Source: Oidiodendron maius Zn (lineage: Eukaryota; Ascomycota; Leotiomycetes; Myxotrichaceae). Taken from it: a stretch of DNA of 64,000 bases. Below are positions 1-64,000 of this stretch, piece after piece. The stretch lies in assembly GCA_000827325.1 (NCBI GenBank), contig KN832875.1, forward strand, positions 992,001-1,056,000. Direction: 5' to 3'. The number at the start of each line of letters is the position of its first letter. The first letter of the stretch is position 1. Made by a program: the position numbers and the translations under genes. The notes below the pieces were generated by a model, which was not told where the DNA came from, ran no database searches, and worked only from the letters and a program-made list of their open reading frames with translations.

Positions 1-723
1 GGACCAACACCGGCAGGCACAAGCCCATGCAGCTGCTTGTCCTCAATTTATCTATCATTAGCGGCACTACAGCAGCTTCCATCAGACATAGCAACCGCCC
101 TAAGAACTGTACGCCGTGCAGCCGCAGTCGCTGCACAGACAATATGGTGCCCGCAATGTGGTGCTATTCAAGTAACTACTCCTATTCCTCTTATTGAATC
201 TTTTCAGAATACAATGCTTCTGGGAACGCTCTTGCCTATTGTGGCACATGGATATCAGAGGCTGTTGGATATGGTTGACGAAGAGGCTAACGCTGCTATT
301 GCGGCCCGGCAAACAAAGACGTTCAGCTTGTATGACTATGGTGGACTTTGTGGCCGCGAGATAAATCCTCAGGACGCATTTCCATGTGCTGAGAGGGATT
401 TTCTCTATAACACTATCAATATGCCCCCTGTCCAATGGAGGACCACAGTCAGAGCCTTATTAAGAGTTGATATATATGGCCATGAAACACCCGGTTTTAA
501 ACACAAAGGTCTTAAGGATCTTGTAGGCGAAATGGAATACCGCCAACGAGTTCGACACGAATTGATAGATGCCGCCGAAGCCGCAGGAACGTTAGACCCT
601 CGTCTGCTTGGCCATGGATTTCGCCCAAAGCCAGGAAAGACCTGCAGTGACTCGGACACTCCACAATGTTTGCAGATGATCAAGATGGCGAAACATGCTA
701 TTGATGAGTTATTAATTGCATGA
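1..723 (+). CDS. Zn2Cys6-type transcription factor, C-terminal part (cut by left edge)
   Basis: The frame is open from base 1 to a TGA at 721-723, so only about the last 240 residues are present and the start lies outside the window. The visible part resembles the C-terminal region of fungal Zn(II)2Cys6 regulators, often found in secondary-metabolite clusters: a helix beginning CLSSIYLSLAALQQLP, then WCPQCGA, then ESFQNTMLLGTLLPIV and YQRLLDMVDEE. The end is highly charged, with GFKHKGLKDLVGEMEYRQR followed by KMAKHAIDELLIA. The DNA-binding Cys6 cluster is not visible, so class membership is inferred from this C-terminal pattern. Such proteins act in the nucleus on promoters. The downstream neighbour, an aldolase, points back towards it (convergent). 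Family call is moderate; no target can be named. Confidence 0.7.
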   Translation, partial: GPTPAGTSPCSCLSSIYLSLAALQQLPSDIATALRTVRRAAAVAAQTIWCPQCGAIQVTTPIPLIESFQNTMLLGTLLPIVAHGYQRLLDMVDEEANAAIAARQTKTFSLYDYGGLCGREINPQDAFPCAERDFLYNTINMPPVQWRTTVRALLRVDIYGHETPGFKHKGLKDLVGEMEYRQRVRHELIDAAEAAGTLDPRLLGHGFRPKPGKTCSDSDTPQCLQMIKMAKHAIDELLIA

Positions 724-1317
724 AGCATTCCCATCCCATTCGGAATACAATAGTGCGATTCCAAGCACGTGCTGTGTAGCATTGATCAAATCACCAAAGC
801 CCACTTACACAAGAAGGTGACAATACATGTTGGCAAGTAGGCGATGGTACCCTAAGAAAGCCACTCGGAGCCATTTTTCCTAGGTCATCGAAAGAAGGAC
901 TGTTCAGACAAGCAATCCTCGTTAGCAGAGATGTGGACCCAGCTTCTTACAAAGCGGCCAAATAACTTCGAACGCTTCAAAGATTGAGTAGCAGCAATAT
1001 ATCTCTATCAAGAGTTCCGTGGAAGAAGTCACACTCTTGATAATGGAATCTGATGAGCGATAATACAGGGTACTCGGTATTCTGCACCATCTGCAGGTCA
1101 TATGTGTGTATAACACGGCCGGAAAAACAATACTCGGTGCTTGTCAATGCGGCAATGGCATAGAAGAAGGGAACATGTATCTCCATCTATCCTATTTATT
1201 AATAAATTATGGCGTGACGGAGAAAAAGGTTTGGGACAAAGACATCAGATCTTTCGCACGGCAGTGCTTGGCTCAGGTTAGACATTAGCTTAACAGCGTG
1301 GACTCTGCTCATGAATA
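724..1317. other. Convergent intergenic region
   Basis: This 594-bp spacer lies between the stop codons of the regulator and the aldolase and so holds two 3' ends. The open frames here are short and do not look like protein. I see no RNA gene or repeat. Confidence 0.6.
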
Positions 1318-2252
1318 TCAAGCTTTCCCCGAGCTCCCACACTCATCCATTAACCTCTGTACTTCTCTCTGGAATATTTCCACGCTGTCTTCCATTAATT
1401 TAGTGATAGGTGTAAACTCTTGCCTCTTTTCCATCATAGCTTTCCACGGATCAATCAGCTGCTTGTTGACATTGATCTTTGTTATACCACCACGGATGCA
1501 TTCTTGAAACAGGCTCCGGTCAAAAGAATTCGTACCGTGCAGTACAATCCTCACCTTTCCTGCAACTGCCTCTCTAACTTTCTCTAGTCGCTCAAACTCA
1601 AGCCATCCCCTAGGCCCTTTTGGCCCATACACGCCATGGATATTTCCGAACGCGGGAGCGAGGAAGTCAATACCCGTCTCGACAAACTCTAACGCCTGTT
1701 CCGGTGTGGTGAGCACGCCCTCTAAGTCTGCAGTGTCCTTCAGCCCATCCTCCCCACCCTCGATCCTTCCCGGTTCGGCTTCTGTAGCAATACCACGGTC
1801 GTGGCAGTACTCGGTCAGTTCCCTCGTCAAGCGGAGATTCTCGTCCTTCTCGTAATGGGACATATCAATCATGATCGAGTCAAAAGGCAACGACGCCGCA
1901 TACTTGACGAGCTCGACATCCAGACAGTGGTCTAGATGCAGCGATATAGGAACTGTCGCCGCCTTGCACACATCGGCAGCAAGGTTCACGAGGTGCGACT
2001 TGAACTGAGTGAGTGCCCAAGGAAAGAGCAGGATCATGGCCGGTGAGCGGCGCGACTCTGCCGCTCTCGCCGTAGCAATAATTTCTTCGAGGTTGTACTG
2101 CAAGATCAGTTACTTGTTTTACCATGCCTTAAATTGGAGGAGAAGAGGTTACATACACACACCACCGAGACAACGCCATACCCACCTTGCTCAGCCGCTT
2201 CTAGAATGGCGATGCTCTTGTTGTTTCCGAGTCTCTCTGCGGCAGATGACAT
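1318..2252 (-). CDS. Class II fructose-bisphosphate/ketose-bisphosphate aldolase family protein
   Basis: Two exons, complement(1318..2097, 2157..2252), give 291 residues. The 59-bp intron runs GTATGT to TTGCAG and joins GGYGVVSVVC to YNLEEIIATARAAES, a conserved junction in this family. It is a metal-dependent class II aldolase (FbaA/GatY/KbaY-like) expected to split or join ketose bisphosphates through dihydroxyacetone phosphate. Visible motifs are SLHLDHCLD with Zn-ligand His, EAEPGRIEGGEDG, the second His in APAFGNIHGVYGP, VLHGTNSFD and GITKINVNKQL. At about 290 residues it matches the short GatY/KbaY-like type rather than the roughly 360-residue glycolytic enzyme of yeast. No targeting signal is seen, so it is probably cytosolic. 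Fungal genomes often carry several such paralogues and the sugar substrate cannot be set from sequence. Confidence 0.88.
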
Positions 2253-3896
2253 GATGATGGTGAGATGACGTACAAATTAGGCCTTTCAGGAAGAGTTTAG
2301 TTCCTATCGTTGAGGCTGTCAGACAGAATAGCATATTCATCCCACTTCAGGCTGGTTCGGCATTTGTCGGCTGCTCAGCCTGATCCAAAAAGGGAGGGGG
2401 TGGGTATCAGCCTTGTCACATGACCATTTTCCGCCTCACCCGCCCGCACATCCGCACGTACATAAGGTAGGGAGGTAAAGAGAAATTACTCAGGTAGGGC
2501 AGAGTTGCATGGATCAGGCCCAGTGAGGAGGTATGGTAGTTGCAGCTGTGGAGTGGGCGGCCCGTGATGGCGCCTTCGAGAAAGGTATGCTTAACACAGG
2601 TATGCTACTCTTTGACATAAAAGATGTCACGTAAATTCGGGTCTAGGGGGGGTGGAAACACAGCCCTATGTAATTTACATGTATAATATACTACCCAGAT
2701 AGGCATTGTCCGAGCTTCCGAAACATAATTTGGACGATCGTAAGATACATAGGTATCGATGCCTGGCGTCTGAACATCAAAGCAGTCATGTCTCGAGGCT
2801 GACTCGCTCACAATGTCCCTGGACTTGCTGGCGAGGCTGAGGAGGCACCTGAAGGACTGAGTGGTCCTATGCACCTCGTATCAGTACCCGCAGCTGGGGG
2901 ACTGGGCAAGGTATTCTGCTGGACAGTGCCTATAAGGAACGGTGAACGAGCATACGTAAAGGAGACGTGAGAATTAAGTTCAAGGTCGAAGATCCCACGT
3001 GCACGGGGAAGGAGGGTACATGGAGAACGTTACATCTGAGAAAAGTAAGGGCCAGGCGACAGCCAAGGCTCAAGTGTGCTGACCCAGCCCCTTCCATCGG
3101 CACAGTACCTGTTTATGGCGGAGGAGCACCCGAGCCCTTCCCGGGGAACTGAGGCCTTCACGTACAGGCGGTCCAGCATCGCGCTGCGGTGCCGAGGATC
3201 GCTGGGTTCTGGATCGCAGGCGCGGCCCCCGAGGCGCCGCGCGCCACCGGGAGTCCTTGTATGTTGCGGCCCATAGTTCGAATCGTGGCAGTGAAGCGGG
3301 AGAAGATCCTTCGAGTGTCAAACATATCGATATTAAGCGCCTACAAGCGCGCAGCAGACGCCCCCTTCGGCGCTTGCGTGGAGGCTTTGCGCTTGCTCCT
3401 TTCGCGCTTGTGCCATCGGCGTTCCTCTGAAACCCACGGACTTCTATTTCGCAGACGCAGGGTAAGATCCAAAGACGGCACGCTAGCCTGCTCCGCAATG
3501 TCTCAGGAGCATCACAGCCGGGTCGTGTCGTAAATGGGGTTGCATAGACGAGCTTACCAAGGTCAGCCAAAAAAAACTTACTTTCGACGGTCGGAGATGC
3601 GTTTTTCAGCTCTTCCGCACTAGCATGTCATAGGGGCGGCGATTGTCACCAAGTTTGGAATCTCCCCAAAATATATACATAAAAAATTAAAAATGAAAAT
3701 GAAAACATAATAAAATTGAAATGAGAGTTCAGAATGAGTCATTCGTTATTCGTACACAGACGCTAGGATCTAAATAAATTATACACCCCGTATATAGCTC
3801 GTAATAATCCGTGTCGTATGTCTCAGAACACCATGTGCTATGCTATCCCATCCCAATCATTGTAAAACCCCAGGTCCGTTATCTCATATACGTCCA
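2253..3896. other. Intergenic region upstream of the aldolase
   Basis: This 1.6-kb spacer contains the aldolase promoter and the 3' side of the bZIP gene. It has a GC-rich island at about 3050-3480 and an A-rich low-complexity stretch at about 3666-3720. The longest frame (complement 3070-3570) is arginine-rich, lacks family character and is treated as chance. No RNA gene was recognised. Confidence 0.5.
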
Positions 3897-5231
3897 TTAC
3901 CAGTCCGGCAGTTGAGGGGCGCCGCGCTGCCGCCTCCAAAAATTACTGCGCTGCACCCATTCCCGCCCCAACATCCATCCCCAGCGCTCCAGCGTGGCTT
4001 GGGAGAACTCCCACGCGGTCTCATCCAGTGCGCTCTCGCTCCAGACGATGGGTTGGGTCATGTCATCATGGCCGCCTCCCACGATCCCGACCTCCATGAC
4101 AAAACTCTGCGCTACCTCGGGGTCGATGGTCAACAGGCGCTCCCGGAGCGAGATTGAGGGGATCAAGTCGATGCCATAGAAATGATGCGTCTCCAGCTGT
4201 GCTTTGGTGGGTTTTAATACGTCTGGCAGGGAGGCGCTCATGGATCGTAAAATGGCGAGGTGCCTGACGGGGGATGTGGTAATAGACGGGTCAGAAATTA
4301 GCGGCCGAAATATCTCCACGATCTCAGCATGGGCCTTGTTTCGATAATATGGAAATGCAATGCTCGATCTGAAGACATCATTAATGTCACTGAAAGAGTG
4401 AGTAGTTATGAACATGTACTGACGACACGTGCTGGCCAGAACTCCTGTGGGGACCAGCCTGGGGTGGAGGCGGCGCCGGCATCGATCCTGGCATATTCAT
4501 AGACGGATAGGATGTTCCCATGGCACTTCGAGAACCTCCATATGCTGATGTCTCAGAGTGGCCTTGTGGATTAGGATGGACTCCAGACTGGAGCACCATG
4601 GAGTAATGTTGGTCCGTCAATGCTGACGGGTCGGAGTACGAGGCGAGACTCGGAGGTAACATCGGAGATGTCATACTTAGTCCCATCAAGTCGGAGCCGA
4701 GCGACGCTGGCGGGCTCGCAGTACCAGACAGTGAAGCCGCCGATATGGACGGCGAGAGCGAGTAGGCGCGACGCTCATTTGAAATGGATGGTACATTATG
4801 AGGGGTGGCTAGGAGGCCATGGCCTGACGAAGACGAAGGCCCGTAGATCTGCGATTTCAAGACTTCGTTCTCCCTCCTGAGTTCGTCGTTCTCGTAGCGC
4901 AGGCGCTCGATCTCCTCCGACTGTTCCGAGTTCTGCTCCTTCTGAGCTTGCTCTAGGTTTTTTAAATGCTCCTTTCTCCTCCGGCCTAAGTCATACCGTT
5001 AGTGTCTAAGTCTGGATGCGGGCAAGGTCAATGCAGCGTACGGAACTCTCGTTGCGCCAACCGATTATACTACTTCATGTCAGCACGCGCTCTCCAACTG
5101 CCTGGCTGGAGGCCGCCACAGCGGTGGGAGCATACCTCGCGCTTGCGTTCTTCCTTGTCTTGAGGGAGATCCATCTTGGTGGAGAGAGAAAACTGCCGCG
5201 GACGCCGGAGGACAGTCGTCTGCGTTGTCAT
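3897..5231 (-). CDS. bZIP transcription factor with C-terminal DUF3425-like domain
   Basis: Modelled as four exons, complement(3897..4368, 4424..4985, 5042..5069, 5136..5231), 385 residues. A 28-bp second exon carries most of the basic region: joined, it reads NRLAQREFRRRRKEHLKNLE, matching the bZIP consensus N-x7-R. A leucine-zipper-like helix follows (ERLRYENDELRRENEVLKS), then a Ser/Pro/Met-rich linker, then a C-terminal domain with HFYGIDLIPSISLRERLL, like the DUF3425 part of fungal AP-1-like regulators. It should act as a nuclear dimer on a palindromic site. An in-frame ATG at 5174 would give a protein 19 residues shorter. The third intron is the weak point: a GTCAGT donor at 4423 with acceptor CTTCAG keeps the frame; a GTACAT donor with a later acceptor is the alternative. 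No target genes can be inferred. Confidence 0.82.
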
Positions 5232-5271
5232 GCTGGAAAGCGGACAGAGGAGAGGGAGAATTCGGGTTCAT
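5232..5271 (-). promoter_or_regulatory. Upstream out-of-frame ATG before the bZIP start
   Basis: An ATG at complement 5271 lies 40 nt before the chosen bZIP start and opens a 63-codon frame that overlaps the bZIP coding sequence in another frame. If the mRNA begins upstream of 5271 this would be an overlapping upstream ORF lowering translation of the main frame. Whether it is transcribed is unknown. Confidence 0.3.
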
Positions 5272-8005
5272 ATACCAAAGTATTTAAGGGCGTACGACCG
5301 GTACGGGAGTTCTCATAGCATAGCCAGTTTGGAGGGATGCGATCCTTTGACGGGGCGTGGAGAGGTCATATACTGCCCATGCATGGGGGCCACCCTCCGA
5401 CTCTGCCTTGCGCGTAGAAACTGCTACCCCTTGCGGTCAAAGCGAAAGCGAATGTGGGATTAGTCTCAGCCTTGATGGACTGCCCCAAGATGGCCATTTC
5501 TTTCGACGCGCCTGAAATCCCGGGCGCCTACGCTTGTGCACGCTGGCATGGGGACCAAACGGGCGCGCCAATGATCATCATACAGCGGGGCGGAGGGTTG
5601 GCCCATTTCCCTGCATTTGCAAGGTGTTGGAGGGGGGTTTTGCACCTCTGGCCGGCATCCAGGCTCCGGAAGCGAAGACGCCCCTTCGGTTGGGTGCTGG
5701 TGCTGGGTACTGCTGCTGTTACAGTGACAGTGCTGGGAGCCATGGCCCCCTTTTCTGTCATTCGCCTATCGGTACGGGCAAGTTAAACGGACGGAGGAGG
5801 GGTGGTGCTGAAGAGCCAACCGGTGATAGTCAATCCGACAACCGAACCCGAGCAACTCGATGCCTTTAATAGGTCAAGTCTCTCGTGGCTCACATATGGG
5901 GCGGTCGCCACAAGCACTGGACCGAAGCCCATAGGCCCACTACAAATGTGTCGTGATGTATGCCATATCGCAGGATGCCTCACGCAACTGGACTGTGGCA
6001 GCAGAGCCAAGGCGTGGTGGCATGGCGTCTGCTCCACCCCTCAGACTGTCCGGCGGGCAACTGCCTGCCGCTTCTGCACTGGTGGACGGTTCCCTCATGA
6101 GTGCCGCTTGGCACTACTCCAGCAGCCCTAGCAGGTCGATACGGCACGGCCACGCCTGGACACTGCAGATACTCGGTGGCCCAGCACTTGCAACGATGCC
6201 CGTGGACGGGTGCCTGATCTGACCACACTGCAGGCCGGACGATGGCCTGAGGCACGGAAAACACAAGGCTATCTTTCCGCTTTTCCCGCTGCCTCTTCTG
6301 TGCCTCTTGGGCGGTAATGGCGCGGTAATACGGAGGAATGGACAGCCCGCGGAGTATGGCCAATGGTTGTTATATCCGCCCGAGCTGCCTCGCTCCTTCA
6401 ACACCAGATAGACACCCCGACTCTCTGCTTGGGGGGGCGAGCGGGCGGCCTGGCTAGCGGCTGGTTCGCACCCTTTCTGACGCGTGTACATCGCACAGCG
6501 CTTGAATACAGCCCCGCGGCAATCGCGACGTCCCAGTAGGCTGGATCAGGGGCGGCAAAACTCCCTCGTGCGGCCTAGGTCACTCTCTCGTGTGAGTGCC
6601 AGGCGCTGGTAACGAATAGAACTGCCGCGGAGGGCTTCGTGATGGGAGGGGGGGTGTGCGGAATCTCACTCAGCCCTCCACACACCCTTCCCCCCCTAGA
6701 AGTCACATCTCGTTTCTCGAAAACGAAGCACGTCCGGTGCAGACAGCGTATTAGGCGATGCTCGATCCACCAAACCCCACACAGGGCTGAACGGCTGATG
6801 CATATTCTCTGCTATTGGCCGCGTCGGTTCGTGTATGTCTCTCTCCCCCCTTTCACCGCCATGTCTCCGCCGCCGGGCCAATCCCACCGTCGCACAGCCT
6901 GCTTCCCAGGGCGCGGCGCAAACCCAACCAACAGCAGTGCGTACCATTAGCTCGTATCCTGCCCATTTGGAAGCTTTTCGGCCACATTTTCTCTGCTCCT
7001 ACCCCGCCGTCCGATGGCCCCAGGCACGCTGGTGGTTCGCCATGTGGTCGGCAATTCCTTGATGCGCCCGTGGTTGTCTTTGCTAAGCCACCCGGAGCTT
7101 CGCTCATTGGGACCGCTCGTTCCTATCCCGACGTCGATCCATTTGGAAAGTGGCCGTCGGGTGCTGCGCTGCACGGTCGGGGCCTCATCATGCGATGGCG
7201 GTTGCTAGGTCCTAGAGAGGCACAGAAGCAGAAGCAAGTGCCAGTCGTAAGCCTAGCCCGTGGCGCTTTGTCTTTTAACTGGCCTGGGTTTATAAGCTGG
7301 CCGCACTGTCGTTCTCCGCGGACTGAAGAACCCCTCGATGGTCCCTGTACTAGTAGAGTTGCAGATACCCCTACCGCCTAGGTTCTGTACGTGACGGCAC
7401 AGACTACCAATGTGATGGTTAAACTACGTTACCAGCCTACATCATGTTCGGTCAGGGTCGCTCATATCTCCCCTTTCCCAATTTCTTCCAGGCCAAATAC
7501 ATGTCGGGATATTCGTCGCCACGGAATTAAGCATTAAGTCCTATCGGCGACTGGCCTCTTGGGGACAGTGAAGTTGGAGGGCGAACAGTTGACCTTACTC
7601 GGACCTAGCGATCTAAAAGCACATACAGTATGGCTTCCTGTTTGGCCGGACTTACATAACCCCCTCGATGCTTACTTACGCTGTCACGTAGGAATAGGGC
7701 TGAGAGAGAGAGAAGGAGAATCTCCAAATGACCGTCCTAGGATTGTCTGCTACACCCGGGGCTGGAGTCAACAATTACAGAACCTAAGATTACTGCCTCC
7801 TTTAACTCTCCCCGCTGTGACCTGCCTTCTTGCGTCAAAGCGCTACCCAAAGGAAACCCCCTCTGTTTGCCAAACTCGACGAGGTTCTAAATAATCTTCC
7901 TCCACCAGAATTCGTCTATGTATGTGCGCTCATCATCTCCTCTTATGTACAGCCCAAAAAAACATCTTCCCTTAGAGTGATGGTTGGACTTGCGGCCAAG
8001 GGCAT
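5232..8005. other. Long GC-rich gene-free region
   Basis: This 2.8-kb stretch lies upstream of the bZIP gene and downstream of EKI1. Many overlapping frames are open on both strands because of high GC content, especially 5500-7400, but none shows a domain, plausible splice chain or family pattern. It may serve as an extended promoter or leader of the bZIP gene. I see no repeat array, RNA gene or transposon. Confidence 0.5.
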
Positions 8006-9429
8006 CTATGCTTCCTGCGCCCACCGTCTTTCTCTAGGGGCCACTTCTTTCTTCGATGCAGCACGACTGCCATCGCTTTCTTCTCGCCATGCCCAATACT
8101 CGCCAAGTCTAACCTCAGCATACGAAGCATAATCGAAGTCGATCTGCGATATCTTGGCTTGGATAAGAGCCCAGATGCCCCAATAAAATCCAGGCACGCC
8201 TCGATAGACATCTACTTCGTCGAATAATCTGCCCACTTCTGCCTCCTCGTCAATCTGCAACATATCGCTGCCCAAGTGGGCAAAATAGCTTCGAACGTAT
8301 TCTTGGATAAAATCACGTCTCTGAGATTGAGTGGGAAGGAGATGGTGCTCGCAGTCAAACCCACCCCATTCGGCAAAGTGATTGGAAATATCAAAAGCTG
8401 CAGGGGATGGGGTAGCATATTCATAGTCGATGAAGCTGACGGTCGGCGCGGCATCAACAGCATCAGTCGAAAGCGGTTGTACAATCACATTACCACTGAG
8501 TAAGTCGCAATGGGCAAAAACGAGCTAGTATAGTCAGTATAAGTCAAGCAATGAGAGGAAACCATATAATCAATGTTTCGCACGGCATATTCAATGTCAA
8601 ACTGGCCGGGTAATATGCCGTGGTCGCAATGACAGCAAATAAATTCATGGATCAAAAGGCCACTCACGCTGTTATCACCCAGACCTGGACGGTTACTGAA
8701 TTCTGCAACCAGTCTAGTAAGTTCATTCTGTAGTTTGTTCTGCCTTTGCTTCTCTGCGTCAGACCCGACAGGCAGAGCGTATATCCATTTCTGCATCACC
8801 GTCCAAACATTGGGGGCAGGCTTCCCAGGCGCAACATTATCAATTGCCATCTGCAGAACTGGATCACGCCTGTTGGATGTGGAAGGTGGCACGCCCAACT
8901 CTGGGCTTGCCTCGATCTCTTGAGGCTGTATTGCATGTGCAGCTGGTAGACATGGCACTATAGCATGCCACTCAGCTAATCGTCTGGCCACCGCTCGCCA
9001 TATGTCCTGTCTCCTTAAGTCGACAGGCGATGTTACCACACCACGAATGAATCGATATAACATTCCATTATGAAACCGAGCTAGCAGCTCAGGGGCTAGG
9101 TTGTATTGCATGAGCAGCTCGTGATTCTGGGTTTCGCGCTCTCGGTCAATTATAAGATCCGTTCCCTGGCCATAGGCCCTCAATAGTACCGCATCGTTAT
9201 CTACCTCCTCCACTGACAGCCCTGGTCTCTTGTTCACGACCTTCAACAGGGTATTCGTAATCCCGTCTGTGAAGCGCACAAATTCAATCTTGCCTTCATG
9301 CTCCCACTCTGGCCGCAGCGTTAGGATTAGGCGGAGAGCAGAAGTCTGGGATTCCGCTTGATTATAGGTGAGAGGTATAAATCGGACCTTGCTCCCGCCA
9401 GGATTTGGCCCTGACTTGAATCCTATCAT
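8006..9429 (-). CDS. EKI1: Ethanolamine kinase (choline/ethanolamine kinase family)
   Basis: Two exons, complement(8006..8524, 8668..9429), 426 residues. It phosphorylates ethanolamine with ATP, the first step of the CDP-ethanolamine branch of the Kennedy pathway for phosphatidylethanolamine, in the cytosol. The 143-bp intron (GTGAGT...CTAG) joins GLGDNS directly to LVFAHCDLLSGNVIV, restoring the catalytic HxDxxxxN loop. FIDYEYATPSPAAFDISNHF follows with the metal-binding Asp. Earlier parts are FVRFTDGITNTLLKVV, the nucleotide-binding region, and YRFIRGVV. The FTDGITN segment favours ethanolamine over choline kinase. The intron reads open from the 5' side, so an automatic caller may extend exon 1 through it. 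The start gives a plain N-terminus with no targeting signal. Confidence 0.9.
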
Positions 9430-10896
9430 CGTTCTTCGATTGGCCGCGTGTTCTTTGCAGGGAGAGGGGAAAAGTCGGTGAGGGCGCTGTGAGGGATGTC
9501 AGTCGGGATGGAAAATCAGGAGGCAAAACCGCCTACATTGAAGGTCGTGTTAAGCGGCGTTCTCTGATGGAATGCAAATCAGGGTCTCAAAGAGAGATCA
9601 GGAGGCGTCGATTTTGTTGAGCAGGATTCCAGCGATGACGTAGATATTCGAGGCCGCAGTCTGAAACTTTGAGTCTCTGCAGGCCAGAACGTAGCACCGC
9701 CAGAGATTCTGCCGCAGAACGGAGGCTGGGGAGGGTGGAGGAGGGAGGGGCGTTGGAATTGGTTCTCCCCGTGTTGTGCGAGAAGAAAGTTCGAGGGTCG
9801 CCACTCGGGAGCTAAGCCGCAGAAATACAGGCAATTGGTCGCGTGCCCGTCCACCTGCCAATGCCTCGGAAACAGGCGATTGACACGATACAGAAGATTA
9901 TAAAGGGGGGACCTCATGGTTACAGAGAGCTCAATATTGGTATCTATCTTCAGCTCAAAGGTTGAGAGGTTATAGGGGATTGCCGCGACTATTGACGTAT
10001 GTACTCGTCGATATTTGTGATCGGTCCCAACTTAACAATATATTATGCTATCTCCACAGCTGCGGTGATAAGCACAACATGCAGCAATAAACAGTCACTT
10101 TCCCACAGTCCCCGCTATAGATCTGTCGCTAGTTGAAGGGTTTAGCCGGGCCAGTAATTGCGTTCTAGAAGAAATAAATACGTGACCATTCTGCCTTTTA
10201 TGGGCGATTGGGACATCTATGACCACTATAGTCCGCCCCATATCAAAATCCCTGGTGCCTGGTGAGCGCCAGTTATTTAAAGATCTCGACCCGAGTATTT
10301 GGGACGCTGACGTCGATGACGCAGTGGAGAGTGAGACATCATCCCAAATTACTGCTAGTTAATAGAAAATGGGATGCAGGGACTCTACTTACCACTCTAT
10401 AATCTCAATCACTCGCTAGTTATTATATGTCGTTGCGTTAAGCAGGAAACATAATATTAACATGTTGCAGATCCAGTACAAACCCAGGACCTAACTATAA
10501 ATGGCATAACTGCTAGCTTGCGAAGGATCTGAGTTGCTGGCATGTAAAAATAATCATTATAGATCGTAATATTCTCCTTCGATTTAAGTTGGAAATAAAA
10601 GGGCCTTAGAATACCACCTCAAGCACGACACGAGGGTCTCAAAATAGTTAGGTTGTGAGGCGTTAACGAAAGAGAGTGAAACTGAAAGTAAAATTATGTA
10701 GGCAGCGAGAACGCGCAGTCATGAAAGGGCGAAAGGCCTGCAAAGATTTGAAATATCTCTAGGAAGTGTCTCAAAATATTGAACACAACTGTGTAAGTCC
10801 TCATCATCCTCAATGTACAAACTCTAACATCTCATTTCATCTAGAAAACAGAGGCAAAAATCAATCTACTGGCTTCAACCACTCTAAGAATAAGAT
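9430..10896. other. Intergenic region upstream of EKI1
   Basis: This 1.5-kb spacer is largely AT-rich from 9950. It contains the EKI1 promoter and the 3' flank of the acetyltransferase gene. A TGACGTCG bZIP-like half-palindrome lies at 10308-10315. No gene or repeat could be supported. Confidence 0.5.
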
Positions 10897-11514
10897 CTAT
10901 GCTGCTTGCCCAACTCTCGGACTGTACTTCATCAGGGAGATACTTCTCGAAGAACCACTTCCTGAAGACTCGCTTTTAATGGTCATAAACCCGCACCTTT
11001 CGTACAGCTTCACTGCGGGTGGATTGTCGTCGTCCACCGCAATGCTCGCCACCATCGGCACTCCCGCAGAGGCTGCTTGCTCGCGTCCAAATTCTAGTGA
11101 CTTTTCAATAAGGGCCTTGGCAGTGCCTTGACGACGTATTTCAGGCAGGACGAACATGCCATTGATGCGCCAGTGAGAAACCGTGGGAGCCTTGGCTGGT
11201 GTTGTCCCATCCGTTTTGGGTGGGAACCAGGGGTTATCGAGAGGAGAATGGTCCTCCGCGAGGTATGGCAGTGGGCCAATCAGAACAAGACTGCCAACGA
11301 TGCGGCTCTCCTGAAGGGCGAAGAAGGTAAAGGCTTGGGGGTTGATGAGGCGGGTATACCAGACCTCGTCCTCGAAGGCAACTTCTCGCTCGTAAGTCGA
11401 TAGGAAGGCCTCGGGGGCAGTCTTTAGAGCAAAGAGCCGGAATTCCTTGGACCGGTGCTGCCACGTGCGGCCACTCTCATCGTCATGAGGAACTTGGAAG
11501 ATCTCGAAAGGCAT
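10897..11514 (-). CDS. GNAT-family N-acetyltransferase
   Basis: A single exon encodes 205 residues. GNAT enzymes move an acetyl group from acetyl-CoA to an amine. The fold is recognisable from the middle onward: an IVGSLVLIGPLPYL strand pair, INGMFVLPEIRRQGTAKALI with the acetyl-CoA pyrophosphate loop (R/Q-x-x-G-x-A, here RRQGTA), then VASIAVDDDNPPAVKLYERCGF, the usual C-terminal strand with the N..A..LYE..GF pattern. No targeting sequence is evident. It is transcribed divergently from the CorA-like gene across 445 bp. The substrate (polyamine, antibiotic, protein or other) cannot be read from the sequence. An ATG-initiated antisense frame overlaps the 3' end but is not considered real. Confidence 0.85.
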   Translation of the reverse strand: MPFEIFQVPHDDESGRTWQHRSKEFRLFALKTAPEAFLSTYEREVAFEDEVWYTRLINPQAFTFFALQESRIVGSLVLIGPLPYLAEDHSPLDNPWFPPKTDGTTPAKAPTVSHWRINGMFVLPEIRRQGTAKALIEKSLEFGREQAASAGVPMVASIAVDDDNPPAVKLYERCGFMTIKSESSGSGSSRSISLMKYSPRVGQAA

Positions 11515-11959
11515 GTCGACGTGTGATCTGGGCTAGTGAGACAGCGAGAACAAAGGCACGGGACTGAATTCTTATACGGCCCTGGAACCCAAGCAGGAAA
11601 TGGACAACCACGAGATGCCGTCGAGGTCAGCCCCCGAGGATACTTATATTCTGCGGCTCCATCCCTCTGGGTCATCCGCGTGACTCACGCGCTCCATATT
11701 GAAGCGATGAGCAAGACGTCGGGATATGGCGACGAGGAAGGAAATTGGGGTTGAGGATAAGTCAACATCGGCCCGCGCCAAAGCCGAGCCGTGGTGGTGC
11801 CAAGTGCCTGCAGCCTCGTGCTTCAGATCAGCGCTTTCAGCTCACAGGCGCCAAGACGAGAGATCGCTAAGTTAATAAAACATCCAACATGTCCTCCCTC
11901 TTGCCCCTTCTCCCCCGTGCTCCCTGAGGCCCGCCTCTCGTGTCAGAGCCAGACTAGCT
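11515..11959. promoter_or_regulatory. Divergent promoter region, GNAT / CorA-like
   Basis: This 445-bp segment separates two divergent starts and must contain both promoters. It is pyrimidine-rich just before the CorA-like ATG. No specific site was recognised. Confidence 0.5.
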
Positions 11960-13878
11960 ATGGCCCGCAATGCCGTCTTCGAGGACTTGGACGACAAGGC
12001 TATCTACGACCAGAGCCTTGCGCGCGTGCTGGACCAGTCCACTCGCAACTTCGTGGTGGACTTTGGCCTGAACGAAGCCAAGATCGCGTTTGATGTAGAT
12101 GCCGAGGAAGTGGCGAGGTTGCTGAAAGCTGGCCTGCCCAAGGAGAGGCCGGTACGATGGATGTAAGTCTTCGACATCATCCTGTCGCGTCGAGCAGCGC
12201 GCTCTAACCGTTCCTCTGAACAGAAACATATGGGCTCCGAATCGCCAGACGAACCTCATTGATTTGCTGGGGAAACACTATAAATTCTCTCCCCGACTCT
12301 GTGCCATCATCAAATCCGTACCGCAACAAGTTCGGCGCCCAGCCGATGACAAGCGCTCAAACAAGAGAAGGCCGCAACAGCAGCGAAAGGGGGACGTGGA
12401 GCTTGCTACGACCAGCATAGATGCTCGGCAGAATAGCCTTCACAAACAACTGGTGGAAGATTCTAGCCACTATGGCATCGCGAAGAACATGATGCACTAC
12501 CAGTCAAATGATATTGGCACGCATTGTGAGCGATAACTTGCTGAGAGTTTGTGACACACAATTCTAATTGACAACATAGTTCTCTGTATTGGAGCAAATT
12601 GGATGCATGAGGCCCCACAGCCGTCAGGCGATGTCAGTCTTGTTTCTGAAGAAAAGCAGAGCCCGCTATGGACCTGGCTAGTCCTCTGCGACGATAGTAC
12701 GCCCCTATGCCCTGCCGTTAGACAAGTTTTTAACTCTGTCCAGACACGGTCATTTCTGTACACGAAGATCCTGGAACCGTTGATGAGGCTCATTTGCTCA
12801 GGTCCATACGAGACAATACTTATAGTATTTTGAGCCAGTTATCCCACCATGGGCATGAAGCAGCAGATCCTACGTCAATACAGACGATCAGGCAAACTTT
12901 AGCTCTGGATGGGGCCGACGCGGATCCTGGGCTTGAAGGGGCAAGCAATCTGTTCTACTACTTGTTTGATGACTGGCGTGCGGTGTATAAGACCATCTCC
13001 AGATACCGCCGGAGGCTTAATGAACTGGTATGTTCATCAGTCACGGGTGATCAACGCGGCTGCTGACCTTCACAAGCAATCACAAATTCTGAGTGATATT
13101 GTAGGCATTTTCCTTCTCTAATACCGGCCAATACTAATACGAATAGACGAGAACCTCCAACAATGGTCCCAATATTGAGATCATCCCCCGCCTTCACAGC
13201 CTTGGCCGCCATATCCGTCTATCTGATCACCTGTACGCCGCATACCAGTACACCATCGACCGGATCCTGAAGGCCCGAGCCAATGAAGCTATCAGCGCTC
13301 GCAGTCCTGGCAATGTTGCAGATACATCCAAAAAGATTGGCCTCGCCAATTCCGCCGTCCGACGCTTCGAACGGCTCAGCGACCGGATCCAATTTATGAT
13401 CTTGAACGAGATGCAGGAGTTCCTTGCCGAGAAAGAGGCATTGGTATCTACAGTAGAGTCACCCAATTCAACCGTGCCAACACATCCCTGCTAACCCTAG
13501 ACCAAGTACTTCAATATCAACGCCCAGAAAGATTCCGAGGCCACGGCGCGCCTTTCTCGAGCCGCAACGTTGCTTGGCAAACTCAGCGTGCTTTTCTTGC
13601 CCGTCAGTTTAATGACGGCGTATTTCTCTGTACAGATCCCAGACCTGCAGCACTACTCCGGGAAGGATTACTGGACCACTTTCGCGGTAATAATGAGCAT
13701 CTCGTTCTTGTGCTTGTTCTTTTTCAGTAGGTTGCTGATGTGGGTCACGGATACGCTGGATGCCTTGGTCAAGGCGGCTGATGCGAAAGTCAAGGGGTTA
13801 TTGTACAGGAGGAGTCAGCGAGGACGTCAAGCAATGCACGATGACGACGAAGATGCTGATGAAGATAAGTTAGAATGA
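11960..13878 (+). CDS. CorA-like Mg2+ transporter family protein, two C-terminal membrane segments
   Basis: Seven exons, 11960..12162, 12224..12525, 12580..12696, 12744..13027, 13077..13100, 13147..13443, 13501..13878, give 534 residues. The large N-terminal part follows a fungal CorA-like pattern: VRWINIWAPN, HFLCIGANWMHE, LWTWLVLCDDNTVISVHEDPG, then a long helical section. The C-terminus has two membrane helices, LGKLSVLFLPVSLMTAYFS and FAVIMSISFLCLFFFSRLL, followed by an acidic tail. Classical CorA proteins have a GMN motif after the first helix; here the position reads AYFSVQIPD, so Mg2+ transport is not assured. The intron at 13028-13076 ends in CAAG, an uncommon acceptor, and is the least certain join. 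The frame closes over all seven exons. Confidence 0.82.
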
Positions 13879-14487
13879 GATTGCATGAGATTGATGTTTG
13901 TGGCTATCAAAATGGCCGTGTTTAAATACTACTTTCTATTCGTGTGCTTTGCCATGATACCAAGTCTATCAGGATCGCAAAGATGAGATCCCGATCTATA
14001 GTTACAAAATTTCCCTCGAAAATAAAATTTGTCAAGTGTATAGCACTCGTAAGCAGCAGAGAATGTCCTCGCATCATCAGAAATCGGTTTTGACGCTCCG
14101 TAACAAGCCAATACAACTCGGATGTTATATTTGGAGCTGCGAGTGAAGGCTAGGTTTTGGGAAGTCTCATGGGAAGAGTCGTAGAGAGGAGGACGGCGGT
14201 GTATATAGCAGCAATTTATTCTACCCTCCTTTTACGCCTATCTCAATATTACGAGCCGCAAGCTCCGGGTTGCCAATGTAATGTGATTTATAATCCGCTA
14301 CAAAAGCACCTAGCTAACAATGATTCTGTAGCGTACAGACATCTACCGATGCAATGTCCTGACGACGGCCTCTAGCTCTAATGAAAATTCCTAATCTATG
14401 CAGGAAGAAGCCATCGAAGCTTCCGTGGTATCATGTGCCAACGCCGTCCCCACGCTAATCCTATGCCTAACAATGCAAAGTCCATAA
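13879..14487. other. Convergent intergenic region
   Basis: This 609-bp AT-rich spacer lies between the 3' ends of the CorA-like gene and PPN1. Nothing beyond likely polyadenylation sequence is seen. Confidence 0.6.
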
Positions 14488-16615
14488 TTATAATTCTCCA
14501 CCATGTGTATCAATCAGCATGCCGTCCAGCCTGGCATCACCCGAGGCCGGCTCAGATGATTGTTCGAATGATTCTAGCTCTTCATCGTCCAGAGAACCCA
14601 CATAAGCGCGCCGAATGAATTCCAGCCAAACCTTGTTCTTTTCGATCTGTTTTCCTTTCTTGTCTTTCTTCTGTTCTGCCTCAGCATAATTTTCATCTGA
14701 AACGTCATCCGTCCTCTCAAAGTCCTCAAGGGTAGACCGATCTATTTGATCTTCTTTCACGGGTTTAAACTGGCCAATCCTATGCGCAAGATTAATGTAG
14801 CTTCGCACTGTCATATCCTTAAGCTTGTAGACAGGGTCGGTAAATGTGTCATATTCGACCTCAAACTTGACCGGATTCGGTTTTGGAATCTTATCTTTCG
14901 AGACCTTGTCACCAGCCTCCTCTGCCGCGAGTTCTGAATTTTTAAACTCGTTGTTGATAAATGTTAGGTTTGCGAAGTATTGGGTATAACCAAGGAGCGT
15001 AAGGGTCTGTGGCGAATATGCGGGACCCGGTGGTGATTGTTTCGAGGGGGGAGACGGAATAGTCAGGTCCGGGTGTTTTGGCTTCTTGTGCTTCTTGCCA
15101 CCCTTTTTCTTCTTTTTGCCCATGGATTCTTCACGATCTTCAGCCACCAGCTCGGAATAGTTATCCTCATGTCCCAAGATGTCAACCCATGACTCGGCAT
15201 CCTGTTCAAGCCATCCTGCCTCCAACTCCGGGCGAGCGTTTGGCAAGACTATCGTCTCGTCAAGACCAGTAATGTTATACTGAACAATCCTAAGAGTTGG
15301 CAGAAAATTTGGCACAAGGCTGGGAGAAACGTGAGTAACTTGATAACGCTCTCCCCACAGCCCTCCGATTTTCCGCAGCGCCTTGTCTTTCTTACTCTTC
15401 TTGCCCTTCTTGCCTCTGAGCGTAGTATCCTCTTCCGTATCATTAGCGAGGTCTGGTAGGACGGACCATTCATTACGCAGCTCTTTCAAGTAGGAGTTCA
15501 TTGACTGAATAGTGAGTTCATCATCCATAGTAGTGCGTATATCGTTATTGGCGACCGATTGATCACTGAAAAGTTCGACCTCTTTAGTATCTTGCAACAT
15601 GAAGTGGTCGATGTTCATGTGGCCGTAGATACCACCGACGACGACATCTCGATACTGCTGGAGCCATAGTGTATATCGTTGCCAGCAAGTCTCATCCCAG
15701 ACCTTCTTGCTTTCAGTTCGCGCTGGGGGAACATGCCCCATTAGGATTGCCTTCATGCCCCGCTCGCGCATGAATTGCAGCTGTATCCGGAGCCATTCCA
15801 TGTGCTCGAAGCCTGGTTCTGAGCGAGATTCACAGCCATTAACTCCGGCATTCTGTTCGAAGAAGTAGAGCGTATTCAGGCTGAAGACCGCTAGCTTATT
15901 AGGGATCACCTCAACGTAGAACCAGCCACCCCGCTCAAAGCCATGCCTCTGCTCCTCCGGTATGAAATTCCTCCAGATATTGCCGTATGCCTTGAGCCAT
16001 TTGTTAGGACCGCCTGTGAGGATATTATGCGGCAGGATGTCATTGTTGCCGAACGTAGGCACAATGGGGATAAGCGAATCATCATCTCTGCGAAAGATGT
16101 CTTGGAATCTCTGTGCTACCCATCTATTCGAGCTGAGCACTTGGTCGGCGTCTCGAGGAATCTTCTCGTCGCTGTCATGCCGAGCAGAGTCGCCCGTCCA
16201 GATCACAAAATCGATATTATCCTTAATATTTTCTTCGATCCACTCGAGGGTGGCATTTATGAGGGAGTAAGGCGTATCGCAGTCAGTATTTTCGGCGCCG
16301 TAGATACCAGTCGTGCCCTTGCCACGATGACACGCTTGATCAGGCGACGAATGTACCTTGTAGAAGGGGTCGGGATGGAGGTCTAGATCTTCTCAGCTCG
16401 GAGTCGCACACTTCAGAAGACCAGGTTGGGGCAGCAATACCTGTGATATGCAGGAACCGGCCATGCAGCTGTTGCGAGGTTTTGGGTTGAGGGGTTGTGC
16501 CTGTCAGGTCCCCCAATGGAACTTGGGACTTCGAGCCGCTGCCGACAGGACTTGCGTATCCCTCGCCGCGCAGGAGGAGACACGCTCCTGATAATGCAAT
16601 GGTGGTGAGACGCAT
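14488..16615 (-). CDS. PPN1: Vacuolar endopolyphosphatase, metallophosphoesterase family
   Basis: Two exons, complement(14488..16382, 16441..16615), 689 residues. Ppn1 cuts inside long inorganic polyphosphate chains in the vacuole. The 58-bp intron joins LHGRFLHIT to DLHPDPFYKVHSSPDQ, restoring the first metal-binding motif. Others follow in order: IWTGDSARHD, FGNNDILPHN, GHVPPART and YGHMNIDHF. The N-terminus (MRLTTIALSGACLLLRGEG) looks like a signal peptide or signal anchor, which decided the start at 16615; earlier in-frame ATGs exist upstream. Two lysine-rich stretches interrupt the C-terminal half (GKKGKKSKKDK and GKKKKKGGKKHKKPKH), a feature seen in fungal homologues as I recall. In yeast the protein is sorted through the multivesicular body and activated by vacuolar proteases. 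Confidence 0.92.
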
Positions 16616-17934
16616 TTTCGGAGCAGAAGGTACAGGAGAGAGTCTAATGATGCCTGGTAGTCGCATTGCCCGAGGCAAAAATCCCCATTCTCTGGCCCGG
16701 TAGCGGTAGAGCGTGTGGGGGGAGGCGCCTTGCGATGTGCGGTTATAATGAGCAACAGCGTTGAAGGTCAAGATACGACGATGGAAGAGAGCACACGACT
16801 CGAGGAAGGCGTCTCCTTTAAGGGGGGGGTTATAACTTTATAAATATGCCCTAAATCTCCATAGGGCGTTCCTACCGTCCCTACAAAAAGAATATATGGC
16901 TGAGTCTGGTATGTCGACTGTCACGCTGACACGCAGCGTTGGACCAACCACTGGTTCCAGTGGTGGCACGGGTCAAGGCTGTTCCCTCAGATGTCCGCCT
17001 CAGCTGAGTGCGGCGATTACTGTAATGTGATAAATGGAAATAACAGAATAAATACGTCAGCTGGCCCTGAATTGCGACCACCCCCACGAAATAACCGTGG
17101 CTAACTGGCGGAGAGGGAAGTCTCTTGGTCCGTCTCCCTCGCTTTCAGACTGATGCTTGCTCAAGCTCTCACGAGTGTCATTCACCCTCACTTGGAAGGC
17201 AAATAAATAATTGTGCGTTGGAGCAATGAGCTGTAATAAACAAGAGGACCTTCCTAGCTGTCTTCCTGTCACACGTAATTAAATGTAACTGCTTGCCAAG
17301 TTAGGTAGGCTGTCCATGAATCGAAATTCTCAAAAGCATTATATGCTTATGTATCAATAACAGTACCGTAGAGCTCGCTCTTGCACGTGACTGCTAGATC
17401 TCGCTTATATATCCCGAATGGAAAAAGTACGACTGAGTTTTCAGGATCTTTAAGTCACTCATACATTTAAATAAGGCCCTTAGAAAGCCATTTCCTTCGG
17501 GAGCACAGTGCGAGTCCTGTTCACATTGTAATTCTTGTCTCGGTCATCGTGTATATCTTGTGTAATTGTGGCTGGAAGGAAGAAGTTGGCCTGGATTGTC
17601 CTTTTATTTTTTGGGCTTTTCGACCTCTACATAGCCGAGCCGACCCGTTTAATATAATCGAAGGATGCTTGGAGCACAGTCACATTGTTTGGGCTCCGTC
17701 AACGCAGATAATGAAACTCTATGAGAAGTCGCCTTAATTGCATATTACACGGTATAATACATTTATGGAATTGGGTACCGTATTAACGAAACGATGCATT
17801 TTAATTTTCAACGTTTTGCTCTACCATTACATTGCATCCACGCCACCAACACCGTACTAGTTAATTAAAATAAAAATAAACATACATATTAAAACCCCCA
17901 GAAAATTAGCATAGTATATTCTTCCTTAACCAAT
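16616..17934. other. Intergenic region upstream of PPN1
   Basis: This 1.3-kb spacer contains the PPN1 promoter (a TATAAATA at about 16840 lies roughly 230 bp before its ATG) and the 3' flank of the ABC transporter. From 17270 it is AT-rich. No gene, RNA or repeat could be supported. Confidence 0.5.
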
Positions 17935-20900
17935 CTATTCCGTATCCTTCTTGGCGGCCTTTGTGAAAGGTGACGTCAAGAAGTCTACAACCTTTCCAAG
18001 CGCACCGAATATCGAGGAGAACCCGAATGTCCATCCACGGATCCGCACAGTGTAGATGAAGAAGTAGATCAGGAACCAGTTGCTCACACAGAAGCCGAGG
18101 AAGATACCAAAGTATCCCCACTTGTCCTTTGGCTCGATATTGAGCGTTCGCATAAAATCTACACCGGAGGTGAACTGGCAGTACCCGCAATCGGACGTCG
18201 CGTTCGGGTTAATGAGGTAGCCGCCGGCCTGGTTGATAAAGTCTTGCGCATACACAGCACAGGTAGATCCCGGAGGTGGGTTGAAATACGCCGCTTCCTG
18301 AGGCAAGCAGTGCACAGGGGTGTTGTCAAGGGCTGCGGATAGAACGCCGCCGATCCAGTAAGTGGACGGATTTAGATAGTATAACCAGTATCTCCAGAAG
18401 ACGGATAGTTGAGAGTACGGTCGAACGACGCCATTGAAGAGGGAGAAGATAACGAAGAAGAAGGGTAGGACGTTGGAGATGACTGTGAATGACGGAGCGA
18501 AAGCACAGATCCACTGACCCCAGCTGGCTTGGAAGAGGAACTTCGAAAATTAGTTGCAGCTCATGAGAGGACACATGAATCACTTACAAAGAGAACTGTC
18601 ATTAGATAGACATATCCAGAAGTGGAAGAGTCAGATGGAAGTCCAGATGGCCAGTACCACAGAAGCCAGTAGATGGTAGCACCGATAATTGCAATTGGGA
18701 TCTCGGTCACCGCTTGGGCAGTGCAGAAAGCAATCCAGCCATAGATTCTAGAAGGGAGCTCTCGTGCCTCCCATAACGCTCGGTTTTGATAGAATTTAGG
18801 TACCACGGAATTGACAATTGTAGGTGGAATGAGGATGATCAGGAAGCACGTGAACATTCTAACAAGGTAAGTTGCAAAGTCTGGAGGGGATGGGGTAGAA
18901 CGAGGTGGACTAACCTGTCCTGCATATCCGTGATGGAGTAACCTAGTTGCCAAAATGTGAAACCATTGAAGATGCCGATGATTACAGACACAAAGAGCTT
19001 GCCGTACAGATAAGATGGGTCTCTCCAATGCTGGATAAAGACTCGTTTTGTGAGTTCCATAATCTGGAGCGTGACGGGCGATGCAAATTCATACTGTACA
19101 GTGTCAAGCGGTGGTTGAGCTTGGCTTCTCTCTGCTTTGATATTTTGGATCTCCTCCATTGCCAGCCTAGCTTCTTCAGATCGAAGCCATTCGTCATTCC
19201 AGTTCAACTTCTTACCGTCTGCACGTTTACCGCCCTTCGCCGCGGTTTCCAAAATAAATTCGGCGACGTTCTTTTCAGGTGGGCAGTGAACATCTCTGTC
19301 GGCGAAGTATTTGACGACGGCTGATCCGTTCTCGCCAACAGGTCCAAAGTAGAATGTGTTTCCGCCAGGGTTGAGGGCGAGAATCATATCAAACTCCTGG
19401 ATGAGAATCGAGGAAGGCTGATGAATTGTGCAAATAATAGCTTGGCCAGAGCGTGCCAATTTCTTGAGAAATCGGACAATATTGTACGCAGATTGAGAGT
19501 CAAGTCCAGATGTTGGTTCATCCAAGAAGAGTAGCAGATTTGGTTTGGCAGCAAGCTCAACACCGATTGTCACCCGCTTGCGCTGTTCTACACCAAGGCT
19601 TCGGACAAGCGCATCCTGCATATCACCAAGCTCTAGAAGATCAATGATCTTATCCACATAAGAAATTTTGTCCGCTCTCGACACAGTACGATCTTGCCGC
19701 AGAATGGCAGAGAACTCCAGGGCTTCTCGAATGGTAGCAGTACCATCGTGAAGGTCCATCTGCTCGCAGAACCCAGTTCCTCGCTGGAACTCAGGGCCTA
19801 ATTGTCGACCATCGACAAGCATATCTCCAGCGACTACACCCATCTTTTGACGCTGTGAGAGTGTGTTGAGTAACGTCGTCTTTCCAGCTCCAGAGGCTCC
19901 CATCAAGGCGACCATGACCCCGGGTTTTGCATATCCGCTGACTTTATTTAGCAACTTCCGCTCTCCCCCGAGGTAGGGCACTGTGTATTCAACGTTTTCC
20001 CAAGTGAAAATGCTCTCCGACCCAGAAATCTCATCCAGGGCTTCAGTATCTGTGGCGTCTCCGTTGAGAACCTCGTTGGAGGAGTTGTTATTCTGTCCTT
20101 TGGTAGCTTTCTCAATATCTGTAGGCGCAGCACTAGCGGTCAATGATCTCTTGCTGGCTTTGGATTTCTTGTACTCCAAAGCTCCACCACCACCTGGAGA
20201 GAAGTCTAGCAGCTCGGCAGCAACGACTGTAACCAAAATATAGAGGACAGTAAACGCAATTACCACTCCAAAGTTTCTCCAAAGATGAGACCGAGTGTAT
20301 GAAAATGAGGTGCTAAGGTATCTTGAGCCCGGGAGAGTGAGAGAGCCAACTTCAGCACCCGTGACAGCGCAGCCTTGATAGGTGGGATTATCATATCCAG
20401 GACCGCTAGGAACAATCTGAGACGGAGCACAATCCATCACTCTGCTACTGAATTCGTTGCTCAAAACCGCTTCGAAGCTGTAGGAGATTGGATTTATATA
20501 ATAAAGCCAGCCGAACCATATATAATCGCTAGTTAATTGAGGTTTGGGAATAACGTATCCAGTGTAGATACTGCCAAATGTTAGTAACAAATAAATCGAC
20601 ATGTTTCACTGAAAATAACCCACATAAGAAGATTGAGGGCCAGGCCGGAAAAGCGAACGGCGTCGTCAATAGTGGGTGAGAGGGATGCGAACATGCGATA
20701 GAGAGCTGTGATGCAGAAAGTGGTGGTAAAAATGAAGAGGAGATAGATCCAGAATTTGCTAACGTCCACATCGAGACCGGTCATGAAATACTTCAAAGTT
20801 CATAAGCATACAGTAAAAACATACGCCGAGGGTTACTTAGCTTACCATTATAATGGAGAATGGAATGACCATCGTTAAAATCATAGGAAAATCTTGCAAT

Positions 20901-23080
20901 ACCCTTGCGATTACCACGGCAGACGGGCGATAGAAGGCATACCCTTTATGCCTAGCGATGATAGCTCTTCCGGAGACGGCCTTCATCAACTCTGACAGCT
21001 GAAGCCAGCCCAGGAAAAGAATCGAGAAAAAGAGCGCACCTCCGCGCGAGAATGCACCCGCAGTGTTGGTGGATTGTCCGTGGAAGAGGGAACCGACAAT
21101 CAATGCGTTGGAAAGGATGATGAAGAACTTTGTGTAAAGAGTAGTCTTGTCCCCCCATGTAAGCCAGAACTCACGTTTGGTACAGGTAAGCACTTGTCGG
21201 ATGAAAGAGACTGTATAATTGGAGTTTTTGGAAACAGTCTTCGACTTTGTCTCCTGGACAGACTGCTTAAATTTTCGAGCATCGGCGTGGTCTGTCTCCT
21301 GGAGCGCAGTTTCATAATCTACTACGCCTTGTAAAAGCCGTTTGTATGCCTCGCTCTCGCGGAAAGCTTTCTCTAACTCCACAGGGCCTTTCGGAATCGG
21401 TCCTTGGAAATCATCTCTGAATCTCCTCTCTATGGGATCCGTGCATGCAGTTAAGAAATCAGCAGTTGTCTGATCATCGGGGCTGTAGTAACCTAGGTCT
21501 TGGAAATAACGCCTAGCTTCCTTAGCAGGTCCAGAATAGACCATGCGCCCGTCGTCAATGAGTAGTACTTTATCCATCAAATTGTATATCTCCTCCCCAG
21601 CCTGATACAGGGTGACAAGGGTAGTCCTGTTGCTAATATCAGTCATAATCCGTAGTGATTTCGCATAATCGAGAGCTGTGGATGCATCCAACCCTCGAGT
21701 TGAATTGTCCCAAGCCACAACCGTGCTCTTCGTTGCGAGTGTTTCAGCAATGGAAACACGCTTCCGCTCACCACCAGAAACTCCTCGCATGAATACCTAT
21801 TCTGTCAGTTGAAGTGTCTTGCGGAGTTGAAGAACTAAGACTTACATCTCCAACGGGAGTGTAGCGGGTATGTGAAATGCCAAACATCTTCAACAGAGCA
21901 TTGATAATAATCGGGATGTCCTCTGCCTGGTGTTTCTTTGTCTTGTTAAGGAGAGAAAACCGGAGAGTTTGCTCTACAGTAAGAGTAGGGAAATGCACGT
22001 CATCTTCTTCGTTGTAATTGACCTCTCCTCTAAAGTTCTTGGTCTGTTCCTCCGCCGGAATGCCGCCATACGACACCTCCCCAGTAACGCCAGCAAATCC
22101 ATTTCGTTTATTGGCAATTGCTTTCAGGAAAGTGCTGCATCCACTTCCCGGTCGACCGAGGACCAAGAGCATTTCTCCATCTCTTACAACTCCAGTGAAG
22201 TCATTTATTAAATTACGCTTCTCTCCGTGTAAGCCAGGTGTAGGTAGGAAAGGAACTACTCTTGAGAGGAGCCTGTATAGATCTGGCCCAAAAGTCTAGG
22301 AGAGAGGGGTCAGCTATGTATGATGTGTGATTGAGTAGATGCAGCGACCCCAGCACTCTGAAAGGTATCATTGTAAGAGCAAGTCAATTGCTCAGATAAA
22401 ACGTTTCTTCAAGAAGTTGTCATGATTCAGAATACATCGTGAAGTAAGAAAGCTGGTGCCGAGAGAATGGTTATACTTACACCAATAATTGCAGCTGGCA
22501 GCGTCTTGACGAAGACAGCCGTCGCCCCAACTCCTTGGACGGTAAGATTCTTATACACAACTCCAATTTTTTTGGCCGACTGGTCAGCATCTCTCTTTTC
22601 AAAGTGTCCTTCTCGTAGGAAGTCACCCAGCTCGAAGTCATCGGAGTCGTCTCCTCTTTCCGTTTCATCTTCCTTGTCGTCTCCGTAGTCTTCATTTCCC
22701 TTCGTTTGCGCCTCAAGATCCGGGCCGGTGGCGGCTGTTGTCCGTGAGCGACGACTAGTGTTTGTGTTGGTTTTTCTTAGGCCAAGAGTATTGTGCCGGC
22801 GCCCATCCTCGGTTTTTTGGGTCCGCGTTTTTGAGATGTGGGAGAGTTCGTTTCGTAGGTCCTCGAATTCTTGCATGGCATCCTGGAAATTGACGGGACC
22901 GCCAACATCACGCTCACCCCAAGTTCCCGTTGGAACGGCACCAGAAGTATTGCCTTGGGGTGTTTCCCCTGATCCATCTGGGGCTATGTGAGTCTCGTCC
23001 ACATTGTGCAGAGGCGTGCGAGGCAGCTCGTCCCGCTCAGCGGAGTGCTGGAACATTGGCCCGCTCTTGGCCGAGAACAT
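17935..23080 (-). CDS. PDR-type (ABCG) full-size ABC transporter
   Basis: Seven exons, complement(17935..18540, 18588..18858, 18915..20570, 20624..20790, 20846..21796, 21846..22295, 22481..23080), 1566 residues. The order is nucleotide-binding then membrane domain, twice, as in pleiotropic drug resistance pumps of the plasma membrane. The first nucleotide site is degenerate as usual for fungal PDR pumps: Walker A GRPGSGCST (Cys for Lys), signature VSGGERKRVSIAE, Walker B VVAWDNSTRGLD. The second has a proper Walker A GASGAGKTTLLN, signature GVEQRKRVTIG and LLLFLDEPTSGLD. The N-terminal 170 residues are hydrophilic and acidic. Introns at 20791-20845 and 18541-18587 end in GAAG, yet flanking conserved residues (FSIIM/YFMTGLD, TVLF/FLFQASWGQW) fix these joins. 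The substrate is unknown; drug efflux is the family's usual role. Adjacent genes do not suggest a biosynthetic cluster. Confidence 0.93.
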
Positions 23081-24849
23081 ATTGAGAGCGCGGTGTGGTG
23101 AGGATACACCAGAGCCCGTCGCAGGCAGGAGACAAGAAAGGACGGTGGGAGGAAGAAGAGAAAGATGAATGAGGGGAGGCAGAGAAATTTGGACTGCAAA
23201 CGCAGGAGTGGAGAGAAGGAAAGGGAATGGAAGCGGAATGCACAGCAGCGAAATCGAGAAGGGAAAAGAGAGGAGATGAAGAAGAGAGACAGGAGAGCAG
23301 AAGATATAAAGATAACCGAATGCTTTGCCTACCTGACCTTGCCAGCAAGAAGAGCATGGCCGTCGACAACGATTAGCAATCCGCGGCCAAGCTGTGGATG
23401 GGGTTGATTAGGAAGCCACATCTTTTCGTGATGAAAAAGGTGATGCAAGGCTCGCGCAAACACTGGGGACCCACTCTACAGATTCAGAGTTTTGCGCCCA
23501 GAGCTGTGGATCGAGACAGGGATGGAAAGTCGACTCATACCAGCTCATAACCAGAGGGTGGGAGACGGCAGGGAGACGGGCAGGCGGGCGGCATTAAGTC
23601 GGGGCTTGCGGCCATAGTCGAGATATCTCCAGTGGCAGGCGGGTGACAGGGCTGTCGAAGCCAAGAAGACCTGAGTAGTGATGTTGTAGTCTTTCGACGG
23701 ACGCAAGCTTCACAATCTCGATCCCACACCCACCAGATCAACTTTTGGCTGACCCGTGAGCATCGGCGCTATCGGCATGGTGTTGTCGGCGTTATCATCT
23801 CGTATCTACTGGATGCCCATCCCCTATCACCCATTCGGTATATGGTCCTTTGCCCGGCATTCGAACTGCACCCTTCTAATCTGGATTTTGGGTCACTGAG
23901 GCAGGTTCTGCTTAACACGAGGAATGGCCTTGAGATGATTAAATCGTATGCAGTGGTATGAAGAGACCCCCTTTCCGCCTTATGGATGAGCCATTCCTGA
24001 TTTTACAGCGAATGACACCCAGTAACCACTGGGTGGCACGTCCAGCCTTCCGCATGCCAAGAGCGGGGCGGCGTCGTAGAGCAGCACAGTAGTCTTACCT
24101 AGTGCAATAGCTCATCGAGATGCCTGCTCCTCCCTCCCCGACTGCTGTGTCCCGCCGCGGATCTCCCTAAAGCCCTCCCCTAGGTCGGAAACTTGTCGGG
24201 TACTTGTCGGGTACTTGTTGGACAGTCGCTGGCGACGCATGTGCAGCAGTCGAGGCTTTGATGCGCAAAGCTGAGCTGGCACGTTGCAGCTTGAATATGA
24301 CTGGCGCTAAGATAATCCATCCTCTTATCGGGTTCCCTCGCAGTGAACTTGTCCTTGGTCTTGCGACAAGATACGACCTTTACCACCGGTCCCTATGCAC
24401 AATCACCCATGTCGAATCAGCCCAGGCCCAGTGGTCCAACTTTAATTAAACTCGTAAGGTAATTATAAAGCATAGATCTTGTGACAAATGCACAAGAGTG
24501 TTGCATGGAGACAGCCATTGGTATTTCGGGTAAACCATCTTCCACTCTTGGCAAGAGCTCTGGTTATAAATTCATATCATCTGCTTTTCTACTGTATAGG
24601 ATTTGTAAGATCTATGGGCTGCAAAGTTCGAATGGCGTCGTCTCCTCTGGGTTGATGGCGGCCATGAGACTCAATACGGCCCATGTCGGTCTGAATAGGA
24701 GTCGCATTCCCAAATTTCTTGGCCACCAGGTTTGATAAAATATACTTCAAGTGGTTCAACTTTCATAAGCTACAGGACGTAGCGTCAGTGATTTACCGTG
24801 TCAACAGTTACGTACATCGTGGCGAAGTGCAATGAAGTTATGAAGCAAG
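23081..24849. other. Intergenic region upstream of the ABC transporter
   Basis: This 1.8-kb spacer has a strongly pyrimidine-rich stretch on the minus strand at about 23140-23310, just before the transporter start, as in many fungal 5' leaders. Further left of MSH5 it holds a short tandem repeat. No gene was recognised. Confidence 0.5.
24191..24223 (+). repeat. Short tandem repeat, three 11-bp units
   Basis: The unit ACTTGTCGGGT is present twice exactly (24191-24201, 24202-24212) and a third time with changes at its end. It lies between MSH5 and the ABC transporter and has no evident coding role. Confidence 0.8.
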
Positions 24850-27800
24850 CTATGTATCAACTAGGCTCACAGAGAACCTTATAATGTTTCGCAGCATACC
24901 TTGAACATCAGTACCAGCATTGTACTCCTTTAGAGGCGGAAAATCCTGCTCCAAGAACCGTCTTCCAATCTGCTCTGCACGTTCCAATTCTTCTGCTTCC
25001 TTGTCAGATACCTTTGCGCACGCCGCAATCAGGTCCTCCCCTCGTGCTGCCAAGACAATCAACTCATCCGCCCTTTCCACGATTGCAGGATCAATGCCAT
25101 TCAAACTAGCACAATATGTGCCAAAGCTGGATGTGCTTCGACCGGGCACGTAGTTGTATAAATACGTAATCTGATCCTCTACGAGCTCGGCATTGGCTTC
25201 GACCCGGACTTCCATATGGCCAAAGGACAATTCCGGCCTCTCAGATAAAAACCCATTCTCAAAGATCTCGTGGAAATGAGTGGCTCCAAGGACTTTTGGC
25301 CTGTGGGCACCAAGGCTGAGAAAGTACTCAAAGACACCACAAGCCAATGCTGCTCCATCAACTGCATCTGTGCCGATGCCAAATTCGTCAATAACCACAA
25401 GAGTACGACGAGTTGCAAGCGCAATTGACAACGCCACTTGTTGAAGGTCGATCATGAAAGCGCTCTGGCTTCGTGAAACGCTCTCTCTAGTGGCAATTCT
25501 TGTTAGGATCTTATCTGTTAGTCCAATTGTTGCTTTCTCTGCAGGAACAAAGCTGCCAATGTGTGCCATATACACAATCAATGCATTCTGTTTGAGATAT
25601 ACACTTTTACCTGAATAGTTTGGGCCAGTCATAATGAGCATGCTAGGGCATTCCACGCCTTCCTCCACGGAACGAGAGTCCGGCAACGAGCCAGTGTAAT
25701 TATCTTCATTCTGGTCGCCAACACCACCAGAGAGTGAGCAATCATTTGCAATGTAAGATGGGACTGTCAGTTCCTGAAGTGGATGGCGGCCGCCTTGGAT
25801 TCGGATTACATTTGCTGTTGTCATTTGCGGCTGGACAAATCGATATTTGGAGGCGCCGAGACCTAAAGCAACAAGGCTATCAAGTTCTCCATAGATATCA
25901 GAAGTTGCGACTAGAAGCTTTTCATGTTCTAGAATCTTGATAGTCATGTTGTGAATAATTTCAATCTCCCTGTCTGGACAGATTTTTATTAGTGCTTGTA
26001 GTATAATCACAGCTTTAGGGCTGCTTACCACATATCATGCCATACATATCACCAAAATAATCGTCCATTTCTTTCATGCGGCGATTTTTATAGTATCCCA
26101 TATTGTTACTAACAAACATCCTCTCCCATACATCGTTATCCAGTCCTTCACCTTCATATTTCCCTCTCCCTGTTTCGAGATCAAGAGGCACAACAGTGAG
26201 GAATCCGAGTTGCGGGAAGAAGATACAACTTTCGATGTACTGCGAAGCCCATTCTGGCAAGTCTTCTGCTAGTTGAGTGGCAACATCAGTGAGAAAGCTG
26301 TCCATCCCATCATATGTTCTCTTGATTCTGTCTAGTTCCACATCCACGCCATGTAGAACTGCGGTCCGATGCTGTTCTGCCGATCTCTGGAAATCGACAG
26401 TGTGGGTAATCATCTCACCAATCCGATGCAGATGGAAAGGCTGTATGTCGCTGATAATCTGCCGTTCGTGTAAGGCTCTGTCTCTCGCCATATGGAGCTC
26501 CTACCTTTTGTATAATTGCAAGAGTTTGTCCATGAGACAATTCACGCACTGCTTCTACAATCTTCAGCGCATGAAAGGTAAAGTTTAGTATGCTGGCCCA
26601 CACGCCTCTCTTAATAGTAGACGCTTTGGCAGAAGCACCATTGACGCCTTTCTTTAGATGAATAATTATTGTTCTCATGTCCTTTATTTTTCTTAAGCTC
26701 TTGCAGATCTTCTCTAGAGATGGTGCGCTCTCAGGCCGTAAAAGGTTGCTAATTGTTGAGAACCGGTCTTCAATAATAGATAAGTCCTGACTTGGCCTAA
26801 GGAGGATTTGACGCAGCTTCTGCTTCCCCTGGGATGTGCTCGCTAGGCTGTGAAATAATCCATATACTGACAAACTCTCCTTGGCTCCTGAGGTAGACGT
26901 AGTAGGTCCTTGTTGATGGGAATTTGGGTGATCCTCTGACTGGATGATATGTAGTGATGCCAATGTATCCGAGTTGACGAACATCAAGTCAGAGAGAGTG
27001 AACATCTCAATTGTCTTGACTCGAAATGCAACAAGAGTAGCCCGATCATTTGGGAATAATTCAATGGGTTTACGTCGAGCAAGATAGCTCAATATGGCCC
27101 CCGCACAGCCAACCTAGCACGTAAATTAGCTCGAAAGTCACAGGTACTCTAAACTTACTGTTAATCTGCTATCAAGGTCTATCAAACCTCCAAGCTTCAT
27201 CAATCTTCCTTGCCGCCCAATGCGACCTTGATGAGCTGCCTCGAATACACCGTCTTCTGTCGATTCTCCTCCGGGTGCAGTGAGTACAATACGAGATCTT
27301 TCATCTGAACCTAGCTCAAGATTGATCAACTTGTTTTTGCCTGTCATATAGCTGAAGTCGGATGACGGTCGAGCATCAAGAATGTAAGACCCAAGTATGT
27401 TATCTACCAAACCTTATCAGGCTGCTCCGAAGCAAGTACAGGACAAACTCACTGGCCAAGTCTCCTCTGTCAATTCCACGGGCTTCCCGACTCAGGTGCA
27501 TTTCTAGTCTTTCATCCGATCGGGTGCTGATTAAAACAACGGTAGGTTGAGCATGAATCTTCAAGGTATCAATGACTTCCATCCCAGCGGTCTTAATATC
27601 TTCGAGTAAATAGAGCCTTTCCTCTCGAGTAACGTAGTAAGCACAACCAATGGTACCGCGTTCCTTCATGTCAATCGCCATGATAATCTCGTTCAGTTCA
27701 TCTGAATCTTCTCGTTCCTGAATCTCGGCCTCAGTCTCTGCATCGTATACTTGAGAACCCTTCTCTTCACAATTTGGTAAGACATCTGGCGCACATAAAC

Positions 27801-27981
27801 CCGGTGTTTGAGTGGTGATTCTTGTCTGTTGTGGAATGGTGGGTAGCCTTGGAGATGACGACCAGGCACTGAGCGGTACAGAGCTAACTCCCGACATAGA
27901 ACCTGAGAGAGAGGATTGCGTTAGTGAGGATGGGCTCCAAGACGACGTTCCAACTCCTAGACGGCGACGCTTGAAGGCCAT
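24850..27981 (-). CDS. MSH5: MutS homologue MSH5, meiotic crossover factor
   Basis: Five exons, complement(24850..25973, 26029..26458, 26505..27113, 27159..27403, 27453..27981), 978 residues. Msh5 pairs with Msh4 to form a clamp that stabilises Holliday junctions and promotes crossovers in meiosis; it does not repair mismatches. Order: poorly conserved Ser-rich N-terminus, connector, lever and clamp (FSTISNLLRPESAPSLEKI), then the ATPase with Walker A GPNYSGKSVYLKQ, ESVSRSQSAFMIDLQQ, Walker B TLVVIDEFGIGTD and ATHFHEIFE. The mismatch-binding Phe-x-Glu domain of MSH2/6-type proteins is not seen. GSFVPAEKATIG and the SAFMIDLQQ segment favour MSH5 over MSH4. All four introns are 45-55 bp. Its presence as an intact gene suggests a capacity for meiosis. 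Start chosen at the first in-frame ATG. Confidence 0.93.
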
Positions 27982-28351
27982 CTCGATCTACTATGCTTAG
28001 AGTAATGCGAACCTGGATAGATAACGAGAAGAATCCTTGAAGTTTAACATAAGGCAAGCGAGACCCGCGTATCTAGACGCGGAGAGGTATTCTAGAACTG
28101 AATAATCTAAAACTGCTCCTTTCAAAAATACTATCCCTGATGCAATGTACTAGAGCGTAATTCAAAAGCTTGTCGAAAATAGAAGTATGATGTAGAGAGC
28201 ATATGGTGGGAGGTCATGTCCCTCACAATGCAGGATCACACTCACCATCCGTTTGATTCTGGCCAGCCTCATATTCTGTAGCCTATGCAGTCTACTGTAA
28301 TTGACTTGCATTAATACTTTATGCAGGTTCATATATCATGGCGATCGATTT
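27982..28351. other. Intergenic region between EMC5 and MSH5
   Basis: This 370-bp spacer separates two genes on the minus strand and holds the MSH5 promoter and EMC5 3' end. No specific meiotic regulatory site was recognised. Confidence 0.5.
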
Positions 28352-28868
28352 CTAATTTTTCGGAATAGTAGCTGCGCTGTCTCCTTCTCGTACCCACTCG
28401 GCGAACTCCTTCCTTTGCTTTCTGATATCCACGAACCCAGGCCTACTTTCCAATACCTTAAACGGGTTGCCAATATAGTCCTTGTCAAGTGTACCATCGC
28501 CATTCATGAAACCCTTCTCTCCTTCACGCTCAATCTTGCCTGCCCAGACGCGCCATTGTATTGGCCGTAATCCAGGTGTGCCTAAAACGAGTCCCAAGCA
28601 TACTGTAAAGACGGCGGCAACGGTTTCGATGGATATATCCAAAGGAAGGGATGCGATAGTGGAGGTATCTATGCCCTGTGATGCGATTGAAGATACGGAT
28701 GCCGCGCTTGTAGAGTGAAGAACAGAGTGTTCATGCGCCGAGTAACAACTATGAGAGTAAAATTTGGTCAGTAGGTGCACAACTTAGCACACTGAACTTG
28801 AGCATTACTCACGCGTGCGCAAGAAACAGAAGGCCAAGGCCTGTCACTGATTGCGATATCCAAGTCAT
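28352..28868 (-). CDS. EMC5: ER membrane protein complex subunit 5
   Basis: Two exons, complement(28352..28748, 28813..28868), 150 residues. EMC5 (Kre27 in yeast, MMGT-like in animals) is a core transmembrane subunit of the ER membrane insertase. Exon 1 encodes a first membrane helix (SVTGLGLLFLAHA) and the 64-bp intron joins it to CYSAHEHSVLHS, the family's conserved luminal loop. The second helix is VAAVFTVCLGLVLGTPG, then the conserved IQWRVWAGKIEREGE. The cytosolic tail ends EWVREGDSAATIPKN. Length and two-helix layout match the family. Annotated in some genomes as a magnesium transporter, after its animal homologues. Confidence 0.93.
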
Positions 28869-29236
28869 ATCGTCTAAGTTGGTTACGTCGATTCGTCGGA
28901 AAGCGCGTGTGGGTAGAGGTTTATGCGATGAAAGATGGCTAGCTTCCCTTACCGAACCCACTTGCATATAAAGGTAAACGAAGGCTATCTAAGCGCGATT
29001 TAGGATACCGCTCTAGCTCTAGTGTTTGGCCAAGGTCAAGTCTCAAAATTATAGATAATCAATGGAGTGAAATAATACTAAGCATCCCATTTTTGGTATT
29101 TCATTTCTATCGCTAGCCATGACCATCATCATGTCATGAAGCTGATTTTATTAATGGACAGCTAGAAACCAGCAAGAGCACGGCGTAATATCAAGCATGC
29201 TGCAGGTGCAAATTACCCCTGGTACCAACTAACGGT
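28869..29236. other. Intergenic region between EFB1 and EMC5
   Basis: This 368-bp spacer contains the EMC5 promoter and the EFB1 3' flank. Nothing else is visible. Confidence 0.5.
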
Positions 29237-30353
29237 CTACAATTTTTGCATAGCAGCCTAGATGAGCAGTTAGCAAATTTAAATGGTTGATGACATGGAT
29301 AACATACAATATCAGTTGACTGGACGTAGTCCTCAAACCCAGCAATCTCTTCCTGCAGGTCATCAAGACCGATTTTATCATCTTCGATGACCAAGGTGAT
29401 CTGCAATTTCTTGATCCCATAGCCAACTGGTACAAGCTTAGAAGCACCCCAGAGGAGACCATCCTTTTCGATACTGCGGACGGACTCTTCGAGGGCCTTC
29501 ATATCGGTCTCGTCATCTGGACCTTGGTCAGCATAACGCAGGCATCGTTTCGTCTCATAGTATACATACCCCAAGGCTTGATATCCATGGTGACAACAGA
29601 TTTGGCAGCTGGCTTAACTTTTCCCTCCTTCTTCTTCTTGTACTCAGCCAAACGTTCATTTCGGATTCGCTCGGCCTCGGCGTCTTCCTCCTCATCGTCG
29701 CTACCAAACAGGTCAACATCGTCCTCGTCCTCCTCCGCGGCAGGAGCCTTGGCTGGGTTCAAAGTTGCGGCGGTAACTTCAGGACCATATGAGGTATAAT
29801 CCTTGGATGCGTCACCCGGGAGGGTCGCAAACTCCTCGGAGTATGAGGCAATGTGCTTGTACCATCTAGCAGCGTGGGGGTATTTCGTGGCGTCTGGTGA
29901 CTCTTTGAGAGCCTTGAAGGAGACGACATCGGCTTGGGAGGGAGAGTATCTATCTAGTGTAAGTGCTGACTGCCAAAGGTAGAATAAGAATTGCGGATAG
30001 ACAAAACAGAAACTAATCAGAGGTGCACTTGAATGCAATGGCGATCGTCATATGACGGTTCTTGAGGCCGCTCAGTAACACGGACCAATGTTGCTCATCA
30101 TGATGTTTCGTTTAACAGTTGAAGCTGCCGAGGACACGCAGTAGCTACAACTGTCACAAAGGAGAGGGTGAAGGAACTTAAGCGCGAGGTTGTCACAACA
30201 TACCCAACAATGTATGAGCGGGTCGTCAACCAGCTGTTCAGTACTGAGTCAAAAGTCAATTTCGCTTGCCTGGGTGAAGATTGCGCTCATGTGGGGTTGG
30301 AGAAGTATCTTACCTGTTAGACCAGCATCTGTGAGAAAGTCGACGAACCCCAT
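29237..30353 (-). CDS. EFB1: Translation elongation factor eEF1B beta subunit
   Basis: Five exons, complement(29237..29257, 29308..29516, 29570..29949, 30204..30243, 30314..30353), 229 residues. It is the guanine-nucleotide exchange factor that reloads eEF1A with GTP during translation. The first three exons give [27 protein letters not shown] and [14 protein letters not shown], the N-terminal GST-C-like part; then an acidic linker ([20 protein letters not shown]) and the catalytic C-terminal domain from DIKPWDDETDM to DIAAMQKL. Exons 1 and 2 are only 40 bp each and the last is 21 bp, so gene finders may miss them. The 254-bp second intron is much longer than the others and houses the U18 snoRNA described separately. 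Transcribed divergently from HSP78. Confidence 0.96.
30009..30109 (-). ncRNA. snR18: C/D box snoRNA U18 (snR18), inside EFB1 intron 2
   Basis: On the minus strand the parts are: terminal stem GAAAC (30109-30105), C box ATGATGA (30101-30095), D' box CTGA (30075-30072), C' box ATGACGA (30051-30045), D box CTGA (30020-30017) and closing stem GTTTC (30013-30009). The stem arms are perfectly complementary. Directly before D' is the guide TTGGTCCGTGTT (30088-30077), complementary over 12 nt to AACACGGACCAA, a universally conserved LSU rRNA segment. By the D'+5 rule it selects the A of AACAC; in yeast U18 methylates A649 and C650 there. Budding yeast U18 is likewise encoded in an EFB1 intron, as I recall. 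The 3' end lies 59 nt before the splice acceptor, a usual distance for intronic snoRNAs. Ends are approximate. Confidence 0.93.
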
Positions 30354-30729
30354 ATTGTTACTGGTGTTATTGTCTGTGTGAAAAGACTTTTTAGAGGAGG
30401 AAATAGGAGAAGAGAAGAGAAGGGGGCGATGTTGATCGGTGATTGTGGTGTGTGTTGTGAAGAAATCCGTAAAAAGTGTGCTAAATTGATTGGTGGCATC
30501 GCCTAAACTTTAAGATGCCTACCGGCCAGCTCTGAAGGGTTCTTAATGCCTTATTTGTTAGGCTAAATGTGGCGGCTCCTAGTGGCGGCTCCTGCACGTA
30601 TTTCGAGAAGCTACTCGATGATGCATAAACTGATATCTTTGCTGTCGTCATACCTCGGTCTTAAATCATGTTGCCTCCTAAATTATTCTTCAATATACAG
30701 TATTTATGACAGTCTGAACACATATTAAG
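30354..30729. promoter_or_regulatory. Divergent promoter, EFB1 / HSP78
   Basis: These 376 bp separate the ATG codons of EFB1 (minus) and HSP78 (plus), so both promoters lie here. The HSP78 side is AT-rich. A TTCGAGAA element at 30602-30609 is listed separately. Confidence 0.7.
30602..30609 (+). promoter_or_regulatory. Possible partial heat-shock element
   Basis: TTCGAGAA gives two inverted nGAAn units with the correct 2-bp spacing, about 120 bp before the HSP78 start. A full element needs a third unit; the next position has TAC rather than TTC. Hsp78 is heat-induced in yeast, which makes the site plausible, but two units alone occur often by chance. Confidence 0.25.
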
Positions 30730-33531
30730 ATGCTCTCAAGACAAGTCATGGTTCCTAGCCGGCGCATTGCTGCCATAGCTAACCATGCTCTTCGATCGGG
30801 AGCTAGAACCGCCGTAGCAGACGCAGCTCGAAGAAATCAAAATTTCCCTATAATCAGTCCGCTCTCTACGACTCTCTTTCGCACTTATGCCAATGGCAGG
30901 CCGCATCCTCCTGGCGGCACCCACCGCATGGATATGAGTGGAGGCGAGCAGCAGTCGGCATTGGAACAATATGGAGTCGACTTGACAGCGAGGGCTAGGG
31001 CTGGAAAGCTTGACCCTGTTATTGGGAGAGATTCGGAGATTAATCGAACTATTCAAGTGCTCTCTCGTCGAACCAAGAATAATCCCGTTCTTATTGGAAG
31101 CGCTGGAACCGGCAAGACTGCAATACTGGAAGGCTTAGCTCAAAGGATAGTTAGGGGTGACGTTCCAGAAAGTGTTAAAGACAAGAGGGTAATTTCTTTG
31201 GATCTCGGACAGCTCATTGCCGGTGCTAAATTCCGCGGAGATTTTGAAGAGAGGTTAAAGGGTGTCCTAAAGGAGGTACAGGAAGCTCATGGAGGGGTAA
31301 TTTTATTTGTGGATGAGCTGCACACTCTACTTGGATTAGGCAAAGCTGAAGGAAGCATCGATGCGAGTAATCTCTTGAAGCCGGCTCTTTCTCGGGGCGA
31401 ACTTCAATGTTGTGGGTTTGTATACCCTCAGACATAATCCCAATGTGCTTCACAGTTATGGGACAAAAATTCTTGTATAATATATACTAACTCTGATATT
31501 TTTTAGGGCTACGACCCTCAATGAATATAGAGCGATCGAAAAAGATGTTGCTTTGGCTAGGAGATTTCAACCAATTCAAGTAAATGAGCCAACAATTCAA
31601 GATACTATTAGCATACTCCGAGGAATCAAGGAAAAATACGAGGTTCATCATGGAGTAAGAATCACAGATGTATGTACTTATATCTTCTCACCGCTATTGC
31701 AGCCTAGCAGGCTGTGAGATAGATACTGACTACGATACAGGGAGCACTAGTGGCTGCTGCAACATACTCAAATCGATATATTACGGATCGGTTTCTCCCA
31801 GATAAGGTAAAGTGATTTATTGATATTCTTCTCCAATTTCTTTACCGCAGCTCTAATTATAATTATCCAACATTCTGAAGAAACGGTAACGTTGACTTCT
31901 GCCCAGGCTATCGACTTAATGGATGAGGCAGCATCCGGTTTAAGACTACAGCAAGAGAGTAAACCGGAGGACATAATGAATCTCGACCAACGAATCATGA
32001 CTCTTCAGATTGAACTTGAAAGCTTACGAAAGGAGACAGATATTGCGAGCCGAGAACGCCGCGAGAAACTTCAAACTGCCCTCAAAGAGTGCCAAGATGA
32101 GGCTGCAAAGTTAACGGAGAAGTGGGAGGAGGAAAGATCAGAAATCGAAGCGATCAAGAAGACAAAAGAGGATCTTGAAAAAGCACGAGTTGAACTTGAT
32201 CAAGCACAGCGGGAAAACAATTTTGGCCGCGCTGGTGAACTAAGATATTCGGTCATACCATCCCTAGAAGCCAAATTACCGAAAGACGGCGAGAATTCTA
32301 CAGAAACTACTGGAGAGGGCACGCTTATTCACGACGCTGTGACAGCAGACGACATTGCAGCGGTTGTTTCGCGAGTGACTGGAAGTCAGTACATCATCTC
32401 TATGAACATTGCGATCTCTTGACGATACACAATTTGCTAACAGGTAATAGTTCCAACAACAAAGCTTACGTCTGGACACGCGGAAAAATTAATACATATG
32501 GAGGATTCACTGAGTGAGTCAGTTCGGGGTCAAGACGAAGCCCTAACAGCTGTTTCGAACGCTGTCCGCATGCAACGCGCTGGCCTCAACGGGGAGAACA
32601 GGCCTCTTGCAAGCTTCTTCTTCCTGGGGCCCACTGGTGTTGGGAAAACAGAGCTTTGTAAGAAGATGGCAAATTTTCTGTTTTCGACCGAGTTGGCCGT
32701 TGTGCGATTCGACATGAGTGAGTTTCAAGAAAAGCATACCATATCACGCTTGATTGGGAGGTACGTATAGTTCTTGGCTCACTGCTTGGCATCTGATCTA
32801 ACCCATATCTCTAGTCCTGCAGGCTATGTTGGCTATGACGATGCCGGACAGCTCACAGAAGCTGTAAGGCGAAAGCCGTATGCTGTTTTATTGTTTGACG
32901 AATTTGAGAAAGCGCACCGAGACATTTCGGCGTTGCTGCTCCAGGTACTGGATGAAGGGTTTTTGACAGACAGTCAAGGCCACAAGATCGACTTCAGAAA
33001 TACCTTGATAGTTTTCACCTCAAACCTTGGTGCTGATATTCTGGTTGGAAATGATCCCTTGCACCCATATCATGAAGAACCCAATGGTGAAATAGCTCCA
33101 AACGTGCGGGACGCAGTCATGAATGTTGTCCAGAAAAGCTGTAAGCTCGTATTCTAGTCTATTCTTAGTATTACTGACTGATAATTCCAGACACGCCTGA
33201 ATTCTTAAACAGGATTGACGAATTCATCATCTTCAAGCGCCTGTCGCCTGATGCTTTACGGGATATCGTAGATATTCGTATTAAAGAGCTTCAAAAAAGG
33301 CTAGACGATCGAAGAATCACCCTTGAAGTCAGCGACTCTGTCCGACAATGGCTATCTGATCGGGGATATGATCCCAAATTCGGCGCACGCCCTTTGAACA
33401 GACTCATTGCAAAGCAAATTGGCAATGGTTTAGCAGACAAGATCATAAGGGGCCAGGTAAAAACTGGCGATAAAGCGGTTGTCAAGATCAATGAAATGGG
33501 CGATGGACTAGAGGTTGGCCCATGGGAGTAG
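30730..33531 (+). CDS. HSP78: Mitochondrial ClpB-type disaggregase HSP78
   Basis: Seven exons, 30730..31415, 31507..31669, 31741..31806, 31907..32384, 32451..32760, 32815..33140, 33191..33531, 789 residues. Hsp78 is a hexameric AAA+ chaperone of the matrix that works with mitochondrial Hsp70 to dissolve aggregates. The N-terminus is Arg-rich, poor in acidic residues and amphipathic, fitting a matrix presequence. The Clp N-domain is absent, as in yeast Hsp78. AAA1: Walker A GSAGTGKT (123-130), [13 protein letters not shown] coiled-coil middle domain follows. AAA2: [24 protein letters not shown], sensor-type FTSNLGAD and GARPLNRLI. The fourth intron uses donor GTCAGT and acceptor TAATAG and restores [13 protein letters not shown]. 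Ends with EVGPWE. Confidence 0.95.
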
Positions 33532-34495
33532 GTTTGCGTGAAATATGACAGCGGAGGTTGTATATAGCTGGCAGAATTGGAAGGCGAATCTCTGCTCCAT
33601 CTTATCAAAAATATGTGCAAGGTGTAGAAGGCATTTATTATATGTATACATAGGAACTCTCTTGCTTTCAGGTGAGATCAAGTTAACATGAACTGATCGT
33701 ACCACCCGAGTGATGCAAGGGAACCCGTGGTGTGTTGACTCCATACTATACCGTTCGAGTGCCGAATATTGACGGCTGCTGAGCAAAGATCTCTCAGCAG
33801 GAGAACTGTGTTAAGTCAATCATAGCTGCACGGCCCTCTAGCTCGCGAGTACTCTTCACTTGAAGAAACTATATCTCTCACCAGATGGCTGTTATATTGG
33901 GTCGCGCCGCCATTCCCCAGCTTCAACAAGATTTCGGGGGCATTACAGATAATCAGATGAACATTAGCGACTTTGAAAAGCCAAGGTGGGACCCCCAATC
34001 TCTTCTCAGTGGGGAAATACGAGCAAAGCAATCATAAAAGAGCTCAAGTAGGAGATTATAAATCGTACGGACTAGCAAAAAGTAATGAAATCGTAAATTG
34101 CATAGATCAGCAGACGGAAGCAAGCCTCACCACAACCAAACCAAATTTCGTACGCTATATATATCATGAAGATTGGGAACTTAAGAATCATGCATTTTCG
34201 CGAACTGGTCTAGAAAATCGTCTGCATGGGTAGCGTCATTTCCAAGCTTGTTATATATAGCAAGGCAAGGCGGGCATTGCTACATCCATCTTATGCGCCA
34301 TAGAAAAGCCGTCTATCTTTCTACGCAGAAGGATAGACACCCTTCCCATGGACGAGTAAATGCAAAATGAACCTCGCTCTAATGACAGTTTAATACGCAT
34401 GCTGTTATCCGACCACTTTTCCTATATTCATTCCTTGTTTCCCCTTGCGCCGGTTTGCAATTGCATCACGGGATCACATGTAGCCCATACTTTCT
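33532..34495. other. Convergent intergenic region, HSP78 / EMP24
   Basis: This 964-bp spacer holds the two 3' ends and is AT-rich. No gene, RNA or repeat could be supported. Confidence 0.5.
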
Positions 34496-35269
34496 TTACA
34501 CAACCCGTTTGACCTATGACGCTAGTTATCAGCTACCGATTCCACATTGAAGAAGACTCAGCACTGTTCTTTCCTACCTCAAAGAATCGCTTCAACCACC
34601 AGACTTGGAAGATACCTTCTGCCACTAAGACAATCATTTGAAATATACTCCACCACTTGACCCTGCTGTTTGTGCTTTCTGCGGTGTTCCGGTGCGTTCG
34701 TTCACGAACAACAATATAAGATTGCTCGTCCTTGACTTGGGCCAGGAGTTCAGATAGTGTTCGTACTATGGGCATGGTAAGTCCAATTTCCAGCACTCGA
34801 GTAAGGTGAATCATTTACCCTCTGCTTCCAACGGGTCTGACGGGGAGTCTGACTCGGGTACGTAGACGATGCCATGTACATTAAAAGAGACATCCTTGGT
34901 GTTCGCGGACCAGTGCTCATTGCTGAAGCAATATACGTATTTCCCATCGTGCTGGGCGGTAAAGGTATGGTAGCCATTTGAAACGGCTTTTTGATGTGTC
35001 TCGTAACCTCCGTGGGGATTCGCAATCTACTTGGGTCAGACATGAGCGGTAGAAAGACGGATTACCCATACCCAGAAGTCCACATCTAGATTGCCCGCAC
35101 TTCCAAATTCCCTATCGCCGACTTGAAATGTCACAGTCATCCTATCGTCTTTGTGAAGCTGCTCGTGGAAGCATTCCCTCCCATGGGCCGCGAGTTGGAT
35201 ATTGTGGGCATGAGTAGCTCCCAGCAAATAGCTAGCAGCCAGGAGGAGGGGAGACACCGAGAAGCGCAT
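34496..35269 (-). CDS. EMP24: p24-family cargo receptor, Emp24/TMED2 type
   Basis: Four exons, complement(34496..34513, 34578..34765, 34819..35026, 35072..35269), 203 residues. p24 proteins cycle between ER and Golgi in COPII and COPI vesicles and help load GPI-anchored cargo. A signal peptide (MRFSVSPLLLAASYLLGATHA) is followed by the GOLD domain with its two cysteines (RECFHE and YVYCFSNEHWS), a coiled coil, one membrane helix (WSIFQMIVLVAEGIFQVWW) and a short cytosolic tail. The last exon is only 18 bp and supplies VKRVV and the stop, so the tail reads KRFFEVKRVV, as expected for the Emp24/TMED2 branch with its FF coat-binding motif and terminal VV. Without that splice the tail would run to GKNSAESSSMWNR. 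It shares a divergent promoter with ARF1. Confidence 0.94.
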
Positions 35270-36612
<1,343 letters not shown>

Positions 36613-37375
36613 AAAATGCCCACCCCAGTCACGCTTTAAATCCGATTGTGTTTGCAAGCTTCCCTCAAAACAATCGAACGTCCATATCAAAATACTCTCC
36701 TCCATACTGGTCATTGGTGCTCAATCTCATGAATCCTTCTTGTGTCTTCAGCGGTTCACTTCCATGAGAGGCGTGGGGGTGGCACTTGTACGATGATTCA
36801 AACTCTTAGGTTACGTTTGGCTAGGGCATTGGCTTTAGTTGTGCGGATATTTGAGGGTTCTTCTCCTTGCGCGTGTTTCGGGTTTCCACTTCCCTACATC
36901 TGGCCTTGCCATCTTGTGTTTAGCATGGTATAAAAGCAGCGGTAGATGGAGGATCATATGGTAGTCTAGTCCGGAATCGATCTTATATTAGAAAACCCGT
37001 CTCTTTTCGAAGAGATCCTTACTCTTCAGTGCTAATTGTCCGCTTCCAGCTCATAATGAGACTGCCCTTCTGCCCAGCTAAGGCCTTGCAAGCATACCAG
37101 ACCTATAACTTTCAGCGTCAAGTGATCGGCTGGTATCGAGCAGATCACTTGCATTAATCCAGCGTGATAGACAATTGTAATATAATGTTTGTCTCTTATG
37201 ACCGCTGTGGGCAGTCTCGGTCTAACTCCTGCGCTTTTAAAATCTAGCATACCCTCAATGAACCCGGCTATTCTGAACGGTATTAATAATGCTTCCATTT
37301 CAGCCTCTCGCGCCCCCCCGTTCTAGGCTCTGCAGCCAGTGACCAATCTAACCACACCATGCGTCTTAATACGGC
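36613..37375. other. Convergent intergenic region, ARF1 / DUF5519 gene
   Basis: This 763-bp spacer contains two 3' ends; nothing else is visible. Confidence 0.5.
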
Positions 37376-38257
37376 TCAATCTTTCTCGGCTTTGATCTCA
37401 AAGCTCCTTCCGGTAACCCAGAATGCCGCAGCCTCGATAATCCGGCACACCACATCCAACTCAGTCCTATCCCGGGGTGCATATATCATGATAAATTCCC
37501 GAGGGACATAGGCCATCATCCACCCGCCCCTCGCAAGAGGGTGTCTCTGGCCCCATCCTTTCTCTAGGACGACTCTCGCATCATCCGGATGCAAGTTCAT
37601 ATGCATGCTCTTGTCACTATGGTGAACATGGCAGATTTCCCCTCGGCAAGTAATATTGATTGGGTCTTGGGAGAATAGTGCGAGACCGTTCTTCTCAAAA
37701 CAGGATGTCCCAATTCGAAGAAGTTCCGGCTGTTGGTCCGCCAGAGTCTCAAGGGATGCTCGTAAGGTCTGGTACATCTTTGAAGAGCCTGGTTGATCTA
37801 GTTGCCTTTGTGGGGCGATGCCTGCAACTGTTGGACGAGGACCGTTACGTCTCGGGAGCCAGCATTGAGCACCTTGATAGTAGCCTTTAGCAGGATGAAC
37901 CTTGTAGGAGACATCTAAAGGTGCATATGGATTGGGAAGAGCGAAGATGCGAAGATAGACTATCTTGAGATAGCCAAAAAAAGTTGACGGTGTACCGCCA
38001 GGTCCAAGAGAGAGGAAATTTTTGTAGTCGTTGTGAATTATAGCTGGAATTGGAGACAAAGCTACCAAGGTGCATGTAAGGGATGGTTGGAAAATTTGGA
38101 CACAGATGATGATTGCGAGAATGGTTAAAATGAGTGCCGGTCCACTCAAAGTAATGTGGAGGATGGAAGTTTGACTTAGACATATCGGAGAGTCTGATTG
38201 ATTGTCCGGGCGCTCTTCCACGACGAGAGCAGTAGTGTGTTGCTGAATAAGAGGCAT
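37376..38257 (-). CDS. Membrane-anchored DUF5519 (luciferase-domain) protein
   Basis: A single exon encodes 293 residues. One hydrophobic segment near the N-terminus (ALILTILAIIICVQIF, about residues 36-51) probably anchors it in a membrane. After a linker with NDYKNFLSLGPGG comes the conserved part: EICHVHHSDKSMHMNLHPDDA, then a GWGQRHPLA turn and EFIMIYAPRDRTELDVV at the end. I recognise this as the fungal luciferase domain, DUF5519, a name given by similarity to bacterial proteins; no light-emitting role is known for it. The His-rich conserved core suggests metal or cofactor binding, which is inference. Function, partners and compartment are unknown. Confidence 0.8.
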   Translation of the reverse strand: MPLIQQHTTALVVEERPDNQSDSPICLSQTSILHITLSGPALILTILAIIICVQIFQPSLTCTLVALSPIPAIIHNDYKNFLSLGPGGTPSTFFGYLKIVYLRIFALPNPYAPLDVSYKVHPAKGYYQGAQCWLPRRNGPRPTVAGIAPQRQLDQPGSSKMYQTLRASLETLADQQPELLRIGTSCFEKNGLALFSQDPINITCRGEICHVHHSDKSMHMNLHPDDARVVLEKGWGQRHPLARGGWMMAYVPREFIMIYAPRDRTELDVVCRIIEAAAFWVTGRSFEIKAEKD

Positions 38258-39421
38258 CTGACGTAGATTAGCTGAGATGCAAAACGAGGATAATGAGGTG
38301 ATAAAGTAACTGACTTTGGGGAATTGAGTGGGTTTGTGACGCCTATTACATTCAGTAGCTTCAGTGCTGGGGGATCATAGCAAGAGCGTAATGAAGATGT
38401 TATGGCATTCACGTTGAAGGAACAAGACTGTAAATGAGGATAGCACTACAACACTTGGGTTTGCGTGACTGATTGATCTCTTTGAAGTCTCGGGGGACTG
38501 ACTTCTATAATAAAAAACAGGAGACACCGGCTTCTCTTTATATTGACCAGAGAGCTCAAGAGACAAACAAGAGATTCAATATTCAATCAATCGACCAAAA
38601 CAGGAATCCCACATGCAGACCACCGAGAACAAGTCAAGATATAGGTGAGGAAGATTTAAGGCTACGTAGCTTTGAGGTTATAGGTTGGAGGACGTGGAGG
38701 AGGGCTTAGGGAGAAGGTAGGGAGAAATGCGGCTGCTGCTGCTGTCAGGAGAAAGAGGAATAGTAATGAGACTGAGCAAATGATATCCCTAGCATAGGGG
38801 AGAATGAGGGGTTGGGGGGTTTAAGTACGTCGACGGATGCCGCAAAGAGTAAGGTAAAGCAGGTAACGTGAGCAAGTGAGGTAAGAACACCCACCAACCG
38901 GAAAGGTGCCAAACAACGTATTGACGGGAACGATAAATATTGGTCGTGTCATCCGTAAGAGAAAAGAAGAGTAGTGCTGTCCCTAGCCTTCTCCCTTCCT
39001 CGGCCTTGCATTTCCATGCCTCGCCCGCCCAGCGATAGGAGGGCACAATCCCGATGTTTCTCGCTTCTTGACCATTCTGTGGCTGCGATTTGGTGTAAAG
39101 AACCAGCTGTATTAGCTGCGACTCACGCACGGTGCATTGTGCTCTGCAATTGCCCTTCCTCGATGGTCACGCGAGGATGCTGGCTTGCCAAAACGGCCCC
39201 GATACAACATGCGGCGGTGTGTCTCTGGCTGCTGGGCGCGCCACGAAGCCTCATGCCTCGTACATACTGCAGTGGTGAAGGAGCAGGCAGTACACCGCAC
39301 CTTAGCGACAGTCTCACGTAAGGCAATCGTCCTGCAGCGGGGACATTTTACCCTCCTATGTACTAGAGCCCTTGGAGTTTGGCGGTGGGTTCTCTTGAAA
39401 CTGACAGGGCTTCTCAGGTCT

Positions 39422-39454
39422 GGCATTACATGTGCAATAGGCACATGTAATGCC
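39422..39454 (+). repeat. Perfect 14-bp inverted repeat with 5-nt loop
   Basis: GGCATTACATGTGC (39422-39435) and GCACATGTAATGCC (39441-39454) are exact reverse complements around AATAG. RNA from either strand would form a 14-bp hairpin. It could be an operator, an RNA structure or a small element remnant; sequence alone does not decide. Confidence 0.85.
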
Positions 39455-39498
39455 TACAATATGAAGGAATATATCGGAGATACAGTGCAGAGAGACAA

Positions 39499-39499
39499 T

Positions 39500-39538
<39 letters not shown>
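39499..39538 (+). repeat. TTTC tetranucleotide microsatellite
   Basis: About ten uninterrupted TTTC units, 39-40 bp, in the intergenic region between the DUF5519 and DUF3405 genes. Likely variable in length between strains. Confidence 0.95.
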
Positions 39539-40835
39539 CCCTTCGCCCCTCGACAAACAGCAACTTTCCAGGCCCGTCTGCCTTCCTCTCTACGAGCTAA
39601 TCTTCCAGGACGATTCTGGTTTGGCCTCGTCTCTTTGCGTCTGCGATGTCAAGTTTTAATTGCCCGATGGCTCCCTTCAAGACCCGACAGTCTCGCTCTC
39701 CACAATAAATTTATCAAAGACCACACGAAGGACTTGATCAATGTATCAAACTACAATCCCTGGTTCTTAAAAACTTCTCCGTCCGTCAATCGAGGACCCT
39801 CTAGGATAAAGCAGGGTTATTCTTCTTCCTCGCACTCGGTACCCGGACTCTGTGCACACAGGCAATTGATTCTACATCCATAGTCAGGCCTATGGATGGC
39901 TGTTCTTCTCCCAAGAAAAGATGTCAGATGTCATAGGATCTGCAGGTGCAAACTGTGGCTACTTCTCATAGTACAGGTGGACGGAAAGCGTACCTGATCA
40001 TCAGATCTATACGACGGCACAGTATCCAGGCCATGCAATCAGCGTCATGTGTGATGACTTCACAAGTATAAGACTGCATTCTTCTAGCCAGTCCGGAAAC
40101 GCAGTTCGCTGGCATAAGATGGCAAGGGGTCGCCCATTGGAATATTTTGCTTTTTCCTTCGCCCTAGCGAGGGGTAAAGCTGCAGCTTGTCCTATCACAC
40201 CCACCCACTGTAACCGGAGACTATGTGGGGTGTTTCTTGAGCCGGACTTGATCAGGTGCGTCCAAATTATGGTACTGGTGGGGACTTAACTTAGTTGAGC
40301 AACAATGCCACCTTACACCCAATGGTACGATATTACAGGGCAGGTTTGGCTTTTGTGAGTAAAGTTGGTACACGGCTTCGTCAGAGCTCTCGGCTGAGTG
40401 CTAATTCAGGTACAGATTTGACCATTGTCGATTGATCGTCGCGAGAAGTTGCCTAGAGAATGCCATGGGCATATTGCTTCTTGACAAGGCTGTGCTGTTT
40501 TCCCATATTGCTTACTCATCCGTGCTCATAATTGGTCAATTTGTCGCGAGGCTACCGAGCCTTGCTAAGCCTAATGTGTACTTTTGTTGTCAAGTTGGTT
40601 GCTGCACCAACCGAGACAATGATGTTGAAACAGCACAGAATGGATCTTCTATCCGGATGGTTCACATCGAGTTCCAGCAACTTTTTGCTTTCCAGATTGC
40701 CCCTATTTTTATGTCTCATCTGCGGCTGTGTGTATTCCCTGAATCTCCCTTCTCTGCTTTCATATCTGACTGGAAACACTACAGCCATCACTGTCAATCA
40801 GGGTAATCACCGTCTCCAGCTGAACATACTTCGGT

Positions 40836-43361
40836 ATGGCTGGCTTCAGCTCTCTTAATCCTCTCAATATCACGAAGAGGGCCTTTCGTACACAGCATCC
40901 GGGGTTCTCCTCGCACCAACATGCTCACCCGAGAGATCTCGATCCTGAGAAACACTGCCAGATGGATGACTCTGACAGTGAGTCCGATTACTCGTCTTAT
41001 TCATCCTCTCCTTCCTCTCGAGGAACATCTGGTTCTTACTCTTCCTCTCGACCTATTTTACGCAAGCCTTCAACGGGTCCACCTTGGCGGCCAACATCAA
41101 TATCCTATAGAGTTCCGAACAGGATAATGCGATATCTCTGTTGTGCCTTGATTTTGTCGATCATGGTATTTATAATAAGCCTCATTCGAATGAGTATTGT
41201 ATCTTCAAATAGAGTGGATCTCGGGGATCTCGGAGAGCGACCACCGCCACCACCAGCACCTTGGGAGTCTTTTGAGTTTCTTTCTCGATACTACGGCGGG
41301 ATCCGAACTATTGTCCCGGCTTCTGAAAATCAACCTGAATATCCTCTAGCAATCGACGAACCTGCAGCCTCCAATGACACGTCAACTAAGGGGAATTTAA
41401 TCTCAGTTCGAGAGGTCCCCCTAAGCAAGCCATTCCTGGCTTATAGCAAACATACGTTAGAATCACATCTAACGGAATATACCCCAATCCAGGAATGTTT
41501 TCTTCATGCGTCTTCTACAATCAAGATTCCAAGCGTACAATACTATCAAGGAAGGCCCAGCGGATTTCCTGATAACGTTATGGGGTCATATGAAGTCTTG
41601 GGCTTGCCAGAAGATATCTGTTTTGAGAGGTACGGCAGGCTCGGGCCATATGGATATGGATACAGTTTAAGATCCGGAGGTACTGGAGCTGGCCAGAGTG
41701 GAGAAATGGAAGGTTCTGAGGACGTGTGGAAAACAACAACTGGTGTCAATCAAATAGACTACCGAACAGTCGACTGGGCGGATGCTCAGAAGAGATGCTT
41801 CTCGTCTAACGCCGCTCGTTTTCGACAGAAAACAATTACCACCCAGTCGCCTAGTGACGTCAAAACAGTTGGTAAAGATATCCCGAGCGATAAACAAGAC
41901 GATTCGGCGCATGGAACAAATACAAACACGACAACCAAGAGTGTGAAGCTCTTGCCTCGAACCGCCGTTGTTATACGTTCTTGGGATAGTTTCGATTATA
42001 AAGAAGAGGACATTTTGCATCTCAGAGCTATGATATCGGAACTCTCACTAGGTTCTGGTGGAGAGTATGACGTGCATCTCCTCGTTCAAGTTAAAGACGA
42101 GGCAAAACACCCAATCTGGGCCGATGAAGAGATTTACCAGCAGCACTTGCAGGAATCCGTACCTCAGGAGTTTCATGGAATCACTACACTCTGGAGCGAG
42201 ACGCAGATGCTCATGTTATACCAAGGCATCTTTGATACATTCGCACGAGGGCCGGATCTGCCAGTTCATGGTTCATATAGAGGACTCCAGATGGCCATGC
42301 AATACTTTGCCCACAGACACTCCGAGTATGATTTCTTTTGGCACTGGGAAATTGATATCCGATATACTGGGCACTACTATAATCTTTTCTCGCAGATTGA
42401 CGAATGGACCAAGGCGCAACCTCGCAAGGGATTGTGGGAACGGAATAGTAGGTTTTACATTCCATCTGTCCACGGCTCTTGGGAAGACTTTATGCACATG
42501 TCTAGAGTGCAGACTGAGATGGGCACTGAAAGCTCGAACAATATGTGGTCTGGCCTAAATGGCGCAAAGACACCTAGCGATCGTCCTAAAACAGATAAAC
42601 CGATCTGGGGACCAGAGAGACCAAAAGACCCAGAGGACTGGTTTGAAATTGACGGAGACCCAATTCCTCAAACCACTTTCGACAAAGACAAATATGAATG
42701 GGGCGTCGGTGAAGACGCTGATCTCATTACTCTCAACCCGATATTCAACCCAGACGGAACGACCTGGCTGCTTACTAGCGATATCACTGGCTACAACGAT
42801 ACCGAAGGCCTTCCACCCCGACGTGCAGCGATTGTGAGTTCTTCGAGGATGTCCAGACGTTTGTTGACTACCATGCACCGTGAAACTGCATTCAAGAAAC
42901 ATCATGCATTCACGGAAATGTGGCCTTCCACTGCCGCTCTGCATCACGGATACAAAGCAGTCTATGTCCCTCATCCGGTGTACGTTGACCGAGAATGGCC
43001 GACTGAGTATCTGGCCAATGTGATGAATGCAGGCCGGAATGGTGCAACCGGCGGGACAAGAACGAGTGTCTTCGGAGAAAGGGAGCATAATCTTCTGGGT
43101 ATGACTTGGTATTATAACGCAGGATTTGCGCCAAATCTGTGGAAGCGGTGGTTAGGGTTGAAAGTCAATAATGAGGGAGGGGAGGAGTTTGAGATGACCG
43201 TTGATGAGGGAAGGAGTGGTATAGGTGTTAATGGGATGAAGGGTGGTGAAGGCAGAATGTGTTTACCGCCGATGCTCATCCATCCTGTTAAAGCGGTGGA
43301 ACTGCCGGTTGAAGGGATAATACTCGAAGAGGAAACCCCTAAAAGTGATCCGAGTGCGTGA
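40836..43361 (+). CDS. DUF3405 family type II membrane protein
   Basis: One exon encodes 841 residues without introns. A cytosolic N-terminus rich in Ser and Asp (DSDSESDYSSYSSSPSS) precedes one membrane helix (RYLCCALILSIMVFIISLI, about residues 99-117), so topology is type II, as for Golgi glycosyltransferases. The large luminal part has blocks I recognise from DUF3405: VIRSWDSFDYKEEDILHLR, YDVHLLVQVKDEAKHPIW, YDFFWHWEIDIRYTGHYY and HHAFTEMWPSTAALHHGYKA, with an acidic EIDIR that resembles a DxD metal site. A glycosyltransferase-like role is inference; the family has no assigned reaction that I know of. Lies convergent to CUS2, only 178 bp away. Confidence 0.88.
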   Translation: MAGFSSLNPLNITKRAFRTQHPGFSSHQHAHPRDLDPEKHCQMDDSDSESDYSSYSSSPSSRGTSGSYSSSRPILRKPSTGPPWRPTSISYRVPNRIMRYLCCALILSIMVFIISLIRMSIVSSNRVDLGDLGERPPPPPAPWESFEFLSRYYGGIRTIVPASENQPEYPLAIDEPAASNDTSTKGNLISVREVPLSKPFLAYSKHTLESHLTEYTPIQECFLHASSTIKIPSVQYYQGRPSGFPDNVMGSYEVLGLPEDICFERYGRLGPYGYGYSLRSGGTGAGQSGEMEGSEDVWKTTTGVNQIDYRTVDWADAQKRCFSSNAARFRQKTITTQSPSDVKTVGKDIPSDKQDDSAHGTNTNTTTKSVKLLPRTAVVIRSWDSFDYKEEDILHLRAMISELSLGSGGEYDVHLLVQVKDEAKHPIWADEEIYQQHLQESVPQEFHGITTLWSETQMLMLYQGIFDTFARGPDLPVHGSYRGLQMAMQYFAHRHSEYDFFWHWEIDIRYTGHYYNLFSQIDEWTKAQPRKGLWERNSRFYIPSVHGSWEDFMHMSRVQTEMGTESSNNMWSGLNGAKTPSDRPKTDKPIWGPERPKDPEDWFEIDGDPIPQTTFDKDKYEWGVGEDADLITLNPIFNPDGTTWLLTSDITGYNDTEGLPPRRAAIVSSSRMSRRLLTTMHRETAFKKHHAFTEMWPSTAALHHGYKAVYVPHPVYVDREWPTEYLANVMNAGRNGATGGTRTSVFGEREHNLLGMTWYYNAGFAPNLWKRWLGLKVNNEGGEEFEMTVDEGRSGIGVNGMKGGEGRMCLPPMLIHPVKAVELPVEGIILEEETPKSDPSA

Positions 43362-43539
43362 GGCCAGAAAGTGTTTATGGTATAGATTTTGGGCGTTCTG
43401 AGCGACATTAGCGTTGAGACGGGGTTACGGTTATGCCGGATATCAAGGCTCGGTCTAGTAAGAAGTTTGTCATACTGTAGAATTCAATATCCCATTGTTT
43501 GGTATTCCTGTCTTACAATCGTGCAGCAATTTGCGCGCT

Positions 43540-44823
43540 CTATTCGTCCTCTGCATCGTCAACTTTCTTTCTCGACCTTTTGAACTGCTCCTTTCCTTCC
43601 GAAATATACGCCTCAACCTTTTGACCGGCAAAACTCCGCCCATCCATAACACCAATACAAGCCCTAGCTGCCTCTGCACTTGCAAATCGCACACTCGCAA
43701 CACCGTCGGCTTCGAGGTCATATAAAATCACATTGGTCACCTCTCCTAGTTTGCTGCACTCCTCCCTGATATCCTCTTTGATATCCAATATTGCAGCGGG
43801 GTCTTCAGCAAGTTCTTCCAGTGTAAACATGTGCTTCAGAATAACGAGTTTGTCCCACTTTGAGCTCTGCTCCACCATATCCATTTGTTCATCGTCACTC
43901 CAATCTGCCAGCCTAGCATCCAATTTCTGAGTCTTTTTGATGATTTTCTGCTTGTCTCTCGCACTTGCCTTCTGTTTCTCCTTTTCTTTCTCTTCTTCAT
44001 TACTGTATTGCGTCTTTTTGTAGCTCGCGTCTGCGGCTTGAACTCGCATGCGCCCACTGCCCATTCCATCATCTCCAATCCGGAAATCTGTATCATCCAA
44101 GAGCATGATTGCCATATCCACCGAAGGTGGCTTGAAGAAGACGATCAGCGCGTCCCCTTTGAAATCGCCGCTTTCATCTGTGTACAGCTTTATGCGCGGT
44201 CTGCCACTGTCAATCTCCTCTGCAATTACACCGCACTTCCGCGAGAACACTGACGCGACCTCGTCAACTGTGGCGTCTGGGGGCAGGCCCGTAACATAGA
44301 CTGCTGTGTTTGCGCGCGGCTCGCGGTGTGGTTTAGGCTTCTTGGAAGCTTTCACCATGCGGCCGCCTTCCTAGTACTCGTCAGTATCTAGAGCACTCTC
44401 ATAGTATCGCCTAGAAAGGCAGCTCGAGCAGGGGATGGAGAAATTAGAGAGGCTCACGTCTTCTCCATTCACATATTCTGCCTTCCTCTTCTTCCGCCCT
44501 GCCTCTACTGGTGCACTCTCATCCACGCCAGATACTCTGTATGCTCTCTGCTGTTCTTCTAATAGCGCCTCGTCGAGAACAGGTATCCACCGCTTCATGG
44601 CGTCGTCGAATTCATACTCCGATCCATCATCTTGGACTAGCACAAACTTGCCATCGAGTTTCGAGAACGAGATTCGCTCGTCAAAGTCGAATTCTGATGG
44701 ATCTGTAGGAAATGCTGCCAATGCGCCTGCACTTGCGCTCGCCATATCGTTCATTCTTGCTGAGCTTGGTTTTGTAGAGGAATGGCTGGATGAAGTTGAG
44801 GTTGTTTGCCTATCGTGTTTCAT
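43540..44823 (-). CDS. CUS2: U2 snRNP-associated splicing factor CUS2/Tat-SF1
   Basis: Two exons, complement(43540..44370, 44458..44823), 398 residues. Cus2 binds U2 snRNP and SF3b1 and monitors U2 folding before pre-spliceosome assembly. An acidic N-terminal part (FDFDERISFSKLDGKFVLVQDDGSEYEFDDAMKRWIPV) precedes RRM1 (NTAVYVTGLPPDATVDEVASV onward) and a charged helical linker. The last domain is a UHM-type RRM: LGEVTNVILYDLEADGVASV and the ligand-binding R-x-F at GRSFAGQ. The 87-bp intron joins YVNGED to EGGRMVKASKKPK. A later in-frame Met (MNDMASA, about residue 24) is an alternative start. The tail is Lys/Asp-rich. Confidence 0.9.
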
Positions 44824-46391
44824 GCCTCAGGCCTTTAATTTTCAGACCGCGTACGCCATTCCTTTCGTATGTGCCAGCCCATGCCCAGCTGGGCAAGCAA
44901 ACGACGATGAGTGTGAATGACAACATGTTATGACTTCAATGGATTTTAACCAATATGAAATCCCATTTCAAAATGTCGCTGTTTGTTGCACAAGAAATAA
45001 TAAGATGTCAGTATATGCTGGTTCACGGGGTTTTAACACCGGTCTTGTGATCTTGGTGATTCTTCTGTAGTTATGCTCACTTGATTCCAACCATGGATCT
45101 CGGTTCACGCTAGAACCCCCATTAACAGGATGAAATCTCATTAATATGGGGAGGTATGTCGGATGATTGGGCTGATTTGGTAATTATTGATTAGAAAATT
45201 CTCTTACTGTCTATGACATATTTATGGATAAGTTGCCTCCTTACTTTGATAGATTGGAGGGTGTTTGCAGCAGTTCCCTACCAGGAAGTATATATCAAAG
45301 GTTGTTTGTATTTACAGTGTTCCTGAGATTCTCCGTATACATTAGACGGGATGATATTGGTCCCATTGCGGCAAGACGACTACACAGCTCATGTACTTAC
45401 CTGGCATATCCTGATTCGGATTCACCTTTTGTCCTTAAATCAAACTGGCCAGGAGGGGAATCAGACAGGACATGAGAGCCCAAGGAGGCCGAAGCTGCAG
45501 AACAGATTGTCGCTAGAAGAGCAATAGAATGCAAATAAAGGAAAATCATTCAATATCAAAACGTTGCTCGTTTTTCTGCAAATTATTCGTTCTTCTGGGA
45601 GCTTATTCCAAGGACTGGCGGCAAATAACTTTAACCCCCTTTTTAGTAGCACGTTGATTTTAGTTGATTGTTGCTATTTATCGGATATAACTAAATACGC
45701 AAATCCTGTAAGCGTCATCATCTTTGTGACTATAGGCTAACATAACATAGCCGGGCTCATAACCTGGAGGTCTCAAGATCGAAATTTGATATTGCTACCA
45801 ATTTTTTTAAATCTTGTTTTCGCCATCGCTTGAGTACGGGTTTATTATTTTGGTGTTTTGACGATCTCCACCCGACAGCATTAGTCAACCGAGATATAAC
45901 ATTCCTGATCTGGTAATTGTAGTGATTCAGGGCGTGAAATGGGCTCGGTAAGGGATGGTGACCATACACAGAAAGGTACTAAAGTTTCGATTACTACGAC
46001 TAGAGAAACTGATAGTATTTCATAGCTGAGGGAGCCGAGATTCGGAATATGCATGGTAGTGATTGGGATGGCTCAAGCCATGGCATCTAGCACTGAGCCA
46101 CCGTCCAGGCACAGAAAATCAACTGTGAGGCAAATCTTGTGAATAACCATCTATCAGGTAACCATCTTCATCCTTGGCAGAATATCCCATCTAATGAGGC
46201 AACACATACCATTCAATTGTACGCCTGCTGCCCACATGAACACGACAAACATGCCTTCCCAAGCCGTCTCCAAACCAAAACGCCATCAGCCTCTCGGCAG
46301 CATGCAGATTGTCCGCAGTTACACCTCATTCTAGACCATTCTCATAGTATCGCACGGTATACTATTACTACTGGGACGCGTGACGAAGGAA
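44824..46391. other. Intergenic region upstream of CUS2
   Basis: This 1.6-kb spacer is AT-rich and contains the CUS2 promoter and SIP5 3' flank. No gene, RNA or repeat is evident. Confidence 0.5.
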
Positions 46392-49017
46392 TCATTGTGT
46401 GATCACGCTTTCGGTACTCCCACTCATACCAGTGCCTAGCTGCTTCCCAAATTCTTCTGCTTCATTGGACGCAGCAGGAGTACCAGGAGTGACAATCAAC
46501 CTTGGTGTTCCAGTCTGACGTTCCCTTGAAGCCGAGTTGTCACCGGTAAGGGTCATAACACTTTCCTCCAATCCTGGCTTTAAACCCTGGCTAGTGGATT
46601 CCGTTGATTTCTCTTTATTTTCCTGATTCGCCTCCTCTGCATGTGTCACTGTGGGGGCTTTGTCCTCATTTCCATTATTGATCACAGCGGTTAGGCTTTG
46701 GAGGTTGAAACCTGTGGTAGAGCTTGCATCACTGGTATCGTGAGGATTGTTGCTATTGCCAGGCACATTGATTCCTGAGGCATTTGGAGAACTTAACAAA
46801 GGCCAACTAGCCGGGGCATCATCCTGGGGACTATTTGGAGCCGATTCGACGAAAGAGGAAGTAAGACTGGACGCGTTACTTATTTGCCGCAGGTGAGAAG
46901 GCCTATCCGGGGGTGCTGCAGTAGTTGGCGAGTCTTGGAACTCCTGGAGGCTGGGAAATGAACCGCCGTCCAGATTTCGAGACGATAGCATATCTAGCTG
47001 GCTTGCATTGCTTCCAGCGTTTGCAGTGTTGATATGTACTAACGTTGCTGTGCCGCCTTCTATACCTCGATCTGCTTCTTTGCCTTTGGAGAGAAAGTCA
47101 TCGACACTTTCAGCTGTTACTTCTCTTGCCAAGTTGCTCCCCCCGCTGTTACCTCTCCGTCTTCCAAATCCGGATAAACTTAAAGCGCTTCCACGGGCAG
47201 AGCTTGCGCCGCTTCCATAAACCCCCTTCCTTTCCCTCTTCTCTCTTTTCTTTTCCTCTTTGGCCCTTTTTTTTGCATCTTTGGCTGCTTCCTTTTCCAC
47301 CTTTCTCTTCCTCTCTTCCTCAGCTTCTAAGCTTAGTTTGATGGCTTCAATCATCATCATATCCTCTAAGTCGTCCATTCTGCCGCGTCTCCTTGACCCC
47401 CCTGGCTCCTGAGCCTCTCGCCGCATTTGAGCAATCTGCTCAGCTACTGTGCGCGCTCCCGTCTCGGTAGAAGGGGTGGCTGACCCGCTAGGTACTGGAC
47501 TGTTTTCGCCTCGACTTCGACCAAAACGGCTCCGACTACCAAAACCAAACCCACGATTATCAGTGCTGCCGCTCCCCATCAAGTATGCCGCCGTATGCAG
47601 CGCAGTGGCAGCTGCAGACCGCCGAGCCATGTGGGATCTGGCATTTGCAAGCTTCACTGCCCAATCGGGTCTAACTCTGTCTGTAGCAATGACTGTAGGA
47701 GCGCTGGCAGATATCGACGTTGTGCGCCTCTTATGCGTATGCGGCGCTAGCGATGTTGTTGTACCGGTCGCACCCGTTGGTGAAGTTGGACTTAGTACTG
47801 GAGGAGTCTCAGGGCCCTGAGGGTTTGCGTATGATAGACCTCTTCTGAATGGCGGAGGTTCATATGTAACACCAAATTCTGGCAGTTGACAATATGGACA
47901 ACAAGCTGGTTCTGACACTAAGGCTTCAGCTTCAGCAGACGACTCAGGATTTGAGGATCCTGGTTGCGAGGGATCGTTAGTCTCGTGCTCTGGTGGGTGA
48001 GGATCGGGCCGCTTGATTTGAACGAAACATTCAGAGCATATCGGTTGATCACAGCATCGAGTCTTGTTCAAGTACGGAGGATAATATAGGAAACAAATCG
48101 GGCATTCAGTTGCATCCTTGTATAAAAACGCCTCGATATGCTGCCCCTTAACGTAAGGGTCCTTGGGGAGTTGGATCTCTCTAGGGACTATATCCACCGG
48201 CGAAGGGTTTTTCGCAGAGGTGGTGAGAGAAGCTAGTATCCTAGTTCGAGGTCGGAATGGAGACGCAGATTGTACAGCAGGTGTACTAGAGGAAGGACTG
48301 GCAGGTTCAGGAGATGTCGCAGGAGGTACAGAGAGCGTGGCAGAACGATCTGAGGCTACAGTCTGCGATCGCGAACCCATAGGCACCATCAAGTTCGGAA
48401 GATTGGGATCGGATGCATGGGGGGACTCGGATGAGAGAGGCGCCGCTGGTTCTTCTTCAGGTATCTCGTCTGCAGCCGGAATGGGTAGGCCTCTTCCTGC
48501 AGCAACCAATTGGTGCTCTACCCACTCTTCTTTGAAGTCATTTAAACCACGCCAGAATGGGGCAACTCGACGCTCAATCTAAAAATATTAGTATAGACCT
48601 AACAATGAACCAATGAGCATATACCATCAATTGTCTAACGACCGCCTTATTGAAATCCTCTGTGCCAGTGTATACTCCCATCGTAACAAGATACCCACCG
48701 TCGACATGCTCCTCCTTAATACTCCGCTCTCTCTCCTTAACTCTGGCTACCCTCTCCTTTTCCAACTTCCTTGCTTCCCTTTCCTGTTTTGTTTCTCGTC
48801 TTTCCGGCACCTCACTGGTATTTGAACCGGGGCCGATACCAAAGATTGACAAGTCAGGTCTGCTACTTCTTGCACGAACCCCGTGAAGGGGGCCAGATTG
48901 CCTGCCATTTGGAGATATAGGCCTTGTTGGTGTCCCGCCCGACGATACAGGTCGTAGACGGCCGTGGGATGTCGGCGAATCTTGACCCCGCGATTCCCGG
49001 GAAGTGTTGTTGCCCAT
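46392..49017 (-). CDS. SIP5: SIP5-like RING-type protein, predicted N-myristoylated
   Basis: Two exons, complement(46392..48578, 48625..49017), 859 residues. Sip5 in yeast binds the Snf1 kinase and the Reg1/Glc7 phosphatase, linking it to glucose response. The N-terminus MGNNTSRES fits an N-myristoylation site. A charged coiled segment ([20 protein letters not shown]) and [23 protein letters not shown], split by the 46-bp intron, are family blocks. The Cys-rich domain lies at about residues 290-355: [22 protein letters not shown] and a final CCPYCQ, a RING-like zinc site. The second half is long, low-complexity and Ser/Gly-rich with a lysine-rich helix. Yeast Sip5 is shorter; the extension is common in filamentous fungi. 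Confidence 0.9.
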
Positions 49018-50320
49018 TCTGCCAACACGCGATCCGCAGAGAGATGGCGGATCAGTAGGTCATGGAGAAATAAGGTCGCAGGATATGGTAGTGTTTGATC
49101 TGGGCCAAGGGGGGGTGAGTCTTGGGATCGTGGCCGCCGGAGGGGAATGTGTGATTGTGGATTTGGGCAAATGTGGCTGGGAGCAGGAATACAGGGCTGC
49201 TCTTTTCGGCCGAGAAGCTATTTCGTGCGCTTTGTACGGCCCTGCAAGATCGTCCAGATAACACGAGCCGGTCCAGACAGAGGAATATATAGGCAAAAGG
49301 GCCGGGGTTGGGACGTGACGGGTGGTGGCAGCAGCAGCAGCCCTTTCACGCAGATGCAATGTGCATGATCTCAAAGTAATCCGGATCCGGCGTGCTGTAG
49401 TTTAGCTTCAGGGCGGGAATCGGACGACGCGAAGGGCACGGGCGGAGAGATGGCGGATTTCCACGGGGCGTTGCAGTGCGGGTGTTCGAGGACGCCCAAC
49501 AGGCTGAGGTTGACGTTGAGGGAGTCCGGAAGAAGTGTATTATCCTTTCATAATTACGATGTTCAGGCGGTACAGTCAGGCAATTACCTAATCCGGGTAA
49601 GGAGGCAAGTCCCCACGTATATCGTCAGATCCCCACAGACGAATTGTGGGATATTGCCTACTGTTATTGCGCTTCTAACCTCTGTTCTACAGCATTATTT
49701 TGCTCACCAAGCATCGAATGATAACTCGTTGCCAATGTAGGAGATGGCCTGCTCTCCCGGAGTATGCTATTGGGCTATCCGTCCATGCAGAACGTGAGAA
49801 AGATGTTCCTGACTTTTTTTTCTCATTTCCTTCGTTCACCACTGGAGCAAGGATTTCGTGCTAGATGCGGAAATATGTTTTGCATAGATATCCGGGCTCT
49901 GATATTCTCGGGGCAAAGACTGCAATTGTAGGCACTCTCCCTCTTTGCCAGTCCGTATGGCCTCCTCTTATCTTGGCAGTGGCATACTATCGGTTCACTA
50001 TCCGGCATGACCTTTTAGCCTGAGGCTCAAATAGTATTTCCGTTCGGCGATATCATATCCCGTGATCTGACATTGCGCCATCCCGCTTGGATATGCGCTT
50101 AGATAACACAGCCAATTTCTGCTGTATCAAGACCAGATATAAAAATAAAACGCCTTGCCCCGCCAGCGAGTCGTTCTATTTTTCTCCGTTATATATCACC
50201 CCGGGTACACCGCTGCAACGTGGCCCCAAATATCTCTACACGATGTCATAGCTATATCTCTTCCAGTCAGCATTTGACTGTTCAATTTCTGAAGAGCGCC
50301 ACTGCGCTTTAGATTCTAGA
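49018..50320. promoter_or_regulatory. Divergent promoter region, SIP5 / ARA2
   Basis: These 1.3 kb lie between two divergent starts. GC-rich to about 49500, AT-rich later. No defined site or gene is seen. Confidence 0.5.
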
Positions 50321-51463
50321 ATGCCTCCGACACAACCGCCCCTCTCTACAATTCTCCCGCCATTGATCTGTGGCAGTGCTACATTTAACACTCAATTCAA
50401 CGTTGATCCATATGAACTTCCCACTAACAGGATAATTGCACGGGCGCTAGACCTTGGGATCCGCGCCTTCGACACCTCTCCTTACTATGGCCCTTCTGAA
50501 GAACTTTTAGGTCAGGCCCTATCCGTGCCCGATGTTCGCGAGCGGCACCCGCGCGGCTCTTACTTCGTCATAACCAAGTGCGGGCGCATAGGCATGTCGG
50601 AATTTGATTACTCGCCAGAGTGGATACGGTACTCGATTCAGCGCAGCCTTGAGCGGCTGCACACCCACTACCTCGATGTGGTGTATTGCCATGATGTGGA
50701 ATTCGTGACGCCTAGCGAGGTATTGATTGCGGTACAGGAGCTGCGACGCATCCGTGACACGAGTGGCACGATTAAGTACGTTGGGATATCTGGATATCCT
50801 GTTCCATTGCTCTGCGAGCTAGCGCAGCTGGTATTGAAGGAGACAGGCGAGCCTTTAGATGTGGTGCAGAGCTATGCGAACTTCACATTACAGAATACGA
50901 TTCTACAGACACTCGGCCTAGAGAGGCTGAGGATGGCCGGTGTGAGCGTAGTAACTAATGCGAGTGTTCTCGGGATGGGATTGTTGAGATCACAGGGTGT
51001 ACCGATTGGCGGAGATGGAGATTGGCATCCTGCTCCGAGAGAGCTGAGGGAGGCGGTTATGGAGGCTGCAAACTATGCAGAGGATGAAGGAGAGAGGCTG
51101 GAAGTGGTGGCTCTTAGGTGGGGATTAGAGACATGGGCACGAGCCGGTGCGGCTGTGGGTGGGTTGGGTGCAATCGGGGTATCTGTCATAGGTGTCAGTA
51201 ATTTGAGAGAACTAGAAGAGGCAATGAGAGTTTGGAACAGTGTCCTAGATGGATTACCCGGCAGAGACCGAACGGTGGATCAGAGAGCGAGGGAGTGGAG
51301 CGTCCAGAGAGGCAAACATGTTCGGGATTTGGTTGAGAATATATGGAGAGTTCTCGGACCCTGGAAGGACTGCGCATGGGCAAGTCCAGGTAAAGATTAT
51401 GTCAATATCAGGGCTACGAAAGGAGTTGCTAACGCTGATCTATTGAAGGCCAGCAGGTTATAG
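50321..51463 (+). CDS. ARA2: D-arabinose 1-dehydrogenase, aldo-keto reductase family
   Basis: One exon encodes 380 residues. Ara2 oxidises D-arabinose to D-arabinono-1,4-lactone with NAD+, supplying the precursor of D-erythroascorbate, an antioxidant in fungi; it acts in the cytosol. The aldo-keto reductase barrel is seen through GIRAFDTSPYYGPSEELLG (catalytic Asp and Tyr), FVITKCGRIG (Lys), DVVYCHDVEFV (His), KYVGISGYP, DVVQSYANFTL and SVIGVSNLRELEEAM. The wording of the His motif and the FDYSPEWIRYSIQRSLERL helix match Ara2-type enzymes rather than the larger Ara1 or xylose reductase group. Intronless. Convergent with the DAHP synthase gene 298 bp downstream. Confidence 0.92.
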   Translation: MPPTQPPLSTILPPLICGSATFNTQFNVDPYELPTNRIIARALDLGIRAFDTSPYYGPSEELLGQALSVPDVRERHPRGSYFVITKCGRIGMSEFDYSPEWIRYSIQRSLERLHTHYLDVVYCHDVEFVTPSEVLIAVQELRRIRDTSGTIKYVGISGYPVPLLCELAQLVLKETGEPLDVVQSYANFTLQNTILQTLGLERLRMAGVSVVTNASVLGMGLLRSQGVPIGGDGDWHPAPRELREAVMEAANYAEDEGERLEVVALRWGLETWARAGAAVGGLGAIGVSVIGVSNLRELEEAMRVWNSVLDGLPGRDRTVDQRAREWSVQRGKHVRDLVENIWRVLGPWKDCAWASPGKDYVNIRATKGVANADLLKASRL

Positions 51464-51761
51464 ACGTTGACGGATGAATAAACTATATATGATAGACTCT
51501 CGAATTTCATAGCTTTAATGGTTGATGCTATATCTAAGTTATCTATCCATCATGAAACGCAGACCAAGATAAATGGGGATCCAACGTGTAGGGCAGTCAT
51601 AAGGCCTGTTGTAAAACTTTTGTGCTCCAAACTTGGGTAGCATATGTTCTTCTCTGAGACTCATCTCAACTTTTGCGATACGAGCCAATAAACGAGCGCT
51701 ATCCAAACGCCACGAAATAGCACATTACAATCGGATATCCAAAGCATGCCCCTCTCTGTCA

Positions 51762-53012
<1,251 letters not shown>

Positions 53013-53627
53013 ATTTTTGGGGGCGCAAAGAAATTAGCCAGACGTGACAAAAGATTTATGAATTGTACCAGTGTCAATTGTGCGACAAACGAGGCGGTCT
53101 TTAGTGCCCAGTTCGATCTGGGTGAGTCAAGGACCAGATATATTGGCGGGGCAGAATAAATTGTTCATCGGGCCGCCTATCAAACGAGTCCGCGCCTCAC
53201 ATGTTGTCAGTGGTCCCTGGAAGGGCGGGTGTGTCACGTGGCATAAAATGTACGGATTGCGTGACTTGAGATCGGCGTGACCGTGCCTCGGGCCTTGAGC
53301 CGGGAAGGGGCTAGACTAGGTAGGAAGAACTATGACCCGATAACTCTTAACGCCTTCAAGGCTGGCTTTCCTTCACGTAACTATCTAGTCGCTGAAGCAG
53401 GTCTGAAACTCACCAACCTAATGTCTGTCACAAAACGCTCCTCACAAACCCGAACGTATAAATAACTACGGGACTTTTGGCGGTCGGTGCCCATCACAAA
53501 TTCTCTTAGCAAAACACCCTCTCCCCGACCCCATCTCCAGCCTTGTTTCTCTGCATCAACTCAACTTCAAACGAGGGTCACGCAAAACATCTCAGGTCGG
53601 AGGGTCAGCTATCCGCAGTAGAGCAGA
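53013..53627. promoter_or_regulatory. Divergent promoter, ARO4 / CxxC protein gene
   Basis: These 615 bp lie between two divergent starts. A perfect Gcn4/CpcA recognition sequence lies on the ARO4 side. The right side (53480-53620) is pyrimidine-rich on the plus strand before the CxxC gene start. Confidence 0.6.
53123..53129 (-). promoter_or_regulatory. Gcn4/CpcA general amino-acid control site
   Basis: TGAGTCA (TGACTCA on the other strand) is the perfect core recognised by Gcn4 in yeast and CpcA/Cpc-1 in filamentous fungi. It lies 111-117 bp before the ARO4 ATG. Yeast ARO4 is a known Gcn4 target, so placement fits. A 7-bp site occurs by chance about once per 8 kb per site in two strands, so position is the main support. 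Confidence 0.65.
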
Positions 53628-54529
53628 ATGTTTGTGCCGAATTGGATTGACAGGAAGCGCCAGAGAGAGGAGGATGAAGGGCCTGCTGCTTTGGGATTCA
53701 GCGAGCATCGCATCGTAAGCTCAGTTGGTCGCGTCCGCTATATCATTGACGGAGTGCTAATGCTTTGAAGAAACGCCGAATAGCTGCGCTTCCTCATCGA
53801 ACCTCCCCGAAATTATATCGCCATGCGTCGCCGTCCTTTCCTTCCAGCTATACCTCGCATCCTGCGCCGCCAACCATCACACCCGCCGATTCCGACTCCG
53901 AGGAGACTACTACAATCGACGAGTCAAGGTCCATGATCGTAGTGGAACCTTGCCCTGATTTCGCCCTCATGCCACGTTCACCCGCAATATCGTCCATAAA
54001 CAACACTCAGAGAAGCGGGATCTTTGATCCTGCCTTCGGCTCCGACGACTTGGAGATGACAGACTCGATCCTACTCTCACCGGGCCCCTTTCATGATAAT
54101 ACTTCAGCCACTATATCTGGTCGGGTCCCTACGCCGATCCATAGCTCCTTCGCGCCACATATTCGTGCAGAAAGGGTCTTTCGGTACAGCGACCCTGATT
54201 TCGCAGATGATGAGGGAATGATGGTTAAGTTCCGCAGAGGTCGAGATTTACCCAGTCCTATCAGCGAGGGTCTGGCGAGCCCTAGTATTATTGCAGATGG
54301 CCTCAGTGACATGCAAATGGAATCTATTGAAGAAATAGAAAAAAATACGCCGACAAAGAAAGGACATTCGCGGTCAAAGCATAGCCTAAGGAATTGGGCT
54401 GGATTGGGAGGTGAAGGGAACGGTTTTGGAGCTGGGACGAAAAAAACCTTCTCTATGGGTTATCGCGCAGACTGTGAGAAGTGCCAGAACAAAGTCCCAG
54501 GCCACTTCAGTCACATTATCACGAATTGA
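53628..54529 (+). CDS. Conserved fungal protein with C-terminal CxxC, function unknown
   Basis: Two exons, 53628..53714 and 53771..54529, 281 residues. The first exon gives MFVPNWIDRKRQREED; the 56-bp intron (GTAAGC...TTTGAAG) ends in the uncommon AAG. Most of the protein is low-complexity, rich in Ser, Pro and acidic residues, with blocks such as PSPISEGLASPSI. The end is distinctive: KKTFSMGYRADCEKCQNKVPGHFSHIITN, with a CxxC (DCEKC) that might bind metal together with the following His residues. I recall uncharacterised proteins with this ending in other filamentous ascomycetes. No membrane helix or signal peptide. No function is assigned; acidic, Ser-rich character suggests a phosphorylated regulatory protein, which is inference. 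Confidence 0.78.
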
Positions 54530-54748
54530 AGATAACGCATATTTATATTATGTCTTGGACAAATGGAGAAACGGATATCCCATGCACTCTCCCTAGTCGG
54601 GATCGAGTTAAGGCGGGGAAACAGCAAGCATAGCGAATGGCGTTACATTTAGTTTACACCGCTAGCTATTATCACTAGACAGCCTGCATCAATGACTTTT
54701 GACAAGTCTTCTGATTTGAAGACCACCATTTATATACACTAGTATGCC

Positions 54749-56011
54749 TCATTCTCTGACAAACAGGCCGGCCATTCCCATTCCAGTACCAATACACATA
54801 CTTACTACGCCAGTCTGAAGGCCCTGCCTCTCCATCTCGGGGAGAAGAGTAGCCAGCATCCGAGCACCCGTTGCTCCCAGCGGGTGGCCGAGAGCGATCG
54901 CTCCGCCCTTAGGATTGACCCTCCCCTCTTCCAGCTGTTTTTCGAGCCCAAGCTGTCTCAAGCAGTAGATGGCTTGGCTTGCAAACGCCTCGTTAATCTC
55001 CCAAAGCCCTATGTCCTCAACGTTCAAGCCTACATACCCCAGAAGCTTGGGGATCGCGATGGCGGGCCCAATGCCCATCTCATCGGGTCTGCAACCCGCT
55101 ACTTGCGTGCCCGCCCACTTCCCGATGATCGAGGACGTGAGGCCCAGCTCGTTTGCAATGCTCCGTCGCATGAGCAATGTTGCTGCAGCGCCGTCCGAGA
55201 TTTGCGACGAGTTGCCCGCTGTCGATGTCCCATTCTCCTTGAACGCTGGCTTGAGTTTTGCCATGCCCTCGAGATTGGCATTTGCTCTTATCCCATCGTC
55301 CTTCGTAACTGTGATTTGCTGCTCCTCTCCTATCTTCTCTCCTGCTTTGTTCACTTCTTGGTATCTCGTTTGGACTGGGACGATCTCCACGTCAAATAGC
55401 CCTCCAGCCTGTGCTCTTGTCGCCTTTTTATGGGACAACACGGCGAAGGCATCTTGGTCTGATCTGCTCACCCCATACCGTTCTGCCACATTCTCGCTCG
55501 TAAGCCCCATAGGCATGATACAATCTCTAGCGTCCTTGACCGCGCTGGTCTTCAACTCTGGCCATAGCACGGTGGGAATAGCCTTTGACCCGTAATTCCT
55601 CGTCATGCTCTCCATTCCACCTCCGATGCCCACGTCTATCATCCCGGTAGCTATCTGATGCGACACGCTCGTGATGGCGGTTAAACCACTCGAACAAGCC
55701 CGGTTGATGGTGTAGAAGGATGTTGATGTAGGGATCCCAACATGGTTCATGGCCATACGTCCCGCCTTCGAGCCTCCGAGCTCAGATAAGACAACTCCAA
55801 TTCCTACATCTTGGATCCGCGTGGGGTCGAGATTTGGATTCGCTGAGAGGGTGGCTCTCAAAACCGCGGCGAGAAGCTCCTCCGGGTAGGCGTCCTTAAG
55901 AAGTCCTTTGTAAGAGCGTGTGACAGGAGTTCTTAGGGACGATAAAATTACGACATCTGAAGGATCCTTTCTTAGGATTTCCTTCAAACCTCTCCGAATC
56001 GGTCCGGACAT
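54749..56011 (-). CDS. 3-ketoacyl-CoA thiolase
   Basis: One exon encodes 420 residues. Degradative thiolases cut 3-ketoacyl-CoA to acetyl-CoA and a shortened acyl-CoA, the last step of fatty-acid beta-oxidation. All catalytic motifs are present: NRACSSGLTAITS (nucleophilic Cys), WEINEAFAS, GGAIALGHPLGATGAR (His) and MCIGTGMGMAG (second Cys). VVILSSLRTPVTRSYKG at the front matches fungal peroxisomal thiolases (POT1/KAT group) rather than ERG10-type acetoacetyl-CoA thiolase. The N-terminus (MSGPIRRGLKEILRKDPSD) lacks a clear PTS2 nonapeptide and the C-terminus (LFVRE) is no PTS1, so localisation is uncertain. Converges with the CxxC gene at 219 bp. Confidence 0.92.
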   Translation of the reverse strand: MSGPIRRGLKEILRKDPSDVVILSSLRTPVTRSYKGLLKDAYPEELLAAVLRATLSANPNLDPTRIQDVGIGVVLSELGGSKAGRMAMNHVGIPTSTSFYTINRACSSGLTAITSVSHQIATGMIDVGIGGGMESMTRNYGSKAIPTVLWPELKTSAVKDARDCIMPMGLTSENVAERYGVSRSDQDAFAVLSHKKATRAQAGGLFDVEIVPVQTRYQEVNKAGEKIGEEQQITVTKDDGIRANANLEGMAKLKPAFKENGTSTAGNSSQISDGAAATLLMRRSIANELGLTSSIIGKWAGTQVAGCRPDEMGIGPAIAIPKLLGYVGLNVEDIGLWEINEAFASQAIYCLRQLGLEKQLEEGRVNPKGGAIALGHPLGATGARMLATLLPEMERQGLQTGVVSMCIGTGMGMAGLFVRE

Positions 56012-57408
56012 ATTGAATGTGAGAAGTCGGGAGAATTCAGCGCGGGTAACGATATCAGGAAGGAGTGGCGCAGAAGACAGTGGATAGCAGAACTATCATA
56101 CTACAAGAGGGCCAGAGGAGATGGGTGGACAGAAGTAGTGAAGACGGAGATCTTGTAAAAGGTACGTTTATTAAATGTGAAAAGCCATCTCCCAGATGGA
56201 ATATATTCTGAGCCGGGATCAACTTCGGGATTTCTGCCTCGTAAATACTTATCCGATTGCCATGCGACGAGCTTACTCACGAGAGTGGCTATTTTATCTA
56301 AGACTCCAGGTTTTGCAAGGAGGATTATGCGCGTAGAAAGAATAACTCTCTTCCTGTACACCGAGCGTATTATAGCTACAGTATATAATATGGTTCAACT
56401 AGGATGTGCAGCGTTCGGGGGCCGAGCAGATCTATAAATGCTTGAGGGCATGGGCCACCTCTAACAAACCGACAACAGATGTCTACCATATATAACCCGT
56501 GTATCTACCCATGGGCCAATTTACATCTGCATCTTAATTCGCATGACGATCGTTCACTCTTTAACTGGAAAGCGAAGATCTCTCACCACTTCGACTACTG
56601 TACTGCACATAGTTTGCGAGTATCATGGCCCATCGATTTATGCTTCGCACAAAGGGTCGGCCATGCTAACAAAGACAGACCTAAACTTAACTCAGAATCT
56701 CGTGCAACGTTACACAGAAGTGACTATGGCTCTCGGAGGCGACGGAAACAGGACAAAGTTTTGTTGCACGTCGTCCGGAAGAGGCTTCCACCATTCCTAT
56801 CCGTTTTCGCGCAGGTCGGCTCGGAGCCAGTTCCTCCATACTTCCGTCTGCAAAATCCCACGACTCGCACTGCACGATGTAAGTCCCATACGTACCCCTG
56901 TGCCTCACATGGTAAGCTAAACAAAAGCTCCGCCTGCACGGGTTTTGCTTAGGAGCACAATCGTTGCATGACTCCGTTCTTTGCAGTGGGCCAGAAAGTG
57001 TCTGCGATTCTCTCGTCAGCCAGCATCCAGTCCCCAAAACCCTTCTTTCCAGTCCCTCTGGTCAACTGCAAGCTGTGAAAGCCTAGATACGAGGTAATGG
57101 GGTCGCAGAAGCTTCGCTCTCATTTCTAAAGATGGTCATCCGTATGATCGCCAGCTTTCTATAGTATGGTATTTCCAGCTGTCTTGGTGGAGCTTGGGTG
57201 CCTGCCAAGGAGAGCAGAAGTAATCAAATTCTCGAAATTCGAAGCCCTACGGTCATCATTCACCATACCATACCTTATCATTGCTGCTTGCCAACATAAA
57301 CCTTCCTGGAAATTTTTGTCGCCCTCCTGGTCAGACTCCTGGAAAGGACTAGAATCGCCGTGCGATTTACAACAAAGGTATCGATTCCATTTCTGTGCAT
57401 GACCAGCC
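56012..57408. other. Intergenic region upstream of the thiolase
   Basis: This 1.4-kb spacer contains the thiolase promoter and the 3' flank of the DUF2458 gene. Several ORFs of up to 157 codons occur but none shows a recognisable family. No RNA gene or repeat. Confidence 0.5.
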
Positions 57409-58218
57409 TTATTCGCCACAGAGATCTTCTAACAGAACCAACATCTTTCTCTGTAACTCCACCAGTTCAATCTCATCAATCATCCGATTCCCCTCCTTTA
57501 GTATCTGAGATGCACCACCTTCAACCCTTTCCGGGCTCTTTGCCTTCAGCCTCACCAGTTCAGATTTGGTCCCAAAGAACGGGATGCCGAGATTCCTAAA
57601 CCTGGCTGTCATCTCTGTGACCATTTGAACCTGAGCCCTATGGACTTTCATATCAAAAGCTGCCAGTTCCTTAGCGGTCTCCTCTGGAGTAGTATTTGAT
57701 GAGCCAGCTGAGACTGTTCCACCAATGAGTTTCCTAAAGCCATCAATACACCGCCCTCACATAGGGCAAGCTATGTGGACTTACAATACATCATCCAGCT
57801 TCTTTTGTCCCTCTTTCCGCGCCTCTTGTGTCTGTTTGAGAGCCTCTCGCCCTTTCCACCATTGTTCTTCATGCTCATGCTGGATCTTGATCATCTGGAG
57901 AGGATAAGTAATGTTCAATGGGATACGGATCAGCGATCTTACACGTCGGATCTCATGTAGGATACTGTCGTGCTTTGCAACGGTCTTCATTACACATCTT
58001 AGGCCAGAAGACCAATCAAGAATGGTAGCCGGATCGATAACCTTCGCACCACTGACCGGCGTTGGATTATGATTTGCTTGTGTACTTTGTGGCCATGCTA
58101 TCAAAGGCGCTTGCTGGTGAATCTGATGTGTAACATATCCTTGCTGCTGATTTTGAGGTGCAAGACCGGCTAATGTCTTAAGCACCGAAGCTAGATCTGG
58201 AGTGTTGTTGGAAGACAT
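57409..58218 (-). CDS. DUF2458 family protein
   Basis: Two exons, complement(57409..57733, 57785..58218), 252 residues. The 51-bp intron joins QKKLDDVL to KLIGGTVSAG. A Gln/Pro-rich N-terminus (MSSNNTPDLASVLKTLAGLAP) is followed by a conserved helical region, ATILDWSSGLRCVMKTVAKHD, then IKIQHEHEEQWWKGREALKQ with the paired Trp, and a second helical block with VQMVTEMTARFRNLGIPFFGT near the end. I recognise this as the fungal DUF2458 pattern. It looks like a soluble coiled-coil protein; no catalytic motif is visible and no function is known to me. It shares a 356-bp divergent promoter with the COX14-like gene. Confidence 0.82.
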
Positions 58219-58574
58219 GTTTACGGGAGAGGGAACAGGAATCGTTGATGTCTTAGTATGTTGGTTTTTAAATGAGCTTTATGTTTGATAACGTAGCTCC
58301 CGTATCAATCATATTCCCTTGTGTATGGTTTCAGCCACATCGGCCTATCAGTTCACCAACTCCTAATAATGTTTGTTGATCAGTTTTGCCGGGAAGGAAG
58401 CTTAAGTGCCGCAGTTGATGATGTTGGAGGAGCGACGGAACCATCCGCCGCTAAAAATTCTCGCGGGACCGCGAACAGGCGTAGGAAGACCCCGATTGAA
58501 TTCAACGTAGGTATTCCGGGAGCAACAACTCGATCCTCTCTCTTCTGACTTGGCAATCTCTGGTAGTAGCCACG
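58219..58574. promoter_or_regulatory. Divergent promoter, DUF2458 / COX14-like
   Basis: These 356 bp lie between two divergent starts. No defined site was recognised. Confidence 0.5.
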
Positions 58575-59434
58575 ATGCCTCGATCAGCAACAGATGCCAC
58601 GCGATTTACCTCCGTCACACCGCATGCCACGGCGAAAGGTCATCCGCCTGGCTCAGGAACATGGGCCATACCTGGAAGGAAATCAGGACCATCAGGAGAG
58701 ACACCTCAGGAGAAGGTCCGGCGATTGAGAGCTGCTGCAGATGCTGCAAAGCTGGGCCAGATTTCGACTTTTGACAAGCTGGTTATCAGGGGGCGAGTAT
58801 GGGCGGATAGAGCACATCGGTTTACAACCCTAACTGTGGTCGGCGCAACATGTATACCACTCCCTTTTACTAAATTGAGTAATGTTACGCGAATAAGGTG
58901 AACGGAAACTAACTTCAGGACGAAATAGTTATTGCTGGCTGTGTCACAGTATATGCTTCCGGTGACATGATAATATACAATCGTCGAAAACGTGCCGAGT
59001 TCAATGCAGAGCAAAAGGCGAGATATGAAGCGGCTATCCATACTGCCACAGTTGCAATAAAATCAGGAACGGCAACAGAGGCTCAGATCGAATTCATGGA
59101 GAGGGATAAGGCAAAGCAGGCCCACATGGCGGCTCTCGCAAATAGGAAAAGCATTTTCAAGAAGGGTTCGGAATGGCTATTTTCAGGGCTGAAGAAGGAG
59201 GAGCAAGCCGAAGTAGGCGGGGGCCCTGAAGCGTTGAACGGAATTGGAAATTCATTAAATCGAATCGCGAAGGAGGAAGCTACAGGTCTAAAAGACAAAG
59301 CCAAGGAAGCATTCTCCAGTGAGAAAAAGAGACAAGTTGGGGGACCACTGGATCAATTAGGAACCTCGGCGGAGACTGCTATGGACTCGTCAAAATCTGG
59401 GGGGTGGATGTCCTTTATCACGAGACGGTCGTGA
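58575..59434 (+). CDS. COX14-like cytochrome c oxidase assembly protein, mitochondrial
   Basis: Two exons, 58575..58851 and 58929..59434, 260 residues. The 77-bp intron interrupts the single membrane helix; joined it reads TTLTVVGATFIAGCVTVYAS, followed by DMIIYNRRKRAEF. The block KLVIRGRVWADRAHRFT before it matches the fungal cytochrome oxidase assembly family (COX14/PF14880 by memory). Cox14 of yeast is a small inner-membrane protein that couples Cox1 synthesis to assembly; fungal relatives of this type are longer with a soluble C-terminal part, as here. The N-terminus is basic and hydroxylated (MPRSATDATRFTSVTPHATA), fitting import. The C-terminal 120 residues are Lys/Glu/Ser-rich and look flexible. 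Confidence 0.78.
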
Positions 59435-60546
59435 ATTGTACGTTTTGGATTGGGCACTGTATCATAAGGGAAGATTGTCCTGCATCGGGCACGGCGTTTT
59501 GATGATTTAATATACACTGTATAACGGAGGTCAGCATAGCCAAGTCGACACTCAATCCATATAACTTCTTTGGCTTTCTGAGGCTGGATTTAACCCTTCT
59601 ATTCTGTTCCGTGCTAATTACGTACCAAATATTGACATTAAGTCGGCCATTGTAAGGCTTTCTTATCTTGCTCTTGAGATGTAAAAAGCTGAAAAAGCTG
59701 GAATCTCTACTTTCAGGTGAAGAAAAGTTAAGGATGAGCTACCTATCTCTGTTCTATGGCCTGTAGACTTCCAATGTAAAAGTTATGATTGAGAAAACTG
59801 TATTACTTTATGATGAGATGAGCTGCTTGTCTCTCCGATTGTTCTTTTCCCTTTTGCCTGCTCTTGTTGCCCATACCATATCTGCTCAATAGCCTAATAT
59901 TAGTCAGATGTTTACTTACATTTCAGAAATATCTTGTGTTGAGATAAACTTACCAAGCGTTGAGAATCTTAGCAGTTTGGCAGTTCATCTGCGTTAAAGG
60001 ACAGCTGGGGCCATATTTTGTACAAATAACCAATTATTGAATATAAACATGGTTTATGAGCTGGGCAATAGAGGCATTCATGCGGTTGGGCCTATTTAGA
60101 ACTCCTAAGCCCGAATAAGATCCCAGGGTCGCTACAGTTCTTAGATGCTCTGTTACATACTGGTGTGAAATTGACAGATCACCAACAGATATATCTTCGC
60201 CGGTAATACAGAGAGTAGTTCGAGGAAGGGTTTACCTCTTACCGCAATCAACCTCAACCCATCCATCTTAAACCGTCTCAAGGTTATGGGCAGAATGATG
60301 TTTGAATCTGCATTGATATGCCCACACACCGTCATAATGGGGTAGATACATGGTAGTGCAGATTTAATGGTATGGAGGTATCAGATGACTACATGAGGAA
60401 ATACATATACCCCAGTTTTGGGAGTAGAAAGAGTGTGGTGTGGCGACTACCTGCCGCCTTCTAGATCCAACTTGTCCGCCCAAAAAAAATACAATAGTGA
60501 TCACCTGAGCATCCAGTGATTTGTCATAGAATTGAGACCTGAAGGC
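59435..60546. other. Convergent intergenic region
   Basis: This 1.1-kb AT-rich spacer lies between two 3' ends. No gene, repeat or RNA could be supported. Confidence 0.5.
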
Positions 60547-61893
60547 TTATAACCTCCTAGCATTATCGCATTCCTCCAGAAACCGGTAGATTCCCTCCAG
60601 ACCCTCGTAATCGGAAGTGTCTCTGAGCTCGCTTGGCTTCGCAAAATATTCAGACCCAGTATCACTTCCATACTCCATGCTTTCATAACCATCCAACCAT
60701 GGATTATCGTTGACAGCATCTACGGCCTCGTAGTCATAATCAATCTGAGAGCGTAAGGTACCTCCAGGTGAGGATAGGATTTGCTCTGAGGTAGGGGCAA
60801 AAGGGAATATTAAAGCGACATTTGCTCCAATACTAGAGCCGAATTCTGGATCTTGGTGGATGACACCCCGTTGCACACCGACCTCATCACATAGACGCTC
60901 AACAGTCGAGGCATCGCAACCAGGGAACCGAACGCGGAGAATGGACTTCAGCTCTAAGGTGATAGGGAGATCGCCAAGACTGGACAGACGTTTGAGATCG
61001 TTCATTGTAGCAGCTAGATCCTTCAGGGCACGAGAGAAATCAACAGACAGGACATCTAAGAAGCCGTCCGTGTTCAAGCTTGGAGAACAACTCTCGGTGT
61101 CTGCACCGAAGGCAGCACCAAGAGGGCTGAGCGCGGTAATAGTTGGGTTGATGTGAAAGTCGATATAGGAACCTGGAATGTTTCTCGACATCGATTGCAT
61201 CTTCCGGTATGTCTCTTCTTGGAGACTCGTAACGGCTCGGTATCTCTTCTCACCGCTCGGAGCCATCCCGTCAAACTGAGCCTTCTGGCCAGAAAACCAG
61301 AAAGCACGAACTGCAGCTGATACATTGTGCACTACCTGCGCCGGTCCGGCAGGTGTGTGAGAAAAGTATCGGGCTCCGCCAATCCGTCCCCCGCCGAGAG
61401 TATAGCCCCCAGCGGTTCGAGGGAGAGCTCCGCCAGTTAGATTCGGGCGCAGAGTTGAGGCAAAAGGAGTTCGAGTTGTGAGCCTCGAGACAGCAGTTGA
61501 GGTTGCAGAGGTTGGGAACGAGGCGCGGCTGTACTTTGCAGCATGGCCTGGGCTAGTGCTCATATATCTTCGAACTGTAGCACTTATGGCATTATGAGTC
61601 GTATACCACCGTCCTTTGCTCTGTCGTAGAACTGCAACAGGGTGAAGTGGTTGACGTGGACCATTTCTGACGAGAACTGGCTCGAGCCCACTATTGATAG
61701 GGCGTGTTGCCTCTACAAATCGCGCTTTAATAACGTTCGAGGCCTTCGTGGCTGCATGCCTAGTTCGCCATTAGTATTCTCATGCTCAGCCAGACTGCCG
61801 GGCGATGAAGGTATAACCAGACAGTGTGCAGTGGATTCTTTACCTGAGAATTCTCATGGCTATGGGAGCCCAGATACCTCCAGCCGGCGCCAT
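60547..61893 (-). CDS. Conserved fungal protein, function unknown, possibly mitochondrial
   Basis: Two exons, complement(60547..61759, 61844..61893), 420 residues. The 50-bp first exon encodes MAPAGGIWAPIAMRIL and the 84-bp intron joins it to RHAATKASNVIKARFVE; the open frame continues without a break to the stop. A caller using only long frames would start too late, at Met 61563. The first 130 residues are basic and Ser/Thr/Arg-rich, compatible with mitochondrial import. The conserved part begins at ARYFSHTPAGPAQVVHNVS and includes SYIDFHINPTITALSPLGAAF and VRFPGCDASTVERLCDEVGV. It ends with an acidic tail. Homologues are sometimes labelled casein kinase II beta 2 subunit, as I recall, but the CK2-beta zinc finger is absent, so I do not accept that name. 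Confidence 0.8.
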
Positions 61894-64000
61894 GATGACA
61901 GCTGGCCGAGACGATGCAGATGATCTTTGAAGAGATGAGGTTATGCGCAGGTATATCCCGCCGTTTCCGCCACTGTCAAGCCGCAATTCTGCACAGCCAC
62001 AGAAGGTAGATCGGTTATCGTGCTGCTAGCGACAATTTAGTTCTCAAGCAAAATTATTTTCCCTCGCGAACTTTCTCCAAATATCCATCTCATCCTCCAG
62101 CTAAACCAGGATGACGCCGGACCAGCCCATCCAATATGGGATCTTACTTCCCTTCATGGATCAAGCCTTTTCTTCTTCCCTATGCGTCTAGCGACATGAT
62201 GATCCGAAGCCTAGCCAACAGTGTAAGTTACCGCACAACTTCTCCCAACTACCATCATCTATTTGTCTTATTTTGATGAGAATATTACACAATTGAACAA
62301 TCCAACTCTTACATTTCAATGGGGATTTGTATTTTCTATTTCTGAACTGCTAGCATGGATGATGCGGAGCTATTCCACACATCGAATGAAGTTTTACTAA
62401 TTCCCATCAGGGTTTTACTGCTCAAATGACACCTTAGACAGTATAACGCTTCCAGATTGTTGCAACAGAAGTTGCTAAACTACCGCATTAGACTCATATT
62501 TGTGCAGTTATTGGTTCAAAAGGTTCGTGAACGATATTTCACATATTTTCTCCACCAAGGGCGTGATGATTTCAAGACACAAATAGGAATTCCTCATTCT
62601 GAAGTTATCATGTTGATTCCGTCTCTATTAAGTTTCAGCCTTGTCTGACCCTCACATACTCTCCACTATTGCTGTTGCTTTGAGGTTCATGTGCACTTAC
62701 TGACCTGGCTGGGCAATTAGGTATATATCTCCCAATTCTATTCCGCTTTCGCTATTTCATGAAGAATTTTGAACGAACGGGCGGACAGACTGCGCGCTCC
62801 TACGTATACTGTCATTAAAGCAAGGCGTACAAACCTTGTGAGAGCATATGGTTTGGAAGTGCTTGTTGAGAACTCGTCAGCTGACTAGAGCGAGACCGGT
62901 GGAATTTTCAAATGATACATAGATCGTACATGATACTAACACGATGCTCTAGGTATATCATATGATCTCTTTTAGATTTTATTTCTTGGACCATAACCTA
63001 TATGATGATCTGTTTATTCACACTGTTTGAGGCTTTGGGTCCACCTTCGCCGATGAACATATTTACAAAAATCTGATTTAATGAGGTATGTGAAGCTGAA
63101 TGGACGATGTAGGGACCCAGCTAACATTGCCTAGCCTGAAATTTGTTTATGGTTTTTACATCTTGCAGAATCACTGCGGATTGCGGAAAAATTTCTGCTA
63201 ACACTTTTGTCTTACTAGCATATAACACGAACAGAAGCCGACTAATAATTTGGTTGCATGAGAAGGTAAGGTAAATTTTCTACCAGTCTCTTATCGATGC
63301 CAGCATGATAGCTCTGATGAATCCAAATATTTCGCTGTGTTCTTTCCGAGTTAAATCATTGAAGAAACATATATTTCACCTTGGAGAACTGAGATAGTTT
63401 CTCTTACTTGTACAGACGTTCCAGAAACTCTTTATTGAAGGAGTCAGCAGCTAATATAATGTTCAGGTAAATTACAACTCCTGCATATCTGCGGTGAAAA
63501 TACAATATCTCGTATGGTACTTTGCGCTATAAATAGAGTAACATTATTTATTATTTACAACTCAATGCTGACTATGATGCCGCGAGACATGTTGAAGGTT
63601 TGTTGGATGATCTCAGCCATAAATCCTCAAGGTCAATTGCATGAATTAAAGGCCAGCCGCAAATGGGTATCGAGTGCCAAAGAAGAGTTATGCGTGAAAA
63701 TAGGTAGAAACGCCTAATTTCAAGCCACATAGAACAATAAAGAAGGGTTTGCTTAACGCCTGGGGTATACCTCGTGTCGTAAACGCAGTTGCGCAGAAAT
63801 CATCCTTGAGCAAGTCTGAAGACACATCCAAACCAATTTCAAGACAACCTATGCATGCTTCAGTCAAAAATTAATGCATTCAGGACATGACCCTCCTCCC
63901 ATCCTTCAGTTTCGAGAGACTCAGAAGGTCGCAAGAGCCTTCCCATGTACGCAAGTTTGAGACGCTTTGGTGGTTGGAGCTGGAAGAATTTTAGTCAAAC
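61894..64000. other. AT-rich gene-free region at right edge
   Basis: About 2.1 kb with no frame longer than 93 codons that looks like protein. Composition is clearly more AT-rich than the gene blocks, especially from 62250. No tandem array, tRNA or recognisable transposon was found. The first part includes the promoter of the gene to its left. Confidence 0.5.

Follow-up and report, generated by a model that had tools for sequence, protein, structure and literature searches.

Evidence for a U18 box C/D snoRNA in the second intron of the EFB1 gene of the filamentous ascomycete Oidiodendron maius

We analysed a window of 64,000 nucleotides of Oidiodendron maius Zn (assembly GCA_000827325.1, contig KN832875.1, positions 992,001 to 1,056,000 of the forward strand), and all positions given below count from its first letter. 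Its minus strand carries, at 29237–30353, the coding region of EFB1 (eEF1B-alpha), which we modelled from the sequence and from homology as five exons and four introns. The splice-joined translation was complete at 229 aa, with the C-terminal residues ...VQSTDIAAMQKL* and AAMQKL as the last residues of the product. This product matched the Pfam families EF1_GNE (E=2.2e-31) and EF-1_beta_acid (E=3.9e-14) as well as the eEF1Ba chain 1f60_B (E=4.8e-32), in agreement with an earlier note on this DNA, which had named EFB1 as the host of a U18 snoRNA.

The four introns measured, in order, 70, 254, 53 and 50 bp, so that the second is indeed far longer than its neighbours, as had been remarked before (254 against 50–70 bp). 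Intron 2 has GT...AG ends, joins its exons in the right frame and splits the codon of Gly27. Its 3' end (29950–29975, minus strand) shows no clear CTRAC branch point, CTTAC being the best candidate by eye; introns 3 and 4 differ in this. Folding of the whole of intron 2 gave no stability signal relative to shuffled sequences (z 0.30, with 125 of 200 shuffles equally stable), and a tRNA scan found no tRNA.

Other genes lie in the window. Divergent from EFB1, with the two start codons about 380 bp apart, the plus strand at 30730–31200 holds the start of a ClpB-like gene (PDB ClpB 4hse_A, E=1.5e-34), which we take to be Hsp78-like. At 18839–21790 on the minus strand, two adjoining open reading frames, one matching PDR_CDR, ABC_tran and ABC2_membrane and the other ABC2_membrane, are perhaps a single intron-containing transporter gene, and a long uninterrupted open reading frame on the plus strand (40836–43361) encodes a DUF3405 protein (E=1.6e-215); the domain scan behind these last matches covered nine of the ten open reading frames of at least 300 aa.

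The features of EFB1 and of its second intron are as follows.

29237–30353, minus strand: EFB1 (eEF1B-alpha) coding region, five exons, four introns, 229 aa
29950–30203, minus strand: EFB1 intron 2, 254 bp, GTATGT...TAG, phase 2 after coding base 80
30009–30109, minus strand: U18 C/D snoRNA candidate including the 5-bp stem, from boxes, guide, shuffle scan and a sub-cut-off SNORD18 match
30105–30109, minus strand: 5' arm of the stem, GAAAC, weak alone
30095–30101, minus strand: box C, AUGAUGA, matching RUGAUGA
30077–30088, minus strand: D' guide, UUGGUCCGUGUU, pairing with LSU 646–657 (yeast numbering; 657 by our assumption)
30080, minus strand: fifth base upstream of D', pairing with the equivalent of yeast 25S A649
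30072–30075, minus strand: box D', CUGA, consensus
30060–30065, minus strand: putative accessory guide, UCAAGA, pairing with LSU 640–645
30045–30051, minus strand: box C', AUGACGA, one mismatch to RUGAUGA, without insertion
30017–30020, minus strand: box D, CUGA, consensus
30009–30013, minus strand: 3' arm of the stem, GUUUC, weak alone

Boxes C, D', C' and D thus all lie, in the correct order, on the minus strand inside EFB1 intron 2, where the earlier note had placed them; the intron runs for 102 bases upstream of box C and for 67 bases downstream of box D. The 5-bp stem starts 94 nt from the 5' splice site, somewhat deeper in the intron than the 41–60 nt that mainly separate splice site and snoRNA in Neurospora crassa (PMC2780460). 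The proposal that the snoRNA explains the length of the intron is borne out in part, but at 101 nt or less it leaves the remainder of the 254 bp unaccounted for.

With spacing limits that were chosen after the candidate was known, the four-box layout occurred in none of 20,000 dinucleotide-shuffled introns, and the corresponding scan of both strands of the real window found two loci, the U18 candidate and the Afu_455 snoRNA at 62563, against none in each of 40 shuffled windows. The scan is strict rather than sensitive, since it missed two of the three Rfam-supported snoRNAs of the window (snR51 and Afu_294). These three, Afu_455, snR51 and Afu_294, stand in tandem on the plus strand at 62559–63395 and are the only snoRNA matches above the Rfam cut-offs in the window, two of them being Aspergillus families; Afu_455 is also snR41-like and Afu_294 snoZ101-like, both below cut-off. 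The trio resembles what we take to be the fungal snR41–snR51–snR70 cluster. These snoRNA matches, like the four introns of EFB1, the DUF3405 protein and the PDR-type transporter, suit a filamentous ascomycete.

The guide itself was found once in the window when both strands were searched for the 12-mer. A 17-base pattern of guide plus D', allowed up to three mismatches, gave three matches, of which one was exact and was the candidate; shuffled sequences gave a mean of 0.43 such matches, and 2 of 100 shuffles reached three. When the pattern was applied to viral contigs, all eight matching stretches lacked a box C within 40 nt upstream, and we dropped them as chance occurrences. A fortuitous resemblance within a long intron, for which the commonness of the terminal stem and of the accessory pairing described below might be argued, would have to account both for the absence of the four-box layout from every shuffled intron and window and for an exact 17-base match where 0.43 were expected even with three mismatches, and we give that reading practically no credence.

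As the earlier note had stated, the 12-nt D' guide is complementary to LSU rRNA. It pairs with AACACGGACCAA, and the five-base rule places the predicted methylation at the equivalent of A649 (coordinates of Saccharomyces cerevisiae); the last target base, A657, is our assumption. We also take the targets of yeast U18 to be Am649 and Cm650, two labels that co-occur in published mapping work. Ten of the guide bases pair without mismatch at 646–655 of the LSU sequence given by printed fungal primers, namely LR3R (639–655 of S. cerevisiae) and NL-4, and primer NDL223 from the same table adds A656 (PMC3338786). Published numbers for the U18 target vary: one survey gives a single A each for yeast (Am647, two off from the A649 used here), human (Am1313) and Arabidopsis (Am660) (PMC3511168), and a list for Trichophyton rubrum gives Am651, Gm654 and an 18S site (PMC3890542).

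A covariance-model search, which had been proposed as a check, placed the U18 family first but at a score below its threshold. RF00093 (SNORD18) was the best Rfam family at 32.7 bits, against a gathering cut-off of 41, which is a detection cut-off and not a biological trait, and the candidate was not listed when the window was scanned at gathering level. SNORD18 was the best of four Rfam matches listed for a 121-nt stretch (E=6.3e-05), its E-value rising with search size to 0.00047 for 901 bases and 0.033 for the window. The match to this model of 71 positions spanned 30106–30050 only. We nevertheless name the RNA U18, because guide and target, and not a model cut-off, define U18. The low score would also suit a decayed or unexpressed copy, the working U18 gene lying elsewhere in the genome, as would the weak stem and the presence of two copies in N. 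crassa (PMC2780460). We consider such a pseudogene very improbable, as neither the guide nor any of the four boxes shows damage and the surrounding intron, with its GT and AG ends, keeps the reading frame. Taken together, we are close to certain that EFB1 intron 2 contains a U18 box C/D snoRNA, as regards both its identity and its placement.

The terminal stem contributes little to this conclusion. A perfect 5-bp stem, as had been described, is present between GAAAC (30109–30105) and GUUUC (30013–30009), but it does not abut the boxes, from which it is set off on either side by three unpaired bases (AUC and UUA), and it is weak by itself because 862 of 20,000 shuffled flank pairs (4%) also contained at least five consecutive base pairs. 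In the fold of a 112-nt stretch the stem lengthens to nine pairs past a bulge. The two 18-nt flanks pair most stably in another register, which joins 30111–30104 with 30008–30001 in eight pairs, one of them G-U; 263 of 5,000 shuffles were at or below the duplex energy of this rival. The stem therefore neither proves nor disproves the snoRNA and, since it is weak, offset from the boxes and rivalled by a better-pairing register, the mature ends are uncertain. C/D snoRNAs generally end 4–5 bases outside their boxes. On this rule and on the lengths published for two other filamentous fungi (89 and 95 nt, see below), our guess is that the mature RNA would measure about 90–97 nt.

Between D' and C', the bases UCAAGA could pair with LSU 640–645, directly adjoining the main duplex. 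In yeast U18, too, the segment from D' to C' carries an accessory guide, whose pairing was reported to have no part in methylation (PMC5389607). Equally good pairing arose when the 20-nt spacer was shuffled (509 of 20,000) and in random 20-mers (216 of 20,000). We also considered the D guide region as a guide and rejected it; its best run within LSU 637–655 was UUCAAG (6 nt, LSU 641–646), which does not adjoin box D. That this run is as long as the accessory one lowers our confidence in the latter and, as some shuffles match it too, the putative six-base pairing to LSU 640–645 is suggestive only.

The proposed route from gene to modified rRNA is as follows. U18 would be transcribed within the EFB1 pre-mRNA and, as in yeast and Fusarium, freed by splicing and debranching of the intron, after which exonucleases would trim the RNA to the snoRNP formed on boxes C/D and C'/D'. 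In Fusarium graminearum lacking Dbr1, U18 falls and lariats of intronic snoRNAs accumulate (PMC9606315), so that release by debranching has support in a filamentous ascomycete. In the pairing register described, the D' guide would bind LSU AACACGGACCAA and fibrillarin would 2'-O-methylate the A equivalent to A649.

The earlier note had predicted methylation at the next C as well, which we find doubtful. In yeast, the two neighbouring methylations directed by U18 have been tied to a D' box AUGA and a C' box with an extra base, AUGAGUGA; in an artificial yeast snoRNA, changing D' to CUGA lowered methylation at the second site without abolishing it and left the first unchanged, and deletion of the extra C' base alone had little effect (PMC5389607). 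These features of the yeast two-site activity are absent from the candidate. Because its D' is the consensus CUGA and its C', AUGACGA, lacks the one-base insertion, we predict that it probably directs mostly one methylation, at the A649 equivalent, with the neighbouring C weakly methylated or unmethylated, a prediction that leans on an artificial yeast construct whose second site was still methylated, though less. The table for N. crassa gives one target A per U18 copy (PMC2780460), in agreement with a single site, although a listing of this kind does not show that the adjoining base was assayed.

We next turn to the origin of the placement. The intron interrupts EFB1 after coding base 80 in phase 2, and we take the first exon of S. 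cerevisiae EFB1 to hold 80 coding bases, so that the match in position rests on this assumed yeast exon. Human U18 lies instead in RPL4. Because the same gene hosts U18 in two budding yeasts and the intron position is equal (the yeast position being assumed), common descent is the simplest reading, and the view that the linkage predates the split between these fungal lineages is supported to that extent. We accordingly hold it very probable that the O. maius placement descends from a U18-bearing EFB1 intron in the common ancestor with the budding yeasts. The alternative is that a genuine U18 colonised EFB1 independently in the O. maius lineage and in budding yeast, snoRNAs being able to move among the introns of highly expressed translation genes; the same gene and the same intron position and phase speak against this, with the caveat that the yeast coordinates are assumed, and we regard it as improbable.

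The published record bears on both sides of that question. EFB1 is in print as the host of snR18 in S. cerevisiae, where the gene is also called TEF5 (PMC2705663; PMC8522698), and snR18 of Candida albicans also lies inside the EFB1 intron (PMC2926782), which argues against separate colonisations and confirms that the budding-yeast U18 is EFB1-hosted, as the earlier note had said. In favour of them, snoRNA mobility is documented and orthologous introns can hold unrelated snoRNAs (PMC3511168); in N. crassa the two intronic U18 copies, CD46A and CD46B, whose target is 26S-Am635, lie on chromosomes VII and I (PMC2780460), so that U18 copies do duplicate or move. Taking eukaryotes as a whole, links between snoRNAs and their hosts are unstable (PMC3511168), but a kept pairing has precedent within fungi, as the snoRNA intron of RPL7 keeps its position in 82% of fungal species and that of NOG2 in 72% (PMC8476143), and as intron and snoRNA were both retained in 64 of 84 cases in Saccharomycetaceae after genome duplication (PMC4202332). 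Scans of prokaryote and viral collections for fungal relatives found none: the EFB1 protein gave 130 pattern stretches in prokaryote genome contigs and 45 in viral contigs, none of either confirmed, the box-C-plus-guide pattern gave none in prokaryote genome contigs, and the LSU target pattern gave none in viral contigs.

Under common descent, the motifs also allow a simple prediction on the timing of two-site methylation. The EFB1-U18 intron would be ancestral to ascomycetes, O. maius would keep the one-site form, and two-site U18 (A649 and C650) would be a later change in budding yeasts, in which the C of D' was lost and one base was gained in C'; we would put the chances of this scenario at about even.

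The observation holds, although much of it was to be expected, as U18 is a known snoRNA and its EFB1 host is known from yeasts. The literature searched on EFB1-U18 and on fungal intronic snoRNAs did not name EFB1 as a U18 host in a filamentous fungus, although the association may well have been reported already. With O. maius, a filamentous ascomycete joins a pairing of host gene and snoRNA that is in print for two budding yeasts, and such pairings are unstable across eukaryotes (PMC3511168) yet sometimes kept among fungi (PMC8476143). Otherwise its value is mainly for annotation, since the Rfam cut-off misses the EFB1 copy of U18 in this species.

Compared with known systems, the candidate resembles U18 of S. 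cerevisiae, the two having in common the EFB1 host, a guide before D', an accessory guide between D' and C' (putative here) and an intron after coding base 80 (assumed for yeast). They differ in C' and D', which are AUGAGUGA and AUGA in the yeast consensus, with two adjacent methylations, and AUGACGA and CUGA in O. maius. Relative to RF00093, box C, the guide and D' align, whereas the part from C' to D does not and the score stays below gathering. The snR18 of C. albicans resembles the candidate in its host, the EFB1 intron (PMC2926782). Like the candidate, CD46A and CD46B of N. crassa are intronic U18 homologues with a D' guide and one target A, but they are 89 nt long and present in two copies (PMC2780460). 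TRnc_1157 of T. rubrum is likewise an intronic SNORD18/U18, of 95 nt, and differs in its list of predicted targets (PMC3890542).
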